Source: Kitasatospora sp. NBC_01266
GTDB lineage: Bacteria > Actinomycetota > Actinomycetes > Streptomycetales > Streptomycetaceae
Reading direction: 5' to 3'
Length of the DNA stretch: 64,000 nucleotides
Assembly: GCF_036242395.1 (NCBI RefSeq)
Contig: NZ_CP108458.1
Coordinates: 3,472,001-3,536,000 of the forward strand
The notes under the pieces are model-generated. The model had not been told where the DNA came from. It made no database searches and saw nothing but the letters and a program-made list of their open reading frames with translations. Positions 1 through 64,000 of the stretch are shown here, in pieces. Made by a program: the position numbers and the translations under genes. Position 1 is the stretch's first letter. Each line of letters starts with the position of its first letter.

Positions 1-789
1 GACCCCTACGCCGCCGCTCAGGCCGCCGCCGCCCGCCTGCGCGAGCTGACCGGTGTCGAGCACCACGACGTCGCCCTGGTGATGGGCTCGGGCTGGGTGC
101 CGGCCGCCGACGCGCTGGGCGAGACCGTGGCCGAAATCCCGGTCACGGACCTCCCCGGCTTCCCCGCCCCCGCCGTCGCCGGCCACGCCGGCAAGATCCG
201 CTCGGTGAAGATAGGCGACAAGCACGCCCTGATCTTCCTCGGTCGCAACCACTACTACGAGGGCCACGGCGTGGCCACCGTGGTGCACGGCGTGCGCACC
301 GCCGCCGCCGCGGGTTGCCAGACCATCGTGCTGACCAACGGCTGCGGTGGCCTGCGCCAGGGCTGGGTGCCCGGTCAGCCGGTGCTGATCAGCGACCACA
401 TCAACCTGACCGCCGACTCCCCGATCGTCGGCGCCAACTTCGTCGACCTCACCGACCTCTACTCCAAGCGGCTGCGCGAGCTCTGCCGCGAGGTGGACCC
501 GAGCCTGGACGAGGCCGTCTACGTCCAGTTCCGCGGCCCGCACTACGAGACCCCGGCCGAGGTCCACATGGCCCGGGTGATCGGCGGCGAGCTGGTCGGC
601 ATGTCCACCACGCTGGAGGCGATCGCCGCCCGCGAGGCCGGCGCCGAGGTGCTGGGCATCTCGCTGGTCACCAACCTGGCCGCGGGCATGACCGGCGAGC
701 CGCTGAACCACGCCGAGGTGCTGGAGGCAGGCAAGGCCTCCGCCGAGCGGATGGGCGCGCTGCTGGCGAAGGTCCTGGAGCGGATCTGA
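1..789 (+). CDS. Purine nucleoside phosphorylase, 5'-truncated by window edge
   Basis: Phosphorolysis of purine (deoxy)nucleosides to base and (deoxy)ribose-1-phosphate, in the cytosol. The reading frame is open from base 1, so the start lies outside the window; 262 residues are visible. Trimeric PNP landmarks are present: the phosphate-loop-like [24 protein letters not shown], the purine-pocket stretch [10 protein letters not shown] with its Glu, GMSTTLEA and the VTNLAAG Asn region. The family is about 265-280 aa, so only a short N-terminus is missing. It sits 127 bp before a phospho-sugar mutase, which fits conversion of pentose/hexose phosphates released by nucleoside breakdown. Its promoter, and any nucleoside-regulon operator, is not visible. 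Confidence 0.93.
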
Positions 790-916
790 CCCCGCCCCCG
801 CAGACCCGGCCCGGGCGCTCCCCCGCTGCTAACGGGGTGCCCGGGCCGTTCCCGTTGCACGTTCCGCTGCTCGTTTCCCATCGATCCCCCTACCGGATAC
901 CGGAGTAGGCGACCCC

Positions 917-2599
917 ATGGCCCAGGAAAGCACCACCGACCTCCTCGCCCGCGCCCACCAGTGGCTGACCGAGGACCCCGACGCCGAGACCCGCGAGGAG
1001 TTGGCCGCGCTGCTGGCCACCGCCGAGCAGGGCGAGGCGAGCGCGCTGGCCGAGCTGGCCGAGCGGTTCGCCGACCGGCTGCAGTTCGGCACCGCGGGCC
1101 TGCGCGGTGAGCTGGGCGCGGGCCCGATGCGGATGAACCGCGCCGTCGTGATCCGGGCCGCCGCCGGCCTGGCCGCCCACGTCCGCGCGGCCGGGGCCGG
1201 CGACCTGGTGGTGGTCGGCTACGACGCCCGGCACAAGTCCTACGACTTCGCGCGCGACACCGCCGCCGTGATGGTCGGCGCGGGCCTGCGCGCCGCGCTG
1301 CTGCCGAGCCCGCTGCCCACCCCGGTGCTCGCCTTCGCGATCCGCCACCTGGGCGCGGCGGCCGGCGTGATGGTGACGGCCAGCCACAACCCGCCGCGCG
1401 ACAACGGCTACAAGGTCTACCTGGGCGACGGCTCGCAGATCGTGCCGCCGGCCGACGCCGAGATCGCCGCCGAGATCGACGCGGTGGCCTCGCTGCACGA
1501 CGTGCCGCTGGCTGCCGAGGGCTGGCAGGTGCTCGGCGAGGACGTGCTGGACGCCTACCTGGCCCGCGCCGTCACCGTGGTCGACCCGGCCGGCCCGCGC
1601 GGGTTGGACGTGGTCTACACCCCGATGCACGGGGTGGGCCGCGACACCCTGCTGGCCGCCTTCAAGCAGGCCGGCTTCCCCGCCCCGACCGTGGTCGCCG
1701 AGCAGGCCGAGCCGGACCCGGAGTTCCCCACCGTCGCGTTCCCCAACCCGGAGGAGCCGGGCGCGATGGACCTGGCCTTCCGGACCGCCGCCGAGCACAC
1801 CCCCGACCTGGTGATCGCCAACGACCCGGACGCGGACCGCTGCGCGGTGGCCGTGCCGGACGCCACCGCGGCGGCCGGATGGCGGATGCTGCGCGGTGAC
1901 GAGGTCGGCGCGCTGCTGGGTGCGGCGCTGGTCGCCAAGGGCGCGCGCGGCACCTTCGCCACCACCATCGTCTCGGCCACCCTGCTCGGCCGGATCGCCG
2001 AGAGCGCCGGGCTGGCCTACGAGGAGACGCTGACCGGCTTCAAGTGGCTCTCCCGCACCGAGGGCCTGCGCTACGGCTACGAGGAGGCGCTGGGCTACTG
2101 CGTCGACCCCGAGGGCGTGCGGGACAAGGACGGCATCAGCGCCGCCCTGCTGATCGCCGAGCTGGCCGCCGGGCTCAAGCTCACCGGGCGCACCCTGACC
2201 GACCTGCTGGACGAGCTGGCGCTGACCCACGGCCTGCACGCCACCGACCAGCTCTCGGCCCGGGTCGAGGACCTGTCGCTGATCGCCGACGCGATGCGCC
2301 GGCTGCGCGAGCAGCCGCCCACCGAGCTGGCCGGACTGCTGGTCGAGCGGGCGGACGACCTGTCGGCCGGCTCGGCCGAGCTGCCGCCGACCGACGGCCT
2401 GCGCTACTACCTGGCCGGGCAGCCGGTGCGCTCGGCGCGGATCGTGGTCCGGCCGTCCGGGACCGAGCCGAAGCTGAAGTGCTACCTGGAGGTCGTGCTG
2501 CCGGTCGCCTCGGCCGGCGAGCTGCCCGAGACCCGGGTGCGGGCCACCGAGCTGCTGGCGGCGCTCAAGCGGGACCTGGCGGCGGCTGCCGGGATCTGA
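917..2599 (+). CDS. Phospho-sugar mutase (phosphomannomutase/phosphopentomutase-like)
   Basis: 560-residue alpha-D-phosphohexomutase-superfamily enzyme that moves phosphate between C1 and C6 (or C5) of a sugar. The active-site serine loop TASHNP is present (Ser156), followed by the metal loop DPDADR, the sugar-binding loop with EEALGY and the C-terminal phosphate-binding segment RPSGTEPK. The ATG at 917 follows GGAGTAGG at 902-909. The size and EEALGY motif fit the PGM2/phosphopentomutase-like branch common in actinobacteria. Its position behind purine nucleoside phosphorylase suggests it could isomerise ribose-1-phosphate to ribose-5-phosphate; that is inference, since substrate choice cannot be read from sequence. 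Confidence 0.9.
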   Translation: MAQESTTDLLARAHQWLTEDPDAETREELAALLATAEQGEASALAELAERFADRLQFGTAGLRGELGAGPMRMNRAVVIRAAAGLAAHVRAAGAGDLVVVGYDARHKSYDFARDTAAVMVGAGLRAALLPSPLPTPVLAFAIRHLGAAAGVMVTASHNPPRDNGYKVYLGDGSQIVPPADAEIAAEIDAVASLHDVPLAAEGWQVLGEDVLDAYLARAVTVVDPAGPRGLDVVYTPMHGVGRDTLLAAFKQAGFPAPTVVAEQAEPDPEFPTVAFPNPEEPGAMDLAFRTAAEHTPDLVIANDPDADRCAVAVPDATAAAGWRMLRGDEVGALLGAALVAKGARGTFATTIVSATLLGRIAESAGLAYEETLTGFKWLSRTEGLRYGYEEALGYCVDPEGVRDKDGISAALLIAELAAGLKLTGRTLTDLLDELALTHGLHATDQLSARVEDLSLIADAMRRLREQPPTELAGLLVERADDLSAGSAELPPTDGLRYYLAGQPVRSARIVVRPSGTEPKLKCYLEVVLPVASAGELPETRVRATELLAALKRDLAAAAGI

Positions 2600-2618
2600 C
2601 CTCCCGCAGCGCGCGTAC

Positions 2619-2663
2619 GCCAGGGGCCCGCGACCGGTTCGGAACCCGTCGCGGGCCCCTGGC
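2619..2663. terminator. Strong hairpin between convergent genes
   Basis: Perfect 16-bp inverted repeat (2619-2634 with 2648-2663). After one C/C mismatch it continues with four more pairs and a CGG loop. It lies between the mutase stop and the convergent PH-domain gene and so can act for both. A partial direct repeat of its 3' arm follows (GTGCGGGCCCCTGGC and a variant). Confidence 0.8.
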
Positions 2664-2715
2664 GTGCGGGCCCCTGGCGTGCGGGCCTCAGGCCTGCGGC
2701 CTCAGCTCTCAGGTC

Positions 2716-3399
2716 TCAGGCGGCGATCAGCGCAACCAGTGCCACCAGCCCGACCAGCGTCGGCGCGATCACCCACCAGCACCAGTCGACCTTGACCTCG
2801 CCCTTCGCGGTCGGACGCACCGCGTTGGTCTTGGCCTGCTCGCGCAGCACGTCCATCACCTGGTCCGACCAGGCCCGGTTCGAGTCCGGCGCGCCCGGCA
2901 CCGAGACGCGCGGCGGCTTGGGCAGGCTGCCGAACCTCGGCCTGCGCGGGCTCTCGGTGACGGCGGCCCGGGACGCGTAGCGGTTCGCCTTGTTGCGCTG
3001 GCGCAGCGAGACCGGCACCGCCCACATCTGGTAGGTCTTGCCGCCGGCCAGCACCTCGGCCGAGAAGCCCGCGCGCAGCGCCTCGACCTCGGCCCACGGC
3101 ACCACGATGGTGCGCAGCGGGTTGCGGACCAGCAGCCGGTCCTGGCCGGCCGCGACGGACGGCCGCAGGGTGTAGGCGATCACCGGGAAGGCGAACAACG
3201 GCGCACAGGCCAGCGCGACCCACGGGGTCTTGCCGCTGCTGCTCACCATGGCGTCGACAATCAGCCACCCGGCGATCGCGAGCAGCAGTACGCCGCAGAC
3301 GACGGCGGAGGACGAGCGGAAGACGTGGTCGGCGTACTTCGGCCCGGCGGCGGGGGTGGCAGAGCCCCGGTGGGGGGGCGTGCCGGCGGAATCGGTCAT
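2716..3399 (-). CDS. PH-domain-containing membrane protein
   Basis: 227 aa. Two hydrophobic segments near the N-terminus (about residues 30-50 and 60-80) precede a bacterial PH-like domain (about 85-130, with LLVRNPLRTIVVPWAEVEALRAG and the trailing SLRQRNKANRYA). A charged linker and a final membrane segment (about 205-227) follow. Many actinobacteria carry such a protein next to deoC/PNP genes; its function is unknown. The ATG at 3399 is preceded by a CAGAAT -10 hexamer only 7 nt upstream, so the mRNA is probably leaderless. An overlapping frame gives a longer ORF but lacks domain sense. Confidence 0.82.
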   Translation of the reverse strand: MTDSAGTPPHRGSATPAAGPKYADHVFRSSSAVVCGVLLLAIAGWLIVDAMVSSSGKTPWVALACAPLFAFPVIAYTLRPSVAAGQDRLLVRNPLRTIVVPWAEVEALRAGFSAEVLAGGKTYQMWAVPVSLRQRNKANRYASRAAVTESPRRPRFGSLPKPPRVSVPGAPDSNRAWSDQVMDVLREQAKTNAVRPTAKGEVKVDWCWWVIAPTLVGLVALVALIAA

Positions 3400-3400
3400 G

Positions 3401-3424
3401 GGGTCGATTCTGCCCCATCGACCC
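3401..3424 (-). promoter_or_regulatory. Palindrome over the PH-domain gene promoter
   Basis: GGGTCGAT-N8-ATCGACCC, perfect 8-bp arms. The -10 hexamer CAGAAT of the minus-strand gene (3412-3407) lies inside it, as expected for a repressor operator. No cognate regulator can be named. Confidence 0.45.
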
Positions 3425-3504
3425 TTGCGGACCGTCAGTCACAAACGTCACTTTTAGGCCGCAACCCGAGGTCGCCGCACTGCCCGCCGCACCGGGAGCC
3501 GGCC

Positions 3505-3590
3505 GATCACCGGCCTCCGGTGGTCGATCACCGGGCGGATCACCGGCCGATCACCGCACCGATCACCGGTCGGCCACCCGCCGATCACTG
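3505..3590. repeat. Six helically phased GATCACCG repeats
   Basis: GATCACCG starts at 3505, 3526, 3538, 3549 and 3561, and the variant GATCACTG starts at 3583. The intervals are 21, 12, 11, 12 and 22 bp, close to one or two helical turns, so the copies fall on about the same DNA face. They lie in the 439-bp gap between the divergent PH-domain and alpha-amylase genes, about 250-335 bp upstream of the amylase start. They could be a cooperative binding array for either gene. Confidence 0.6.
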
Positions 3591-3613
3591 GCCCAGCGCC
3601 ATTCAGCAACGAT

Positions 3614-3680
3614 TTGCCGAAAGTTTCAGCAATTCCTTGCTGGACTCTTGACGCCGCCCGCGCCCGGGCGGGATGGTCTA
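3614..3680 (+). promoter_or_regulatory. Candidate LacI-type operator and promoter for alpha-amylase
   Basis: TTGCCGAAAGTTTCAGCAA (3614-3632) is a 19-bp palindrome with 16 matching positions. It has the form of LacI/GalR-family operators such as those of maltose regulators. It overlaps a second element CAGCAA-N4-TTGCTG (3627-3642). A -35-like TTGACG lies at 3648-3653 with a weak -10 18 bp further (GATGGT, 3672-3677). The rest of the 3681-3838 leader is GC-rich and ends in a GGGAG ribosome site about 9 nt before the start. Confidence 0.5.
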
Positions 3681-3838
3681 GCGCGCGGTGCACCCCGACG
3701 GCCCTGCCAGCCGTCCGGCGCCCCGCTCCCGCCCATCGGTACCCGCCGCCCGCCGAGCCCCACCCCCGCCCGGCGCAGCCCCGCGAACCTGCGCCGCCGG
3801 TCCTCGGCGGGACGGCCCACCCCCCGGGAGTCCTCCCC

Positions 3839-5638
3839 ATGAGACTGCTCCGACGAGACCGGACCAGCCGCCCCGCCGCCTTCGCCGCGGCCGCCCTGGT
3901 GGCCGGCGCCCTGCTGCCGCTCACCCTGCAGGGCACGGCGCACGCCGCCACGAACCCAGACGGCGGCGACGTGATCGCCAACCTCTTCGAGTGGAACTGG
4001 CCCTCGGTGGCCAACGAGTGCACCACGGTGCTCGGGCCCAAGGGCTACGGCGCCGTCGAGGTCGCCCCGCCCGAGGACTCGATCCGCCTGGCGGGCAGCA
4101 CCCACGCCTGGTGGGACGTCTACCAGCCGGTCGCCTACGACCTGAACAGCCGGATGGGCACCGAGGCCCAGTTCGCCCAGATGGTCACCACCTGCCACAA
4201 CGCCGGCGTCAAGGTCTACGCCGACGCGGTGCTCAACCACACCGCCGGTGCCAACCAGACCAGCACCGACTCGTACGGCGGCGCGAGCTTCAACCCCGCC
4301 ACCTTCACGTACAACAACGTCCCGTACGACAGCTCGGACTTCCACTTCTCGCCGCCCTGCCCCAACGCGGACATGAGCATCAGCGACTGGAACAACGTCC
4401 AGCAGGTGCAGGAGTGCGACCTCTCCTCGCTCTCCGACCTCTACACCGAGAAGGACGACGTCCGCGCCAAGCTGGCCGGCTACCTCAACAAGCTGGTCGG
4501 CTACGGCGTCGACGGCTTCCGGATGGACGCCGCCAAGCACATCGCGCAGGCCGACATGGCCAACATCCTCAGCCGGGTCAACAACACCACCTGGACCAAC
4601 TCCCGGCCGTACGTCTACCAGGAGGTGATACCCGGCAGCACCGGCCAGCTGGCCCCCTCCGCCTTCGAGGGCAACGGCAGCGTGATCGAGTTCACCTACG
4701 CCTACGACCTGAAGAGCCAGTTCAACGGCAGCATCGCCAACCTCAAGACCTTCGGGCAGAGTTGGGGCATCGAGCCGAGCAACCTGTCCTCGGTGATGGT
4801 GACCAACCACGACACCGAGCGCAGCGGCCAGACCCTCAGCTACCAGGACGGCAGCAAGTACACGCTGGCCACGCTCTTCGAACTGGCCTGGGGCTACGGC
4901 ACCCCGCAGGTCTACTCCGGCTTCACCTTCAGCACCAGCGACCAGTCCCCGCCGGCCGACGCCAACGGCTACGTCACCGCGACCGAGTGCACCAGCGGCG
5001 CCTGGACCTGCACCGACCGCAACCAGGGCATCGCCAACATGGTCGGCTGGCACAACGCCACCCAGGGCAAGCCGGTGGCCAACTGGTGGGACAACGGCGG
5101 CAACGCGATCGCCTTCAGCCGCGGCAACGGCGGCTGGATCTCGATCAACAACGGCAGCAGCGCGGTGACCCAGACCTTCGAGACCGGCCTGCCGGGCGGC
5201 AGCTACTGCGACGTCATCCACGGCGACCCGGTGGCCGGCGGCGGCTGCACCGGCCCGACGGTCACGGTGGACGCCACCGGCCAGGCCACCGTGACGGTCA
5301 ACCCCGGTGACGCGGTGGCGCTCTACCCGACCGCCGGCAGCAGCGGGACGGTCAGCGAGACCTTCAACGAGACCGAGACCACGAGTTGGGGCCAGAGCGT
5401 CTACCTGGTCGGCTCGATCCCGGCCCTCGGCAACTGGAACCCGAGCGCGGCGATCCCGCTCTCCTCGGCCAACTACCCAGTGTGGGGCGGCACGTTGAGC
5501 CTGCCGGCGAACACGTCCTTCCAGTACAAGTACCTGATCAAGGACAGCTCCGGGAACGTGACCTGGGAGAACGGCGCCAACCACAGCGCCGCCAGCGGTT
5601 CCTCGGGCGGCACGCTGAACGACACCTGGCAGCAGTAA
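3839..5638 (+). CDS. Secreted alpha-amylase, GH13 with C-terminal CBM20
   Basis: 599-residue endo-acting starch hydrolase, exported. A Sec signal peptide (about residues 1-36, RR-rich start, hydrophobic core, cleavage near AHA|A) leads into a GH13 catalytic barrel. Region I is DAVLNH from Asp129. Region II is GFRMDAAKH with nucleophile Asp230. Region III is YQEVI with Glu262. Region IV is NHDTER with Asp325. The last ~100 residues are a starch-binding CBM20 (VYLVGSIPALGNWNP, then KYLIKDSSGNVTWE). The ATG at 3839 is chosen because the signal peptide starts there; the open frame extends upstream without a plausible start. Regulation is likely through the palindrome about 210 bp upstream. Confidence 0.95.
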   Translation: MRLLRRDRTSRPAAFAAAALVAGALLPLTLQGTAHAATNPDGGDVIANLFEWNWPSVANECTTVLGPKGYGAVEVAPPEDSIRLAGSTHAWWDVYQPVAYDLNSRMGTEAQFAQMVTTCHNAGVKVYADAVLNHTAGANQTSTDSYGGASFNPATFTYNNVPYDSSDFHFSPPCPNADMSISDWNNVQQVQECDLSSLSDLYTEKDDVRAKLAGYLNKLVGYGVDGFRMDAAKHIAQADMANILSRVNNTTWTNSRPYVYQEVIPGSTGQLAPSAFEGNGSVIEFTYAYDLKSQFNGSIANLKTFGQSWGIEPSNLSSVMVTNHDTERSGQTLSYQDGSKYTLATLFELAWGYGTPQVYSGFTFSTSDQSPPADANGYVTATECTSGAWTCTDRNQGIANMVGWHNATQGKPVANWWDNGGNAIAFSRGNGGWISINNGSSAVTQTFETGLPGGSYCDVIHGDPVAGGGCTGPTVTVDATGQATVTVNPGDAVALYPTAGSSGTVSETFNETETTSWGQSVYLVGSIPALGNWNPSAAIPLSSANYPVWGGTLSLPANTSFQYKYLIKDSSGNVTWENGANHSAASGSSGGTLNDTWQQ

Positions 5639-5693
5639 CCACCCTGCCGTCAGCACCAGTTGAGCGCCGGTCCGCCCTCGTGGCGGCCGGCGC

Positions 5694-6002
5694 TCAGCCG
5701 CGCAGCCGGCGGGCCACCACCGCGCCGCCGTAGAGCAGCAGTCCGCACACCGCCGCGCCGGCCACCCCCGCGAGGTCGTCGGCCACCGTCAGCACCGCGC
5801 CACCCGCCCGCAGCACCCGGGGCGCCTCACCGGCCACCACGATCAGCCCGGCCAGCCCCGGCAGCCACTCCAGATAGCTGCGCCGCCGGGCACCGCGCAG
5901 CCGGCGATGCCGATGGCCGTACACCGTGGCCGCCAGCCGCACGCTCACCGCCATCAACAGGAACCCGATCCAGACCAGCGGCCACCGTTCCGACTCGAAC
6001 AC
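5694..6002 (-). CDS. Small membrane protein of unknown function
   Basis: 102 aa with three likely membrane helices (about 8-28, 43-60 and 75-97) separated by Arg-rich loops. The GTG start at 6002 is preferred over the ATG at 6071 because GGGGAGG stands 6 nt before it and the hydrophobic region begins at once. I recognise no domain. It is convergent with the amylase gene. A weak 10/12 match to the nucleoside-regulon palindrome (6040-6051) lies upstream but is probably chance. Confidence 0.6.
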   Translation of the reverse strand: MFESERWPLVWIGFLLMAVSVRLAATVYGHRHRRLRGARRRSYLEWLPGLAGLIVVAGEAPRVLRAGGAVLTVADDLAGVAGAAVCGLLLYGGAVVARRLRG

Positions 6003-6085
6003 CGCGTCACCTCCCCGCTCTCCCTCCCCTGCGGGGACGCTACCCGCGTAACGCGGCGCTCTACCAGGCAACGTGAAGGTTCTGC

Positions 6086-6104
6086 GGGAAATCTGGGATT
6101 TCCC
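6086..6104. promoter_or_regulatory. Perfect 19-bp palindrome upstream of the MBL gene
   Basis: GGGAAATC-TGG-GATTTCCC has 8-bp perfect arms and is AT-richer than its surroundings. It lies in the divergent gap between the small membrane-protein gene (start 6002) and the metallo-beta-lactamase-fold gene (start 6189), so it is a candidate operator for either. Confidence 0.4.
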
Positions 6105-6188
6105 CGACCACTGTCCGACCTGGGCCCCTTATTTCCTGCATGTCCACCTCATATGGAGTGCCAGGACCGGTCCTCGCATACTGATCTG

Positions 6189-6905
6189 ATGACCCCTCAG
6201 GCCACCGCCGTCCGCCGCCTCGACCTCGGCTCCTTCGTCCGCCCCGGCAGCGAGACCGAGGACGGCTACCCCCGGGTGGAGCCGGTGCTCGGCTACCTGG
6301 TCCGACACCCGCGGGGACTGCTGCTCTTCGACACCGGCATCGGCACCGGCGACCCCGGGACCGAGGCGCACTACCGGCCCCGCCGGCGCCCGCTGCCCGC
6401 CGCACTGGCCGCCGCCGGGGTCACGCCCGCCGAGGTGACCGCGGTGGTCAACTGCCATCTGCACTTCGACCACTGCGGCGGCAACCCGCTGCTGCCCGGT
6501 CGGCCGATCCTGGTGCAGCGCACCGAGCTGGCCGCCGCCCGGGCCGGCGGCCACACCTTCGAGCACCTCGTCGACTTCCCCGGCGCCGACTACCGCGAGC
6601 TGACCGGCGAGACCGAACTCTGGCCCGGCCTGTGGATCCTGCCCACCCCGGGGCACACCGCGGGGCACCAGTCCCTGGCCGTCCGCCGCCCCGACGGCAC
6701 CGTGGTACTGGCCGGCCAGGCCCGCGACTTCGCCTCCCACTTCGCGAGCGACCAGCTGGCCCGCCGGGCACGGCACGAGGGCGTGGCCGAACCGCTGCCC
6801 GACTATCCCGCCTGGCTGGACCGGCTGGCCGCGTTCGATCCACGCCGGGTGCTCTTCGCCCACGACGCCTCGGTGTGGACCCCGGCGGCGGACGGGGACT
6901 GCTGA
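6189..6905 (+). CDS. Metallo-beta-lactamase-fold hydrolase (lactonase-like)
   Basis: 238 aa. The metal-binding HxHxDH motif is complete (CHLHFDHCGG), with an upstream FDTGIGTGDPG, a downstream PGHTAGHQS (third His) and a conserved Asp/His region near the C-terminus (LFAHD). The overall plan resembles N-acyl-homoserine-lactonase-type MBL proteins. Substrate is not predictable, and a lactonase role is only one option. The ATG at 6189 lies 7 nt after CATACT (6176-6181), a good -10, suggesting a leaderless transcript; an in-frame ATG at 6153 is less likely. Confidence 0.82.
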   Translation: MTPQATAVRRLDLGSFVRPGSETEDGYPRVEPVLGYLVRHPRGLLLFDTGIGTGDPGTEAHYRPRRRPLPAALAAAGVTPAEVTAVVNCHLHFDHCGGNPLLPGRPILVQRTELAAARAGGHTFEHLVDFPGADYRELTGETELWPGLWILPTPGHTAGHQSLAVRRPDGTVVLAGQARDFASHFASDQLARRARHEGVAEPLPDYPAWLDRLAAFDPRRVLFAHDASVWTPAADGDC

Positions 6906-6944
6906 GCGACCGGGCCGCCGCTGGTCATCTCGACCGCACAGGCC

Positions 6945-7466
6945 CTAGTCGGCGTCCTCGGGGCGCGCGGCCAGGACCCGGGTGAGCAACTCGGTGAGGG
7001 TGGCCCGCTCCTCGGCGTCGAGTGTGGCGAACCACTGCTGCTCGCGGCGGGTCTGCTCGGCGAACGCCTCCCGGACGGCGTTCTCGCCCGCAGCGGTGAG
7101 GCCGGCGGCGACCGCGCGCCGGTCGTCGGGCAGCGGCCGGCGTTCGACCAGGCCGTCCCGTTCCAGGGTGTTGATGGCGTTGGTGACCGCCGAGCGGGAC
7201 ATCGCCGAGATCTCGGCGAGCCGGGCGGGCTGGGTGGGGCCCAGCAGCCAGAGCTTGAACATCAGCCGGAAGCCGGGGAGCGTCCAGCCGCGCGGGCGGT
7301 GGATGTGGCTCTCCAGGTCGGCGACGACCAGGTAGGACAGGTGGAGCAGGTGGTAGGCGAGCGCGAATGCCTCCGGGTCGGCCGGCGACGGCATGCCCGC
7401 CAGCCGGTCGCGCGCATAGGCGGCGTATCTGAGATCAGGTCGGTCCACGCACAGAGTCTTGCGCAT
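6945..7466 (-). CDS. MarR-family transcriptional regulator
   Basis: About 173 aa. The winged-helix core is visible: PARLAEISAMSRSAVTNAINTLERDGLVERRPLPDDRRAVAAGLTAAG contains the recognition helix and the wing with the DDRR signature, flanked by dimerisation helices. It is divergent from an FAD-monooxygenase gene, and a near-perfect 24-bp palindrome lies between them, the usual arrangement for a MarR repressor of itself and its neighbour. Start choice is uncertain: ATG 7466 is clear of the operator, while ATG 7496 would sit inside it. Neither has a good ribosome site. Confidence 0.85.
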   Translation of the reverse strand: MRKTLCVDRPDLRYAAYARDRLAGMPSPADPEAFALAYHLLHLSYLVVADLESHIHRPRGWTLPGFRLMFKLWLLGPTQPARLAEISAMSRSAVTNAINTLERDGLVERRPLPDDRRAVAAGLTAAGENAVREAFAEQTRREQQWFATLDAEERATLTELLTRVLAARPEDAD

Positions 7467-7480
7467 GGCGGCCCGGTGGG

Positions 7481-7504
7481 AGATTGTTACGGCCATAACA
7501 ATCT
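7481..7504. promoter_or_regulatory. MarR-type operator
   Basis: AGATTGTTA-N6-TAACAATCT, with perfect 9-bp arms and a GGCC centre (22 of 24 positions palindromic). It lies between the divergent MarR gene and the monooxygenase, 15 bp before the latter's GTG start. Its AT content stands out in this genome. It is the natural binding site for the adjacent MarR protein. Confidence 0.75.
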
Positions 7505-7519
7505 TCGCGGGAGGGTGCT

Positions 7520-8686
7520 GTGCGGATCACCATCGCAGGAGGCGGTATCGGCGGGCTCGCCACCGCGCTCAGCCTGCATGCGGCCGGATTCGACGACGTC
7601 GTCGTACACGAGGCGGCCCGGGAGATCCGTCCGCTCGGCGTCGGGATCAACCTCCTCCCGCACGCGGTGAGAGAGTTGACCGAGCTCGGCCTGGCCGACC
7701 GGCTGGCCGCGATCGGTGTCCCCACCGCCGAGCTGGCCTACTTCAACCAGCACGGGCAGCTGATCTGGTCCGAACCGCGCGGGCTCGGCGCCGGCTACCG
7801 GTGGCCGCAGTACTCGGTGCACCGGGGCAGGCTGCAAATGCTGCTGCTGGACGCCGTCCGCGAGCGCCTCGGCGCGCAGGCCGTCCGGACCGGGAGCCGG
7901 ATCACCGGCCTGCGCCACGACTCCGACCTGCTCGTCGGCGCCGACGGGATCCACTCGGCCGTCAGGGCCGCGCTCTTCCCCGGCGAAGGGGCACCGACGT
8001 GGAACGGGCTCATGCTGTGGCGGGGCACGACCTATGGCGAGCCGTTCCTGACCGGCCGGTCCATGATCATGGCCGGGGACGGAGCGCAGAAGTTCGTCGC
8101 CTACCCGATCGGGGAAGGGCCGCTGATCAACTGGGTCGCCGAACGGCCGCTGGACGGCGAACCGCCCAAGCGCGGCAACTGGAACCGCCCCACCGATCTG
8201 GCCACGGTCGTAGCGCACTTCGCCGACTGGAGGTTCGACTGGCTGGACGTGCCGGGGCTCATCGCGGGAGCCGAGGCGGCCTTCGAGTACCCGATGGTGG
8301 ACCGCGAGCCCCTGCCGTACTGGACCAGGGACGACGTCGTCCTGCTGGGCGACGCCGCGCACGCCATGTACCCCGTCGGCTCCAACGGAGCGTCCCAGGC
8401 GATCATCGACGCCCGGGTGCTCGCCCACTCGCTCGCCACGACCGGCTCCGCCGCCGGCTACGAGGAAATCCGCCGACCCGCCACCACCGCGCTCCAACTC
8501 GCCAACCGGCGCCAAGGGCCCGAGGTCGTCATGAGGCTCGCCCACGAGCGGGCTCCCGGTGGCTTCGAGGACATCGAACAGGTCGTCCCGCTCGCGGAGC
8601 GTACGGAGATCGCCGCTTCGTACAAGCGCACCGCGGGCTTCGACCCGACCCTGCTCAACGAGCGCGCGTCGTGGAGCGTGCGGTGA
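7520..8686 (+). CDS. FAD-dependent monooxygenase (aromatic hydroxylase class)
   Basis: 388 aa, class A flavoprotein monooxygenase of the p-hydroxybenzoate-hydroxylase fold. The Rossmann motif GGGIGGLATALSL is at the N-terminus, the DG motif is LLVGADGIHSAVR, and the ribose-binding GDAAHAMYPVGSNGASQAI is near residue 275. The substrate is probably an aromatic compound but is not identifiable. GTG 7520 follows GGGAGGG, which sets the start. The stretch between RITGL and the DG motif is only a few residues, whereas relatives usually have about 20 more (a beta-hairpin), so part of the FAD domain may have been lost. It is translationally coupled to the DUF3237 gene and presumably repressed by the divergent MarR. 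Confidence 0.87.
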   Translation: MRITIAGGGIGGLATALSLHAAGFDDVVVHEAAREIRPLGVGINLLPHAVRELTELGLADRLAAIGVPTAELAYFNQHGQLIWSEPRGLGAGYRWPQYSVHRGRLQMLLLDAVRERLGAQAVRTGSRITGLRHDSDLLVGADGIHSAVRAALFPGEGAPTWNGLMLWRGTTYGEPFLTGRSMIMAGDGAQKFVAYPIGEGPLINWVAERPLDGEPPKRGNWNRPTDLATVVAHFADWRFDWLDVPGLIAGAEAAFEYPMVDREPLPYWTRDDVVLLGDAAHAMYPVGSNGASQAIIDARVLAHSLATTGSAAGYEEIRRPATTALQLANRRQGPEVVMRLAHERAPGGFEDIEQVVPLAERTEIAASYKRTAGFDPTLLNERASWSVR

Positions 8687-9132
8687 ACCTGGAGAGCCTC
8701 GCCGTCTTCGAGGTGCGGCTGGATCCGGTCCTCGACCTCGGCGACTCGCACTGGGGTCGCCGCCGGGTGATCAACATCGTCGGCGGGACGTTCGAGGGAC
8801 CGCGGCTGTCCGGGGTGATCCTGCCGGGCGGCGCGGACTGGCAGGTGCTGCACCCCGACGGCACGGCCAGCATCGACACCCGCTCCACGCTGCGCACTCA
8901 CGACGGCGCGCATCTCTACCTCTCCACCAGCGGCGTACGCCACGGCTCACCCGAGGTCCTCCGGAGGTTGGCCGCCGGAGAGGCGGTGGACCCTGCCGAG
9001 TACTACTTCCGGCTCTTCTGCCGCTTCGAGACCGGGGACGAGCGCTACCGGTGGCTGAACCGCACCCTGGCCGTGGCCTCGGCCGCCCGCACCGCCGAGG
9101 CCGTCCGCTACGAGGCGTACACCCTCGAGTAG
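8683..9132 (+). CDS. DUF3237-family protein
   Basis: 149 aa, the full length for the DUF3237/UPF0311 family. Typical blocks are present: VINIVGGTFEGPRLSGVILPGGADWQ, then STLRTHDGAHLYLSTSGVRHG and YYFRLFCRFETGDERYRWLNRTL. Function is unknown; members often accompany oxygenases acting on aromatic compounds. The GTG at 8683 overlaps the stop of the monooxygenase (GTGA), with GGAG about 7 nt ahead, so the two are translationally coupled and should act in one pathway. Confidence 0.85.
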   Translation: MNLESLAVFEVRLDPVLDLGDSHWGRRRVINIVGGTFEGPRLSGVILPGGADWQVLHPDGTASIDTRSTLRTHDGAHLYLSTSGVRHGSPEVLRRLAAGEAVDPAEYYFRLFCRFETGDERYRWLNRTLAVASAARTAEAVRYEAYTLE

Positions 9133-9260
9133 TCGGGCCGCCACGTTTCCCGGAACTCACCGGCTGTCCGTCGGCCGAGGCGGCGAACAGCTCACGGCCA
9201 CGCCGCCCCGGAATCCCGGATCTCGGTCCCGCATCGAACGCGGGGCCCCCTGGCCTTCGG

Positions 9261-9279
9261 CTACGCGCGTAGATATGCT
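9261..9279 (+). promoter_or_regulatory. deoC promoter with nucleoside-regulon palindrome
   Basis: CTACGCGCGTAG (9261-9272), a perfect 12-bp palindrome, is followed after one base by the -10 hexamer TATGCT (9274-9279). The deoC GTG is 6 nt further, so the mRNA is likely leaderless. The same palindrome recurs before add, deoA and bmpA. Confidence 0.75.
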
Positions 9280-9285
9280 GCTCTG

Positions 9286-10278
9286 GTGACTATGTCCACT
9301 GTTGCAGCCAACGCCCCCGGCGCCGCGGGCGGCGGCCTGAGCGACGTCGCCGCTTCCGAGGCCTCGCTCCGCCGCTTCCTGCACGGCCTGCCCGGCGTCG
9401 ACGCCGTCGGCCTCGAAGCCCGCGCCGCCTCCCTCGGTACGCGGTCGATCAAGACGACGGCCAAGGCCTTCGCGATCGACCTCGCCATCTCGATGATCGA
9501 CCTGACCACGCTGGAAGGCGCGGACACGGTCGGCAAGGTGCGCGCCCTGTGCGCGAAGGGGAAGCACCCCGACCCGAGCGATCCGTCCGCCCCGCAGGTC
9601 GCCGCGATCTGCGTCTATCCGGACATGGTCGCCACCGCGAAGGCGGCCCTCGCGGGCACCGGGATCCAGGTGGCCTCGGTCGCCACCGCCTTCCCCGCCG
9701 GGCGCGCCGCGCTGCCGGTGAAGCTCGCGGACACCGCCGACGCGGTGGCCGCCGGGGCGGACGAGATCGACATGGTGATCGATCGCGGCGCCTTCCTGTC
9801 CGGCCGGTACCTGGACGTCTTCAACGAGATCACCGCCGTCAAGCAGGCCTGCGAGCGGCCCGACGGGACCTCGGCCCACCTCAAGGTGATCTTCGAGACC
9901 GGCGAACTGCAGACCTACGACAACGTGCGCCGCGCCTCCTGGCTGGCCATGCTGGCCGGCGCGGACTTCATCAAGACCTCGACCGGCAAGGTCACCGTCA
10001 ACGCCACGCCCCCGGTGACCCTGCTGATGCTGGAGGCGGTGCGCGACTTCAAGGCCGCCACCGGCGTGCAGGTCGGCGTGAAGCCGGCCGGCGGTATCAA
10101 GACCACCAAGGACGCGATGAAGTACCTGGTGATGGTCAACGAGACGTTGGGCGACGACTGGCTGACCCCGCACTGGTTCCGCTTCGGCGCCTCCAGCCTG
10201 CTCAACGATCTGCTGATGCAGCGTCAGAAGCTCAGCACCGGCCGGTACTCCGGTCCCGACTACGTGACGGTGGACTGA
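9286..10278 (+). CDS. deoC: Deoxyribose-phosphate aldolase
   Basis: 330 aa; cleaves 2-deoxyribose-5-phosphate to glyceraldehyde-3-phosphate and acetaldehyde. The Schiff-base lysine is in FIKTSTGK (Lys230) and the second catalytic lysine in GVKPAGGIK (Lys266); the acidic EIDMVID segment supplies the proton-relay Asp. It has an N-terminal extension of about 70 aa relative to E. coli DeoC. The start is GTG 9286 (leaderless, 6 nt behind the -10), with ATG 9292 as an alternative. Two aldehyde dehydrogenase genes follow at 6 nt and by overlap. Acetaldehyde is an obvious substrate for them. Confidence 0.95.
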   Translation: MTMSTVAANAPGAAGGGLSDVAASEASLRRFLHGLPGVDAVGLEARAASLGTRSIKTTAKAFAIDLAISMIDLTTLEGADTVGKVRALCAKGKHPDPSDPSAPQVAAICVYPDMVATAKAALAGTGIQVASVATAFPAGRAALPVKLADTADAVAAGADEIDMVIDRGAFLSGRYLDVFNEITAVKQACERPDGTSAHLKVIFETGELQTYDNVRRASWLAMLAGADFIKTSTGKVTVNATPPVTLLMLEAVRDFKAATGVQVGVKPAGGIKTTKDAMKYLVMVNETLGDDWLTPHWFRFGASSLLNDLLMQRQKLSTGRYSGPDYVTVD

Positions 10279-10284
10279 AACCCG

Positions 10285-11773
<1,489 letters not shown>

Positions 11774-11781
<8 letters not shown>

Positions 11782-12676
11782 TATCGCCACGCGTCTTGAC
11801 GTCTTCAAGACCTACAAGCTGTTCGTCGGCGGGAAGTTCCCGCGCTCCGAGAGCGGACGGGTGTACGAGGTGACCGACAGTAAGGGCCAGTGGCTGGCCA
11901 ACGCGCCGCTCGGGACCCGCAAGGACACCCGCGACGCCGTGCTCGCCGCCCGCGCGGCGGTCAAGGGCTGGGCCGGGACCACCGCGTACAACCGCGGCCA
12001 GGTGCTCTACCGGGTGGCCGAGATGCTGCAGGGGCGGCGCGAGCAGTTCGCCGCCGAGGTGGCCGCGGCCGAGGGCCTGGGCGCCAAGAAGGCCGCCGCG
12101 CTGGTGGACCAGGCGATCGACCGCTGGGTCTGGTACGCGGGCTGGACCGACAAGGTGGCGCAGATCGCGGGCGCCGCGAACCCGGTGGCCGGGCCGTACT
12201 TCAACCTCTCGGTGCCGGAGCCGACCGGTGTGGTGGGCATCGTGGCCCCGCAGGCCGGCTACGGGCACTCGTTCCTCGGCCTGGTCTCGGTGATCGCCCC
12301 GGCGATCGCCACCGGCAACACCGTCGTGGTCGCCGCGGCGGCCGACGCCCCGCTGCCGGCCCTGTCGCTGGGCGAGGTGCTCGCCACCTCGGACGTGCCC
12401 GGCGGCGTGGTGAACATCATCTCCGGCCGCACCGCCGACCTCGCGCCGACGCTGGCCTCGCACCAGGACGTCAACGCCCTCGACCTGACCGGCGCGATCG
12501 CCGCCGACGGGCCGGGCGCGGCGGCTGTCCTGGAGGCGGCCGCGGCCGATACATTGAAGCGGGTGCTGCGCCCGGCGGTCGATCCGTCGGCGCAGGACTG
12601 GACCAGTGCCCCGGGCACCGGCCGGCTGCTCTCCTTCCTGGAGACCAAGACGGTCTGGCACCCGATGGGCCAGTAG
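11774..12676 (+). CDS. Catalytically dead aldehyde-dehydrogenase-like protein
   Basis: 300 aa, against about 480-500 for a full ALDH. It keeps the N-terminal and cofactor-domain pattern (LFVGGKFPRSESG, GQVLYRVAEMLQ, EPTGVVGIVAP, IAPAIATGNTVVVAA, PGGVVNIISG). It has no LELGGK glutamate (LDLTGA instead), no cysteine loop and a truncated C-terminus. ATG 11774 overlaps the stop of the active ALDH (ATGTCTGA), so translation is coupled. A regulatory or structural partner of the upstream enzyme is more likely than decay, because the frame is intact and in operon register. Confidence 0.8.
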
Positions 12677-12755
12677 CCCCGGCTCCGCCGGACCACCCAC
12701 CCAGGACTGGCCGTCCCCAGTGCCCCTCTCCCCCCAGGGGCCCGGACGCGCCATC

Positions 12756-12815
12756 GACGGGTCCGCGCCTCCCCCCCCCTGGCGCGGGCCCGTCCTCCGT
12801 TTTCCGCTTCCTTTT
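12756..12815 (+). terminator. Intrinsic terminator of the deoC-ALDH operon
   Basis: 14-bp stem (12756-12769 with 12781-12794, one G-T wobble) with an all-pyrimidine loop. A T-rich run follows (GTTTTCCGCTTCCTTTTCC), unusually good for a classic rho-independent terminator in such GC-rich DNA. A smaller CCCCT/AGGGG hairpin lies just upstream (12723-12740). Confidence 0.8.
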
Positions 12816-12876
12816 CCTTTTCCCCCCATGACGGCGGGTTCCGAGCACGGCGCCCGATGCGTCAGACTGGTGTCTC

Positions 12877-13524
12877 GTGAGTGACTCGCCGTTGAACCCC
12901 GTCCTGACCACCCGTGCCCGCGTGGTGCTGCTCTCCGGGCCCTCGGGATCGGGGAAGTCCTCGCTGGCCGATCGTCTGGCGCTGCCGGTGCTGCAGCTCG
13001 ACGACTTCTACAAGGACGGCGACGACCCGACCCTGCCGCTGCTGCCCGACGGCTCCGGCACCGACTGGGACTCGCCGCTCTCCTGGCACGGCGCACAGGC
13101 GCTGGAGGCGATCCGGCAGCTGGTGGAGACCGGGCGGGCCGAGGTCCCGGTCTACTCGATCCCCACCTGCTCCCGGACCGGCTCGCACACCCTGGAGCTG
13201 GCCGGCGCCCCCGCGTTCATCGCCGAGGGCATCTTCGCCGCCGAACTGATCGCCGCCTGCGAGGCCGAAGGCCTGCTCGGCGCCGCCCTCTGCCTGCGCA
13301 ACCGCCCGCTGACCACGGCCTGGCGCCGGTTCCGCCGAGACGTGCGCGAGGGCCGCAAGGCCGTCCCGTACCTGGTGCGGCGCGGCTGGCGCCTGATGCG
13401 CGCCGAGCACGGGATCGTGGCGCGGCAGGTGGAACTCGGCGCCGACGCCTGCGCGGGCGACGAGGCGGCGGCCCGGGTGCGCGCGGTGGTGCGGCAGGGC
13501 GGGCGGGTCGCGGCGGGCGTCTGA
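12877..13524 (+). CDS. Uridine-kinase-like P-loop kinase
   Basis: 215 aa. The Walker A motif GPSGSGKSS is at residues 21-29, followed by LQLDDFYKDGDDP, the uridine-kinase-type lid and substrate segment (PVYSIPTCSRT) and FIAEGIFAAEL. These features place it in the uridine/cytidine-kinase or phosphoribulokinase-like group. A role in pyrimidine nucleoside salvage fits its neighbours, but specificity is inferred. GTG 12877 lies close to a -10-like AGACTG and has no ribosome site, so the transcript is probably leaderless. Confidence 0.85.
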   Translation: MSDSPLNPVLTTRARVVLLSGPSGSGKSSLADRLALPVLQLDDFYKDGDDPTLPLLPDGSGTDWDSPLSWHGAQALEAIRQLVETGRAEVPVYSIPTCSRTGSHTLELAGAPAFIAEGIFAAELIAACEAEGLLGAALCLRNRPLTTAWRRFRRDVREGRKAVPYLVRRGWRLMRAEHGIVARQVELGADACAGDEAAARVRAVVRQGGRVAAGV

Positions 13525-13545
13525 CACCCCCGGCTGGGTCCGTCC

Positions 13546-14532
13546 TCAGTGGGTGACCGTCACCACCACCTTGCCCACCTGCCCGTTGGACTCCAGGTAC
13601 CGGTGCGCCTCGACGATCTCGCTCAGGTCGAAGGTGCGGTCCACCGCCGGTGCCAGCGTCCCCGCGCGCAGTCCGGCGTCGAGGAAGTGCCAAGCCCGCC
13701 GCCGCACGGCCAGGTCCTCGATGACGTCCAGGTTGCTGTAACCCAGGATCCGCAGGCTCCAGTTCATCGGCAGCGTGGCCGGACGCATGTCCAGCCAGCC
13801 GTAGACGATCAGCAGGCCGCCCGGGGCCACCGCCTGTGCGACGGTGGCCAGCTCGGGTCCGGCCACCGCGTCGAAGACCAGCTCGGCCCCCTTGCCTCCG
13901 GTGATCTCGCCGACCCGGGCCGGCAGGTCCTCCTCGTCCAGCACGATCACGTGCGCGGCACCGAGCTTCAGCAACTGCTCGCGCTTCTTCGCCGTCCTGG
14001 TGACCGCCACCGGAATCGCCCCCAGGTGGTTGGCCACCTGGATCGCCGCCACGCCCACGCTGCTGGACGCCGCCGTGATCAGCACCGTGTCCCCGGGCCG
14101 CAGCCCGCCCTTCTCCACCAGCGCGCCGTACGCGGTGCTGTACGAGAGCCAGACGGCCACGCCGGTCACCGCGTCGAGCCCGCCGGGGCGGTGGACCAGG
14201 TGGCCCTCGGGGACCAGCAGCCGGTCCCCGTAGGCGCCGTGAGTGCTCAGGTGCCCCAGCGCGGCGGTGCTGACCAGGTCGCCGACGGCAAAGCCGGTGA
14301 CCGCCGCACCGATCGCCTCCACCACACCGGTGGCCTCGTAGCCGAGCCGGGAAGCGGGCAGCTGCGGCTGGTAGAAGTAGCTGCCGGCCCGGAACAGCGC
14401 CTCCGCCCGGTTCAGCCCGAGCGCCTCGACCCGCACCAGCACCTGGTCGGGTGCCGGGTCGCCGAGCTCCAGTTCCACGATCCGCAGCACCTCGGGGCCG
14501 CCGATCTCATCGAACACCACTGCCTTGGCCAT
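13546..14532 (-). CDS. Zinc-independent quinone-oxidoreductase-like MDR protein
   Basis: 328 aa of the medium-chain dehydrogenase superfamily. N-terminal GroES-like domain (EIGGPEVL, GLNRAEALFRAG, GYEATGVVEAIG) and NADPH-binding Rossmann domain with AASSSVGVAAIQVA and AAHVIVLDEED. The zinc-binding Cys/His set of alcohol dehydrogenases is absent, which fits NADPH:quinone reductase-type enzymes. It is divergent from an AraC regulator whose cupin-like N-terminal domain is typical of regulators next to such oxidoreductases, so it is the probable target. Confidence 0.87.
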   Translation of the reverse strand: MAKAVVFDEIGGPEVLRIVELELGDPAPDQVLVRVEALGLNRAEALFRAGSYFYQPQLPASRLGYEATGVVEAIGAAVTGFAVGDLVSTAALGHLSTHGAYGDRLLVPEGHLVHRPGGLDAVTGVAVWLSYSTAYGALVEKGGLRPGDTVLITAASSSVGVAAIQVANHLGAIPVAVTRTAKKREQLLKLGAAHVIVLDEEDLPARVGEITGGKGAELVFDAVAGPELATVAQAVAPGGLLIVYGWLDMRPATLPMNWSLRILGYSNLDVIEDLAVRRRAWHFLDAGLRAGTLAPAVDRTFDLSEIVEAHRYLESNGQVGKVVVTVTH

Positions 14533-14574
14533 GGTGGAAATCCCCCATCAGGAGAAGCTCATCAGGTGACTTTC

Positions 14575-14590
14575 CGTCAGCTCGCTGACG
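14575..14590. promoter_or_regulatory. Palindrome between oxidoreductase and AraC regulator
   Basis: CGTCAGC-TC-GCTGACG, 7-bp perfect arms. A direct repeat CATCAGG lies just to its left (14546 and 14560 region). AraC proteins often bind direct repeats, so either element could be the operator of this divergent pair. Confidence 0.4.
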
Positions 14591-14683
14591 TGTCTCCACC
14601 GTAGGAGCGCCTGACCGAGACGGCCCATGCCACACAGTCTCGTTTTCCTGTCCGATCGTCTCCCCGAGCGTTACGCTCCCGCC

Positions 14684-15652
14684 ATGGACGTGCTCAGCGA
14701 CGCGATCACCGCGATGCGCACCGGACGGCCGCACTCGGGCCAGACCCGCAAGTTCGCCCCCTGGGGCCTGCGCTTCCCGCCCGCCCCCGGCACCGGCTTC
14801 CACATCGTGCTGAGCGGCTCCTGCTGGCTGCTGCCGCCCGAGGACGCGGCGCCGATCAGGCTGGGCGTCGGCGACGTGGTGCTGCTGCCGCGCGGCCGGG
14901 GGTACGGGATGGCGGACTCGCTGGAGACCGAACTGGTCGACGTGGAGCTCACCGACGGCCGCCTGCTGCCCGCCCAGCGGTACGAGCCGACCAGCGGCCC
15001 ACCCGGCGCCGAGGTGACCGCCATCCTCTGCGGCGCCTACCAGCTCAACCAGGCCCGCCCGCACCCGCTGCTCGCCGCCCTGCCCGACGTGCTCCACCTG
15101 CCCGCCCGGGTCGGCCGCCACCCCGGCCTGCGCTCCCTGGTCGAACTGCTCGGCGCGGAGCTGACCGACCACCGCCTCGGCGCCGACGCCGCCGTGCCCG
15201 CACTGCTCGACACCCTGCTGCTCTACATCCTGCGCGCCTGGCTGGAGGAGTGCGCGTGCGTGGCCACCACCGGCTGGGCCGCCGCCCTCGGCGACCCGGT
15301 GGTCACCACCGCCCTCCAGGAGATCCACCAGGACCCGGCCCACCCCTGGACCGTCGAGGAACTCGGCACCCGCGCCGGCCTCTCCCGCGCCGCCTTCGCC
15401 CGCCGCTTCACCACCCTGGTCGGCCGCCCACCGCTCGGATACCTCACCTGGTGGCGGATGACCACGGCGGGACGCCTGCTGCGCGAGTCCGACGCGCCGC
15501 TGCGTACGGTGGCCCAACAGGCGGGGTACGTGAGCGAGTTCGCCTTCGCCAAGGCCTTCAAGCGGGAGTACGGGCTCTCCCCGGGGCGGTACCGGGCGCA
15601 GGGGAAGGGCGCGGGGTGGCGGAACGGTTCGGCGGTGGCGGCCGAGGGATAG
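14684..15652 (+). CDS. AraC-family regulator with cupin sensor domain
   Basis: 322 aa. The N-terminal cupin_6/AraC-binding domain begins MDVLSDAITAMRTGRPHS, a very typical start for this subfamily. Two helix-turn-helices follow at the C-terminus (WTVEELGTRAGLSRAAFARRF and LRTVAQQAGYVSEFAFAKAFKR, then YGLSPGRYR). Promoter TGTCCG (14649-14654), 17 bp, TACGCT (14672-14677), with the ATG 6 nt after it: leaderless. The upstream ATG at 14627 would precede that promoter, so 14684 is preferred. It probably controls the divergent oxidoreductase. Confidence 0.9.
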   Translation: MDVLSDAITAMRTGRPHSGQTRKFAPWGLRFPPAPGTGFHIVLSGSCWLLPPEDAAPIRLGVGDVVLLPRGRGYGMADSLETELVDVELTDGRLLPAQRYEPTSGPPGAEVTAILCGAYQLNQARPHPLLAALPDVLHLPARVGRHPGLRSLVELLGAELTDHRLGADAAVPALLDTLLLYILRAWLEECACVATTGWAAALGDPVVTTALQEIHQDPAHPWTVEELGTRAGLSRAAFARRFTTLVGRPPLGYLTWWRMTTAGRLLRESDAPLRTVAQQAGYVSEFAFAKAFKREYGLSPGRYRAQGKGAGWRNGSAVAAEG

Positions 15653-15696
15653 GTTGGATCACGAAGCTGTCGGCACCGCAACGCAAGGAGGCCTTG

Positions 15697-16082
15697 GTGG
15701 CCGCCTGGATCCGTCCCCCCGGTCAGCGATGGACGTATGACGAGGTCAAGGACTTGGACCTGCCCTGCGACTTCGACCTCGTGGATGGGGGGATCGTGCC
15801 ACGAAGCACGACCAGCCTCTGGCACGACACCGTGCGCGACGAGCTGCACTTCGCGCTGTGGACTGCCCGGCGAGCACCTTACGCGGTGCGTTCGGGGTCG
15901 CACGTCCTCATCGACCAGTACAACCCGCCCAGGCCCGACGTCATCGTCTACGACAATTCTGGCTTGACCGCGAGACCAGCGTCTATGCCCCAACTCCCGC
16001 AGGTGGGCGCCATGTCGGGGAGCTGAAGACCGAACTTCCCTTCCCCGTCGAGATCGACCTCCGCAGCCTCCTTGATCTCTGA
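15697..16082 (+). pseudogene. Broken Uma2-family (DUF820) nuclease-fold gene
   Basis: GTG 15697 behind AAGGAGG (15685-15691) opens a Uma2-type N-terminus (RWTYDEVKDLDLPCDFDLVDGGIV, then the PRPDVIVYD block). The frame then runs off into an unrelated tail ending at 16026. The expected family C-terminus (RETSVYAPTPAGGRH ending PFPVEIDLRSLLDL) continues in another frame to 16082. The central core carrying the conserved EVVSP...DR...KxxxY residues is missing, so about 60 codons were deleted with a frameshift near 15965. Compare the intact paralogue at 26925. Confidence 0.72.
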
Positions 16083-16111
16083 TCGCACGCGAGCAGCAGA
16101 GCCCGGCAGAG

Positions 16112-16324
16112 CTACCTCAGGCGGCCGGACTTGAGGTCGGCGACGAAGGCGGCGAAGGAGGCGGCGGGGAAGACGAGTGCCGGGCCGGACGGGTCCTTGG
16201 AGTCGCGCACGGGGGTGACGCCAGAGAACCCGTCGGCGACCTCGACGCAGTTGTTCGACCCTCCGGTGCTGTAACTGGCCTTGCGCCAAACCGCGTTGGT
16301 CAGGCCAGGGGCGGGAGTTCCCAC
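16112..16324 (-). CDS. DUF397-domain protein
   Basis: 70 aa, full length. It carries the family signature WRKASYSTGGSNNCVEVAD, then VRDSKDPSGPALVFPAASFAAFVADLKSG. In streptomycetes these proteins are the small partners of XRE/DUF5753 regulators in whiJ-like loci and are often linked to development. Its ATG overlaps the end of the XRE gene by 25 bp, so the pair is co-transcribed. Confidence 0.92.
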   Translation of the reverse strand: MGTPAPGLTNAVWRKASYSTGGSNNCVEVADGFSGVTPVRDSKDPSGPALVFPAASFAAFVADLKSGRLR

Positions 16325-17145
16325 GTGTACCGATCCTCCATCACGTTCCGGATGAAGGCGGCCGACATCTCCGGGTCGAGCGCGGCAGCCTGCACCCGAT
16401 CGTAGATGACCGTCAATCGGGTGACGTCCTCCGGCTGTTCGAAGAACTGGCCGATGTTGATTCCCTCACTGTAGGCCGACCTCGAGCCGTCCGGCATCGT
16501 GAGCAGGCAGAACGACCCGTTCACGGCCGACAGCGGCAAGCCGCGATGCGGGACCACTTGAAGGTCAATGTTCCGCCGCTGGCCAACCTCCAGCAGGTGT
16601 GCCAGCTGCCCGTACATCACCTTGGTACCACCAACGGGCAGATAGAGAGCGGACTCGTGCAGCGTCATCCGGTACCACGGTGCATTCTCGTCTTGCAGGA
16701 TCTGCTGTCGAGCAAGGCGGGCTGCGAACTTCTCCTCTGCGGTCACGTCGCCCAACAGGCCATCGGACTCGGCGAAGATCGCCCGCATGTACGCCTCAGT
16801 CTGCAACAGGCCCGGGATGACCAGGGAGTACTCCTGGATCATCGTGGCTACAGCCTGCCGGTACAGGAACGTCTTCGCATAGTGGTCGTACTTCGGATTG
16901 TTGATGTGCTCCCAGAGGTCCGTGAGGGCGCTGTCCGCCTGCAACGCCGCGTCCAGCAGCCTGATCAGCTCCCGCCCCGGCGGGTCCGTCGCCAGCTCGA
17001 TCTGCGCGATCCGGTTGTGCGAGACGAACACCATCTGCCCGAGCTGCTTCTGCGTCAGCCCCATACCCTCGCGCAACCGGCGCACCCGCACGCCGAGATA
17101 CGCCGCGAGGGACGCTTTGGGATCGAGTTCTTTCGGTGCCGGCAC
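16300..17145 (-). CDS. XRE-family regulator with DUF5753 (WhiJ/Scr1-like)
   Basis: 281 aa. N-terminal helix-turn-helix (LRRLREGMGLTQKQLGQMVFVSHNRIAQIE type) followed by the DUF5753 domain (PGLLQTEAYMRAIF, then ARLARQQIL). The GTG at 17145 is chosen because GAGGAGGGG stands directly before it; the open frame runs to 17298 but that part has no domain sense. It pairs with the DUF397 gene downstream. An inverted repeat about 100 bp upstream (17247-17283) may be its operator. Confidence 0.88.
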   Translation of the reverse strand: MPAPKELDPKASLAAYLGVRVRRLREGMGLTQKQLGQMVFVSHNRIAQIELATDPPGRELIRLLDAALQADSALTDLWEHINNPKYDHYAKTFLYRQAVATMIQEYSLVIPGLLQTEAYMRAIFAESDGLLGDVTAEEKFAARLARQQILQDENAPWYRMTLHESALYLPVGGTKVMYGQLAHLLEVGQRRNIDLQVVPHRGLPLSAVNGSFCLLTMPDGSRSAYSEGINIGQFFEQPEDVTRLTVIYDRVQAAALDPEMSAAFIRNVMEDRYTWELPPLA

Positions 17146-17246
17146 GGCCCCTCCTCGTCTGTGCGAGCCCGCTTGGAGGCTCCCCGTTCGGGATGGTAGC
17201 CGCGCAGTGTCATGGTCCATGCGCAGATCGTGAGAATTCACTCTTC

Positions 17247-17283
17247 GCTTGCGTAGGAAGTCAGTTACCTGCTTCACGCAAGC
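17247..17283. promoter_or_regulatory. Inverted repeat upstream of the XRE gene
   Basis: GCTTGCGT (17247-17254) and ACGCAAGC (17276-17283) are perfect 8-bp inverted copies 21 bp apart, about two helical turns centre to centre. The spacing suits a dimeric regulator binding with looping, possibly the XRE protein itself. Confidence 0.35.
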
Positions 17284-17324
17284 AGTCGGGCCCGGCATCC
17301 TCTCCCCAGAGGCCGGGCCCGACT
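17284..17324 (-). terminator. Hairpin downstream of sigQ
   Basis: 13-bp perfect stem (17284-17296 with 17312-17324) and 15-nt loop, about 108 bp beyond the sigQ stop. It separates sigQ from the co-directional XRE/DUF397 pair. Confidence 0.65.
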
Positions 17325-17431
17325 GTTCCTTGCGAGAGGAGGCGGCTTCCCTGCCGCCGCGGCTCCCCCGAGCCCGCGACCGCTCCGCTTCCCCACCCGT
17401 CCCCCGACGGGAGTCCTTGTCACACAGTCCG

Positions 17432-18289
17432 TTACGCGACCAACTCGCCGAAGGCGAAGGCGGTGTCGCCGTTGCGGTTGAGCTGCTCGTCGTCGCGCAG
17501 CCGGCGCAGGGCGCGCCAGATGCTGCTCTTGACGGTGCCGACGCTGATGTTCAGGATGTCGGCGATCTCCGGGTCGGTGCGGCCCTCGTAGTAGCGCAGC
17601 ACCAGCATGGTGCGCTGGTTCTCCGGGAGCTTGGCGAGCGCCTGCCACAGGACGGCGCGCAGTTCGGTGCCGCCCATCGCGTCGGTGTCGCCGACCGTCT
17701 CCGGGAGCTCCTCGGTCGGGTACTCGTTGAGCTTGCGCCGGCGCCAGGCCGAGATGTGCAGGTTGGTCATGGTGCGGCGCAGGTAGCCGCCGACCGCCGC
17801 CTTGTCGGTGATCCGGCCCCAGGCGCGGTAGGTGCTGAAGAGCGCGCTCTGCAGCAGGTCCTCGGCCTCGAAGCGGTCACCGGTCAGGTGGTAGGCAGTG
17901 GCGTACAGGGAGGCGCGGCGCTCGCGCACATACGCGGTGAACTCCGTCAGGTGGTCCACCTCGGCGGTCGAGGGCTCCCCCTGCACGCCTCCCTGCTCGC
18001 CCTGCGGGGCACTCTCCTCGACCGACGCGAGCCGGTAGAGGGTGGCGCCCGTGGTGCGGCCGTCCGTCGGCTCCCCCGAGCCGACCGCGGCGAGACCGCC
18101 CCCGTTCACCGCCTGGGTCCCGGTGTGCGTTCCCCCGAACGCCACCGGCACGCCCTGCGTCCTGCTCCCGCCGCCCACCCGGCGAGCCCCCGTGCAGTGC
18201 TCGACCCGGACCTTCGTCGCCGGCCGAACGCCGCGGACTGCCGGGTTGTGCGCATCCCAGATGCCCCGGGTCTCAAGCGTTGCGGTCAT
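17432..18289 (-). CDS. sigQ: ECF sigma factor, SigQ-like (SigE family)
   Basis: 285 aa. After a poorly conserved ~105-residue N-terminal extension come sigma region 2 (FTAYVRERRASLYATAYHLTGDRFEAEDLLQSALFSTYRAW) and region 4 (LWQALAKLPENQRTMLVLRYYEGRTDPEIADILNISVGTVKSSIWRALRRLR). It is divergent from afsQ1, the same arrangement as sigQ/afsQ1/afsQ2 in S. coelicolor, where SigQ modulates antibiotic production and development. ATG 18289 follows a G-rich ribosome site; ATG 18301 is an alternative. The intergenic region carries an AfsQ1-box match. Confidence 0.87.
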   Translation of the reverse strand: MTATLETRGIWDAHNPAVRGVRPATKVRVEHCTGARRVGGGSRTQGVPVAFGGTHTGTQAVNGGGLAAVGSGEPTDGRTTGATLYRLASVEESAPQGEQGGVQGEPSTAEVDHLTEFTAYVRERRASLYATAYHLTGDRFEAEDLLQSALFSTYRAWGRITDKAAVGGYLRRTMTNLHISAWRRRKLNEYPTEELPETVGDTDAMGGTELRAVLWQALAKLPENQRTMLVLRYYEGRTDPEIADILNISVGTVKSSIWRALRRLRDDEQLNRNGDTAFAFGELVA

Positions 18290-18415
18290 TGCTGCCCCCA
18301 TGGTCGGTACGAGCGGGTTCTTTCGGCGCCGCCGCGGCGTCCCGGTGGTGTTCCGGTTCGTTGCGGCGACAAGGAAAATCCTGCCCGGCGCCCGTCATGG
18401 CGGTGTCCGGCGACT

Positions 18416-18431
18416 GTCACAGCGGTGTCAC
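18416..18431. promoter_or_regulatory. AfsQ1-box match in the sigQ-afsQ1 intergenic region
   Basis: GTCAC-AGCGGT-GTCAC fits the published AfsQ1 recognition pattern GTnAC-n6-GTnAC exactly. It lies between the divergent sigQ (start 18289) and afsQ1 (start 18533), where AfsQ1 is known in S. coelicolor to control sigQ. Confidence 0.8.
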
Positions 18432-18532
18432 AAGGGGCGGGACCTTCGTCCCGCGGCGCCACTCACCAGCTGCGACGCCCGTCCTGGCCCGGGCGGTTCC
18501 CGGCGGTACATCCGGTGAGCCAGAATGACCAG

Positions 18533-19210
18533 GTGCCTTTCCTCCTACTGATCGAGGACGACGACGCCATCCGGACCGGCCTCGAACTCGCCCTCACCCG
18601 CCAGGGCCACCGCGTGGCCGCCGCAGCGTCCGGAGAGGACGGCCTTCGGCTCTTCAAGGAACAACGTCCGGACCTGATCGTTCTCGACGTGATGCTGCCC
18701 GGAATCGACGGCTTCGAGGTCTGCCGCCGGATCCGGCGCACCGACCAGTTGCCGATCATCCTGCTGACCGCGCGCTCGGACGACATCGACGTGGTCGTCG
18801 GTCTGGAGTCCGGCGCCGACGACTACGTGGTCAAGCCGGTGCAGCCCCGGGTGCTGGACGCCCGGATCCGCGCCGTGCTGCGCCGCGGCGAGCGGGAGAG
18901 CTCGGACTCCTCGGCCTACGGCTCGGTGGTGATCGACCGCTCGGCGATGACCGTCACCAAGGACGGCGAGGACCTCCAGCTGACCCCCACCGAGCTGCGC
19001 CTGCTGCTCGAACTGAGCCGTCGGCCCGGCCAGGCGCTCTCCCGCCAGCAGCTGCTGCGCCTGGTCTGGGAGCACGACTACCTGGGCGATTCGCGGCTGG
19101 TGGACGCCTGCGTGCAGCGGCTGCGGGCCAAGGTCGAGGACGTCCCCTCGGCCCCCACCCTGATCCGTACCGTGCGAGGGGTGGGCTATCGTCTGGACCC
19201 GCCCGCCTAG
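18533..19210 (+). CDS. afsQ1: Response regulator AfsQ1 (OmpR/PhoB family)
   Basis: 225 aa. Receiver domain with acidic pocket EDDD (8-11), phospho-acceptor Asp52 in LIVLDVMLPGIDG, Thr in LLTAR and Lys in DYVVKPV. OmpR-type winged helix at the C-terminus (LTPTELRLLLELSRRPGQALSRQQLLRLVWE to TVRGVGYRLDPPA). The sequence is very close to S. coelicolor AfsQ1 as I remember it. GTG 18533 lies 6 nt behind CAGAAT (18521-18526), so the message is leaderless. Partner kinase AfsQ2 follows after 79 bp. Confidence 0.93.
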   Translation: MPFLLLIEDDDAIRTGLELALTRQGHRVAAAASGEDGLRLFKEQRPDLIVLDVMLPGIDGFEVCRRIRRTDQLPIILLTARSDDIDVVVGLESGADDYVVKPVQPRVLDARIRAVLRRGERESSDSSAYGSVVIDRSAMTVTKDGEDLQLTPTELRLLLELSRRPGQALSRQQLLRLVWEHDYLGDSRLVDACVQRLRAKVEDVPSAPTLIRTVRGVGYRLDPPA

Positions 19211-19289
19211 CGCACCCGCGTAGCGCACCCGCGCGCCGCGCGGCTCCCGCGCCGCCGCCTGCCCTGACACCGAATGGCTGACCCGACAC

Positions 19290-20855
19290 GTGACTGACCA
19301 TCAGAACGGCCGCCGCTTCGCCCGCAAGCTGTGGCGGCGGCTGCGACTGAGTTCGCTGCGGGTCCGGCTGGCCGCGGTGTTCGCCGTGGTCGCGCTGACC
19401 GCCGCCGTCTCCGCCTCCGGTATCGCCTACTGGCTGAACCGCGACGCGGTGCTCAAACGTGCCCAGAACAGCAGCCTGACCCTCTTCCGCTCCTCGCTCA
19501 GCCGCAACGTCTCCGACCTGCCGGCCGGCGCGAGCTGCGCGGCGCTCAACCAGTTGGCCGGCAACGTGGCCAACTCCGGCCTGACCTACAACGTCGTGGT
19601 GGTGGACAGCAGCCAGCCCGACTGCGTGGCCACCTCCGACCCGCAGTTCACGGTGGCCCAGGTGCCGCACGCGCTGCTGGCCGCCGTGCCGAAGCCACGC
19701 ACGGTCGGCGCCGGCAACCCGTGGGAGTACCACCTGTACTGGCAGCGGGTGAACATCAACGGCACGCCGTACGTGGTCGGCGGCACCCGGGTGGTGCAGA
19801 CCAACCTGACCGCCTACATGTTCAAGTCGCTGGACAACGAGCGGGCCGATCTGGACACCCTGGGCTGGTCGTTGGCGGTGGCGACGGCGCTCGCGCTGAT
19901 CGCGGCCACCCTGCTGGCCCAGGCCGCGTCCGCCACCGTGCTCCGGCCGGTCCGCAAACTCGGCGATGCCGCGAGGCGGTTGGGCGAGGGCAAGCTGGAC
20001 ACCCGGCTGGAGGTCAGCGGCGCGGACGAACTGGCTGATTTGGCAAGGACGTTCAACCGCACCGCCGAGGCACTGGCCGAGCAGGTCGAGGAGTTGAGCG
20101 CCCGGGAGGCGCAGAGCCGCCGGTTCGTCGCCGACATGTCGCACGAGCTGCGCACGCCGCTGACCGCGATGACGGCGGTCACCGACATCCTGGAGGACGA
20201 GGCCGAGTCGCTGGACCCGATGATCGAGCCGGCCGTGCGGCTGGTGGTCAGCGAGACCCGCCGGCTCTCCGACCTGGTGGAGAACCTGATGGAGGTGACC
20301 CGGTTCGACGCCGGCACCGCCAAGCTGGTCGCCGACGAGATGGACATCGCCGACCTGATCATGTCCTGCATCGACGGCCGGGCCTGGTACGACGCGGTCG
20401 AGGTGGACGCCCCGCGCGGGGTGCTGGCCGTGGTCGACCCGCGCCGGCTCGACGTGGTCTTCGCCAACCTGATCGGCAACGCGCTCAAGCACGGCGGCTC
20501 GCCGGTGCGGGTCAAGGTCAGCCAGGGCACCGGACCGACCGGGGCGGGCGAGGTGGTGGTCGAGGTCTGCGACAGCGGGCCCGGCATCCCCGAGGACGTG
20601 CTGCCGCACGTCTTCGACCGGTTCTTCAAGGCCGACAAGGGGCGGGCCCGCTCCGAGGGCAGCGGGCTCGGGCTCTCCATCGCGATGGCCAACGCGCAGA
20701 TCCACGGCGGCACCATCACCGCCGCCAACGCGCCGGACGGCGGCGGCGCGGTCTTCACCCTGCGGCTGCCGCTGCGACCACCGACCCGGGACGGCGTGGC
20801 GGGCGGCCCGCCGGGCGGCTCGGGGGAGTCCACCGAGCGGAGGTCGCAGCAGTGA
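19290..20855 (+). CDS. afsQ2: Sensor histidine kinase AfsQ2
   Basis: 521 aa. Two membrane segments (about 24-47 and 188-213) enclose an extracytoplasmic sensor domain with two Cys. HAMP follows, then the H-box DMSHELRTP with phospho-His285, N-box LIGNALKHGGSP and G-boxes CDSGPGIPEDV and EGSGLGLSIA. It should phosphorylate AfsQ1. GTG 19290 is the only sensible start. Its stop overlaps the next gene's start (GTGA), tying the lipoprotein to the signalling operon. Confidence 0.92.
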   Translation: MTDHQNGRRFARKLWRRLRLSSLRVRLAAVFAVVALTAAVSASGIAYWLNRDAVLKRAQNSSLTLFRSSLSRNVSDLPAGASCAALNQLAGNVANSGLTYNVVVVDSSQPDCVATSDPQFTVAQVPHALLAAVPKPRTVGAGNPWEYHLYWQRVNINGTPYVVGGTRVVQTNLTAYMFKSLDNERADLDTLGWSLAVATALALIAATLLAQAASATVLRPVRKLGDAARRLGEGKLDTRLEVSGADELADLARTFNRTAEALAEQVEELSAREAQSRRFVADMSHELRTPLTAMTAVTDILEDEAESLDPMIEPAVRLVVSETRRLSDLVENLMEVTRFDAGTAKLVADEMDIADLIMSCIDGRAWYDAVEVDAPRGVLAVVDPRRLDVVFANLIGNALKHGGSPVRVKVSQGTGPTGAGEVVVEVCDSGPGIPEDVLPHVFDRFFKADKGRARSEGSGLGLSIAMANAQIHGGTITAANAPDGGGAVFTLRLPLRPPTRDGVAGGPPGGSGESTERRSQQ

Positions 20856-21208
20856 ACCGGACGACGAACAGCGGCATCTGGTCCAGATGGGCAATGGCGC
20901 TGGCGGTCGGCGTGGCCACCGCCGCGCTGGCCAGCGGCTGCGGTATCCGGCCCACGGCCGTCCCGGTCGACGCGGGCGCGCCCGCCAGCCGGACCGCCTG
21001 CCCGAGCCCGGTGCACCCGCCGGCCGCCATGGCCACCCCGAGCCCCGCGGTCACCTACCCGGCGAACGGCGCGTCCAGGACCCCGGCCCCCCAACCCACC
21101 GGCGCGCCCTCGCCGATGGCCGCCGCACCGTCACCCAGCAGCCCGTTCAACGCGCAGCCCACACCCACACCGACACCGGGCACGGGCGGGAACCTCTCCT
21201 GCCCATGA
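20852..21208 (+). CDS. Proline-rich lipoprotein of the afsQ operon
   Basis: 118 aa. Signal sequence with lipobox LASGC (Cys30), then a Pro/Thr/Ala-rich chain without recognisable fold, ending in NLSCP. It overlaps afsQ2 by 4 bp, and the next gene overlaps its stop (ATGA). In S. coelicolor a lipoprotein gene also follows afsQ2. An accessory role in sensing is inference. Confidence 0.75.
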   Translation: MNRTTNSGIWSRWAMALAVGVATAALASGCGIRPTAVPVDAGAPASRTACPSPVHPPAAMATPSPAVTYPANGASRTPAPQPTGAPSPMAAAPSPSSPFNAQPTPTPTPGTGGNLSCP

Positions 21209-22179
21209 GCCCGGACGAGCGGTACGCGGACGAACGGGCCCCCGGTTCCGCTGTGAGCGATGCCACGCCCGGCCGCGTGGAGCGGCGAGGAACCAGGACA
21301 ACCTGGCACCGCGTCATCAGGGGCGTGCAGCGAGATGGCACCGGCGTGCGGGACGCACGCGACAGAGTGCGAATCGAAGACCGACGGCAGGCCACCGCGA
21401 CGGCCGCGCCGCCGGTCGACGCTCCGGGCACCACGGACGAGCCATCGGCGGACGAGGCACTGGCAGCCGAGGCACCGGGTGAAGCCCCGGCGGGTGAAGC
21501 CCTGCCGCTCGCGCTGCGCTCGGTCGGCCTGAGCCTGCTCGCCCTCTACAGCCTGCTGCTGACCTGGCTGGCGCTGCGCCAGGTGTCCACCGCCTGGGCC
21601 TACGACACCAACCTGACGCCGTTCGCCTCGGTGCATCGGGCCCTCAGCACCGGCGGGGCCGCCGGGCTGCGGCAGGTCGCGGGCGAGCTGGCGATGCTGG
21701 CCCCGCTCGGCGTGCTGCTGCCGATCGCGGGCGGGCGACTGCGGACCGCCTGGCTGCCGTCCTTCCTGCAGACCATCGGCGCCACCGCGCTGATCGCCAC
21801 CGCGGTCGAGGTGGTGCGCACCGGTGTGGCCGGTCACGTGCTGAACGTGGACGACATACTGCTCGGCGTGATCGGCGCGGCGGCCGCCCACCTGGCGGTG
21901 GTCCCGGCCGGGCGGGCCTGGCTGCGCACCCGGTCGGCGGCGGGCGAGCCGCCGGCGACCGCCACCCCGGCTGCGACCGCCACCCCGGCTGCGACGGCCA
22001 CCCCGACTGCGGACCCGGCACCGCGGCCGGCCGGTTTCGACCCGCTGCCGCCCGCCCCCGCCATCGCGCGCGGCCTCCTCGACGACGCCCCGGGCAGCCG
22101 CCTGCAGCTGCGCGCCCACCGCCCGAGCCCGCTGCCGCCGGCCCACCACCGCACCCCGGCCCGCGCCCACCGCTCCTGA
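21205..22179 (+). CDS. VanZ-like membrane protein
   Basis: 324 aa. A long charged, Ala/Glu/Pro-rich N-terminal region (about 1-110) precedes a VanZ-type block: LRSVGLSLLALYSLLLTWLALR, NLTPFASV, a conserved NLTPF-type motif, GELAMLAPLGVLLP, EVVRTGVAGHVLNVDDILLGVIGAAA. A Pro-rich tail with ATATPA repeats follows. The ATG 21205 overlaps the lipoprotein stop; a later start (for example GTG 21253) cannot be excluded. VanZ-like proteins are linked to glycopeptide tolerance only in some cases, so no resistance role is claimed. Confidence 0.75.
   Translation: MSPDERYADERAPGSAVSDATPGRVERRGTRTTWHRVIRGVQRDGTGVRDARDRVRIEDRRQATATAAPPVDAPGTTDEPSADEALAAEAPGEAPAGEALPLALRSVGLSLLALYSLLLTWLALRQVSTAWAYDTNLTPFASVHRALSTGGAAGLRQVAGELAMLAPLGVLLPIAGGRLRTAWLPSFLQTIGATALIATAVEVVRTGVAGHVLNVDDILLGVIGAAAAHLAVVPAGRAWLRTRSAAGEPPATATPAATATPAATATPTADPAPRPAGFDPLPPAPAIARGLLDDAPGSRLQLRAHRPSPLPPAHHRTPARAHRS
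21955..22008 (+). repeat. Three tandem 18-bp repeats inside the VanZ-like gene
   Basis: GCGACCGCCACCCCGGCT at 21955-21972 and 21973-21990, with a diverged third copy at 21991-22008. The repeats keep frame and encode ATATPA units in the C-terminal tail, a likely site of copy-number variation between strains. Confidence 0.85.
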
Positions 22180-22389
22180 GGCCCGCACTCCCGCGCCCCA
22201 GCGCCGTCCGACTCAGGGCCGCCCCTGAGCGGAACCCCGAGATCCACTCGCCCGGCCCCGGTGAGACTCCGGGGTAACGGATCGGCATCCGGGCTGACGC
22301 CCGCCCAGGCCCACCGGACGCAGCCTGGAGTCAGCGCCCCGGGCTCCCCGGAGCGCGACCGACCCGCAGCTCACCGCCCGGAGACCGCC

Positions 22390-22572
22390 ATGCGCACGCT
22401 CGCCCGTCCCCGCCACAACCGCCTCATCGCCGGCGTCTGCGCCGGGGTCGCCGAGCGCTTCGGCCTCTCCGCCTGGACGGTCCGGCTGATCTACCTGGCC
22501 TTCTGCCTGCTCCCCGGCCCGCAGTTCCTGATCTACCTGGCGCTGTGGCTGCTGCTCCCCCAGGAGCCGTGA
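22390..22572 (+). CDS. PspC-domain small membrane protein
   Basis: 60 aa. Almost all of it is a PspC domain: NRLIAGVCAGVAERFGLSAWTVRLIYLAFCLLPGPQFLIYLALWLLLP. PspC proteins sit in the membrane and take part in envelope-stress sensing in proteobacteria; the actinobacterial role is less clear. A CTCAGGG/CCCTGAG hairpin (22213-22230 region) and GC-rich DNA without genes fill the 210-bp gap upstream. Confidence 0.85.
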   Translation: MRTLARPRHNRLIAGVCAGVAERFGLSAWTVRLIYLAFCLLPGPQFLIYLALWLLLPQEP

Positions 22573-22631
22573 CCCGGGAAGCCTGACCCAGGAAGCCCGG
22601 CCCAGGAACCCTGCCCCGGCGATCCCCCCGG

Positions 22632-22685
22632 GTGCGGCAAGGGCCGCCCACCCCGCGTGAGCGGAGCGGGCGGCCCTTGCCGCAC
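22632..22685. terminator. 18-bp-stem bidirectional terminator
   Basis: Perfect inverted repeat 22632-22649 with 22668-22685 and an 18-nt loop. It lies between the convergent PspC gene and the secreted-protein gene that ends at 22705. Confidence 0.8.
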
Positions 22686-22704
22686 GAGAGGGACTGCCGA
22701 CCCG

Positions 22705-23109
22705 TCAGCCGCCCAGGCCGGGCACGGCCCCGCTCACCGGCACGGCACCGCCGAGCAGGCCGCCCACCGGACCGGGCGCCTTCTGCGCCACGCTCGCCAG
22801 CCCGGCGATCGGCAGCCCGCGGGTGGCCTCACCGGCCGGGGCGGCGGCCATCGGGCCGTCCGCCGCCGGGGCCTGCGCGGCGGGCGCCTGGCCGGCCTTG
22901 GGGCTGAGCATGCCGGTGGTCTGCGAGACCGGGCCACCGAGCGCCGGGGCCTGGTTCAGGGTCCCGGTCAGGCCACCGGTGTCGGGCAGCGCACCGGTGG
23001 GCAGCGCACTGAGACCGCCGGTGGCGGCCGACGCGGCACCGGCCGCGGTCGCCGCGATGACGACGCCGAGCGCCGCGGTGCCGGCAGCCTTGAGAGTGGC
23101 CTGCTTCAT
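22705..23109 (-). CDS. Small secreted Ala/Gly/Pro-rich protein
   Basis: 134 aa. Clear signal peptide (MKQATLKAAGTAALGVVIAA, cleavage near AASA). The mature part is low-complexity, without cysteine or known domain, ending in repeated Gly/Leu/Pro turns (GGLLGGAVPVSGAVPGLGG). The ATG at 23109 behind AAGGACGG is chosen over ATG 23217 because the signal peptide starts there. Possibly a cell-surface or hydrophobic coat component, but it lacks the chaplin motif, so no function is assigned. Confidence 0.7.
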   Translation of the reverse strand: MKQATLKAAGTAALGVVIAATAAGAASAATGGLSALPTGALPDTGGLTGTLNQAPALGGPVSQTTGMLSPKAGQAPAAQAPAADGPMAAAPAGEATRGLPIAGLASVAQKAPGPVGGLLGGAVPVSGAVPGLGG

Positions 23110-23251
23110 GGGTCCGTCCTTGGGTCCGTCGGGCCGGCGCGGGCTGCTGCCCGGGCCGGCCCGAAGGCGCGGGCCCGAGCATCTGCCGCTGCACCGTGTC
23201 AGCAGTGATTGGCTCACCGTAGACAGTCCGTCGGGCCGGGGCCAAAGTCCC

Positions 23252-23280
23252 TCACTCGGCCGAGTGAACTGTCATACAGT
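23252..23280 (-). promoter_or_regulatory. Paired palindromes upstream of the secreted-protein gene
   Basis: TCACTCGGCCGAGTGA (23252-23267) is a perfect 16-bp palindrome; the adjacent ACTGT-CAT-ACAGT (23268-23280) is a second. Both lie just upstream of a plausible minus-strand promoter (TTGGCC, 18 bp, TACGGT), the position of an activator site or upstream operator. Confidence 0.5.
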
Positions 23281-23334
23281 CACACCAAGCCTTCCCCGCA
23301 AGGGACTTGACGCAGCCTCAGCGAAGGGGACCGC

Positions 23335-24483
23335 TCAGGCCGAGGCGCCGAACAGCCACTCGGCCTTCAGCTCCGCATACCCCGGCTTGATCACCTCGTT
23401 GATCATCGCCAGCCGCTCGTCGAACGGCAGGAACGACGACTTCATCGCGTTGACCGTGAACCACAGCATGTCGTCCAGCCCGTACCCGAACGCCTCGATC
23501 AGGTGGCCGAACTCCTGGCTCATGCTGGTCCCGCTCATCAGCCGGTTGTCGGTGTTCACGGTGACCCGGAACTTCAGCCGGCTGAGCAGCCCGATCGGGT
23601 GCTCGGCGTACGAGGTCGCCGCCGCCGTCTGCAGGTTGGAGGTCGGGCACATCTCCAGCGGGACCCGCTTGTCGCGCACGTAGGCGGCCAGCCGGCCGAG
23701 CGTGACCGTGCCGTCCTCGTGCACCGCGATGTCGTCGATGATCCGCACGCCGTGGCCGAGCCGGTCGGCGCCGCAGCACTGCAGCGCCTCCCAGATCGAG
23801 GGCAGCCCGAAGGCCTCGCCGGCGTGGATGGTGAAGTGGTTGTTCTCGCCCTTGAGGTAGTCGAAGGCGCCCTGGTGCCGGGTCGGCGGGTGGCCCGCCT
23901 CGGCACCGGCGATGTCGAAGCCGACCACGCCGGCGTCGCGGTAGCGGTTGGCCAGCTCGGCGATCTCCTGCGAGCGGGCGGCGTGCCGCATCGCGGTGAG
24001 CAGGGTGCCGACCTTGATCCGGTGGCCGTTGGCGCGGGCCTTGGCCTCACCGATCCGGAAGCCCTCGTTGACCGCCTCGACGACCTCGTCCAGGCTCAGC
24101 CCGGCCTCCAGGTGCTGCTCAGGGGCGTAGCGCACCTCGGCGTAGACCACGCCGTCGGCCGCCAGGTCCTCGGCGCAGTCGGCGGCGACCCGGATCAGCG
24201 CGTCCCGGGTCTGCATCACGGCACAGGTGTGCGCGAAGGTCTCCAGGTAGCGGACCAGCGAGCCGGAGTCGGCGGCCTCGCGGAACCAGACGCCCAGCTT
24301 GGCCGGGTCGGTGGTGGGGAGCCCCTGGTAGCCGCAGGCGGCGGCCAGCTCGACGATGGTCTCGGGGCGCAGCCCGCCGTCCAGGTGGTCGTGCAGCAGC
24401 ACCTTGGGGGCGCGGCGGATCTGGTCGGCGGTGGGAACGCGCGGGGCCGTGGTGCCCGCGGGGACGAGGATCTGCTTTTCCAT
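23335..24483 (-). CDS. add: Adenosine deaminase
   Basis: 382 aa; deaminates (deoxy)adenosine to (deoxy)inosine. Zinc and catalytic motifs: [12 protein letters not shown] (HxH), IHAGEAFG with the catalytic Glu, [14 protein letters not shown] and [10 protein letters not shown] (metal Asp). ATG 24483 is 6 nt behind the -10 hexamer TACACT (24495-24490, minus), giving a leaderless mRNA; the longer frame to 24624 crosses the promoter and is rejected. The nucleoside-regulon palindrome lies 4 bp upstream of that -10. It delivers inosine to the PNP encoded at the left edge. Confidence 0.95.
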
Positions 24484-24489
24484 TGCGGG

Positions 24490-24511
24490 AGTGTAGCCCC
24501 TACGCGCGTAG
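24490..24511 (-). promoter_or_regulatory. add promoter with nucleoside-regulon palindrome
   Basis: CTACGCGCGTAG (24500-24511) occurs with the -10 TACACT at 24495-24490 on the minus strand. The palindrome falls in the -35/-10 spacer, where a bound repressor would exclude RNA polymerase. Confidence 0.78.
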
Positions 24512-24620
24512 ATTCCTACTCGCCACCCCCGCCAGGTTTTACGTTTCACCCGTGGTCCACCAACGGTCCACCACCGCACCGGCGGCAGCGCGGACCAGCC
24601 GCTCCCGCGACCGCCTCGGA

Positions 24621-25580
24621 TCACCCGTGGTCCAGCAGCCGCCCGCGCCGGGACAGCACGAACGCGCGGAACGCCGCGGCCGGCGGCGGCAGCGCCCGAC
24701 CGGTCACCCAGGCCAGCCCGATCGCCCGCCGGGTGCGCGGCGCCGTCACCGTCAGGTCCACCACCCCGGGGCGCGGCACGGTCCCCGGCGGCAGCAGCGC
24801 CACCCCGAGCCCGGCCGCGACCAGCCCGCGCAGCGTCTCCGCCTCCTCCCCCTCGAAGGCGATCCGCGGCGCGAACCCGGCCTGCGCGCAGAACTCGTCG
24901 GTGATCCCGCGCAGCCCGTACCCCTGCTCCAGCGCGACGAACGGCTCCTCGGCCACCTCCGCCAGCCGGATCCGGCGCCGCCCGGCGAGCCGGTGGTCGG
25001 CGGGCACCACCAGGTGCAGCACCTGCTCGTCCAGTGGGCGGGCGGTCAGCTCCGGGTCGTCCTCGGCGGGCAGCGGTGAGACCAGGCAGAGGTCCAACTC
25101 GCCCGCCCGCAGCCGCGCCAGCATCGCCGCCACGTAGTCCTGGACCAGTTGGAACCGCACCTGGGGATGGTCGACCCGAAAGCCCCGCAGCAGCGCGGGC
25201 ACCGCGTCCGTCCCCATGGTGTGGAGAAACCCGAACGCCACCCGCCCCGCCGCCGGATCCACCTCGGCGCGCGCCGCCCGCGCCCCGCGCTCCAGCTCGG
25301 CCAGTGCCCGCTCCACCGAGCCGAGCAGCAGCTGCCCGGCCCGGGTCAGCCGCACCGTGCGCCCCTCGCGGGCCAGCAGCTCGACGCCCAACTCGCCCTC
25401 CAGTCGGGCGATCGCGCGCGACAGGGTGGGCTGCGGCATGGCCAGCAGCTCGGCCGCCCTGGTGACATGCTCCAGCCTGGCCACCGCCGCGAACTGGGCG
25501 AGCCTGGGGGCCAGTTGGACGACCGGGGCGTGCGGATCGAGTTCGACGGGCCTGGGTACCGGATTCTCCTCATGCGCCAT
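24621..25580 (-). CDS. LysR-family transcriptional regulator
   Basis: 319 aa. N-terminal winged helix [56 protein letters not shown], then a periplasmic-binding-type effector domain ([29 protein letters not shown]). ATG 25580 is chosen at the beginning of the conserved protein. It is divergent from an MFS transporter across an AT-richer gap of about 65 bp, the normal LysR layout for target control. Confidence 0.9.
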
Positions 25581-25644
25581 GGCATGAATTATCGCCGATT
25601 GATGTATTGGACGCATGGAATCGGTCAGGTCTAGCGTCGTTGCC

Positions 25645-26928
25645 ATGCCTCCCGTCGAGACCACCGCTGCCGAGGCATCCGTCGCAGCCACCGCCCCGGG
25701 TGCCGTCCCCTCCCTCCCCGCCACCGATCTGCGACTGCGCCCCGGGCAACGGGACTTCCGGCGCTCCAACCTCGCGCTGTTCGCCGCCGGCATCGCCACC
25801 TTCGTGCTGCTCTACTCCACCCAGGGCCTGCTGCCACTGCTCTCCGCCGACCTCGACCTCACGCCCGGAGCGGCGAGTTGGACCTCCTCGGCGGCCACCC
25901 TGGGCCTGGCGCTCGGCCTGCTGCCGGCCAGCGCGCTCTCCGACCGGTACGGACGCACGGCGGTGATGACCGGCTCGGTGCTCGCCGCCTCGCTGATCGC
26001 CACCGCGCTGCCGTTCGCCCCCTCGCTCGGCGTCCTGGTCGTGCTACGCGTCATCCAGGGCGTGGCGCTGGCCGGCCTGCCCGCCACCGCGATGGCCTAC
26101 CTCGCGGAGGAGATCCACCCCAGCGCGCTGCCCTCCGCGATGGGCCTCTACGTGGCGGGCAACAGCATCGGCGGCATGGGCGGCCGCCTGGTCGCCGGCT
26201 GGACCGCCGCCGCCTGGGGCTGGCGCTGGGGGCTGGCCTGCTCGGCGGCGCTCGCGCTGCTCGCCGTGCTCGCCTTCCGCCTGCTGATCCCCACCGCCCA
26301 GCACTTCCGCCGCACCCCCGTGGACCCGCGCGCACTGGCCCGCACCGTGGGCGCCCACCTGCGCGACCCGCTGCTGCTGCGGCTGTACGCACTCGGCATG
26401 CTCTTCATGGCCGTCTTCGGCGCGGTCTACAACACGGTCGGCTTCCGGCTGATCGCGGCGCCCTTCCACCTGCCCCAGTCGGTGGCGGCCACGATCTTCG
26501 TGGTCTACCTGGTCGGCACCGCGACCTCCGCCGCCGCCGGACGCCTCAACCAGGCCGTGGGCCGCCGCGGCGCGCTCTACGTCGCGATCGGCCTGACCAC
26601 GGCGGGCCTGCTGCTCTCGCTGGCCGACTCCCTGCTCTGCGCGCTGCTCGGCCTGGTCCTGATCACCGGCGGCTTCTTCGCCGGCCACGCGACGGCCTCC
26701 TCCGCCGTCGGCCGGACCGCCCGGCACGGGCGCGCCCAGGCCTCGGCGCTCTACCTGATGGCCTACTACCTCGGCAACAGCCTGGGCGGCACGGTGGGCG
26801 CGGACGCCTTCCACGCGGTCGGCTGGTCGGGCGCGGCGAGCGTGGGGCTGGCGGCGATGGCACTGGCGGGCGGCGTGACGCTGTACGCCACGTGGCGGGC
26901 GGCGGGGATGGGTACCGTGCGGGCATGA
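25645..26928 (+). CDS. MFS transporter (YnfM/drug-efflux-like)
   Basis: About 427 aa with 12 predicted membrane helices. MFS signature between helices 2 and 3: SDRYGRTAVMTGS; also RVIQGVALAGLPATAMAYLAEE and GLYVAGNSIGGMGGRLVAG, typical of the YnfM/arabinose-efflux-like group. ATG 25645 lies 7 nt after TAGCGT (25632-25637), so leaderless; ATG 25615 would place the promoter inside the gene. Probably exports a metabolite or drug under control of the divergent LysR; substrate unknown. Confidence 0.87.
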   Translation: MPPVETTAAEASVAATAPGAVPSLPATDLRLRPGQRDFRRSNLALFAAGIATFVLLYSTQGLLPLLSADLDLTPGAASWTSSAATLGLALGLLPASALSDRYGRTAVMTGSVLAASLIATALPFAPSLGVLVVLRVIQGVALAGLPATAMAYLAEEIHPSALPSAMGLYVAGNSIGGMGGRLVAGWTAAAWGWRWGLACSAALALLAVLAFRLLIPTAQHFRRTPVDPRALARTVGAHLRDPLLLRLYALGMLFMAVFGAVYNTVGFRLIAAPFHLPQSVAATIFVVYLVGTATSAAAGRLNQAVGRRGALYVAIGLTTAGLLLSLADSLLCALLGLVLITGGFFAGHATASSAVGRTARHGRAQASALYLMAYYLGNSLGGTVGADAFHAVGWSGAASVGLAAMALAGGVTLYATWRAAGMGTVRA

Positions 26929-27476
26929 GCATCGACGCGGCGACATTCGCCCGGCTCCGCGAGATCGCCGACCAACTGCCGCAGGTCCCGGGCATCGGCG
27001 CCGTAGAGATCGCCCACGGCCGGATCCTCATGACGACGTCCCCGGTCAAGCGGCACGAACTCGCCGTGCTCCGGATCGCCCGCCAGCTCAACGAACAGCT
27101 GCCCGGCACCCACCCGGGCCACGTCGCCCACGCCGGGACCGACCTTGAGGATCCCGGTCTCGGCCGCCTTCGCAGGCCGGACCTCATGGTGTTCCCGGAG
27201 GAGGTCCTGGAAGGTGACGAACCGGCGCTGCTGCCGCAGGACACCCTCCTGGTGGTCGAAGTCGTCTCGAAGTCGAACCCCGAGAACGACTACGAGGACA
27301 AGGTCCGCGACTACGCGGCCATGGGCATCCCCTACTACCTCCTGGTGGACCCTCGCACCGGTACCGGCGTCGTGCACTCCAAGCCCGGCTACACGTCCCA
27401 GGCGCCCTTCGCCTTCGGCGAAGAGATCCACGTCGGGCCATGGACCCTCGACACGAGCGTGCTGCTCACGTACTAG
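26925..27476 (+). CDS. Uma2-family (DUF820) restriction-endonuclease-fold protein
   Basis: 183 aa, complete. Core residues of the PD-(D/E)XK-like Uma2 fold are present: RRPDLMVFPEE, LLVVEVVSKSNPENDYEDKVRDYAAMGIPYYLLVDP. Uma2 proteins are abundant in streptomycetes and cyanobacteria; their role is not settled. The ATG overlaps the MFS stop (ATGA), yet a TACCGT hexamer 6 nt before the ATG also allows independent leaderless transcription. It is the intact counterpart of the broken copy at 15697. Confidence 0.88.
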   Translation: MSIDAATFARLREIADQLPQVPGIGAVEIAHGRILMTTSPVKRHELAVLRIARQLNEQLPGTHPGHVAHAGTDLEDPGLGRLRRPDLMVFPEEVLEGDEPALLPQDTLLVVEVVSKSNPENDYEDKVRDYAAMGIPYYLLVDPRTGTGVVHSKPGYTSQAPFAFGEEIHVGPWTLDTSVLLTY

Positions 27477-27540
27477 CAGGGGCCGGTCTGGCGTGCCCGC
27501 GCTGAATTCCAGGACCGGGCACGTCAATTCGTCCACACCC

Positions 27541-27757
27541 GCGACCGGCTCGACCGAACTGACCCGCCGACGCATGCCGCAGGGTGCCGCGGTCGCCCTG
27601 ACCGCCACCGCCGGCACCGCCCTGCTGGGGCCTGTCCAAGCCCACCACCACCTCGGCAGCCGTCGGCGGCTCGGAGACCTTCGACGAGGTCTTCGGGAAC
27701 CGCCGGATCCAGGGAATGCCGATGGCCGGCGGCAGCGGCGGCATGCACCACGCCGGC
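27541..27757 (+). pseudogene. Relic of a tyrosinase cofactor gene (melC1-like)
   Basis: One frame gives ELTRRRMPQGAAVALTATA..., very like the signal region of MelC1 copper chaperones. After a frameshift near 27630-27645 the next frame continues with ETFDEVFGNRRIQGMPMAGG and GGMHHAG, matching the MelC1 segment around its conserved RRIQG and His-rich motif. No start codon fits and the C-terminal half is absent. No tyrosinase (melC2) is next to it. The following DNA to 27932 shows no credible gene. Confidence 0.55.
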
Positions 27758-27932
27758 CGAGCCGATCGGCGAGAAGCTCCGCCACGGCGTCCACCGCCCG
27801 ACCGGGCACCCCCCTTCCGGGTGAACGCGGCTCGCCCGACGAGCCGCATCCCCGGTGCGCCTGCGCGATGCCCGTACCTCCGTTCGACTGAACTGGGTGG
27901 CGGCCGATCCCCTCCTGTGCCAGGAGCCCCGC

Positions 27933-28142
27933 ATGCCCACGTCCAGCGCCCTCGCCCTCCTCCCCGCCCCGCTCCTCGCCTTCGCCCTCGCCACTCCCGC
28001 CGGCGCCGCGAGCCGTGCCCCCGGCGCCCGCCCCACGCTCGCCGACGCCGGCATCGCCCCGCACCTGCTCACCATCGGCGTGCTCGCCCTCGCGCTGCTC
28101 GCCCTGGGCACCGCCGCGCTGGCCCGCAGCCACCGCCGCTGA
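27933..28142 (+). CDS. Small two-helix exported/membrane protein
   Basis: 69 aa: a signal-like N-terminus (ALALLPAPLLAFALATPAGA), a short exposed part, then LADAG followed by a hydrophobic stretch and a basic tail ARSHRR. The layout mimics a sortase sorting signal, but the LAxTG threonine is an Ala, so anchoring is doubtful. ATG 27933 has AGGAG 6 nt upstream. No family recognised. Confidence 0.5.
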   Translation: MPTSSALALLPAPLLAFALATPAGAASRAPGARPTLADAGIAPHLLTIGVLALALLALGTAALARSHRR

Positions 28143-28207
28143 GCCACAACCCACTTGCCCGGAAACTCAGTTGCCGATCGCCGCAGCCGCCGCCCAGAAT
28201 CGGCGCC

Positions 28208-29008
28208 ATGTGTGCCGCCGTCCTGACCGACGACCAGATCGAGCGCTTCGTCACCGAAGGCTTCGTCCACCTCCCCGAGGCGTTCCCGCGCGCCCTCGCC
28301 GATGAGTGCCGCGCCTTCCTCTGGCGCGAGACGGGCCTGGACCCCGACGACCCGGTCAGCTGGACGCAGCCCGTCGTCCGCCTCTTCAGCTACGCGGACG
28401 CCCCCTTCCAGCGGGCCGCCACCACCCCGCGCCTGCACGCCGCCTTCGACCAGCTCGTCGGCCCGGGCAACTGGACGCCGCGGCTCGGGCTCGGCACGTT
28501 CCCGATCCGCTTCCCGCACCCGGCGGACCCGGGGGACGCCGGGTGGCACATGGACGGCAGCTTCACCCCGCCCGGCGAGGACGGCTACTGGCTCAACCTC
28601 CGCTCGCGGGACCGGGCGCTGCTGATGCTCTTCCTCTTCTCGGACGTCGGCACCGACGACGCGCCGACCCGGATCAAGGTGGGCTCGCACCTGGACGTGC
28701 CGCCGTTCCTGGAGCCGTACGGGGAGCGCGGCGCCAACCTCTTCGAGGTCTGCACCGCCATGGACGAGGCCGGCCGGCTCGACTCCCCCGACCGCCCGCA
28801 GGCGCTCGCCACCGGCCGGGCCGGCGACGTCTACCTCTGCCACCCGTTCCTGATCCACGGCGCCCAGCCGCACCGGGGCACCGTCCCGCGCTTCATGGCC
28901 CAGCCGCCGCTGCTGTCCACCGCTCCGCTCGACCTGGACCGCACGGACGGCGCGCACACCCCCGTGGCCCGCGCCGTCCGACTCGGACTCGGCCTCGGCC
29001 CTTCGTAG
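28208..29008 (+). CDS. Phytanoyl-CoA dioxygenase (PhyH) family oxygenase
   Basis: 266 aa. Fe(II)/2-oxoglutarate-dependent oxygenase: iron-binding HxD in WHMDGSF, the distal His in HPFLIHGAQPHRG with the 2-oxoglutarate-binding Arg after it. Substrate unknown. Good promoter: TTGCCG (28171-28176), 18 bp, CAGAAT (28195-28200), with the ATG 7 nt further, so leaderless. The open frame extends 5' without meaning. Confidence 0.87.
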   Translation: MCAAVLTDDQIERFVTEGFVHLPEAFPRALADECRAFLWRETGLDPDDPVSWTQPVVRLFSYADAPFQRAATTPRLHAAFDQLVGPGNWTPRLGLGTFPIRFPHPADPGDAGWHMDGSFTPPGEDGYWLNLRSRDRALLMLFLFSDVGTDDAPTRIKVGSHLDVPPFLEPYGERGANLFEVCTAMDEAGRLDSPDRPQALATGRAGDVYLCHPFLIHGAQPHRGTVPRFMAQPPLLSTAPLDLDRTDGAHTPVARAVRLGLGLGPS

Positions 29009-29116
29009 TTCGCGCGGTCACCGGTCGAGCCGTGGCCGACCGCCACACCGGCCCGCAGCCTGCGGTTATCGCAAGCGGTAGCGGGCATATCACCCTGCGA
29101 AACCAGGGAGAGAGCC

Positions 29117-29767
29117 ATGGCGATCGTCTTCGACGCGGACTTCGGTTCGACCGAGCAGTGGGTGGCCGGGCGCACCAGCGCCTATCCGAACATGGGCCCG
29201 ACCAACCGGGCCGACCACAAACTCGACCAGCTCAACGGGGCCTACTGCCCGAGCGGCCAATTCACCGCCACCCGAAGCTGGTTCGGCTACCGCTGGAGCT
29301 GCAACCTGCTCACCACCGAGGGCAGCCCGCAGGGCTTCCAGCTGCGGGCCGGCGACACCCTGCACGCCCGGGTCACGCTGCCCACCGGCATCGGCGCCTG
29401 GCCGGCCATCTGGACCTGGCGGGACGGCGGCAACGAGGTCGACATCTTCGAGTACCACCCCGACCACCCGGGCCTGCTGGAGGTCACCAACCACGTCAGC
29501 GGCGGCTCCTACTACTGGGACGGCACCGCCGCCGGCGTCGCCCCGGGCGCCACCATCGACCTCAGCACCACCATCGGCGCCGACTCCGTCGACTGGTACG
29601 CGGGCGACACCCGGATCTACTCCGACGGCATGGGGGTGGGCGACGACTGGTCGGCCTACCTGATCGTCAACCTCTCGGTGTCGGACGGCACTTACCACCC
29701 GGCCCCACCCTTCTTCGGGCCCCGCCGGCTGAGCTGGACCTGCCTGAGCCTGCAGGTGGAGCGCTGA
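29117..29767 (+). CDS. GH16-like concanavalin-fold protein without signal peptide
   Basis: 216 aa. The catalytic signature of family 16 glycosidases is present as NEVDIFEYH (ExDxxE), with the usual preceding WPAIWTW and a following HVSGGSYYWDG. The family is normally secreted, but this protein starts directly with the fold (MAIVFDADFGS) behind a clear GGGAGAG ribosome site. It may act on intracellular material, use an atypical exit route, or be a binding protein. The catalytic residues argue against decay. Confidence 0.72.
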   Translation: MAIVFDADFGSTEQWVAGRTSAYPNMGPTNRADHKLDQLNGAYCPSGQFTATRSWFGYRWSCNLLTTEGSPQGFQLRAGDTLHARVTLPTGIGAWPAIWTWRDGGNEVDIFEYHPDHPGLLEVTNHVSGGSYYWDGTAAGVAPGATIDLSTTIGADSVDWYAGDTRIYSDGMGVGDDWSAYLIVNLSVSDGTYHPAPPFFGPRRLSWTCLSLQVER

Positions 29768-29836
29768 GCCCGGCAACCCGCCCTTGCTCCTCGTTCCAGG
29801 CGACTCACACCGCAAACGGTCAGGCAGACTTGTGGC

Positions 29837-30190
29837 ATGGCTGACCCGAAGCGTCGACGTCGCCCACACCTGATCTCCACTCCGCTCCGCAAGAACGGCG
29901 AGGTGACGATCCCGCAGGACATCAGGAAACAACTGGAGCTTCAGGAGGGCGACCACTTGGTGGTGGCCGTCGAGGACGGCCGGATCGTCATGACTCCGGC
30001 CTCCGTGATCCCGGAGGATCAAGCCTGGTTCTGGACGCCCGAGTGGCAGGCCAAGGAGCAGGAGGTGGAGGAGGACCTGGCCCGAGGCAAGCGGGGCACG
30101 GTCTTCGAAGACGGCGAAGCCTTCCTCCGGCACTTGGCGGACGACGCCGGGCTCGACCCCGCAGAAATCAAACGCCGTGCCGACGGATGA
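29837..30190 (+). CDS. AbrB/MazE-type antitoxin
   Basis: 117 aa. N-terminal swapped-hairpin DNA-binding domain: LISTPLRKNGEVTIPQDIRKQLELQEGDHLVVAVEDGRIVMTP. A ~60-residue tail (EWQAKEQEVEEDLARGKRGTVFEDGEAFLRHL) is of the type that wraps a RelE/ParE-like toxin. A toxin gene starts inside its 3' end but is cut short, so the antitoxin is effectively orphaned. Confidence 0.85.
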   Translation: MADPKRRRRPHLISTPLRKNGEVTIPQDIRKQLELQEGDHLVVAVEDGRIVMTPASVIPEDQAWFWTPEWQAKEQEVEEDLARGKRGTVFEDGEAFLRHLADDAGLDPAEIKRRADG

Positions 30191-30236
30191 GGAGCCGGCC
30201 CACTTCCTGCGTTACTGGGACCAGTTCACTGCGGCG
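30177..30236 (+). pseudogene. 5' remnant of a RelE/ParE-like toxin gene
   Basis: GTG 30177 overlaps the antitoxin stop by 14 bp, the normal register for such pairs. The first ~20 codons (PTDEEPAHFLRYWDQFTAA) look like the start of a RelE-family toxin. After that the frame enters Pro/Arg-rich DNA with no toxin core, and the terminator hairpin follows at once. The toxin body appears deleted. Confidence 0.55.
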
Positions 30237-30255
30237 CCCCCGCACCCGCCGAACG

Positions 30256-30292
30256 CCGGTGGGCGGCCCGCACCCCGCGAACCGCCCACCGG
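30256..30292. terminator. Bidirectional hairpin before deoA
   Basis: CCGGTGGGCGG / CCGCCCACCGG, a perfect 11-bp stem with 15-nt loop, between the convergent toxin remnant and deoA. A C-rich run (30295-30370) without genes follows. Confidence 0.65.
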
Positions 30293-30392
30293 TACCCACC
30301 CCCGAGAACCCCGAAGCCCCCCGAAAGCCCCGAGCCCCCCGACCTGTCCCCCCGACCTACCCCCCGCGCCTATCTCGGCTTCGGCTTCCGCC

Positions 30393-31670
30393 TCAGCCGA
30401 TCCGGTCCAGCACCAGCGGCGTGCGGGTGTACTCGGTGCCCAGCGGCGAGACCTCGACGCCGCCCGTCAGCGCCTCGATGGCGTACTCGAAGCGCTCGGG
30501 GGTGTCGGTGTGCAGGGTGAGCAGCGGCTGGCCGGCGGTCACCACGTCACCGGGCTTGGCGTGCATCTCCACGCCGGCACCGGCCTGCACCGGGTCCTCC
30601 TTGCGGGCCCGGCCGGCGCCCAGGCGCCAGGCGCAGACGCCCACCGCGTAGGCGTCCAGGGCGGTCAGCACGCCGCCGGCCGGGGCCGGGATCACGTGCT
30701 GCTCCTTGGCGACCGGGAGCGGGGCGTCCACGTCGCCGCCCTGGGCGGAGATCAGGCGGCGCCAGTGGTCCATCGCGGAGCCGTCCTTGAGGGCCTCGGC
30801 CGGGTCCTTGCCGTGCACGCCGGCGGCCTTGAGCATCTCGCGGGCCAGTGCGACGGTCAGCTCCACCACGTCCGCCGGGCCGCCGCCGGCCAGCACCTCG
30901 AGGGACTCGCGCACCTCGAGGGCGTTGCCGGCGGTGAGGCCGAGCGGGGTCGACATGTCGGTGAGCAGCGCGACGGTGTTGACGCCGGCGTTGCGCCCCA
31001 GGCCCACCATGGTGCGGGCCAGCTCCTGGGCGTCGGCCAGGTTCTTCATGAAGGCGCCGGAGCCGACCTTCACGTCGAGCACCAGGGCGCCGGTGCCCTC
31101 GGCGATCTTCTTGGACATGATCGAGGAGGCGATCAGCGGGATCGCCTCGACGGTGCCGGTGACGTCGCGCAGCGCGTAGAGCTTCTTGTCGGCGGGGGCC
31201 AGGCCGTCACCGGCCGCGCAGATCACCGCACCGGACTCGCGCAGCACGTGCATCATCTCGTCGTTGGAGAGCAGCGCGCGCCAGCCGGGGATGGACTCCA
31301 GCTTGTCCAGGGTGCCGCCGGTGTGGCCCAGGCCGCGCCCGGACAGCTGCGGAACGGCAGCGCCGCAGGCGGCGACCAGGGGGGCCAGCGGCAGGGTGAT
31401 CTTGTCGCCGACGCCACCGGTGGAGTGCTTGTCGGCGGTGGGTACGCCCAGCGCGGCGAAGTCCATCCGGACACCGGAGCGGATCATCGCGTCGGTCCAG
31501 CGGCTGATCTCGCGCAGGTTCATCCCGTTCAGCAGGATGGCCATCGCCAGCGCGGACATCTGCTCGTCGGCCACCACGCCGCGGGTGTAGGCGTCGATCA
31601 CCCAGTCGATCTGATCATCGGTCAGCTCGCGGCGGTCGCGCTTGGCGGTGATGACGGAGATGACGTCCAT
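30393..31670 (-). CDS. deoA: Thymidine phosphorylase
   Basis: 425 aa; phosphorolysis of thymidine and deoxyuridine to 2-deoxyribose-1-phosphate. The family signature SGRGLGHTGGTLDKLES is complete, as are KHSTGGVGDK (phosphate loop) and DVKVGSGAF. ATG 31670 follows GGGAGAAAGCC; the longer frame to 31751 crosses the promoter and leader and is rejected. It ends the nucleoside cluster bmpA-ATPase-permeases-cdd-deoA but has its own operator/promoter and a leader hairpin. deoC (9286) handles its downstream product after isomerisation. Confidence 0.95.
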   Translation of the reverse strand: MDVISVITAKRDRRELTDDQIDWVIDAYTRGVVADEQMSALAMAILLNGMNLREISRWTDAMIRSGVRMDFAALGVPTADKHSTGGVGDKITLPLAPLVAACGAAVPQLSGRGLGHTGGTLDKLESIPGWRALLSNDEMMHVLRESGAVICAAGDGLAPADKKLYALRDVTGTVEAIPLIASSIMSKKIAEGTGALVLDVKVGSGAFMKNLADAQELARTMVGLGRNAGVNTVALLTDMSTPLGLTAGNALEVRESLEVLAGGGPADVVELTVALAREMLKAAGVHGKDPAEALKDGSAMDHWRRLISAQGGDVDAPLPVAKEQHVIPAPAGGVLTALDAYAVGVCAWRLGAGRARKEDPVQAGAGVEMHAKPGDVVTAGQPLLTLHTDTPERFEYAIEALTGGVEVSPLGTEYTRTPLVLDRIG

Positions 31671-31697
31671 GGCTTTCTCCCACAAGAAACGAAGAAC

Positions 31698-31734
31698 GGC
31701 GCGAGGGCGGCTGCTGCTCAGCCGCCCTCGCGCC
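31698..31734 (-). promoter_or_regulatory. Leader stem-loop of deoA (attenuator- or stabiliser-like)
   Basis: Perfect 16-bp stem (31698-31713 with 31719-31734), loop of 5. With the -10 at 31741-31736 the transcript would start at about 31729, so this hairpin forms almost at the mRNA 5' end. On the minus strand it is followed by GTTCTTCGTTTCTT, a U-rich tract as in a terminator. It could terminate read-through from cdd, attenuate deoA, or protect the mRNA 5' end. Confidence 0.6.
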
Positions 31735-31735
31735 A

Positions 31736-31761
31736 ACTCTACGCGCGTCACTCGCGCGTAG
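31736..31761 (-). promoter_or_regulatory. deoA promoter with extended nucleoside-regulon operator
   Basis: CTACGCGCG-TCACT-CGCGCGTAG (31739-31761), perfect 9-bp arms, carries both half-motifs of the regulon palindrome in a wider spacing. The minus-strand -10 TAGAGT (31741-31736) overlaps its end. A tandem TCCGGATACT repeat lies just beyond (31771-31797 region). Confidence 0.7.
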
Positions 31762-31800
31762 CTACCACCAGATCCGGATACTTCCGGATACTTCCGGGTC

Positions 31801-32202
31801 CTACAACCGCTCCGGGCCGAAGGCGTCCGGCAGGACCTCCGCCATCGTCTTGATCCCGGACGGCAGGTCCACCAGCAACTCCGGTCCGCCGTGCTCGTAG
31901 AGCAGTTGGCGGCAGCGCCCGCACGGCATCAGCGCCTGCCCGGCACCGTCCACGCAGGCGAAGGCGACCAGCCGGCCGCCCCCGCTCGCGTAGAGCGCCG
32001 AGACCAGCCCGCACTCGGCGCACAGGCCCAGGCCGTAGGAGGCGTTCTCCACGTTGCAGCCGCTGACCACGCGGCCGTCGTCGACCAGCGCGGCCGCGCC
32101 CACCGGGTACTTGCTGTACGGGGCGTACGCCCGGGACATCGCGTCCCGGGCCGCCGCGCGCAGCGCGTCCCAGTCGATCTCGGCGACCTGGGGGGCCGTC
32201 AC
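31801..32202 (-). CDS. cdd: Cytidine deaminase
   Basis: 133 aa, the small tetrameric form. Zinc and catalytic motifs: CAECGLVSALYASGG (Cys and catalytic Glu) and PCGRCRQLL (two Cys). Converts (deoxy)cytidine to (deoxy)uridine. The ATG overlaps the stop of the upstream permease by 4 bp (ATGA), so it is co-translated with the importer. An untranscribed-looking gap of 130 bp with promoter elements separates it from deoA. Confidence 0.95.
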   Translation of the reverse strand: MTAPQVAEIDWDALRAAARDAMSRAYAPYSKYPVGAAALVDDGRVVSGCNVENASYGLGLCAECGLVSALYASGGGRLVAFACVDGAGQALMPCGRCRQLLYEHGGPELLVDLPSGIKTMAEVLPDAFGPERL

Positions 32203-33467
32203 TTGCCCTGGCCCTTGCGGTAGATCTGACCGTCGGCCTTCGGCGGACGCAGCCGCTGCGAGGACATCGCCAGCACCACCAGGGTGATGATGTACGGCGA
32301 GGCCACGATCAGCGGACGCGGCACCGCGTCGGTGGCCGCGTACCAGGCGGCCATGCCGGCGGCGGCGACCAGGCTGACCACGGCCGGGACCAGCTTGCGC
32401 CGGTAGCCCTGCCAGAGCGCCAGCAGCGCCAGGATCAGCGCGATCACCAGCAGCAGCACGTGCACCGAGTCGGGGTCGCGCAGCTGGAGGCTGTCGGTGA
32501 AGCCGAACAGCGCCGCACCGGTGGCCAGGCCGCCCGGCAGCCAGTTGCCGAAGATCATCGCGGCGAGACCGATGTAGCCGCGACCGCCGGTCTGGCCGTC
32601 GTGGTAGATGCTGGCGGCGACCATCGAGAGGTAGGCGCCACCGAGACCGGCGAAGCCGCCGGAGGCGATCACCGCGATGTACTTGTACTTGTAGACGTTG
32701 ACGCCCAGCGACTCGGCCGCGGTCGGGTTCTCACCGCAGGAGCGCAGACGCAGGCCGAAGCTGGTGCGCCAGAGCACGAAGTAGCTGCCGACCAGCAGCG
32801 CGGCCGCCAGCAGGGTGACCACCGAGAGGTTGCTGACCAGGCCGCCGAGCACGCCCGCCACGTCCGAGACGAAGAACCAGTGGTGGCCCTCGACGGTCGA
32901 CAGCCAGGAGGAGAGGCCGGGCACGGTCAGGCTCGGCAGCCCCGGGGTGGGCGGGGACTGGCCGGCGCCGGCGCCCGCGCTCTGGTAGGCGGTGTAGTAG
33001 ATCCGGTTGATGTACAGGCAGATACCCGGGATCAGCAGGTTGATACCGACACCGGCGACGATGTGGTCCACGCCGAAACCGACCGTGATCACGGCGTGCA
33101 GCAGACCGGCGAAGGCGCCGGCGGCGATCGCGGCCAGCAGGCCGACCCACGGGTTGACCAGGTAGCCCGCCCAGGCACCGGCGAAGGTGCCGGCCACCAT
33201 CATGCCCTCGAGGCCGATGTTGACCACACCGGCCCGCTCGGCCCAGAGGCCGCCGAGACCGGCCATGCCGATCGGCACGGCCGCGCCGATCGCGGCGGTG
33301 ATCTGGCTGGAGGAGGTCAGCGAGTGGTTGCCGGTGGCAGCACCGACGATCGCGAAGAGCAGGATCGCGCCGGCGACCAGCAGCAGGATGACCGGCAGCG
33401 ACAGCTTGCCGCGCTTGCCGGCGGCCTTGGCGGCCGGCTTCGGACGGGACTCAGTCACGGTGCTCAT
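32199..33467 (-). CDS. Nucleoside ABC transporter permease (second)
   Basis: 422 aa, BPD_transp_2 family (NupQ/YufQ-like), about 10 membrane helices. The family block AERAGVVNIGLEGMMVAGTFAGAWAGY is clear, as is FGLRLRSCGENPTAAESLGVNVYKYKYIAVIASGGFAGLGGAYLS. ATG 33467 overlaps the previous permease stop by 4 bp. The same open frame continues upstream to 34865, but that part is a shadow of the other permease gene. Confidence 0.92.
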   Translation of the reverse strand: MSTVTESRPKPAAKAAGKRGKLSLPVILLLVAGAILLFAIVGAATGNHSLTSSSQITAAIGAAVPIGMAGLGGLWAERAGVVNIGLEGMMVAGTFAGAWAGYLVNPWVGLLAAIAAGAFAGLLHAVITVGFGVDHIVAGVGINLLIPGICLYINRIYYTAYQSAGAGAGQSPPTPGLPSLTVPGLSSWLSTVEGHHWFFVSDVAGVLGGLVSNLSVVTLLAAALLVGSYFVLWRTSFGLRLRSCGENPTAAESLGVNVYKYKYIAVIASGGFAGLGGAYLSMVAASIYHDGQTGGRGYIGLAAMIFGNWLPGGLATGAALFGFTDSLQLRDPDSVHVLLLVIALILALLALWQGYRRKLVPAVVSLVAAAGMAAWYAATDAVPRPLIVASPYIITLVVLAMSSQRLRPPKADGQIYRKGQGK

Positions 33468-34630
33468 GCCGCAACCTCCTTCTTCGCGGCGGCGGCAACG
33501 GCGGCAGCGGCCAACTGGGCGCCGACCCGCTGCTGCTGGCGCTTGATGCCGTAGCGGCGCACCAGCTCGTAGGCGACCACCACGCAGATCACGATGGTGC
33601 CTTCCATGACGTTGATGATCTCCGGCGGGAAGTTCTGCACCGACAGCAGCGGGGCGGAAGCGTCCATGAACGCCCAGAGCAGCGAGGCGATGCCGATGCC
33701 CAGCGGGGTGTTGCGGCCGAGCAGCGCGATCGCGATGCCGGTGAAGCCGATGCCGGCCTGGAAGTTCTGGCCGAAGTAGTGCGAGTAGGTCAGCAGGTCG
33801 GGCATGCCGATCAGACCGGCCAGCGCGCCGGAGACGCACATGCTGGTCAGCACCATGCGCTTGACGTTGACGCCGCTCGCGGCAGCGGCGCTCTCGGAAC
33901 GGCCGGTGGCCCGCAGGTCGAAGCCGAACCGGGTCCGGCTGAGCACCCACTGGAACAGCACCCCGAGCAGCACCGCCACGATCAGGAAGCCGTAGAGCTG
34001 GCCGCCCTGGGTGCTGAAGGTGAAGAAGTTGCTGGAGTTGGACATCATCTTGGTCTGCACGGTGTTGCTGACCCCGCCACCGGTGCTCGGCACGAAGATG
34101 CCCGGCACCAGCAGCATGCCGATCACCGCGGTGGTGATCGCGTTCAGCATGATCGTCGAGATGACCTCGCTGACCCCGCGGGTGACCTTGAGGACACCGG
34201 CGACGCCCGCCCAGAGGCCGCCGACCAGCATGGCGACGATCAGCAGCAGCGGGATCTGGATGAACGACGGCAGGTTCAGCTGCCCGCCGATGTACGCGGC
34301 GAAGAGCGCCGCCAGCTGGTACTGGCCGTCCGCGCCGATGTTGAACAGGTTCATCCGGAAGCCGAAGGCGACCGCGATGCCGGCGAGGTAGTAGGTGGTG
34401 GCCTTGTTGAGGATCGCCACCTGCCCGTCGGAGGCGAACCCGTAGTTCGTCATGACGTGGAACGCCTGGAACGGGCTGTACCCGGCGACGCCCAGCAGCA
34501 CCGAGCAGAGCAGCACGGCGGTGATCACGGCCAGCACCGGAGCGGCGATGGCCAGGCCGAGCTTCTCGCGGTCGATCCGCTGGAAGAACCCCCGCTGCGC
34601 GGGGTGCGTGGTGGTACTCATCTGGGTCAC
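33464..34630 (-). CDS. Nucleoside ABC transporter permease (first)
   Basis: 388 aa, BPD_transp_2 family (NupP/YufP-like). Motifs include AFGFRMNLFNIGADGQYQLAALFAAY and FGFDLRATGRSESAAAASGVNVKRM. The GTG at 34630 overlaps the ATPase stop (GTGA), so it is preferred; ATG 34621 is 3 codons later. It forms the channel with the second permease. Confidence 0.92.
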   Translation of the reverse strand: MTQMSTTTHPAQRGFFQRIDREKLGLAIAAPVLAVITAVLLCSVLLGVAGYSPFQAFHVMTNYGFASDGQVAILNKATTYYLAGIAVAFGFRMNLFNIGADGQYQLAALFAAYIGGQLNLPSFIQIPLLLIVAMLVGGLWAGVAGVLKVTRGVSEVISTIMLNAITTAVIGMLLVPGIFVPSTGGGVSNTVQTKMMSNSSNFFTFSTQGGQLYGFLIVAVLLGVLFQWVLSRTRFGFDLRATGRSESAAAASGVNVKRMVLTSMCVSGALAGLIGMPDLLTYSHYFGQNFQAGIGFTGIAIALLGRNTPLGIGIASLLWAFMDASAPLLSVQNFPPEIINVMEGTIVICVVVAYELVRRYGIKRQQQRVGAQLAAAAVAAAAKKEVAA

Positions 34631-36372
34631 TCCCCCGCCTGCGCGTCGACCGCAGCGGTGTCGGTGGTGTCGGCGTCCCCGGCCGGGGCGTCGACGGCGT
34701 CAGCGGCCACAGCGGCCACAGCGGCCACGACAGCCTCGGCAGGCTCATCAGCCACAGCGGTCTCAGTGGCCTCGACGGCCTCAGCAGGCTCAGCGACCTC
34801 GGCAGGCTCAGCGACCTCGGCGGCAGCGGCGGCGCCGTCGGACTCGATGCGGCCGGCGGCGGCACCGGTCATCGCGGTGCCCAGGTCCTCGGCGGTGACG
34901 GTGGCCGGGTCGGCGTCCGCGACCAGGCGACCGCGGTAGATCACCTTGATCGTGTCGGAGAGACCGATCAGCTCGTCCAGGTCCGCGGAGATCAGCAGCA
35001 CCGCCAGGCCCTCGCGCTGGGCGACCCGGATGTGCTCCCAGATCTGCGCCTGCGCGCCGACGTCCACCCCGCGGGTGGGGTGCGCGGCGATCAGCAGCTT
35101 GGGCTGGTGGCTCATCTCGCGGCCGACGATCAGCTTCTGCTGGTTGCCGCCGGAGAGCGAGGCCGCGGTGACGTCGATGCCCGGGGTGCGGACGTCGTAC
35201 TGCTCGACGATCCGCTGGGTGTCGCGCTTGGCGGCCGCCGGGTCGATCAGGATGCCCTTGGCGTTGGGCGCCTCGGTGACGTGGCCGAGGATCCGGTTCT
35301 CCCAGAGCGGCGCTTCCAGCAGCAGGCCGTGGCGGTGCCGGTCCTCGGGGATGTAGCCGATGCCGGCCTCGCGGCGGGAGCGGGTCAGCATCGCGGTGAG
35401 GTCCTGGCCGTCCAGCATCACCATGCCGGCGTCCAGCGGGAGCATGCCCACGATGGCCTCGACCAGTTCGGCCTGGCCGTTGCCCTCGACACCCGCGAGG
35501 CCGAGGATCTCGCCCTTGTGGATGGTCATCGAGATGTCGTCCAGCACGACGCGCTCGATGCCCTCGGCGTCGGCCTTGGCGATCCGCAGGTTCTCGAGCT
35601 TGAGCATCTGCACGTCGGTGACGGTGGACTCGCGGCTCTCCGGCGAGGGCAGCTCGCTGCCGACCATCAGCTCGGCGAGCTCACGCGCCGTCACTGCCTG
35701 CGGGTCGGCGTCGCCGACCGTGGTGCCGCGACGGATCACGGTGATCGCGTCGGCCACCGAGAGCACCTCGTGCAGCTTGTGCGAGATGAAGATGACGGTG
35801 ACGCCCTCGGCCTTGAGCTCGCGCAGGTTGCCGAAGAGCGCGTCGACCTCCTGCGGGACCAGCACGGCGGTCGGCTCGTCCAGGATCAGGATCCGGGCGC
35901 CGCGGTAGAGCACCTTGAGGATCTCGACCCGCTGGCGGTCCGCCACACCGAGGTCCTCGACCAGGGCGTCGGGGCGCACGTTCAGGCCGTACTGGTCGGA
36001 GATCTCCTTGATCTTCGCCTTGGCCTTGGCGCCGATGCCGTGCAGCTTCTCGCCGCCGAGCACGACGTTCTCCAGCACGGTCAGGTTGTCGGCCAGCATG
36101 AAGTGCTGGTGGACCATGCCGATGCCGCGGGCGATGGCGTCGCCGGGGGTGGCGAACTCGCACAGCTCGCCGTTGATCGCGATGCTGCCCTCGTCCGGCC
36201 GCTGCATGCCGTACAGGATCTTCATCAGCGTGGACTTGCCGGCGCCGTTCTCACCCATCAGGGCGTGGACGGTGCCGGTGTTCACGGTGAGGTTGATGTC
36301 GTGGTTGGCCACGACGCCGGGGAAGCGCTTGGTGATGCCGCGCAGTTCGACGGCCACGGTCGCCGATCCCAT
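34627..36372 (-). CDS. Nucleoside ABC transporter ATPase with Ala/Glu-rich tail
   Basis: 581 aa; two fused nucleotide-binding domains as in NupO/RbsA. NBD1 has Walker A GENGAGKST and Walker B ILILDEPTA. NBD2 has the usual degenerate Walker A (GVEGNGQAE), signature LSGGNQQK and HPTRGVD. Typical relatives end near residue 510. Here about 70 extra residues form an acidic Ala/Val/Glu/Pro tail with AEVAEP repeats, of unknown purpose. It is followed by overlapping permease genes; the bmpA gene lies 224 bp upstream with a hairpin between. Confidence 0.92.
   Translation of the reverse strand: MGSATVAVELRGITKRFPGVVANHDINLTVNTGTVHALMGENGAGKSTLMKILYGMQRPDEGSIAINGELCEFATPGDAIARGIGMVHQHFMLADNLTVLENVVLGGEKLHGIGAKAKAKIKEISDQYGLNVRPDALVEDLGVADRQRVEILKVLYRGARILILDEPTAVLVPQEVDALFGNLRELKAEGVTVIFISHKLHEVLSVADAITVIRRGTTVGDADPQAVTARELAELMVGSELPSPESRESTVTDVQMLKLENLRIAKADAEGIERVVLDDISMTIHKGEILGLAGVEGNGQAELVEAIVGMLPLDAGMVMLDGQDLTAMLTRSRREAGIGYIPEDRHRHGLLLEAPLWENRILGHVTEAPNAKGILIDPAAAKRDTQRIVEQYDVRTPGIDVTAASLSGGNQQKLIVGREMSHQPKLLIAAHPTRGVDVGAQAQIWEHIRVAQREGLAVLLISADLDELIGLSDTIKVIYRGRLVADADPATVTAEDLGTAMTGAAAGRIESDGAAAAAEVAEPAEVAEPAEAVEATETAVADEPAEAVVAAVAAVAADAVDAPAGDADTTDTAAVDAQAGE
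34784..34819 (-). repeat. Tandem 18-bp repeat in the ATPase tail
   Basis: GCAGGCTCAGCGACCTCG at 34784-34801 and again at 34802-34819, in frame. It encodes the repeated AEVAEP unit of the C-terminal tail. Confidence 0.85.
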
Positions 36373-36509
36373 GGTGGGGTTACCTCCCTTGCTGGGGGAG
36401 GGCGTGGAAGCGGTGATGGCGATCTCCTGGTGGTGAGCAGGCGCGTCGTTGCGCTGTGGAGGAGGGGAGGCCCGCCGTGCTGCTCGGCGGCGGAGTGGAG
36501 GTACGAGAA

Positions 36510-36549
36510 GGGCCCGGCGGAGTGCGCTCGCGCGCGACCCACCGGGCCC
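36510..36549 (-). terminator. Hairpin between bmpA and the importer genes
   Basis: GGGCCCGG / CCGGGCCC, 8-bp perfect stem with a 24-nt GC-rich loop, about 48 bp after the bmpA stop and 138 bp before the ATPase start. A partial terminator here would yield more binding protein than transporter, a common arrangement in ABC importers. Confidence 0.55.
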
Positions 36550-36596
36550 CTCCCTGTCTCAGACGTGTTGCTCGACTACGCGGTGGTACTGGTGGG

Positions 36597-37676
36597 TCAG
36601 TTGGCCGGCGGCGTGGTCGGCGGGGTGATGGTGCCCGCGATGATCGCCTGGGTGGCCTGCTGGATCTTGTCGGCGATGTCGTCGATGTGACCGCCGGTGG
36701 TGGCCAGGCCGACACCGCCCGACTTCAGGTCGAAGCGCTGGATGCCGGTGAGCGGCTGACCGTTCTTGACGCTCTGGATGTAGTTGTAGACCGCGGTGTT
36801 CACGTTCTTCAGCGCAGAGGTCAGGATGTGGCTGGAGTAGGCCGCCAGGGCGGACTGCCTGGCCTGGTCGGTGTCGACGCCGATGGCCCAGAGCTGGTCA
36901 CCCTTGGTGGGGGCCGGGGTGGTGGCCACGGCCTGGATCGCACCGGTGCCCGAGGCGCCGGCGGCGGCGTAGATGACGTCCGCGCCGTCGTCGATCTGGC
37001 CCTGGGCGGCGGCCTTGCCCTTGGCCGGGTCGGTGAAGCCGGTGAAGTCCGGCGGGGTGGTCAGGTAGGTGGTGTCGATGATGATGTTCGGGTTCACCGA
37101 CTTGGCACCGGCCTTGTAACCGGCCTCGAACTTCTTGATCAGCTCGGACTGCACGCCACCGATGAAGCCGATGTGGCCGTCCTTGCTCTTGCTGGCGGCG
37201 GCGATGCCGGCCAGGTAGGAGCTCTGCTGCTCGGTGAACTCCAGCGAGGTGACGTTGCTCGGCTGGGTCGGCGAGTCGGAGTCGATGATCGCGAACCGGA
37301 CGTTCGGGTGCTCCTTGGCGACCTTCTCGACGGTCGCCTGGTACACGAAGCCGACCGCGATGATCGGGTTGTAGCCGGCCGAGACCAGGCTCTCCAGACG
37401 GGTCTGCTTGTCGGAGTCGGCCTCACCCGGCTTGGCGTCGGCCTCGCTGGCCTGGATGCCGAAGTCCGCCTTGGCCTTGTCCAGACCGGCCGCGGCCGAG
37501 TCGTTGAAGCCCTGGTCACCACGACCGCCGACGTCATAGGCCATACCGACCTTGAGACCGGAGCCGGAAGCGGAGGACGAGGCGGTGTCGGTGCTCTTTG
37601 CGCCGCAAGCGGCGAGCGAGGCGATGCCCAGGGAACCCGAGAGCACAACCGCGGCGAGCTTTACTGAACGGCGCAA
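36597..37676 (-). CDS. bmpA: BMP-family nucleoside-binding lipoprotein
   Basis: 359 aa. Lipoprotein signal with lipobox LAAC (Cys24), Ser-rich linker, then the BMP/Med fold (KVGMAYDVGGRGDQGFNDSA, IGFIGGVQSELIKKFEAGYKAGAKSVNP, QLWAIGVDTDQ). It captures nucleosides for the permeases encoded downstream. The start codon is TTG at 37676, supported by AAGGAG 8 nt upstream and the signal peptide. The regulon palindrome variant overlaps its -10. Confidence 0.9.
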   Translation of the reverse strand: MRRSVKLAAVVLSGSLGIASLAACGAKSTDTASSSASGSGLKVGMAYDVGGRGDQGFNDSAAAGLDKAKADFGIQASEADAKPGEADSDKQTRLESLVSAGYNPIIAVGFVYQATVEKVAKEHPNVRFAIIDSDSPTQPSNVTSLEFTEQQSSYLAGIAAASKSKDGHIGFIGGVQSELIKKFEAGYKAGAKSVNPNIIIDTTYLTTPPDFTGFTDPAKGKAAAQGQIDDGADVIYAAAGASGTGAIQAVATTPAPTKGDQLWAIGVDTDQARQSALAAYSSHILTSALKNVNTAVYNYIQSVKNGQPLTGIQRFDLKSGGVGLATTGGHIDDIADKIQQATQAIIAGTITPPTTPPAN

Positions 37677-37721
37677 GGGAGTATCTCCTTCTCACACACC
37701 CGTTTGGCGTGGTCGGACGCC

Positions 37722-37737
37722 ACCGTAACGCGCGTAG
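37722..37737 (-). promoter_or_regulatory. bmpA promoter with nucleoside-regulon operator variant
   Basis: Minus strand: CTACGCGCGTTA (37737-37726), matching 10 of 12 positions of the palindrome, overlaps by two bases the -10 TACGGT (37727-37722). Confidence 0.65.
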
Positions 37738-37930
37738 AACACGGTTGTGTTACGGGTCGCCTGGCCACTCGGGTTGTTATCAAACCGTGGCACTTAGGCC
37801 CATCAGGTCCCTAAAACACCGATGAGCGACTTAGTGTCCCACGGCCCCGCCGAACCATCGCTCCCCCGTTCGATCTTGATGGTTCCATGGCGAACTCCTG
37901 ATGCCGCCGGTATCGCCCTGGCCGCCGCCC

Positions 37931-39217
37931 TCAGCAGTGGCCGTACTCCAGTGCCAGCGAGCCGAAGAGTTCGACGCCGATCGCGATCGCCCGCTCGTCC
38001 ACGTCGAACCGCCCCTGGTGCAGATCCCGCACCGCGGTCTCGTGCGGAGCGCGCACCCCGAGCCGGGCCAGCGCGCCCGGCGCGTGCTCCAGGTACCAGG
38101 AGAAGTCCTCGCCCCCCAGGGACTGCTCCGTTTCCTCCACTACTCCTTCACCTTCGCCACCGAACTGACGCGTCATCGCCATATCCAACTGGGCGATCGT
38201 CTCCGCCTCGTTCACCACCGGCGGGACCCCGCGCTTGTAGTCCAGGCTCCACTTGGCCCGATGGATCTCGGCCATCGCGCCGATCAGCTCGTGCAGCGCG
38301 TCCGGCACCTCCCGCCAGCCGGCCAACTCCAAGCAGCGGACGGTGCCCTCCAACTCGGCATGCTGTGGGATCACGTTCGGCGCGGAGCCGGATTCGATCC
38401 GGCCCCAGACCAGGCTGACACCCCAGCGCGGGTCCATCCGGCGGGCCAGCGCGCCCGGCAGGTCGGCGGCCAGCCGGCCGATCGCGGTGACCAGATCGGT
38501 GGTCAGATGCGGGCGGGCGGTGTGCCCGCCGGGGCCGTCCAGGCTCAGCACCAGGGCGTCGCAGGCCGAGGTGATCGCACCGGTGCGCAGGCCGATCCGG
38601 CCGACCACCACCTTGGGGTCGCAGTGCACCGCGAAGATCCGGCCGACCCCCTCCATCCCGCCGGCCGCGATCACGTCCAACGCGCCGCCGGGCATCATCT
38701 CCTCGGCCGGCTGGAAGATCAGCCGCACCGGCTGCCGCAGCCGCCCCTCGCGCAGCGCGTCGGCCAGCACCAGCGCGGTGCCGAGCACCACCGAGGTGTG
38801 TACGTCGTGGCCGCAGGCATGGGCGCAGCCGGGCACCGTGGAGCGGTACGGGACCTCGGACTTGGCGTCCTCGATGGGCAGCGCGTCGATGTCCGCGCGG
38901 AAGGCCAGCAGCGGGGTGCCGACCTCGGTGCCGGGCGGCACCAGGTCGACGAGCAGCCCGGTGCCGCCCGGCAGCGGCCGGGGATCCAGGCCCGCCGCGA
39001 CGAGCCGCTCGCGCAGCAGCCTGGTGGTGCGGAACTCCTGGCGGCCCAGCTCGGGATGGCGGTGCAGATCGCGACGGAAGGCGATCAACTCGGCCTCGTA
39101 GGCCCGTACCTGCGCGCGCAGCGGCCGCAGGGCCTCTCCGGGGGCGGACGGCGCCTGGGCGGCAGCGGTCGCGGCGGCCTGCGGGCTGGACTTCGGGGCG
39201 GTCTGAGGACGCTTCAC
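37931..39217 (-). CDS. M20-family amidohydrolase (peptidase M20D)
   Basis: 428 aa. Di-metal amidohydrolase: RRDLHRHPELGRQEF, GCAHACGHDVHTS (metal ligands), FQPAEE with catalytic Glu and GGEDFSWYLEHAPGAL. Family members hydrolyse N-acyl amino acids or IAA-amino acid conjugates; substrate not assignable. GTG 39217 lies 7 nt after TACCCT on the minus strand (leaderless). The longer frame to 39313 crosses that promoter. Confidence 0.9.
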   Translation of the reverse strand: MKRPQTAPKSSPQAAATAAAQAPSAPGEALRPLRAQVRAYEAELIAFRRDLHRHPELGRQEFRTTRLLRERLVAAGLDPRPLPGGTGLLVDLVPPGTEVGTPLLAFRADIDALPIEDAKSEVPYRSTVPGCAHACGHDVHTSVVLGTALVLADALREGRLRQPVRLIFQPAEEMMPGGALDVIAAGGMEGVGRIFAVHCDPKVVVGRIGLRTGAITSACDALVLSLDGPGGHTARPHLTTDLVTAIGRLAADLPGALARRMDPRWGVSLVWGRIESGSAPNVIPQHAELEGTVRCLELAGWREVPDALHELIGAMAEIHRAKWSLDYKRGVPPVVNEAETIAQLDMAMTRQFGGEGEGVVEETEQSLGGEDFSWYLEHAPGALARLGVRAPHETAVRDLHQGRFDVDERAIAIGVELFGSLALEYGHC

Positions 39218-39719
39218 CCCAACAAGGGTATGGGCGCGGCTCGAGTTTGGCTTGACTTCAGCCGAATAACTCCCCGGATTGGCGCATACACGGCCCGCAG
39301 GTGGGTATGACATCTCGTTTCAGCCGCCTTCCCCGGTGGCACCGCCCTGGGCGATGAACCTGTGCAACGACCAGCGGCCCCAGGGGTCACGACCCGATCC
39401 GACGCTCCGCGACACCGCCATCACCAGCATGCGTCCCCTTTGTCATACCTGGGTGGCCGGGGCGTATCAGCATGCGGTCATTCAGGTCATGGGCTGGCAA
39501 AGAATTCAGGCGAAGTCTTGAAGCTCGACCATCTGAGCGAATAGACACAACCGCACAGTCAAACTCCCACTCCGCCGACCCTCCCTCAGGAGCCAGGTCA
39601 GGTGGGGTGATCCGTCACGCCCGCGTCCGGAACGAGCTCACGAAGCCCGCCCGGCACGCCGTCACCAGTTCCTGCCCCCGCAGGAGCTGGGGGCCTTCCA
39701 TGAGAAGTGGGGAACTCAC
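39218..39719. other. 502-bp divergent intergenic region
   Basis: It lies between the M20 gene and the sedolisin gene. No convincing ORF, RNA gene or strong palindrome is seen. The middle (39380-39560) is AT-richer than average, and a short GCCCCC/GGGGGC stem lies near 39674-39694. It presumably holds the protease promoter. Confidence 0.6.
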
Positions 39720-41834
39720 GTGCCCGCAGCTGCTCGCAGCCGGCTCGCCGGGATAGCCGTCGCCGCCCCGGCCGCCGCTGTCCTGGTCCTGGGAACGCTC
39801 GCATTCGCCAGCCCGGCCATCGCCGCCACCACCGCTGACCAGCCGTCCGCCGCGAAGGAACTGGTCGGAACCCACCCCGACTGGGCCACCCCGCAGGCCG
39901 ACGCCGGCGCGGTTGCGGCAGGCACCCCCGCCACCGCCCGGGTCTACCTGGCCAGCCGGGACCCGCAGGGCCTGGCCGCCTACGCCCAGGCCGTCTCGGA
40001 CGAGAGCTCCCCCGAGTACGGGCAGTTCCTCTCCACCGCCGAGGCCAAGGCCAAGTTCGGCACCAGCGACGAGCAGGTCAAGGCGGTCACCCAGTGGCTG
40101 ACCAGCGCCGGTCTGAAGATCAGCGCGAGCGACCCCCACTACCTCCAGGTCACCGGCACCACCGACCAGTTGACCAAGGCGCTGGGCGCGCAGTTCCGCA
40201 ACTACCGCACGGACGACGGCACCCACCGGGCGCCGGCCACCGACGCGGTGGTCCCGGCCTCGGTGGCAGCCGACGTGACCGGCGTCCTGGGCCTGGCCGA
40301 CACGGTCCAGAAGTCCTCCTCGAACGCCATCTCGCAGGCCGCCGCCGAGCAGGAGGCCCAGGCGCAGGACGCCGGCCAGGCCGGCGCCGACGTGAAGGCC
40401 CCGAAGACCCTGCCGACCGACCCGACCTGCTCGGACGGCAAGTACGGCTCCAAGAAGGCCACCGGCGCCCCGGCCGGCTACGAGAAGAACGAGCCGTTCG
40501 CCCCCTGCTCGTACGTCCCGAGCCAGCTGCGCAAGGCCTACGGCGTGACCGACGCCAAGCTGACCGGCAAGGGCGCCACCGTCGCCATCGTCGACGCCTA
40601 CGGGCTCGGCACCATGGAGGCCGACGCGAACCACTTCTCCACCGCGCACGGCGACCAGCCCTTCGCCCCCGGCCAGTACAAGGAGGTGCTCACCCCCAAC
40701 CAGTGGAACAACCAGGCCAACTGCGGCGACTGGTCGGGTGAGGAGGCGCTGGACGTCGAGATGGTGCACGGCCTCGCGCCGGACGCCAACGTGGTCTACG
40801 TCGGCGCCAACTCCTGCGAGGACCAGGACCTGACCGCCGCGCTGAGCAACATCGTGGACAACCACCTGGCCGACATCGTCTCGAACTCCTACGGCGAGAT
40901 CATGCACGGCAAGAGCGGCGACCTGGACCCGGCGGTCATCGCGGCCGACAACCAGGTCTTCCAGCTCGGCGCCACCGAGGGCATCACCTTCATGGCCTCG
41001 GCCGGCGACTGCGGCGACAACTCGCCCGGCGCGGCGGCCACCGGTGCCAACTGCCAGGCCGACACCAACCAGGCCCAGACCCAGTGGCCGTCCTCCTCGC
41101 CGTGGATCACCGCGGTCGGCGGCACCACGCTGGAGCTGAAGAACAAGGCCGGCGACTACGGCCACGAGCTCAGCATGGGCGACGACCGCTCGGTGCTGTC
41201 GGCCGACCAGAAGTCCTGGACCCCCTTCCCCGGCGCCTTCTACTTCGGTGGTGGCGGCGGCGTCGTCAAGGGCGAGGCCCAGCCGTGGTACCAGCAGGGC
41301 GTGGTGCCGGACTCCATCTCCACCGTGGCCGCGGACGGCACCAAGTCGGCCACCCCGCAGCGCGCCACCCCGGACGTCGCGATGAGCGGTGACCTGGTGG
41401 CCGCCACCCTGGTCGGCTACACCCCGGCCGGCGGCGCCTACAGCGAGGGCGGCTACGGCGGCACCTCGGTCTCCTCGCCGGAGTTCGCCGGCATCGAGGC
41501 CGACGCCATCCAGGCCCGTGGCGGCCGTCCGATCGGCTTCGCCAACCCCGGCCTGTACGACCGCTACAACACCCGCGCCTTCCACGACGTCAACGACGCC
41601 GCGGTGCGCACCAAGCGCGGCAACGTGGTGGACCTGGGCATGGTCGGCGGCCAGCTGAAGGTGCGCCTCTACAAGGTCGGCGCCGACTACGGCCTGTCGG
41701 CCGCGCAGGGCTACGACACCGCGACCGGCCTCGGCTCGCCGGGCAAGGGCTTCTTCAAGTCCTACACGCTGAAGCACGACAACGCGGACAACGCGGGCCC
41801 GGACAACTCGGGCGACGACAACCAGCAGGACTGA
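39720..41834 (+). CDS. Secreted sedolisin (S53) serine-carboxyl protease
   Basis: 704 aa. Signal peptide (SRLAGIAVAAPAAAVLVLGTLAFASPAIAA), an activation propeptide (about 50-190, QFLSTAEAKAKFG and RNYRTDDGTHRAP), then the S53 domain. Catalytic ExxxD is E341/D345 in EEALDVEM, the oxyanion Asp is in SAGDCGDN, and the nucleophile Ser583 is in GGTSVSSPEFAG. The calcium-site segment YDTATGLGSP is near the end, and an Asn/Asp-rich tail follows. Acid-active extracellular proteolysis is expected. GTG 39720 has GGGGAAC upstream. Confidence 0.93.
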   Translation: MPAAARSRLAGIAVAAPAAAVLVLGTLAFASPAIAATTADQPSAAKELVGTHPDWATPQADAGAVAAGTPATARVYLASRDPQGLAAYAQAVSDESSPEYGQFLSTAEAKAKFGTSDEQVKAVTQWLTSAGLKISASDPHYLQVTGTTDQLTKALGAQFRNYRTDDGTHRAPATDAVVPASVAADVTGVLGLADTVQKSSSNAISQAAAEQEAQAQDAGQAGADVKAPKTLPTDPTCSDGKYGSKKATGAPAGYEKNEPFAPCSYVPSQLRKAYGVTDAKLTGKGATVAIVDAYGLGTMEADANHFSTAHGDQPFAPGQYKEVLTPNQWNNQANCGDWSGEEALDVEMVHGLAPDANVVYVGANSCEDQDLTAALSNIVDNHLADIVSNSYGEIMHGKSGDLDPAVIAADNQVFQLGATEGITFMASAGDCGDNSPGAAATGANCQADTNQAQTQWPSSSPWITAVGGTTLELKNKAGDYGHELSMGDDRSVLSADQKSWTPFPGAFYFGGGGGVVKGEAQPWYQQGVVPDSISTVAADGTKSATPQRATPDVAMSGDLVAATLVGYTPAGGAYSEGGYGGTSVSSPEFAGIEADAIQARGGRPIGFANPGLYDRYNTRAFHDVNDAAVRTKRGNVVDLGMVGGQLKVRLYKVGADYGLSAAQGYDTATGLGSPGKGFFKSYTLKHDNADNAGPDNSGDDNQQD

Positions 41835-41851
41835 TCAGCTGATCAGCTGAT

Positions 41852-41890
41852 CGAGGCGGGCCCGGAGTCGGTGACTCCGGGCCCGCCTCG
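41852..41890. terminator. 17-bp-stem terminator after the sedolisin gene
   Basis: Perfect inverted repeat 41852-41868 with 41874-41890, loop CGGTG, between convergent genes. It is preceded by a short tandem CTGATCAG array (41831-41853) covering the stop codon. Confidence 0.82.
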
Positions 41891-41909
41891 CGTCCAGGGC
41901 CCGGTGCGC

Positions 41910-43484
41910 TCAGAAGCGCTCCACCGGTCGGTACATCCCCCAGACCTGGCGCAGCGCATCGCTCACCTCGCCGAGCGTGGCCCGCGCGGCCAGTGCCTCC
42001 TTCATCGGGTACAGCACGTTGTCGCTGCCCTCGGCCGCCCGGCGCAGCCCGCGCAGCGCGCGGTCCACCGCCGAGCGGTCCCGCTCGGCCCGCAGCCGGG
42101 CCAGCCGGCCGGCCTGCCGGGCCTCGATCGCCGGGTCCACCCGCAGCGGCTGGTACGGCTCCTCCACCGCCTGCTGGAAGCGGTTGACCCCGACCACGGT
42201 CCGCTCGCCCGCGTCGGTCTCCTGCTGGATCCGGTAGGCGGTGCGCTCGATCGCGGCCTTCTGGTAGCCCTGCTCGATCGCGGCCACCGCACCGCCGAGT
42301 TCCTCGATCCGCTCCAGCAGGCCCAGCACCGCCGCCTCCACCTCGTCGGTCATCGCCTCCACCGCGTAGGAGCCGGCGAAGGGGTCGACGGTCGCGGTGA
42401 CATCGCTCTCGTAGGCCAGCACCTGCTGGGTGCGCAGCGCCAGCCGGGCCGCCTTCTCGGTGGGCAGCGCGATGGCCTCGTCGAAGCTGTTGGTGTGCAG
42501 CGACTGGGTGCCGCCCAGCACGGCGGCCAGCGCCTGGACGGTGACCCGGGCCAGGTTGACCTCGGGCTGCTGGGCGGTCAGCTGGACGCCGGCGGTCTGG
42601 GTGTGGAACCGCAGCATCTGCGACTTCGGGTTCCGCGCGCCGAAGGTGTCGCGCATGATCCGGGCCCAGATCCGGCGCGCGGCACGGAACTTGGCCACCT
42701 CCTCGAGCAGCGTGGTGCGGGCCACGAAGAAGAAGGAGAGCCGCGGCGCGAAGTCGTCCACCGCCATCCCGGCGGCCAGCGCGGTGCGGACGTAGGCGAT
42801 GCCGTTGGCCAGCGTGAAGGCGATCTCCTGCGCGGGATCGGCCCCGGCCTCGGCCATGTGGTAGCCGGAGATCGAGATGGTGTTCCACCGGGGGATCTCG
42901 GCCCGGCAGTACTTGAAGACGTCGGCGACCAGCCGCAGCGAGGGCTCCGGCGGGAAGATGTAGGTGCCGCGGGCGATGTACTCCTTGAGCACGTCGTTCT
43001 GCACCGTGCCGGTGAGCCGGTGCGCCGCCACCCCCTGGGCCTCGCCGACCAGTTGGAGCAGCAGCAGGAGCAGGGCGGCGGGCGCGTTGATGGTCATCGA
43101 GGTGGAGACCTCGCCCAGCGGGATGCCCTCGAGGAGCACCCCCATGTCCTCGACGCTGTCGATCGCCACGCCCACCTTGCCCACCTCGCCGGCCGCGAGC
43201 GGGGCGTCCGAGTCGTAGCCCATCTGGGTCGGCAGGTCGAAGGCGACCGAGAGCCCCGTGGTGCCGCCCGCGATCAGCTGCCGGTAGCGGGCGTTGGACT
43301 CGGCGGCGGTGCCGAAACCGGCGTACTGGCGCATGGTCCACGGGCGCCCGGTGTACATCGAGGGATAGACGCCCCGGGTGAACGGGTACTCCCCCGGCCG
43401 CCCGAGCGCGGGAGCGGGCGGTTCGGGGCCGTACAGCGGCGCGATCGGGAGACCGGACTCGCTCTGTCGTGGCTCTGCTGCCAT
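41910..43484 (-). CDS. Acyl-CoA mutase large subunit (methylmalonyl/isobutyryl-CoA mutase type)
   Basis: 524 aa. TIM-barrel catalytic part of B12-dependent acyl-CoA mutases: [81 protein letters not shown]. The C-terminal cobalamin-binding domain (DxHxxG) is absent, as in IcmA-like large subunits, which need a separate small subunit. None is visible nearby. ATG 43484 follows GGAGGATCCG. Confidence 0.9.
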
Positions 43485-43608
43485 CGGATCCTCCGCACGG
43501 AAACGGGGTGGCACCGCGGGCCGACCGGCTCCCGGTGGGCGAGGGGCCTGCTGCGATGATGGCACCGCAGGCAGTCAGGCACGACGAGCGCACGCAAAGG
43601 ACACGGCA

Positions 43609-44370
43609 ATGGGTACCGGTCAGCAGAAGATCGCGGTGGTCACGGGCGCGAGCAGCGGGATCGGCGCGGCAACCGCGCGGCGGCTGGCGGACGAGGGCTT
43701 CGAGGTGGTGCTGACCGCGCGTCGCACCGAGCGGATCGAGCAGCTCGCCAAGGAGATCGAGGGCAGGGGCGGCGTCGCGCGCGCGATCACCCTGGACGTC
43801 ACCGACCGGGCCGCGGTGGACGCCTTCGCCGTCGCGCTGGGCCGGGTCGACGTGCTGGTCAACAACGCCGGCGGGGCCTTCGGCGCCGAGTCGGTCGAGC
43901 GGGGCGACCCGGCCGACTGGCTGGCGATGTACCAGGTGAACGTGCTGGGTGTGCTGCACATGACCCAGGCGCTGCTGCCCGGCCTGCGGGAGAGTGGCGA
44001 CGGCACGGTGCTGATCCTCTCCTCCACCGCCGCGCTGGCCGCCTACGAGGGCGGCGGCGGGTACGTGGCCGCCAAGCACGCCGCGCACACCATCGCCGCC
44101 ACGCTCCGCCTGGAGCTGGTCGGCGAGCCGATCCGGGTGATCGAGATCGCCCCGGGCATGGTCCGCTCGGAGGGCTTCGCGGTCACCCGGTTCCGCGGCG
44201 ACGAGGCCAAGGCGGCCGCCGTCTACCAGGGCGTCTCGCACCCGCTGACCTCCGAGGACATCGCCGACACGGTGGCCTGGGCGGTCACCCGCCCCTCGCA
44301 CGTCAACATCGACCTGCTGGTGGTCCGCCCGCGCGCCCAGGCCTCCAACTACAAGGTGCACCGGGACTGA
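43609..44370 (+). CDS. Short-chain dehydrogenase/reductase
   Basis: 253 aa classical SDR. Cofactor motif VVTGASSGIGAAT, NNAGG, catalytic Ser in LILSSTAAL, YxxxK as YVAAKHA. TGASSGIG and an Arg-rich segment after beta-2 (TARRTER) suggest NADP(H). The group with GEPIRVIEIAPGMV resembles serine/3-hydroxy-acid dehydrogenases (YdfG-like). ATG 43609 has AAAGGA upstream. Confidence 0.9.
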   Translation: MGTGQQKIAVVTGASSGIGAATARRLADEGFEVVLTARRTERIEQLAKEIEGRGGVARAITLDVTDRAAVDAFAVALGRVDVLVNNAGGAFGAESVERGDPADWLAMYQVNVLGVLHMTQALLPGLRESGDGTVLILSSTAALAAYEGGGGYVAAKHAAHTIAATLRLELVGEPIRVIEIAPGMVRSEGFAVTRFRGDEAKAAAVYQGVSHPLTSEDIADTVAWAVTRPSHVNIDLLVVRPRAQASNYKVHRD

Positions 44371-44442
44371 CCCCGGCGGGCGGATCGGACCGGCCCGCCA
44401 GGCACGGGTCACAACTTGATAGCTCGTCAGGGTGAATTCCGT

Positions 44443-44472
44443 GAGCACTCTCCCCAACTGATGAGTGCTCAA
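44443..44472. promoter_or_regulatory. CIRCE-like inverted repeat
   Basis: TGAGCACTC-N12-GAGTGCTCA, 9-bp perfect arms. HrcA's CIRCE element is TTAGCACTC-N9-GAGTGCTAA, so seven bases of each half match but the spacer is 3 bp longer. It lies about 82 bp upstream of the OHCU decarboxylase start. Confidence 0.45.
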
Positions 44473-44553
44473 CTACCGTGGTGCCGCTGCCCGGGAGGAG
44501 CTCGGCGCCGCGTGGGCGACCCCGCTCGCGGCCTGCCGTGATCCATGCTGGTT

Positions 44554-45144
44554 ATGTCCGAACCCACGAGCCCCTTTCCGCCTCCCGAGGAGGACCCGCT
44601 GGCCAGCGACATCCCGGCCGACATCCCCGCGCCACGGCCGACCACCCAGCCCAGCCCAGCGGTCGGACTGCACCGGTTCAACGAGGCCGACCCCGGCGCC
44701 GCGGAGGAGGCCCTGCTCGCCTGCTGCGGCAGCCACCGCTGGGCCCTGCGGCTGACCGCCCACCGCCCCTACCCGGACCTGGACTCGCTGCTGGCCGCCG
44801 CCAGCGAGGCCTCCTACGACCTGCGCCCCACCGACCTGGCCGAGGCGCTGGCCGACGAGAGCTGGATGCCGCAGCCGCTGCTCGGCATGCGGGCCCCCGG
44901 CAGCCAGGCGGCGCACACCGCGCTGCGCGCCGCGCACGCCGCCTACGAGTCGCGGTTCGGGCACGTCTTCGTGGTCGCTCTGGACGGCGTCGAACCGGAG
45001 GAGATGCTGGACACCGTACTCAGCTCGATCCGCACCCGGCTGGCCAACGAGCCGGACGAGGAGCGCCTGATCGCCGCCGAGGAACTGCGCCGGATCGCGC
45101 TGCACCGACTGGAGCACCTGGTCGCCAGCAGCACGGCCGGCTGA
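44554..45144 (+). CDS. OHCU decarboxylase-family protein
   Basis: 196 aa. Helical domain of 2-oxo-4-hydroxy-4-carboxy-5-ureidoimidazoline decarboxylase, the last step of urate to (S)-allantoin conversion: LHRFNEADPGAAEEALLACCGSHRWA, DLAEALADESW, YESRFGHVFVVALDG, RLANEPDEERLIAAEELRRIALHRL. No other urate gene adjoins it, so it may be recruited elsewhere. ATG 44554 is preferred; ATG 44545 is possible. Confidence 0.8.
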   Translation: MSEPTSPFPPPEEDPLASDIPADIPAPRPTTQPSPAVGLHRFNEADPGAAEEALLACCGSHRWALRLTAHRPYPDLDSLLAAASEASYDLRPTDLAEALADESWMPQPLLGMRAPGSQAAHTALRAAHAAYESRFGHVFVVALDGVEPEEMLDTVLSSIRTRLANEPDEERLIAAEELRRIALHRLEHLVASSTAG

Positions 45145-45169
45145 CCGGGACCGACCGGACAAGAGCGGC

Positions 45170-45883
45170 TCAGCCCTGGGCGGCCCGCAGCTTGCGGGTC
45201 TGCGCCAGGACCACCACCGGGTCCGGCACGGCGGCCGGCTCCTTCGCCGTCCCCACGGTGGAGAAGACGGCCAGCGCCGTGCCGACCCGCACCACCGCGG
45301 CCCGCTGGGAGAGCGTCGGCCCACCCGACTGCGGACCACTCGTCAGGGTGAACGCGGTCGCACCGTCCGCTCCCCCGGGGGTGGGCGTGTCGGCCCGCTC
45401 CAGCTGGTGCCGGGTGCGGGCCCCCTTCGGCCCGGCCGCCACGCCGGAGGTGAAGTCGGCGCACTGCGAGAGCACCTGGTCGAGCGTCGACTGCAGCACG
45501 GCCGCCCGCCCCGCCGGGTAGTCGAGCAGCGCCGTGTAGAGGCCACCCTGCGGATCGCCGGCCCTGGCCACGCTGAGATCGGTCTCGGCCTGCGGCTGGG
45601 CGGTCGGGTCGGCCGGTCCGATCGCGTCCAGCACCGGCTGGCAGGCCGCCACATCGGCCAGCTGCCGCCCCGCGCCCTGCGGCGCGGCGCCCTGGCCCGG
45701 ATCCATCAAGGTGACGGTGTATCCGCTGCCGAGATCCGCGCCCTGCACCGCGGCGGCCCTCAGCTCGGCGGCGGTCAGCACCCGCGCGGGCGGCATCCGG
45801 TCGGCGGCGACGGGCTTCACCGTCGCGCACCCGCCGGCCGCGAGCACGGGCAGCAGCAACAGAACGGCGGGTCGAACGGTCAT
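45170..45883 (-). CDS. Lipoprotein of unknown function
   Basis: 237 aa. Lipobox LAAGGC at the end of a clear signal sequence. The mature part has the repeated pattern of actinobacterial lipoproteins of the sensor-like type (LLDYPAGRAAVLQSTLDQVLSQC, RVGTALAVFSTVG). No named domain. ATG 45883 follows GAGGACACTG; the longer frame to 45952 is rejected for lack of a signal peptide. It is divergent from sdhC. Confidence 0.75.
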   Translation of the reverse strand: MTVRPAVLLLLPVLAAGGCATVKPVAADRMPPARVLTAAELRAAAVQGADLGSGYTVTLMDPGQGAAPQGAGRQLADVAACQPVLDAIGPADPTAQPQAETDLSVARAGDPQGGLYTALLDYPAGRAAVLQSTLDQVLSQCADFTSGVAAGPKGARTRHQLERADTPTPGGADGATAFTLTSGPQSGGPTLSQRAAVVRVGTALAVFSTVGTAKEPAAVPDPVVVLAQTRKLRAAQG

Positions 45884-46045
45884 CAGTGTCCTCAACGGCG
45901 ATTGACAACGGTGGAAATCCGAAGATCCGTCACCGTACCGTCTCCACGCCATGACCCAGCGTCACGAAAAGATGCCCCGTTAGGCCGCACGTGCCTGATT
46001 GATCACACTCAAACCCCCCGGAGGCGGTTACCGACGACGCGTCGA

Positions 46046-46051
46046 TAGGAT
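46046..46051 (+). promoter_or_regulatory. -10 hexamer of the sdh operon
   Basis: TAGGAT, a perfect actinobacterial -10, about 85 nt before sdhC. No good -35 is seen at 17-18 bp. The rest of the 252-bp divergent region (45884-46135) has no other clear element. Confidence 0.45.
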
Positions 46052-46135
46052 GACCGCGGCCGGTGGACCGTACCCGGCCGGGCTGACCGACACCGAAGCC
46101 GGCCGAGCCCTTCAACCGCTTCCGGAGGGTTTTCC

Positions 46136-46516
46136 GTGCCGGCTGGAACGCTGTACCGCGGCCGCGAAGGCATGTGGTCCTGGGTGGCTCATCGAGTCAC
46201 TGGCGTCCTCATTTTCTTCTTCCTTCTCGTCCATGTCCTGGACACCGCACTGGTGCGGGTCTCGCCACAGGCGTACGACTCCGTCATCAACACCTACAAG
46301 ACTCCGCTGGTGAACCTGATGGAGTACGGCTTGACCGCCGCCATCCTGTTCCACGCCCTGAACGGCCTGCGGGTCATCGCGGTGGACTTCTGGTCGAAGG
46401 GCCCGAAGTACCAGAAGCAGATGCTGTGGAGCGTCGTCGGCCTCTGGGTCGTGCTGATGGCCGGAGCCTTCTGGGGCATCCTGCAGCACACCCTGCTCAC
46501 CTGGTTCGGGAAGTGA
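46136..46516 (+). CDS. sdhC: Succinate dehydrogenase cytochrome b556 subunit
   Basis: 126 aa, three membrane helices. RGREGMWSWVAHRVTGVLIFFFLLVHV carries the conserved Ser-His-Arg region, and FHALNGLRV carries the haem-ligand His. Quinone-binding membrane anchor of complex II. GTG 46136 behind GGAGGG. First gene of sdhCDAB. Confidence 0.93.
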   Translation: MPAGTLYRGREGMWSWVAHRVTGVLIFFFLLVHVLDTALVRVSPQAYDSVINTYKTPLVNLMEYGLTAAILFHALNGLRVIAVDFWSKGPKYQKQMLWSVVGLWVVLMAGAFWGILQHTLLTWFGK

Positions 46517-46522
46517 TCCGGC

Positions 46523-47014
46523 ATGTCTACTGACACCTCCGACATCGAGCTGGTCTCCTCCTCGCAGGCGCACACCGGCAAGGGCCTGGGCACCGGCAAC
46601 CCCGCCGACGCCTTCGTCATCCAGCCGCCGCGCACCCGCACCACGAAGACCCCGCGACGCACCCGGACCAACTTCGAGATGCTCGCCTGGCTCTTCATGC
46701 GCCTGTCGGGCGTCGTGCTGGTCGTGCTGATCCTGGGTCACCTGCTGATCATGCTGCTGCTGGACCACGGCGTGTCGAAGATCAACTTCGCCTTCGTGGC
46801 CGGCCGCTGGGCCTCGCCGTTCTGGCAGGGCTGGGACCTGCTGATGCTCTGGCTGGCCATGCTGCACGGCGCCAACGGCATGCGCACCGTGATCAACGAC
46901 TACGCCGAGAAGGACTCCACTCGGCTCTGGCTGAAGGGCCTGATGGGCGCCGCCACGGTCTTCACCGTGCTGCTCGGCACCCTGGTCATCTTCACCTTCG
47001 ACCCGAACATCTAA
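46523..47014 (+). CDS. sdhD: Succinate dehydrogenase membrane anchor subunit
   Basis: 163 aa. A disordered, Thr/Arg-rich N-terminal ~50 residues, then three helices; AMLHGANGMRTVINDY contains the His expected near haem/quinone. It follows sdhC by 6 nt. Confidence 0.92.
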   Translation: MSTDTSDIELVSSSQAHTGKGLGTGNPADAFVIQPPRTRTTKTPRRTRTNFEMLAWLFMRLSGVVLVVLILGHLLIMLLLDHGVSKINFAFVAGRWASPFWQGWDLLMLWLAMLHGANGMRTVINDYAEKDSTRLWLKGLMGAATVFTVLLGTLVIFTFDPNI

Positions 47015-47058
47015 TCGGCCATCGCAGAGCCAGCAGAGCCAGAGGCGAGCTAACCCCC

Positions 47059-48801
47059 ATGCAGATTCACCAGTACGACACCGTCATCGTCGGCGCCGGC
47101 GGCGCCGGCATGCGCGCGGCCATCGAGTCGACCCAGCGCAGCCGCACCGCGGTGCTGACCAAGCTCTACCCGACCCGGTCCCACACCGGCGCGGCCCAGG
47201 GCGGCATGTGCGCCGCCCTGGCCAACGTCGAGGAGGACAACTGGGAGTGGCACACCTTCGACACGGTCAAGGGTGGTGACTACCTGGTCGACCAGGACGC
47301 CGCCGAGATCATGTGCAAGGAGGCCATCGACGCCGTCCTCGACCTGGAGAAGATGGGTCTGCCCTTCTCCCGCACCGAGGCCGGCCGGATCGACCAGCGC
47401 CGCTTCGGCGGCCACACCCGCAACCACGGCGAGGCGGCCGTGCGCCGCTCCTGCTACGCGGCCGACCGCACCGGTCACATGATCCTCCAGACGCTGTTCC
47501 AGAACTGCGTCAAGCACGGCGTCGAGTTCTTCAACGAGTTCTACGTCCTCGACCTGCTGATCAACGACGGCAAGACCTCCGGCGTCGTCGCCTACGAGCT
47601 GGCCACCGGCGAGATCCACGTCTTCCAGGCCAAGGCGGTCGTCTTCGCCTCCGGCGGCACCGGCAAGTTCTTCAAGGTGACCTCCAACGCCCACACCCTC
47701 ACCGGTGACGGCCAGGCCCTGGTCTACCGCCGCGGCCTGCCGCTGGAGGACATGGAGTTCTTCCAGTTCCACCCGACCGGCATCTGGCGGATGGGCATCC
47801 TGCTCACCGAGGGTGCCCGCGGTGAGGGCGGCATCCTGCGCAACAAGGACGGCGAGCGCTTCATGGAGCGCTACGCCCCGGTCATGAAGGACCTCGCGTC
47901 CCGTGACGTCTGCTCGCGCGCGATCTACACCGAGATCCGCGAGGGTCGCGGCTGCGGCCCCGAGGGCGACCACGTCTACCTGGACCTGACGCACCTTCCG
48001 CCGGAGCAGCTGGACGCCAAGCTGCCGGACATCACCGAGTTCGCCCGCACCTACCTCGGCATCGAGCCCTACACGGACCCGATCCCGATCCAGCCCACCG
48101 CGCACTACGCGATGGGCGGCATCCCGACCAACGTCGAGGGTGAGGTGCTGCGCAACAACACCGACATCGTCCCGGGCCTGTACGCGGCCGGCGAGGTCGC
48201 CTGCGTGTCCGTGCACGGCGCCAACCGCCTGGGCACCAACTCGCTGCTGGACATCAACGTCTTCGGCAAGCGGGCCGGTCTGGCCGCCGCCGACTACGCG
48301 AGCAAGAACGAGTTCGTCGCACTGCCCGCCAACCCGGCCGAGAAGGTGCAGGCGCTGGTCGAGGGCCTGCGCGAGTCCACCGGCACCGAGTCCGTGGCGC
48401 AGATCCGCAAGGAGCTGCAGGAGACCATGGACGTCAACGCCATGGTCTACCGCACCGGCGCCACCCTGAAGCAGGCCAGCGAGGACATCGCCGCGCTGCG
48501 CGAGCGCTACAAGCACGTGGCGATCCAGGACAAGGGCTTCCGCTACAACACCGACCTGCTGGAGGCCGTGGAGCTGGGCAACCTGCTCGACCTGGCCGAG
48601 GTGCTGGTCGTCTCCGCGCTGGCCCGTGAGGAGTCGCGCGGCGGCCACTTCCGTGAGGACTTCCCGACCCGTGACGACGTGAAGTTCATGCAGCACACCA
48701 TGGCGTACCAGGAGGTTGCCGAGGACGGCGCCACCTCGATCCGCCTCGACTACAAGCCGGTCGTCACGACCCGCTACCAGCCGATGGAGCGTAAGTACTG
48801 A
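47059..48801 (+). CDS. sdhA: Succinate dehydrogenase flavoprotein subunit
   Basis: 580 aa. FAD-binding VIVGAGGAGMRAAIE, the SHTGAAQGGMCAAL stretch around the covalent-flavin His, substrate/catalytic block HTRNHGEAAVRR and HPTGI, and HGANRLGTNSLLDINVFGKRAG. Oxidises succinate to fumarate in the TCA cycle. A 44-nt gap after sdhD has a weak ribosome site (GAGGCGAG). Confidence 0.96.
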   Translation: MQIHQYDTVIVGAGGAGMRAAIESTQRSRTAVLTKLYPTRSHTGAAQGGMCAALANVEEDNWEWHTFDTVKGGDYLVDQDAAEIMCKEAIDAVLDLEKMGLPFSRTEAGRIDQRRFGGHTRNHGEAAVRRSCYAADRTGHMILQTLFQNCVKHGVEFFNEFYVLDLLINDGKTSGVVAYELATGEIHVFQAKAVVFASGGTGKFFKVTSNAHTLTGDGQALVYRRGLPLEDMEFFQFHPTGIWRMGILLTEGARGEGGILRNKDGERFMERYAPVMKDLASRDVCSRAIYTEIREGRGCGPEGDHVYLDLTHLPPEQLDAKLPDITEFARTYLGIEPYTDPIPIQPTAHYAMGGIPTNVEGEVLRNNTDIVPGLYAAGEVACVSVHGANRLGTNSLLDINVFGKRAGLAAADYASKNEFVALPANPAEKVQALVEGLRESTGTESVAQIRKELQETMDVNAMVYRTGATLKQASEDIAALRERYKHVAIQDKGFRYNTDLLEAVELGNLLDLAEVLVVSALAREESRGGHFREDFPTRDDVKFMQHTMAYQEVAEDGATSIRLDYKPVVTTRYQPMERKY

Positions 48802-49595
48802 TGAGCGCCCCCACGATCGACGCCCCGCACTCCGCGGCGCTGGACGCGGCCGAGGCCGGCGGCGTCCAGATGATCACCTTCACCCTGCGGATCCGCCGGT
48901 TCAACCCGGAGGAGCACCCGGACGCGGTGTGGGTGGACTACCAGCTCACCATGGACCCCAAGGAGCGCGTCCTGGACGCCCTCAACAAGGTCAAGTGGGA
49001 GCAGGACGGCACCCTCACCTACCGCCGCTCCTGCGCGCACGGCATCTGCGGCTCGGACGCCATGCGGATCAACGGCCGCAACCGGCTGGCCTGCAAGACC
49101 CTGCTGAAGGACGTCACCGCCCCGGACGGCAAGGGCGGCATGCAGCCGATCACCATCGAGGCCATCAAGGGCCTCGCGGTCCTCAAGGACCTGGTGGTCG
49201 ACATGGACCCGTTCTTCCAGGCGTACAAGGACGTCATGCCGTTCCTCATCACCAAGGGGAACGACCCGACCCGCGAGCGCCTGCAGTCCGCCGAGGACCG
49301 CGAGCGCTTCGACGACACCACCAAGTGCATCCTGTGCGCCGCGTGCACCTCGTCCTGCCCGGTCTTCTGGAACGACGGCCAGTACTTCGGCCCGGCCGCC
49401 ATCGTCAACGCGCACCGCTTCATCTTCGACTCGCGTGACGAGGGCGCCGAGCAGCGCCTGGAGATCCTCAACGACCGCGAGGGCGTGTGGCGCTGCCGCA
49501 CCACCTTCAACTGCTCGGAGGCCTGCCCGCGTGGCATCGAGGTCACCAAGGCGATCCAGGAAGTCAAGCGCGCCCTGGTGACGCGCCGCTTCTGA
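48801..49595 (+). CDS. sdhB: Succinate dehydrogenase iron-sulfur subunit
   Basis: 264 aa. [2Fe-2S] ligands in SCAHGICGSDAM, [4Fe-4S] ligands in CILCAACTSSCP, and [3Fe-4S] ligands in CSEACPRGI. The ATG shares one base with the sdhA stop (TGATG), coupling translation. Confidence 0.96.
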   Translation: MSAPTIDAPHSAALDAAEAGGVQMITFTLRIRRFNPEEHPDAVWVDYQLTMDPKERVLDALNKVKWEQDGTLTYRRSCAHGICGSDAMRINGRNRLACKTLLKDVTAPDGKGGMQPITIEAIKGLAVLKDLVVDMDPFFQAYKDVMPFLITKGNDPTRERLQSAEDRERFDDTTKCILCAACTSSCPVFWNDGQYFGPAAIVNAHRFIFDSRDEGAEQRLEILNDREGVWRCRTTFNCSEACPRGIEVTKAIQEVKRALVTRRF

Positions 49596-49616
49596 CGCTC
49601 CGTCGAGCAGCAACGG

Positions 49617-49654
49617 CCGAGGGCCCGTCCGGTATCCACCGGACGGGCCCTCGG
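49617..49654. terminator. 17-bp-stem terminator of sdhCDAB
   Basis: Perfect repeat 49617-49633 with 49638-49654 and loop ATCC, between convergent sdhB and the secreted repeat-protein gene. Confidence 0.83.
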
Positions 49655-49665
49655 GCTTGATCGGG

Positions 49666-51345
49666 TTACTTCAGCGGACCGATGTCCTCCGGGCTGGTCC
49701 AGCCACTGAAGATGACCAGGTGCCGGTCGGCGGTGACGGTCCACAGGTCGGCGGCGCCGTCCCCGTCCAGGTCACCGGAGCTGCCCAGGATGGGATAGGC
49801 GGCGGTGGTGAAGCCGGTCGCCACCACGTGGGCGGTGGGGTCGGCCAGGGCGGAGAAGTCGAAGGTGCCGTCGGCCTTCTTCGGCAGCGGGTAGGCGTGC
49901 AGCTCGCCGGTGGCGCGGTCACGGGCCCAGAGCGCCAGGTTGCCCTGCGCGTCGGCCCCGGGCGCGACCAGGTCGTAGCCGCTCCAGTTGCCCGCCGTGG
50001 TCAGCTGCTGGGCGTCGCGGAAGCCCCGGAAGTTGACGTTGTCGAAGAGCCACAGGTTGCCCTGCTCGACGCTGAGCAGCGACGGGTCGTCCGGGTGGCC
50101 CGGGTCCGTCGAGCCGAGTGCGACGATCTGGTCCGCGCCGGACCAGTCGCTGCCGTAGCCTGCCGGGCAGCTGATCGTCGCTCCGGTGACGTCCTGGCAG
50201 GTCGACGGGCGGGTGACCAGGGTGGCGTTCTGCCGGCCGAGCGGCAGCGACCCCTGGTTCTCGTACATGTAGAGGTTGGCCTTGCCGGCCGCCGAGTTCA
50301 GGTCGCGCACGAAGACCGTGTCGGCGGTGGCGGTGTTGGGCATCCAGCCGCGGTGGCTGACCTCGAAACCGGTCCAACTGCCCGCGTTGAACGGCGCGTC
50401 GGCCGCCGGGATGGTCTCGCTCGGCGTGGTGCTGCCCGTGTTGCCGCTGATCACCTGGAGGTTGCCCGCGGCGTCGGGCAGCACGATGTCGGGAGTGCCG
50501 TTGTTGTCGACGTCACCGAGGGTGGCCGGCGGGGTGGGGTTGCTCGGCGCGTAGAAGTTGTAGGAGAACGGCTGCGAGACGTTGCCCGCGTTGTCGATCG
50601 CCTGGACGGAGAGCGTGTTGCTGCCCCAGTCGGCCGGCGTCAGCTGCACGACTGCCTGACCGTTGGCATCGGGCACCACGGTGTTGGCGCCGCCGCACCC
50701 GGTGAAGATGCCCAGCGAGGCGGGCGGGAGCGCGTACTGGTAGCAGGCCACCCCCGACGCCGCACCACCGGTCGGCACCGGGTCGGTGCCCGTGAAGGTG
50801 AAGGTGCCCGGCTGCCCGGCGTACTTGGTCGCCGTCTGCCCCGACCCCTGGGCCGGGAAGTCGGTGGAGTTCACGCCGACCGTCGGCGGCGTGCGGTCCA
50901 CCCGGAAGTGGCACTCGGGCGTGGACGAGTGCACGCCGTCCGTCTCCGAGTAGGCGTGCCAGACGTAGCTGTGGCCGTCCTGCAGACCCGGCACCTGGAC
51001 GCTGACGGTGCCGTTCTGGATCGCCAGCTCGGTGGCCCGCAGCACCGAGGTGTGCGGGTCGGTGGTGGTGTCGGTGACCGCGATGTCCGGCAGCGTGGTG
51101 ACGCCGGCCGGGACCTGGACGTCGGCGCTGAGCGTCGGCGGAGCCGTGCTCAGCCCGACCCAGCCCGCGGTGCCGTCCGGGGCGCAGTCCTCGGTCGGCG
51201 CGGCGCCGGGGGCGAGCACCGGGGCCGGCGTGACGCGCGGGTTGCTGTAGGACAGCCCGGCGTCGGCGACGGCGTTCGGAGCGGCGGCCAGACCGACAGC
51301 CATGGTGAGCACGCCGGTGGCGGCGAGCAGGCGTGACGTACGCAA
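49666..51345 (-). CDS. Secreted protein with FG-GAP/VCBS-type calcium loops
   Basis: 559 aa. Signal peptide (LLAATGVLTMAVGLAAAPNAVADA). The N-terminal half has fibronectin/Ig-like strands (YVWHAYSETDG, VSQPFSYNFYAPS). The C-terminal half is propeller-like, with calcium loops GDVDNNGTPDIVLPD and GDLDGDGAADLWTV and several WSGYD/WTGFE repeats. An extracellular binding or lectin-like role is possible; no enzyme motif seen. The likely start is TTG 51345. A TCGAAT-N4-ATTCGA palindrome (51361-51376) lies in the leader. Confidence 0.75.
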   Translation of the reverse strand: MRTSRLLAATGVLTMAVGLAAAPNAVADAGLSYSNPRVTPAPVLAPGAAPTEDCAPDGTAGWVGLSTAPPTLSADVQVPAGVTTLPDIAVTDTTTDPHTSVLRATELAIQNGTVSVQVPGLQDGHSYVWHAYSETDGVHSSTPECHFRVDRTPPTVGVNSTDFPAQGSGQTATKYAGQPGTFTFTGTDPVPTGGAASGVACYQYALPPASLGIFTGCGGANTVVPDANGQAVVQLTPADWGSNTLSVQAIDNAGNVSQPFSYNFYAPSNPTPPATLGDVDNNGTPDIVLPDAAGNLQVISGNTGSTTPSETIPAADAPFNAGSWTGFEVSHRGWMPNTATADTVFVRDLNSAAGKANLYMYENQGSLPLGRQNATLVTRPSTCQDVTGATISCPAGYGSDWSGADQIVALGSTDPGHPDDPSLLSVEQGNLWLFDNVNFRGFRDAQQLTTAGNWSGYDLVAPGADAQGNLALWARDRATGELHAYPLPKKADGTFDFSALADPTAHVVATGFTTAAYPILGSSGDLDGDGAADLWTVTADRHLVIFSGWTSPEDIGPLK

Positions 51346-51432
51346 GAAGAAGAGTCCCCCTCGAATAAGAATTCGATAAACCTGAAGCGGTTGGGACTCT
51401 CCCAGCTGCCGATCCGGCAGGTCAACGGCTTT

Positions 51433-51612
51433 TCAGGCCACCGGCCTTGCGGAGCGCAGCCCGCGCAGTCCGACCAGGCCCACCAGGACGCCCAGCGCGA
51501 AGGAGGTGATGGCCAGCGCCAGGTGGATCCAGAAGAAGGCGGTGGGGTGGCTGTGGTCGCCGTTGGTGAAAGCCTGGTGGGCCGAGTCCTGCCAGAGGTT
51601 CTTCACGAAGGT
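51433..51612 (-). pseudogene. 3' part of an interrupted SCO4848-like membrane protein gene
   Basis: Encodes residues from about 25 to the end of the protein: TFVKNLWQDSAHQAFTNGDH and a second membrane helix (FFWIHLALAITSFALGVLVGLVGLRG). It lacks the first helix and start. Joined at AAGGT to the fragment at 60863-60936 it gives one continuous ~83-residue protein, the same length as the complete homologue at 51720. The element inserted within codon ~25. Confidence 0.88.
51608..51612. other. attL core
   Basis: AAGGT. Left flank (TTCTTCACG) is target-gene sequence; right flank (CAAAGAATGG) is element. Serine integrases use a very short core (2 bp exchanged), so the shared 5 bp is the upper bound. 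Confidence 0.82.
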
Positions 51613-51719
51613 CAAAGAATGGAAGACACTCAGGAGGATCTACCACCCCCGGCGGCGGGCCCCGCCGGCAGGGCCCACATACTTGAGGGATCGGCTACCC
51701 CGCTCGAAGGACCACACCC

Positions 51720-51971
51720 ATGAAGCTCACTCGCCCCGTCTCCTGGTTCCTTACGGCGTTCGGCGCGTGGTCTTGGATGGTCTGGGTGACATTCGCCAAG
51801 AACCTCTGGGCCGACTCCGCCCACCAGGCGTTCACCAACGGCGATCACTCCCACCCGACCGCCTTCTTCTGGATCCACCTGGCGCTGACCATCGTGTCGT
51901 TCGCCCTGGGGACGGCCATCGGCGTCATCGGCATCCGGGGCGTTCTCGCCGCCCGACGCGCCGCCCAGTAA
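51720..51971 (+). CDS. Complete copy of the interrupted target gene, carried by the element
   Basis: 83 aa, two membrane helices (about 6-28 and 48-75). It aligns along its whole length with the protein reconstructed from the split gene: MKLTRPVSWFLTAFGAWSW against MKLSRRTSWFLAAFGVWSV, and AHQAFTNGDHSHPTAFFWIH is identical in both. It lies 108 bp inside attL in the opposite orientation to the broken gene, with its own ribosome site (GAAGGA). Best reading: a spare that restores the function lost on integration. The protein's role is unknown. Confidence 0.85.
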   Translation: MKLTRPVSWFLTAFGAWSWMVWVTFAKNLWADSAHQAFTNGDHSHPTAFFWIHLALTIVSFALGTAIGVIGIRGVLAARRAAQ

Positions 51972-52054
51972 CAGAAGCAGCCCCGGCGACGGGCGACGGT
52001 GGCCCGCCCGCCCGTGGGTGACGTACGACGGCCGGGCCGGTCAGCGGGTCCGGG

Positions 52055-53143
52055 TCAGCCGATCACGTGGTCCGGGTCGTCCAGCCAGGCCCGGTGTTCG
52101 CCGGCCACGGTCACGGTCAGGCCGAGCCGGGACAGGTCCGGGCTGTCGTGGCGCCGCCACCACTCGCGGGCGGCTGTCACCTCGTCCCACAGGTTCCGGG
52201 GGCCTGACTGCGAGACGGCATGCTCGCCCTGCCAGTCGGCGAGGCGGCAGTGGGCGTACGACTGCCCGTCCCAGATCTCGAACCGGCCCGTGCCGAACCG
52301 GTCGTAGGAGGCCCAGACGCTCTGCCGAAACAGGCCGGGCATCCGCAGGCCGATCGCGAACGCGGCGTCGGTGCTGTCGGCGACGTCGGCGGGGTCGATC
52401 TCCGATCGGCCGTAACGGACGTCTTCGATCTCGAACTCACCGCTGTCGGGTCGCTGGTCGCGGACCCACATGAACGCCACGTCCGCCACGAACGGGCCGC
52501 TTGCCGACTTGCCATCATCGGCGACCGTGAGCCGCGCCAGTGCCCCGTTGCAGAAGGCGGTGCCGTACGGGGCCAGGATCACCCCGCCGGGTTCGGTCTG
52601 TTCGATCAGAGCAGCGGGCAACCGCTGGACGGCAGCGGTCAGGTGCACCCGCTGGAAGGGCGCCCCGTCGGGGTCGCCGAGCATGCCGTCACCGACCACG
52701 ACCCGGGGCCGCAGGCCGAGCGCGTCGAGCCGGGCTCGGGCCTCGGTGGCGAGCTTGGGGTCCACCTCGATGGTGACGACGTGGTCAGCGCCGAGCCGGT
52801 GGGACAGCAGGCCCGCCGTCCACCCCGTACCTGTGCCCACCTCCAGGACGCGCATGCCGTCGGCAACGGCCAGGTGGCGGAGCATCGTTGCCACAACCGT
52901 GGGCATGGAGCTGGACGAGGACGGGGTCTCGGTCCCCGCGTACAGCTGCGTGACCAACGGCAGGTCCGAGCCGGCCACCTCCGCCCATCGAGCCGGGTTC
53001 GTCTCAATGTCGATCCACTCGCCCCCGTGATAGATCCGCGCCGGGGTGAAGCTGTCACGTGGGAGGGCGCGGAACGCCTCTTCCCAGTCGGCCGACAATG
53101 CCCCCGATTCCCGGAGCCTGTCAGCGAGTTCGTCCCAGGTCAT
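52055..53143 (-). CDS. PIMT-like protein O-methyltransferase
   Basis: 362 aa. SAM-binding motif I VLEVGTGTGWTAGLL (about 99-113) is preceded by the PIMT-type loop SSSMPTVVATMLRHL, and motif GGVILAPYGT follows. Ordinary protein-isoaspartate methyltransferases have about 210-230 aa; this one has some 130 extra C-terminal residues (REWWRRHDSPDLSRLGLTV at the end). Such extended PIMT homologues modify RiPP precursors (aspartate O-methylation, then aspartimide) in graspetide, lanthipeptide-like and imiditide clusters. The peptide gene stops 7 bp before its ATG. Confidence 0.83.
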   Translation of the reverse strand: MTWDELADRLRESGALSADWEEAFRALPRDSFTPARIYHGGEWIDIETNPARWAEVAGSDLPLVTQLYAGTETPSSSSSMPTVVATMLRHLAVADGMRVLEVGTGTGWTAGLLSHRLGADHVVTIEVDPKLATEARARLDALGLRPRVVVGDGMLGDPDGAPFQRVHLTAAVQRLPAALIEQTEPGGVILAPYGTAFCNGALARLTVADDGKSASGPFVADVAFMWVRDQRPDSGEFEIEDVRYGRSEIDPADVADSTDAAFAIGLRMPGLFRQSVWASYDRFGTGRFEIWDGQSYAHCRLADWQGEHAVSQSGPRNLWDEVTAAREWWRRHDSPDLSRLGLTVTVAGEHRAWLDDPDHVIG

Positions 53144-53150
53144 CGGCTGC

Positions 53151-53300
53151 CTACTTCCCGGGCTTGGGCAGGTTGGTGGGCGGCGCGTCCCGCTGCCCGT
53201 CGTGCGGGGCCGTGTCCGGCGAACCGGAGTGGCCGCCGCCCGAGCCTCCGCCCGCCTTGCCGGGCCCGTCGTTGCCGCCGCCTCCGCCGTGCTTTCCCAT
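53151..53300 (-). CDS. Gly-rich 49-residue peptide, candidate methyltransferase substrate
   Basis: Short ORF with a strong ribosome site AAGGAGG 8 nt before its ATG (53300). The Gly/Lys/His N-terminal half (GKHGGGGGNDGPGKAGGG) is followed by a polar Asp/Pro-rich half ending LPKPGK. It has four Asp residues, two of them in Asp-Gly pairs (NDG, HDG), the pair most prone to aspartimide formation. The PIMT-like gene starts 7 bp after its stop. No cysteine, so no lanthionine chemistry. Substrate role is inference. Confidence 0.65.
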   Translation of the reverse strand: MGKHGGGGGNDGPGKAGGGSGGGHSGSPDTAPHDGQRDAPPTNLPKPGK

Positions 53301-53351
53301 GGCTGTGCCTCCTTGTGGTTGACGTGCTGTCCGCGTCTCCGTGCGCTGCCG

Positions 53352-53414
53352 TCACTCCGGCGGCATCGGACCGGGGCCGGGCGGACGGTTGGGGCCGGGC
53401 GTGGGAGTGGTCAT
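53352..53414 (-). CDS. 20-residue Pro/Gly-rich peptide or leader ORF
   Basis: ATG 53414 preceded by GAGGAG 9 nt upstream; begins MTTPTPGPNRPPG and ends MPPE. It lies 51 bp before the 49-residue peptide gene on the same strand. A CACAC/GTGTG hairpin sits directly upstream of its ribosome site. It could be a leader peptide whose proline run stalls ribosomes (control of the downstream genes), a second small product, or chance. Confidence 0.4.
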   Translation of the reverse strand: MTTPTPGPNRPPGPGPMPPE

Positions 53415-53601
53415 GCCGGTGACTCCTCACACTGAGGTGTGCCGGATCACCGGTCGGTGTCCGGGGCATTCGGTGGTGCGGAACCCGCTCCAGTCGGCTG
53501 CCTGCCAGGGATGACGGCCGGGCGGGAGTCAGTTGGGCGGCCAGCAGCGCGGGTGGTTGGCCTCGCGCACCCGGGCGAGCATTCGGCCCGCCGTCGCCGT
53601 T

Positions 53602-53629
53602 CGTCAGCCGTCAGCCGTCAGCCGTCAGC
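53602..53629. repeat. Four tandem CGTCAGC heptamers
   Basis: CGTCAGC x4 (53602-53629), containing the stop codon of the 51-residue ORF. A 7-bp unit is not a multiple of three, so copy-number change shifts the frame at that gene's end. Confidence 0.85.
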
Positions 53630-53766
53630 GGAGCCTTGCTGAACTCCTCCGGGGTCAGCACCGGTCGAGGCCCGGCGGTGCGCTCGCGCGGCCACGGGTG
53701 CGCCTTGATCCACTCGAACGGATCCACCGGGCCCGAGTCGCCTTCGGCCTGCTCGCCGGCACTCAC
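53611..53766 (-). CDS. Small hypothetical protein (51 aa)
   Basis: The GTG at 53766 overlaps the stop of the upstream 62-residue ORF (GTGA), good evidence that both are translated. Acidic start (SAGEQAEGDSGPVDPFEWIK), then AHPWPRERTAGPRPVLTPEEF. Family not recognised. The stop lies in the heptamer repeat, so the original C-terminus may have been longer. Confidence 0.5.
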   Translation of the reverse strand: MSAGEQAEGDSGPVDPFEWIKAHPWPRERTAGPRPVLTPEEFSKAPLTADG

Positions 53767-53951
53767 TCGATGCCCTTGTCAGGGCACTTCTCACTGCCAC
53801 AGGTGCAGAATGGCCACCCGCGCGGCGTACCCCTGATGACCCGTGCGGAGTACGCCGGGTCGTACTCATCCAACGGGTTGCCAACCGGGGCGCGCTGACG
53901 CTGCTCGGCACGGTACTCAGCGAGGGTCCTGCGATGCACGCCCGTCGTCAT
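53763..53951 (-). CDS. Small hypothetical protein with CxC...C motif (62 aa)
   Basis: ATG 53951 follows GGGAGGAG. Basic N-terminus (TTGVHRRTLAEYRAEQRQR), NPLDEYDPAYSARVIRGTPRG, and a C-terminal FCTCGSEKCPDKG that could hold metal. Divergent from the XRE gene across an operator-rich region. Family not recognised; an accessory protein of the XRE/NUDIX locus is possible. Confidence 0.55.
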   Translation of the reverse strand: MTTGVHRRTLAEYRAEQRQRAPVGNPLDEYDPAYSARVIRGTPRGWPFCTCGSEKCPDKGIE

Positions 53952-53967
53952 CTGCCCACTCCTCCCA

Positions 53968-54060
53968 CTTGGTGGATACCAAGGTCCGGCAGTCGCCCAG
54001 GACGGTGGAGCCTCGCACAAAGGACACTTCGGGACGTCCCTTGTGCGGTAGAACGTCCCT
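53968..54060. promoter_or_regulatory. Operator-rich divergent region of the XRE locus
   Basis: CTTGGT-N4-ACCAAG (53968-53983). Then GCACAAaGGAC (54015-54025) mirrored with one mismatch by GTCCcTTGTGC (54036-54046), enclosing the perfect palindrome GGGACGTCCC (54031-54040). ACGTCCCT recurs 19 bp further (54053-54060). Several overlapping symmetric sites between the 62-residue ORF and the XRE gene suggest tight autoregulation, as in a lysogeny switch. Confidence 0.5.
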
Positions 54061-54095
54061 AACAAAGGCCCGGTGTCTGTGGGGAGACAATCGCG

Positions 54096-54839
54096 ATGCC
54101 GAACGAGAGACTGAAAAGCGTTATGACGTCAGGCGGTTGGACGCACGCCGCCTTGGCGGAGAAGGCCGGCGTGGACACCAAGTCGGTTGAACGATGGGCC
54201 AACCAGAACAGGACGCCCCGGCTAGGGACAGCCCGCCTGGCTGCCGAAGCGCTGGGAGAAGACATGTTCGCACTGTGGCCGAGCCTGCGGCAGCCACGCG
54301 CCGCGCGCGCGATAAGTCCTGAACTGGTGGGCCTGTACGAGCAGCGGGCCGACCTGCCGGTCTCCGTCTTCGTGGACCTGCTCGGCAAGGCCACGGAGCG
54401 GATCGACGTCCTGGTCTACGCAGCGGTCTTCCTCCACGAGGCGTACCCCCGGCTCAACGACCTGATCCGTGAGCGCGCCGCCGAGGGTTGCGCGGTCCGG
54501 ATCGCCCTCGGTGATCCCGACAGCGAGAACGTCAGGCAGCGCGGCCAGGAAGAGAAGTTCGGCCACGGCATCGAGTCTCGCTGCAGACTCGCGCTCATGC
54601 ACTACCACCCCCTCGTCGGGACTCCCGGGATCGAGATCCGCACCCACTCGACGACGCTCTACAACAGCCTGTACCGGGCAGACGACCAACTACTCGTGAA
54701 CGCGCACGTGTGGGGCGTCAACGCCTTCGGCGCTCCCGTCTGGCACCTGCGGCGTTCTGGCACGGGGACGCTGTTCGACACCTATGCTGCGAGCTTCGAC
54801 GCGGTGTGGGACACCGCTCGACCGGTTGAGGAGAACTGA
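54096..54839 (+). CDS. XRE-family regulator with C-terminal DUF5919-like domain
   Basis: 247 aa. N-terminal helix-turn-helix (WTHAALAEKAGVDTKSVERWANQNRTPR). The larger C-terminal domain has a phospholipase-D-like layout (IDVLVYAAVFLHEAYPRLNDLIRERAAEGCAVRIALGDPDS, then HSTTLYNSLYRADDQLLVNAHVWG) without a complete HKD motif. Such proteins recur in streptomycetes next to NUDIX hydrolases. ATG 54096 has GGGGAG upstream. It is followed by the NUDIX gene after 4 bp. Confidence 0.8.
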   Translation: MPNERLKSVMTSGGWTHAALAEKAGVDTKSVERWANQNRTPRLGTARLAAEALGEDMFALWPSLRQPRAARAISPELVGLYEQRADLPVSVFVDLLGKATERIDVLVYAAVFLHEAYPRLNDLIRERAAEGCAVRIALGDPDSENVRQRGQEEKFGHGIESRCRLALMHYHPLVGTPGIEIRTHSTTLYNSLYRADDQLLVNAHVWGVNAFGAPVWHLRRSGTGTLFDTYAASFDAVWDTARPVEEN

Positions 54840-54843
54840 TCAC

Positions 54844-55314
54844 GTGGCCCGAACCGAGTACTACGACGATCCCGACGCCCCGAAGCCGAACCGGCTGGTC
54901 GTGGCGGCATCCGCCGTCGTGACCGACGACGCGGGCCGCATCCTGCTGCAACGGCGCACCGACAACGGGCTGTACGCGTTGCCCGGCGGGACGATGGATC
55001 TCGGGGAGTCGCTGCCCGGGACGGCGGTGCGGGAAGTTCAGGAGGAGACCGGACTTGATGTGGAGATCACGGGCCTGGTCGGCACGTACACCGACCCCCG
55101 CCACATCATCGCCTACTCGGACGGCGAGGTCCGCCAGCAGTTCAACGTGTGCTTCACCGCTCGCATCACGGGTGGAGAGCTGAGGATCTCCAACGAATCC
55201 ACCGACCTCCAGTTCGTCGCCCCAGCCGAGATCGAGAACTTGCCGATGCACCACACGCAACGGCTCCGGCTCCAGCACTTCCTGGAGCACCGGGCAACTC
55301 CCCACCTGGGATAG
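54844..55314 (+). CDS. NUDIX hydrolase
   Basis: 156 aa. Complete NUDIX box: GGTMDLGESLPGTAVREVQEETGLDV (Gx5Ex7REUxEExGU). N-terminus ARTEYYDDPDAPKPNRLVVAASAVV is typical of the group paired with XRE regulators. Hydrolyses a nucleoside-diphosphate derivative; substrate unknown. GTG 54844, 4 nt after the XRE stop. Confidence 0.9.
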   Translation: MARTEYYDDPDAPKPNRLVVAASAVVTDDAGRILLQRRTDNGLYALPGGTMDLGESLPGTAVREVQEETGLDVEITGLVGTYTDPRHIIAYSDGEVRQQFNVCFTARITGGELRISNESTDLQFVAPAEIENLPMHHTQRLRLQHFLEHRATPHLG

Positions 55315-55332
55315 GCATCCGTACGATGAAAG

Positions 55333-55368
55333 GCCCCCGCCCGACCCTCGAAAGGGTCAGGCGGGGGC
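55333..55368. terminator. Terminator after the NUDIX gene
   Basis: GCCCCCGCC / GGCGGGGGC outer stem, one C-A mismatch, inner GACCC / GGGTC, loop TCGAAA. It serves the convergent zinc-binding ORF as well. Confidence 0.8.
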
Positions 55369-55378
55369 AGTGAGCTAC

Positions 55379-55594
55379 TCAACGGCTCGGGTAGGGCGCA
55401 CGGTGCCACAGGCCCCGGCTGTCCTGCCAGAGCCCGACTGTGGCGGGCGGCAGGCACCTGCGGGCGCCATGGGGGCCGGTTCGGTGAGCGTCGCCCGCGC
55501 GGGTGCTGGCGAACGTCTCGTGACAGGCCGGGCAGTGCTCGGCGCGCCGGCCGGACCAGCGCCGACCGCACGGCGGGTGAACGACGGTTCGGAT
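55379..55594 (-). pseudogene. FDXHR-type zinc-binding phage protein with no standard start codon
   Basis: 71 codons. CGRRWSGRRAEHCPACHETF, then DAHRTGPHGARRCLPPATVGLW, matches the small zinc-binding proteins common in actinophages. GGAGG (55604-55600, minus) is spaced 5 nt from an ATC codon at 55594; no ATG, GTG or TTG is in frame between there and a much earlier, unrelated stretch. Either AUC is used or the start codon has mutated. Confidence 0.5.
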
Positions 55595-56017
55595 AGGTGC
55601 CTCCGTACTCCTGCCAGGGCAGGGATTTCGCGGCTTGGCGGGCCGTTCCGCAGCCGGTTGGGCTCGGGCCGACTGCTGGCTGACCCACGCGCCCGGGTAG
55701 CAGCGGCACGGGGGTTCCTGCTGACCGGGCGGCCCTTCGCGTACGCGCAGGTGCGCGTCTGCACCCGCGTCGTGCACGCGCGCGTGGGCCACCTGGGCCA
55801 ACCGGCCGAAAGGCCAGGTCACAGCGGGTGACGAAAAATCGGACCGGAAAGTCCCAGACCCGTAGCCAGGCCGAATCCTGCTATCACGTAGCGATCAGGG
55901 GAACCAGGAGGGGAGTCCTCCCCCAGGCCCAGGGGATCCCCGGGGCCAGAGTCGAAGGATCTTAGTGGGACAACTCCCTTTGGTAATAGGTGCATTGACC
56001 AGCTATCGTCCGATGCC
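55595..56017. other. 423-bp region without a convincing gene
   Basis: Several long frames overlap but none has recognisable content. The right part (55830-56000) is AT-richer with short inverted repeats (GGAGG/CCTCC near 55907-55921, GGGA-CAAC-TCCC near 55966-55977) and probably carries the promoter of the next gene. TATCGT at 56004-56009 is a possible -10. Confidence 0.5.
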
Positions 56018-56278
56018 ATGGCAAACACAAACTGGTCAGTCCGCTACCCGGTCGATCCGGCCATCGGCCCCAACACCCCGATCCCCCTCGGGGGCAAGCT
56101 GCTCGGCACCCTCCACGCCGCCCTCTCCGACGCCCCGATCGAGGCGTGGGAGTTCGAGGTGCGCGGCGAGGCAGTAGAGAGCTTCGACGACTTCCAGCGA
56201 CTCATCAACGAGGCAGAGAGCGTCCAGTACGGCGAGTTCGTCGCGCGCGCGAACGGCATCGTCGTCGAGTCCAGCTGA
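56018..56278 (+). CDS. Hypothetical protein (86 aa)
   Basis: Starts ANTNWSVRYPVDPAIGPNTP; acidic C-terminal half (WEFEVRGEAVESFDDFQRLINEAESVQYGEF). No family recognised. ATG 56018 lies 8 nt after TATCGT and has no ribosome site, suggesting leaderless expression. Its 3' end overlaps the convergent HNH frame by about 70 bp. Confidence 0.5.
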   Translation: MANTNWSVRYPVDPAIGPNTPIPLGGKLLGTLHAALSDAPIEAWEFEVRGEAVESFDDFQRLINEAESVQYGEFVARANGIVVESS

Positions 56279-56798
56279 TAGAGGGCCCAGTGGCCGCGGG
56301 GGCGCACTGGAGTAACCTTCTCGTTGGCTTTGCGCCGCGTGCAGGACGGACACAGATCCAGCGAGGAAGCGGAAAGTACGACGAGAACCCGCACCCCCGC
56401 CACCCTGTGCAGCCCGGGTGCGTCGGGCGCTCGCGCAGCCGTGACCAGCGGCCACCGGCCTGCCGGTCGGCGTCGCTGCCCGCGCGTCCCTCGCGCCCGG
56501 ACTTCACCGAGTGGTGACAGCCGCACAGGGCTTGCAAGTTGGCCACGTCGTGGTTGTCGCCGGGGTTGATGTGGTCGCAGTCCGCTGCCAGTTCGGGGCA
56601 GCGGTCGCCGATGTCAGTGCGTATCCACTGGTACCGCCAGCCGGCGCGGTCCATCACGAACCGTCGTCGGGCGGGCCAGCCACGCGGTAGGCGCTTGGCT
56701 CGTTCACTGCCTTGCCAGTTGGGCACTCGGCCCCACCACCTTCGGTAGGCCAGCCACACCAGCGCGACCACCAGGACCAGCACCAGGTCCACGCTCAC
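56205..56798 (-). CDS. HNH endonuclease with N-terminal membrane segment
   Basis: About 197 aa. An N-terminal hydrophobic helix (VDLVLVLVVALVWLAYRRWW) precedes a phage-type HNH domain: PRGWPARRRFVMDRAGWRYQWIRTDIGDRCPELAADCDHINPGDNHDVANLQALCGCHHSVKSG, in which Asp-His, Asn and His-His are in place. Phage HNH proteins of this kind usually stop soon after the HHxxK segment; here the frame continues with Arg/Cys-rich sequence, so the C-terminus may be frameshifted. GTG 56798 is the proposed start. Confidence 0.68.
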   Translation of the reverse strand: MSVDLVLVLVVALVWLAYRRWWGRVPNWQGSERAKRLPRGWPARRRFVMDRAGWRYQWIRTDIGDRCPELAADCDHINPGDNHDVANLQALCGCHHSVKSGREGRAGSDADRQAGGRWSRLRERPTHPGCTGWRGCGFSSYFPLPRWICVRPARGAKPTRRLLQCAPAATGPSISWTRRRCRSRARRTRRTGRSLPR

Positions 56799-56910
56799 CA
56801 CGTCCCAGCCGTCCGCCCGGTGCGGCCCGTCGTGGTGCACCACGGTGCGCTGATGACCGGGACGACCACGGGGTGAGGCACGACCACAACAGGCGGTGCA
56901 GGATCACCTG

Positions 56911-57681
56911 TCAGCTGAGCCAGTCCTCACCCGTGGTCGCCGAGGGCGGACCCGCAGTCGGATCATGAACGGTGTCCGGGTCCGCCGACGGATCGAGTCG
57001 GCCAGGCAGGCCGCCTGTGTAGTCCCTGGCGTACTCCAGCCGGTCGGTGATCAAGCGGTCCAGTGCCCTCCGGTCTGCTGCCCAGTTGATGCCGCCGCGC
57101 GGAGCCATGATCCGCCACTGCCGTTCGTTCGCCTGCCATGGATTGCCAAGATCCTCGCCAAGGCCCTCGACGGCATCGGCCAATGACGCCAACTCATCGA
57201 TCAGAGAAGCCAGTTGCCTAGCCAGATTCAGAGCTTCGGTGCGCTTCCCCTCCGCAGTGACGCAGATGTCCGCCCGCCACTTCGGCCGAGCGCTGATCGA
57301 CGTCGTCCGCACGGCTCCGGCGGCCTCGGCGGCAACCTGATAGACGGCCAGTTGGGCGCGCTCCGCCTCGGCGAGCTTGGACATCAGCGGACCCCTGCTG
57401 GTCGCCTTCGGGATCGGCTTGCCCTCACGGACAGCAGCCTTGGCCGCCCACGCGTCCTTGTCGTCAAGGGCCGCCAGGTCTGCGCGCACTCGATCAACTG
57501 CGTCGTCGCTGTCCGCCCGACGCCCGTGCAGTTCGTCCATGCGGGCCAGGGCGTCGCGCACTCTCGCTGGCGTGCAGACGTAGGCATAACCAGGGACAGC
57601 CCGGGAGGCGATCTCGTACAGGCGCTCAAGCTGCTCGGTGCGCTGCTGCTCCGGCATCAGGTTCTCGGTCATCCGATTCAC
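56911..57681 (-). CDS. Phage-like hypothetical protein (256 aa)
   Basis: Mostly helical and charged, with a coiled-coil-like middle (EALNLARQLASLIDELASLADAVEGL) and a disordered C-terminus. The GTG at 57681 overlaps the stop of the preceding gene (GTGA). No family recognised; the neighbours suggest a prophage gene. Confidence 0.6.
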   Translation of the reverse strand: MNRMTENLMPEQQRTEQLERLYEIASRAVPGYAYVCTPARVRDALARMDELHGRRADSDDAVDRVRADLAALDDKDAWAAKAAVREGKPIPKATSRGPLMSKLAEAERAQLAVYQVAAEAAGAVRTTSISARPKWRADICVTAEGKRTEALNLARQLASLIDELASLADAVEGLGEDLGNPWQANERQWRIMAPRGGINWAADRRALDRLITDRLEYARDYTGGLPGRLDPSADPDTVHDPTAGPPSATTGEDWLS

Positions 57682-58037
57682 CCCGCCAGCCGGCGAGCGA
57701 GCACCGAGGCCGCCAGCTTCATGGGGTCGATGTCCAGGGTCGGGGGCGGATCAACCGGCCCGCCGCTGGGAAGCAGCGACTTGGGGCGGGTGTTCAAGTT
57801 GGCAGGCATGGCCTTGATCGTTTCAATAAGCCGGTCAGCGTCCGCCCGGATCTCTGCCTCAGTGCTGCCGTTCAGCCGGTCGGCCAGGCCCAGCGGAAGA
57901 CCGGAAGTCTTCGCAATCGCCTCTCGGACGGCAGCGAGTCCCGCCGCGCGCTTGTCCCGAGCGCCGTCCGAGCTGGCCTCCCCGACCTCCGACACGGCTT
58001 CCCGTACTGCATTCTTCACGAATTCCCTGCGGTCCAT
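57678..58037 (-). CDS. Small phage-like protein with scaffold-type C-terminal motif
   Basis: 119 aa. DRREFVKNAVREAVSEVGEA at the N-terminus. SGLPLGLADRLNGSTEAEIRADADRLIETIK resembles the conserved segment (xxLxGxTxxELxADA) seen in scaffolding-like proteins of actinophages. A lone protein of this type without capsid genes points to prophage decay or to interference with a helper phage; both are inference. ATG 58037 has GAGG upstream. Confidence 0.55.
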   Translation of the reverse strand: MDRREFVKNAVREAVSEVGEASSDGARDKRAAGLAAVREAIAKTSGLPLGLADRLNGSTEAEIRADADRLIETIKAMPANLNTRPKSLLPSGGPVDPPPTLDIDPMKLAASVLARRLAG

Positions 58038-58343
58038 AGCAATACCTCTTTCACGTAGTTGAGGCGCACACGCAGGCCGGAACCCAAAACGGCCCCGCCT
58101 TGCCGAGTGCACGCACGTCCGAGACCGCCGAATGCCTCGGGAAAGCAGCGCACCCGACAGGCGGGGCGGACCGACAGGAAACACGCTGGCTGCCGGAGCA
58201 CTATGAAGTTGTTGTTGTCGGGGCTGTTCGACTCGCTCCCGTTTGAGGCACACCCGGCGCCACAGAAAGATTAATGGGGGGTGGTAAAGAAGTCGGCGCG
58301 TGCGCCCGGTTCACAGATGCAGTCTGCGAACCGGGCCGCTCGG
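58038..58343. other. 306-bp gap with minus-strand terminator
   Basis: GCCCGGTTC (58304-58312) / GAACCGGGC (58328-58336) forms a stem, followed on the minus strand by CTTCTTTACC, so it should end the zinc-ribbon transcript. The remainder (58038-58300), upstream of the scaffold-like gene, shows no gene. Confidence 0.6.
58271..58289. repeat. Left copy of a 19-bp direct repeat around the zinc-ribbon gene
   Basis: TTAATGGGGGGTGGTAAAG. The partner TTAACGGGGGGTGGTCAAG lies at 58898-58916, two mismatches, same orientation. On the minus str. Confidence 0.7.
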
Positions 58344-58730
58344 CTAGACCGCGACAACCTCCAGCACGGCGGCGCGCTTCCGCTGCCGGTACGACTTTTG
58401 GCGGTGGGCGTTGGAGCAGTAGCTCCGCGCCCGCCCGACGCCGTCCCATCCGGCATTATTCCCGCAGCCTTCCAGCTGACAGCTGGCTTCCCAGCGAGCT
58501 TCCTCCGCAAGTTGTCGCGCGCCTCTGGCTGTGCAGTCCTCGCACCATGCACCGTGACCGTTGGCAAAGTCAGCTGGCGTGCCGCACTTGTCGCAGGGGC
58601 GCCCCCGCCAACCGGCCGGGCGAGTGTCGGCGTGCTTAAGTGCCTGCCGACAGGCGTTCGAGCAGACGGCGCGCTGGCGTCCGGTCAGCGACTTCTCGCA
58701 CCAGTTACAGGCAGTTCCAAAGGTGAACAG
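58344..58730 (-). CDS. Cysteine-rich multi-zinc-ribbon protein, likely CTG start
   Basis: 128 codons of unbroken, clearly protein-like sequence: CNWCEKSLTGRQRAVCSNAC, CDKCGTPADFANGHGAWCEDC, CQLEGCGNNAG, YCSNAHRQKSYRQRKR. At least four CxxC-type pairs suggest several zinc-binding knuckles and a basic end suited to nucleic acid. No ATG/GTG/TTG precedes the first motif; CTG 58730 lies 5 nt after AGGAG, so CTG initiation is proposed. The DNA is less GC-rich than the rest. Flanked by a 19-bp direct repeat. Confidence 0.68.
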   Translation of the reverse strand: MFTFGTACNWCEKSLTGRQRAVCSNACRQALKHADTRPAGWRGRPCDKCGTPADFANGHGAWCEDCTARGARQLAEEARWEASCQLEGCGNNAGWDGVGRARSYCSNAHRQKSYRQRKRAAVLEVVAV

Positions 58731-58897
58731 ATCAGCTCCTCTCGGGTCCTGTTACAAAAAGCGACTGGCAGTGACAGGGGTTTCCGTTTTTCCCTACAGA
58801 GCTTTCTAGGGACTTGTATAGTTGGACTGAGTTCCAGGTACAGCACTAAAATTATTCATAACAACCCTGCTCTCCGTAGCGGCTTCGACCATTTGAG

Positions 58898-58916
58898 TTA
58901 ACGGGGGGTGGTCAAG
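58898..58916. repeat. Right copy of the 19-bp direct repeat
   Basis: TTAACGGGGGGTGGTCAAG, partner of 58271-58289. Read on the minus strand it begins CTTGACCACCCCCC, where TTGACC resembles a -35 element. Between it and the zinc-ribbon gene lies the most AT-rich DNA of the window (58735-58900), a probable promoter or control region. Confidence 0.7.
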
Positions 58917-58968
58917 GATCCCGCCCGCGCCGTCAGCCCCGGCGGTCAGCGGGCCTCGGATACAACTA

Positions 58969-59009
58969 CGGCCCGAATCACAGAGACAGACTCTCTGCGA
59001 TTCGGGCCG
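58969..59009 (-). terminator. Terminator of the integrase gene
   Basis: CGGCCCGAATC (58969-58979) / GATTCGGGCCG (58999-59009), 11-bp perfect stem, with an inner AGAGA/TCTCT stem after a 2x2 internal loop, 15 bp beyond the integrase stop. Confidence 0.8.
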
Positions 59010-59023
59010 ATTCCGGCTACTCG

Positions 59024-60790
59024 TCAGACGATGACCAACGGCCGGTTGTGCCCAGTGATGTGCGCCAGTTCCTCAGCCGTGGGCGTCGGCCGCCAGTCCA
59101 GCGTCACCCGGTCGGCAACGGGGATGACCGACCGGTCAGCGCGCCGTCCGGGGCCCACCGCCACACCGGATAGAAACAGGTTGAGGAACTGCCGACGCTT
59201 GACGGTGTCCCAGCCCGCCCACGGGGACTCCGGCCCCAGCGGGTCTTCCCCAGCGGCGAACCACTCCACCGGAACCCGCACGGCTCGGGCCGACCTGTCG
59301 TCCAACTCCCGCATGCGCTCAAGGCACTTCTCCTCGTACGCCTGGTACTGCAACATCGTCCCCCGGAACGCCGCCGATCCCCGTTCCCCCTTGTAGATGC
59401 CCGCCTTCCGGTCCTCGTACAGCTCCGCGATGGACTGCCGGACGTGCTCAAGGTGGGCCTGCGTCTCGGCACGCTCGCTCTCGACCCCGGCAAGGTCCTC
59501 TTGCTCCGCGAACCGTGCGGCAGCAGCCACCAGCCATGCCTGGTCGTCCGGGTCGGACAGGTCGGCACTGCTGATCTTCGCCCATACCCGGCGGGCAACG
59601 TGGTCATCAAGGTGCACGATCTGCACCGACAGGCCGCCGTGCCCGACGGGGTTCGCGCACATGTAGTAGCGCCCGCTCTTGCCCATCGAGCCCTCGCACG
59701 TGGCGCAGCGGGAGAACTTCCAGCCGGACAGCAGCGACGGCACGCTGTTCTCATACTGCCGCTCGGCGAGACCGCGCTGACCGATCTTCTCCTGGAGCTC
59801 CAGCCACGTCTGTCCCGGGATGATGCCCTGGTGCGGCGTCAACGGGGTGCCCGACTCATCCCGGGCGATGACGTTGGCCAAGGTTCCCTTGGGGCCCTTC
59901 GGGACACGCACCGAGGCGAACCCGCCGATGCACGGGTGCGTGAGGATGTGACGCACGGTCTGAGCGCGCCAGATGATCCCGGTTCGCTGCCGGCCGGGGA
60001 ACCCGCGCTCCTGGACCGCCTTCTTGCGTGCCTCGGTGTTCCGCTGGGTCGTGGTGCCGGGGGCGGGTGTGCCCTCCTTGTTCATGGTCGCCGCGATGCG
60101 GTTGTAGGCGTAGCCCTTGAAGGCGAGGTCAACCAGCTTCCGGACCACGTCGGCGTAGGCCATCTCCGCTTCGTCCCAGTGGTCCTCGTTGGGCTCAAGC
60201 GTGGTGACGGTCAGCTTCCCGATCACCTCCCGGCGGGCCTTCATACCGAAGGGCGGAGTGGAGGAGTGCCGCCCGCCAACGGCCTGGATCTCCTCCTTCG
60301 CTCCGGCGGTGCGGGCCGCCTTGATGTCGGAGTCCTGTTTGGCGAGCGCGGCGATCAGCGCGAAGATCGCCTCCCCGACGGGGTTGCTGGTGTCGAGGAA
60401 CGGCTCCTGGACGCTGACGAGTCGCACGCCGTACTCGCGCAACTTCTTGTCGATCGTCATGGCCTCGTAGGCGCCCTGCCTGGTGAGGCGCGAGAGTTCG
60501 TTGATGACGATGACGTCCAATTCCCCGCGTTCGACGGAGCGCATCATCTCTTCGAAGTCCGGCCGGACGACCTTCGGGTCCCACCCCGACTTCCCCACAT
60601 CCTTGTACTCCCGGACCACCTGCCACTTACTTGTGGCACGGGCGGCGACCAGCGCGTGACCGGCACTCAGTTGAGCCTCGGGCGAAGCCTCGGAGGCGTC
60701 TGGGCGCTTGCTGGACTGGCGGGCGTACAGCCCCACCCGGACGACGTCCAGTTGGTCCGAGGGGATGTCCGGGGCGAGGAAGGTTGCCAT
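59024..60790 (-). CDS. int: Large serine integrase, phiBT1-like
   Basis: 588 aa. Resolvase-type catalytic domain (about 16-165) with nucleophile Ser26 in YARQSS; ELSRLTR and ALAKQDSD fit the family. Recombinase domain (about 190-300), zinc ribbon (FSRCATCEGSMGKSGRYYMCANPVGHGG) and a coiled-coil segment (SERAETQAHLEHVRQSIAEL) follow. From memory the protein is closely similar to phiBT1 integrase from its first residues (ATFLAPDIPSDQLDVVRV) on, which also sets ATG 60790 rather than GTG 60808 as start. It lies 73 bp from attR. No directionality factor is recognised. Confidence 0.94.
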   Translation of the reverse strand: MATFLAPDIPSDQLDVVRVGLYARQSSKRPDASEASPEAQLSAGHALVAARATSKWQVVREYKDVGKSGWDPKVVRPDFEEMMRSVERGELDVIVINELSRLTRQGAYEAMTIDKKLREYGVRLVSVQEPFLDTSNPVGEAIFALIAALAKQDSDIKAARTAGAKEEIQAVGGRHSSTPPFGMKARREVIGKLTVTTLEPNEDHWDEAEMAYADVVRKLVDLAFKGYAYNRIAATMNKEGTPAPGTTTQRNTEARKKAVQERGFPGRQRTGIIWRAQTVRHILTHPCIGGFASVRVPKGPKGTLANVIARDESGTPLTPHQGIIPGQTWLELQEKIGQRGLAERQYENSVPSLLSGWKFSRCATCEGSMGKSGRYYMCANPVGHGGLSVQIVHLDDHVARRVWAKISSADLSDPDDQAWLVAAAARFAEQEDLAGVESERAETQAHLEHVRQSIAELYEDRKAGIYKGERGSAAFRGTMLQYQAYEEKCLERMRELDDRSARAVRVPVEWFAAGEDPLGPESPWAGWDTVKRRQFLNLFLSGVAVGPGRRADRSVIPVADRVTLDWRPTPTAEELAHITGHNRPLVIV

Positions 60791-60862
60791 GTTCTGAGCT
60801 TGCCGCACCGTCTGACCTGCGCTTTCCGCTTTGCCTAAGCTTTGCTAGGTACCTTCTCATCA

Positions 60863-60867
60863 AAGGT
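60863..60867. other. attR core
   Basis: AAGGT. Left flank (CTTCTCATCA) is element; right flank (GGTCCAGATGATC) is target-gene sequence and matches what I recall of the right half of phiBT1 attB. Two GCAAAGC copies lie in the element arm (60823-60846, minus strand). Confidence 0.82.
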
Positions 60868-60936
60868 GGTCCAGATGATCACGGACCAGACGCCGAAGGC
60901 GGCGAGGAACCAGGAGGTACGGCGGCTGAGCTTCAT
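60863..60936 (-). pseudogene. 5' part of the interrupted SCO4848-like gene
   Basis: Start ATG 60936; encodes MKLSRRTSWFLAAFGVWSV and the rest of the first membrane helix up to TTF, where element DNA begins. Read-through adds about nine foreign codons to a TAG at 60837-60835. With 51433-51612 it rebuilds the full gene. Confidence 0.88.
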
Positions 60937-61127
60937 CGGTGCGGTCCTTCGCGGGGCGGGCCAGGGCTGGGCAGGGCGGGGAGAGCAGGTGGAGCGGCTC
61001 TCCCAGTATGGCCAGAGAGCCGATCGGCCCAGTCGGCGGTCCCCCGTTCCGGCGAGCTGCGCAGCCGGTCAGGGCGGATGCGCGCTGGACTGGGTACGGA
61101 CACCGAGTGCATTTGGATGCTTACCTG

Positions 61128-62420
61128 ATGTGTCGCACTGGTCGTCGGGCGGCCGCGCTGGCCGCCGCCCTGGTGCTGGCGGCCGCCCCCGTCGCCGCGG
61201 CCGAGCCGCCGCCGGTCGCCACCGTCGTCGGCGGCGAGCGGCTCGGGCTGCCCGGGGTGCAGGTCGCGCTCGGCCCGGGGGCGCCCCGGCTGCCGGAGGG
61301 GCTGACCGGGATGTCCTGGCTGGTGGCCGACGCCGACTCCGGCGACGTGCTGGCCGCCTACAACCCGCACCTGCGGCTGCCGCCGGCCAGCACGCTGAAG
61401 ATGCTCTTCGCCGACACCGTGCTGCCCAAGATCGACCGCCGGACCGTGCACCGGGTGGCCCCCGAGGAGCTGGCGGGACTGGGCAGCGGCAGCAGCCTGG
61501 TCGGCATCAAGGAGGACCTGGACTACCGGGTCGAGGACCTGTGGCGCGGGGTCTTCCTCAGCTCGGGCAACGACGCGGTGCACGTGCTCGCGCACATGAA
61601 CGGCGGCGTCGACCAGACGGTCCACCAGATGCAGCAGAAGGCGACCGACCTCGGCGCCGCCGACACCCACGTGGTCTCCCCGGACGGCTACGACGAGGAC
61701 GGGCAGCTGACCAGCGCCTACGACCTGACCCTGTTCGCCCGCGAGGGCCTGCGCAACCCGGACTTCCGCTCCTACTGCGCCACCAAGGACGCCCAGTTCC
61801 CCGGTGCGGTGGACAACCGGACCGGCCAGCGCGGCACCTTCGGAATCCAGAACACCGACCGGCTGCTCGGCAAGTACCCCGGCCTGATCGGGGTCAAGAA
61901 CGGCTACACCACCAACGCGGGCAGCACCTTCGTCGGCGCCGCCGAGCGGGACGGGCGCACGCTGCTGGTCGCGGTGATGCACCCGGACACCTATATGAAG
62001 GTCTACGACGAGACCGCCGCCCTGCTGGACTGGGGCTTCGCGGCCGGCAACCACCTGACGCCGGTCGGCCGGCTGGTCTCCCCCAAGGCGGCCGTCGCGG
62101 CCCAGGACGCGGCCGGGCCCTCGGCCGCCGGGCACCCACCGGCGCCGGTGCCGGCCCCCGGCAAGGGCGCGCCGGGCGGGCCGCGGCCGGCGCTGGCCGG
62201 AGCGGCCCGGCAACCCGCGAAGCTGCTGGGGCCGGAGGGCTGGACGGTGATCGGCGTGGTCACCGTCTGCGCCACCGTGGCCGGCTGGCTGCTCAACCGG
62301 CGCCGAGCCGCCGGGTACCCGGCCACCGACCAGCCGCCGGCGCCCCGGGGCGCCACCGCGGCCTCCGCCCTGCGCGGCGCCACCGCGCTGCGCCGCCGGC
62401 CGAAGCGCGACCGGCGCTAG
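61128..62420 (+). CDS. D-alanyl-D-alanine carboxypeptidase (penicillin-binding protein)
   Basis: 430 aa. Signal peptide (GRRAAALAAALVLAAAPVAAA). SxxK motif STLK at Ser88, SxN as SGN in LSSGNDA, and KTG-box variant KNG in GVKNGYT. A C-terminal membrane anchor (VIGVVTVCATVAGWLL) and basic tail follow. Trims peptidoglycan stem peptides outside the membrane. ATG 61128; an in-frame GTG at 61107 is an alternative. In S. coelicolor the phiBT1 target gene's neighbour is also such an enzyme, as I recall. Confidence 0.92.
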   Translation: MCRTGRRAAALAAALVLAAAPVAAAEPPPVATVVGGERLGLPGVQVALGPGAPRLPEGLTGMSWLVADADSGDVLAAYNPHLRLPPASTLKMLFADTVLPKIDRRTVHRVAPEELAGLGSGSSLVGIKEDLDYRVEDLWRGVFLSSGNDAVHVLAHMNGGVDQTVHQMQQKATDLGAADTHVVSPDGYDEDGQLTSAYDLTLFAREGLRNPDFRSYCATKDAQFPGAVDNRTGQRGTFGIQNTDRLLGKYPGLIGVKNGYTTNAGSTFVGAAERDGRTLLVAVMHPDTYMKVYDETAALLDWGFAAGNHLTPVGRLVSPKAAVAAQDAAGPSAAGHPPAPVPAPGKGAPGGPRPALAGAARQPAKLLGPEGWTVIGVVTVCATVAGWLLNRRRAAGYPATDQPPAPRGATAASALRGATALRRRPKRDRR

Positions 62421-62439
62421 CCGTGCTGTGCGCCTGGAC

Positions 62440-63381
62440 CTACGAGCGCGCCGGCGGGCCGGCCATGCCGAGCTCACCGGCCGCGCGGTAGGCGGCCTCC
62501 GCGCTCGCGCGGGCCCGCGCCCGCGCCTGCTCGGGGTCGGCCAGCGCCGTCCAGGCGACGCAGTACATCAGCAGCCGTGTGACGAAGTTGATCCAGAGCA
62601 GCAGCGCGACCGGGACGCCGAAGGCGCCGTACAGGCTCTTGCCCGCCACCGAGCTCAGGTAGGACGAGAGCAGCAGCTTGAGCAGCTCGAAGCCGACCGC
62701 CCCGATCAGCGCGGCGGTCAGCAGGTCGCGGCGGTGCTGGTCGGAGATCCGGGGGAACGGGGCGAGCAGGTACAGGAAGAGCAGCAGGTCGGCGCCGACC
62801 GCGATGACGAAACCGGCCACCGCCAGCAGGTAGTGGGCCGGGCCGTGGTCGGAGAGGCCCAGTGCGGTGGCCAGTCGCCCGGCCAGCCGGGTGGTCACCG
62901 TGGAGGCACCCAGCGAGACCACCGAGACGACGCCGAGGCCGAACAGCACCAGGCAGTCCCAGGCCCTGCGCAGCACCAGGTTGCCGTCCTCCTCGGGCAG
63001 CTGCCAGATGTCCCGGATCGCACCGCGTATGGTGTCCACCCAGCCGAGCCCGGAGACCAGCAGCAGCACCCCGCTGACCGCCCCGACTGTGGCGGCGTTG
63101 GCGATCAGCGAGTCCAGGCCGAGCGAGTTGGCCAGCCCCGGGACCTGGTCGGCGATCTTGTGCTCGAGGGTGTCCACCTGGTGCGGGCTGAGCGTGCTCA
63201 CCGCGATCGCCAGTGCCACCGCCAACAGCGGGAAGAGCGCCAGGAAGCCGAAGAAGGTGACCGCGCCGGCCAGCCGGTTGCCCTTGGCCGCTGCGAAGTG
63301 CTGGTAGACGCGGTACGGGCGGCTGCGCAGCACGGCTGCGACGAGTGGGCCGATCACCGGCAGCCTGGCGAGGAATCCCAT
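62440..63381 (-). CDS. YihY/UPF0761-family membrane protein
   Basis: 313 aa, six to seven membrane helices. AGAVTFFGFLALFPLLAVALAI, GWVDTIRGAIRDIWQLPEEDGNLVLRRAWDC and GVPVALLLWINFVTRLLMYCVAW are typical of the family formerly called ribonuclease BN. Function uncertain; the RNase assignment of the family is outdated. Ala/Arg-rich C-terminal tail. Confidence 0.9.
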   Translation of the reverse strand: MGFLARLPVIGPLVAAVLRSRPYRVYQHFAAAKGNRLAGAVTFFGFLALFPLLAVALAIAVSTLSPHQVDTLEHKIADQVPGLANSLGLDSLIANAATVGAVSGVLLLVSGLGWVDTIRGAIRDIWQLPEEDGNLVLRRAWDCLVLFGLGVVSVVSLGASTVTTRLAGRLATALGLSDHGPAHYLLAVAGFVIAVGADLLLFLYLLAPFPRISDQHRRDLLTAALIGAVGFELLKLLLSSYLSSVAGKSLYGAFGVPVALLLWINFVTRLLMYCVAWTALADPEQARARARASAEAAYRAAGELGMAGPPARS

Positions 63382-63561
63382 GCGGATCAGCCTGACAGGT
63401 CGTCGGCCGTCGGCGGCTCAGCCCCGCCGGGCGGCCGCGCCCCGGGAGCCGGCCGGGATGGACCGGTAGGATTCGCCGCGTACCGCCTGTCCGGTGACCC
63501 CCGAAGCCGCGGGTCCGCTCCAGGCCGTCACCCCGTCCCTGATGAAAGGCCCGCCCCGAAG

Positions 63562-64000
63562 ATGGCCCCCCGTCTCTCTGTCGTTGTTCCGATCTACAAC
63601 GTCGAGCGGTACCTGGAGGAGTGCCTGGAATCCATCGCCGCCCAGACCATGAGCGACCTCGAGTGCATCATGGTGGACGACGGTTCGAAGGACGGAAGCG
63701 CGGCGATCGCCGAGGCATTCGCCGCGAAGGACTCCCGGTTCAGACTGGTCCGCAAGCAGAACGCCGGCCTTGGCGCCGCGCGCAACACCGGCCTGCTGCA
63801 CCTGACCGAGGGCACCGAGTTCCTGGCCTTCGTGGACAGTGACGACACCCTGCCGCCGAGCGCCTACGAGCTGATGATCTCCACGCTCGACGAGACCGGC
63901 TCCGACTTCGCCACCGGAAACGTGCTGCGCTTCCGCGCTGTCGGCTACTACCCGTCGGGCGGTCACGCGAAGCCGTTCCGTGAGACCAGGCTGAAGACCC
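63562..64000 (+). CDS. Family 2 glycosyltransferase, 3' end outside the window
   Basis: 146 residues visible. GT-A start RLSVVVPIYNVERYLEECLESI, then IMVDDGSKDGS, NAGLGAARNTGL and the DxD region AFVDSDD. In streptomycetes this kind of N-terminus often begins long bifunctional GT2/CDP-glycerol glycerophosphotransferase proteins of teichoic-acid-like polymer synthesis; that extension is inference. No strong ribosome site near ATG 63562. The 63382-63561 gap upstream shows no other gene. Confidence 0.87.
   Translation, partial: MAPRLSVVVPIYNVERYLEECLESIAAQTMSDLECIMVDDGSKDGSAAIAEAFAAKDSRFRLVRKQNAGLGAARNTGLLHLTEGTEFLAFVDSDDTLPPSAYELMISTLDETGSDFATGNVLRFRAVGYYPSGGHAKPFRETRLKT

Follow-up and report, generated by a model that had tools for sequence, protein, structure and literature searches.

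In the 64,000-nucleotide stretch of Kitasatospora DNA analyzed here (the window), an integrated element splits a SCO4848-family membrane-protein gene and brings with it a complete spare copy of the same gene. In other genomes this spare is kept through the decay of the element, and it can end as the sole SCO4848 gene of the chromosome. The recurrence of the arrangement, the intact reading frames, the constraint on the sequence, the existence of two lineages and the replacement of the host gene are all shown by the data presented below.

The element spans positions 51611-60866 of the window, that is about 9.26 kb (9.3 kb), and its features are listed in Table 1. The open reading frame of the spare matches the NCBIfam model NF046117, “SCO4848 family membrane protein” (E 9.7e-26, 89.6 bits for a cut-off of 45), and retains the conserved residues of the family. 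Its ATG sits 108 bp inward of attL, and its orientation is opposite to that of the native gene, as verified with both sdhB and the D-Ala-D-Ala carboxypeptidase gene as references. Hence, the original prediction of an intact 83-residue homologue of the interrupted protein, inversely oriented, with its own ribosome site and 108 bp inside attL, held in all its parts. Searching the whole 8.57-Mb assembly at E <= 0.001 returns the spare and the two halves of the interrupted host gene, and no other SCO4848 match. The crossover falls within the Thr24 codon, at its GT (read as AC on the coding strand), so that integration inside SCO4848 with a GT crossover is confirmed. The att core is only 5 bp long and the target gene is not rebuilt at the junctions; instead, a full replacement gene is found on the element. 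No tRNA gene is present in the 64-kb window and the target is a protein gene of the NF046117 family. No consensus sigma-70 promoter or terminator was found near the spare. Expression from its own leader and restoration of function are inferences, in the absence of expression or complementation data.

Table 1. Positions, strands and supporting evidence for the features of the element and of the interrupted gene in the window.
Feature	Position	Strand	Evidence or remark
3' part of the interrupted host SCO4848-family gene	51433..51610	-	73% aa identity to the spare over residues 23-82; NF046117 52.5 bits
attL core AAGGT	51608..51612	.	common to attR
CATACT, possible -10 element of the spare	51678..51683	+	ATACT 40-46 nt before the start in 25/27 copies
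GAAGGA, ribosome-binding site of the spare	51706..51711	+	sequence inspection; RBS-like motif in 27/27 copies
Spare SCO4848-family gene, 83 aa, intact	51720..51971	+	ORF list, NF046117 and genome search
attB-like stretch within the spare	51783..51803	+	TGGGTGACATTCGCCAAGAAC
Cargo: PCMT-like methyltransferase	52055..53143	-	PF01135; phrog_13505
Cargo: helix-turn-helix regulator with DUF5919-like part	54096..54839	+	domain search
Cargo: NUDIX hydrolase	54784..55314	+	domain search
Cargo: protein with phage FDXHR zinc-binding domain	55379..55822	-	PF24071
Large serine integrase, phiBT1 type	59024..60808	-	51.4% identical to the phiBT1 integrase; adjoins attR
attR core AAGGT	60863..60867	.	common to attL
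5' part of the interrupted host SCO4848-family gene	60868..60936	-	55% aa identity to the spare over residues 1-29

The integrase of the element carries the Resolvase (PF00239) and Recombinase (PF07508) domains within one large protein devoid of inner stops; its recombination activity is inferred from sequence alone. The phiBT1 integrase itself is known to target SCO4848 (PMC5937489). No phage head, tail or packaging gene was seen among the window open reading frames scanned, a scan that did not cover all of them. The same genome also contains a second large serine recombinase (G000:C1:2713524-2715251), 40% identical to that of the element and interrupted by one in-frame TGA.

The arrangement is not restricted to the window. 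Scanning the contigs of named genomes with an integrase alignment gave 20 loci. At three of them, encoding integrases 39-40% identical, SCO4848 is not nearby; the other 17 lie at SCO4848, part of them being merely integrase remnants. A phiBT1-type integrase, or what is left of one, lies at SCO4848 in 17 named Streptomyces genomes, and in all 17 the single full-length SCO4848 gene is the spare; the comparison called for in the original prediction thus recovers the same organization. The host gene halves are visible in 13 of these genomes. The smallest form seen, in S. filamentosus, consists of the integrase and the spare only, with about 2.2 kb between the host halves; in S. natalensis, about 41 kb separate these halves and the element has terminase, portal, protease, head and tail genes. 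In S. wedmorensis, the spare and the integrase are on separate contigs and the spare is adjacent to the host 3' half. In every case that can be checked from integrase traces or host halves, and in two integrase lineages, the spare adjoins attP in the same orientation.

The spare outlives the element. Leaving out S. wedmorensis and a copy on a viral contig (L163, see below), 27 spares or spare-type genes were examined and all are intact open reading frames of 76-90 aa. Twelve are paired with an integrase that spans its full length without inner stops. For the other 15, the integrase is broken or missing; other traces (integrase or host halves) remain in 11 of them (G055, G307, G374, G355, G218, G407, G463, G414, SKN60, WM6378, and R302), with only 0.7 kb left between the host halves in G218. 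In the last four (G020, G040, G292, and G313), the spare-type gene stands alone, flipped relative to the native orientation, and tblastn detected neither an element nor a native gene. Uncorrected pN/pS values of the copies are 0.29 in the Streptomyces-like genus (that of genome G211) and 0.34 in the genus of the window, the corresponding values for native genes being 0.26 and 0.48.

Orientation was surveyed by taking the best SCO4848 match of each genome relative to sdhB, with the D-Ala-D-Ala carboxypeptidase gene as a second reference. All 70 genomes of the window genus have the gene, its strand being opposite that of sdhB in 65 and identical to it in five (the window, G041, G055, G020, and G040). 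In the Streptomyces-like genus, 140 of 145 genomes have it, none being matched in the other five at E <= 1e-6; 17 of the 140 were dropped, SCO4848 and sdhB being on different contigs. The gene is opposite to sdhB in 116 of the remaining 123 genomes and on the same strand in seven. By the second reference, five of these seven are flipped (G211, G407, G463, G414, and G292), G441 is native and G462 is unresolved. No second SCO4848 copy was found in the native-orientation genomes of either survey (0/65 and 0/116). Outside both surveys, genome G255 has an intact native gene and, far away, a partial second SCO4848-like match (L090, G255:C1:5212078-5212248, minus strand) that begins near the crossover position and resembles a host 3' half.

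The original prediction would have been refuted by a plus-strand gene in strains lacking the element, and this condition is formally met by G020, G040, G292, and G313. However, the native gene is missing there, the flipped genes group with element copies, and native-orientation genomes have no second copy; together, these observations point to a replacement derived from the element rather than to a native paralogue.

The phylogeny of host and element copies supports this view. A codon tree (treekit; FastTree was also run) was built from 85 genes, 27 spares or flipped genes and 58 natives. The 22 copies of the Streptomyces-like genus fall on one side of a branch (support 87/88) and the five copies of the window genus on another branch (92/71), with two state changes in all; the flipped genes are placed with the element copies, in two lineages. 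Forcing G020 and G040 with natives of their own genus is rejected (p 0.03), as is forcing G292 and G313 with natives of theirs (p 0.002). A single origin of all spares, imposed as one clade, was also tried and rejected (p 0.012). All three tests are weakened by the fact that the groups were named after inspection of the tree. A quick integrase tree, with 14 rows having a spare vs. nine without (phiBT1 and eight viral contigs), also needs two changes. Since the two spare lineages match two integrase lineages, two independent gains are the simplest reading.

The leaders point the same way. In 25 of the 27 copies, ATACT is located 40-46 nt upstream of the start, and all 27 have a motif resembling a ribosome-binding site. 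The natives of the window genus resemble the copies (ATACT in 20/20, at a median of 44.5 nt; RBS-like motif in 19/20). Among 33 natives of the Streptomyces-like genus, 31 have ATACT, at a median of 11 nt upstream of the start, and four have an RBS-like motif. Natives of that genus therefore look leaderless, unlike those of the window genus and unlike the spares.

SCO4848 has no match in 50,697 phage records, and the plasmid search gave one weak match only (Arthrobacter, 33.8%). Viral contigs gave no match with the window copy alone as query; with an alignment (A2), three loci were recovered. The first (L163) occupies the last 240 bases of a 43-kb viral contig (IMGVR_UViG_2739367648_000002), whose very end coincides with the start codon of an intact copy of SCO4848; this copy has the spare-type base at attB position +11, and a related integrase was not found in that record. 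The second (L164) is a partial SCO4848 gene, and the third (L165) is on a viral contig whose integrase is identical to that of S. natalensis. No spare was detected in phiBT1 and in eight viral contigs with related integrases, although viral records may be fragments. Thus, the spare is not required for integration as such.

Whether the spare can itself serve as attB is less clear. The attB-like stretch of the spare did not occur in 100 shuffles, and the GT crossover dinucleotide is retained. At position +11 on the GT strand (base 51779 in the window spare), all 27 copies have C, whereas natives have G in 33/33 cases in the Streptomyces-like genus and in 17/20 in the window genus, the other three having C. 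In the former genus, the valine codon at +11 is GTG in 17/17 copies and GTC in 13/13 natives. In phiBT1 pseudo-attB sites, TTC at motif positions 5-7 is mirrored by GAA at positions 28-30, in the zinc-ribbon region (PMC5937489). By our own numbering, +11 is motif position 28, which is not among the most conserved single positions of that study, and the phiBT1 integrase is tolerant of site variation (PMC5937489). At used sites, 14 of 15 host 5' halves have G at +11. The exception (L115), a viral contig for which the presence of a spare is unknown, has C, and this lowers the odds of the bolder reading given below. Recoding of the entire attB region was also considered and is only weakly supported, +11 being the only clean difference. 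Indeed, in the Streptomyces-like genus (three natives left out), the divergence of the 60-bp attB window is reached by 3 of 59 sliding windows, but that of the 36-bp attB window by 14 of 67; the counts are 27/63 and 18/71 in the window genus. If the spare held a functional attB, some 70 bp within it and next to attP, the element could recombine with itself, so that a change of this kind would presumably be favored. Of the two original possibilities, that the attB-like stretch accepts or resists further integrations, resistance fits the sequence slightly better, with L115 as a counter-example. In the absence of recombination data, resistance conferred by C at +11 is no more than a possibility, suggested by the published half-site motif.

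In the mechanism that we propose, the serine integrase would recombine attP with the attB located in SCO4848, thereby breaking the small membrane-protein gene. The complete spare, lying with its own leader across attP and pointing away from it, would preserve the host function once integration has occurred. With the host gene broken, selection would then hold on to the spare while the remaining element decays, until the only SCO4848 of the host is the element copy, flipped at the old locus. Such an insert-and-rescue unit is likely the best explanation of the data, although it is only inferred that the spare is expressed, complements the broken gene, affects fitness and is less active as attB. 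The original suggestion that the spare could remove the fitness cost of insertion is in line with its retention, without any data on complementation or fitness; likewise, dependence of the host on the element is an inference. A bolder reading would be that two branches of phiBT1-type integrases independently acquired a copy of the protein gene that they disrupt, in a form that can no longer act as attB. This would make a natural insert-and-rescue module, with a host depending on element DNA and repeated in-place, flipped replacement of a conserved gene. We see as many reasons to doubt this reading as to accept it.

Two sets of observations bear on how much the host needs SCO4848. First, the germination delay following phiBT1 insertion was attributed to the neighboring SCO4849, not to SCO4848 (PMC7460540). 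This is a point against rescue, and the spare would not cure a polar effect. Second, SCO4848 is not strictly needed by the host, being absent in some genomes. Eight of 394 family genomes lack a match at E <= 0.001 (G148, G237, G372, G165, G077, G090, G101, and G104), and at E <= 1 only weak matches appear, in five of them; these 394 genomes do not enter the orientation counts. In G332, the native-orientation gene (L093, G332:C18:102562-102705, plus strand) matches only residues 1-51, with a TAG, and no spare was found; loss of SCO4848 seems to be tolerated there.

Other explanations survive less well. The spare could be less a plain rescue copy than a modified allele of benefit to the element, either through resistance to later elements or through a change in membrane function. 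The base at +11, which differs from that of most natives in 27/27 copies, and the existence of viral competitors with related integrases speak for it. Nevertheless, integration breaks attB anyway, the conserved residues are kept with the NF046117 cut-off met, and the spare can be the sole copy, which requires basic function; we consider this explanation very unlikely. Equally improbable is a chance capture of the host gene, which would then travel as passive cargo without effect on integration. Phages of the phiBT1 type without the copy do exist and the integrase does not need it. However, the copy adjoins attP in constant orientation wherever this can be checked, in two integrase lineages, and it outlives the integrase. 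Finally, the element might merely have landed beside a plus-strand gene that was already there, as a native paralogue or through a local inversion. The four genomes with such a gene and no detectable element could suggest this, but it is very improbable and already contradicted by the absence of second copies in 65 and 116 native-orientation genomes, the grouping of flipped genes with element copies, the different leader of natives in the Streptomyces-like genus, and the integrase or host-half traces in 11 of the 15 copies lacking an intact integrase.

The insert-and-rescue reading widens the “bring your own replacement” principle, known from tRNAs, so that it covers an entire protein-coding gene as well as serine integrases. 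It makes a long-term outcome visible, in which a mobile element permanently swaps out a widely conserved chromosomal gene, and it explains flipped SCO4848 genes that would otherwise be odd. It also gives a design hint for low-cost integration vectors at the much-used phiBT1 site and renders the role of SCO4848 testable, as most strains retain the gene though laboratory insertions into it are tolerated.

We found no description of a protein-gene version of this strategy in the literature searched, which misses most subscription papers, and several known systems are close to it. The cost of insertion is avoided by islands and phages that repair the 3' end of the tRNA or protein gene they enter; part of that gene is re-formed at the junction, whereas the 5-bp core of the present element rebuilds nothing. 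Cleave-and-Rescue gene drives destroy a host gene while providing a recoded version intended to be spared by the agent that does the damage. They are synthetic, nuclease-based and used in animals and plants; the present element is natural and acts by insertion, and resistance of its copy is not shown. Phage phiBT1 (AJ550940.2) and its vectors share the target gene, the GT crossover in the Thr24 codon and an integrase 51.4% identical, but the phage carries no SCO4848 copy. The pNG1-4 vectors (PMC7460540) use the phiBT1 site and carry a gene that undoes the harm of integration; they are man-made, and the gene supplied is SCO4849 under the SCO4848 promoter. Finally, the closest precedent is the tRNA-dependent lysogeny of actinobacteriophages (PMC10865867), in which integration also breaks a host gene that is not restored at the att junctions, and a whole replacement gene comes with the element. 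That system targets a tRNA gene by means of a tyrosine recombinase, vs. a protein gene and a serine recombinase here, so that the present element departs from it on both points. The necessity of the replacement tRNA gene was shown by experiment (PMC10865867), whereas a need for the spare in host survival is inferred only from its retention. In addition, most of the elements described here are small islands, not phages, and their spare replaces the host gene for good.
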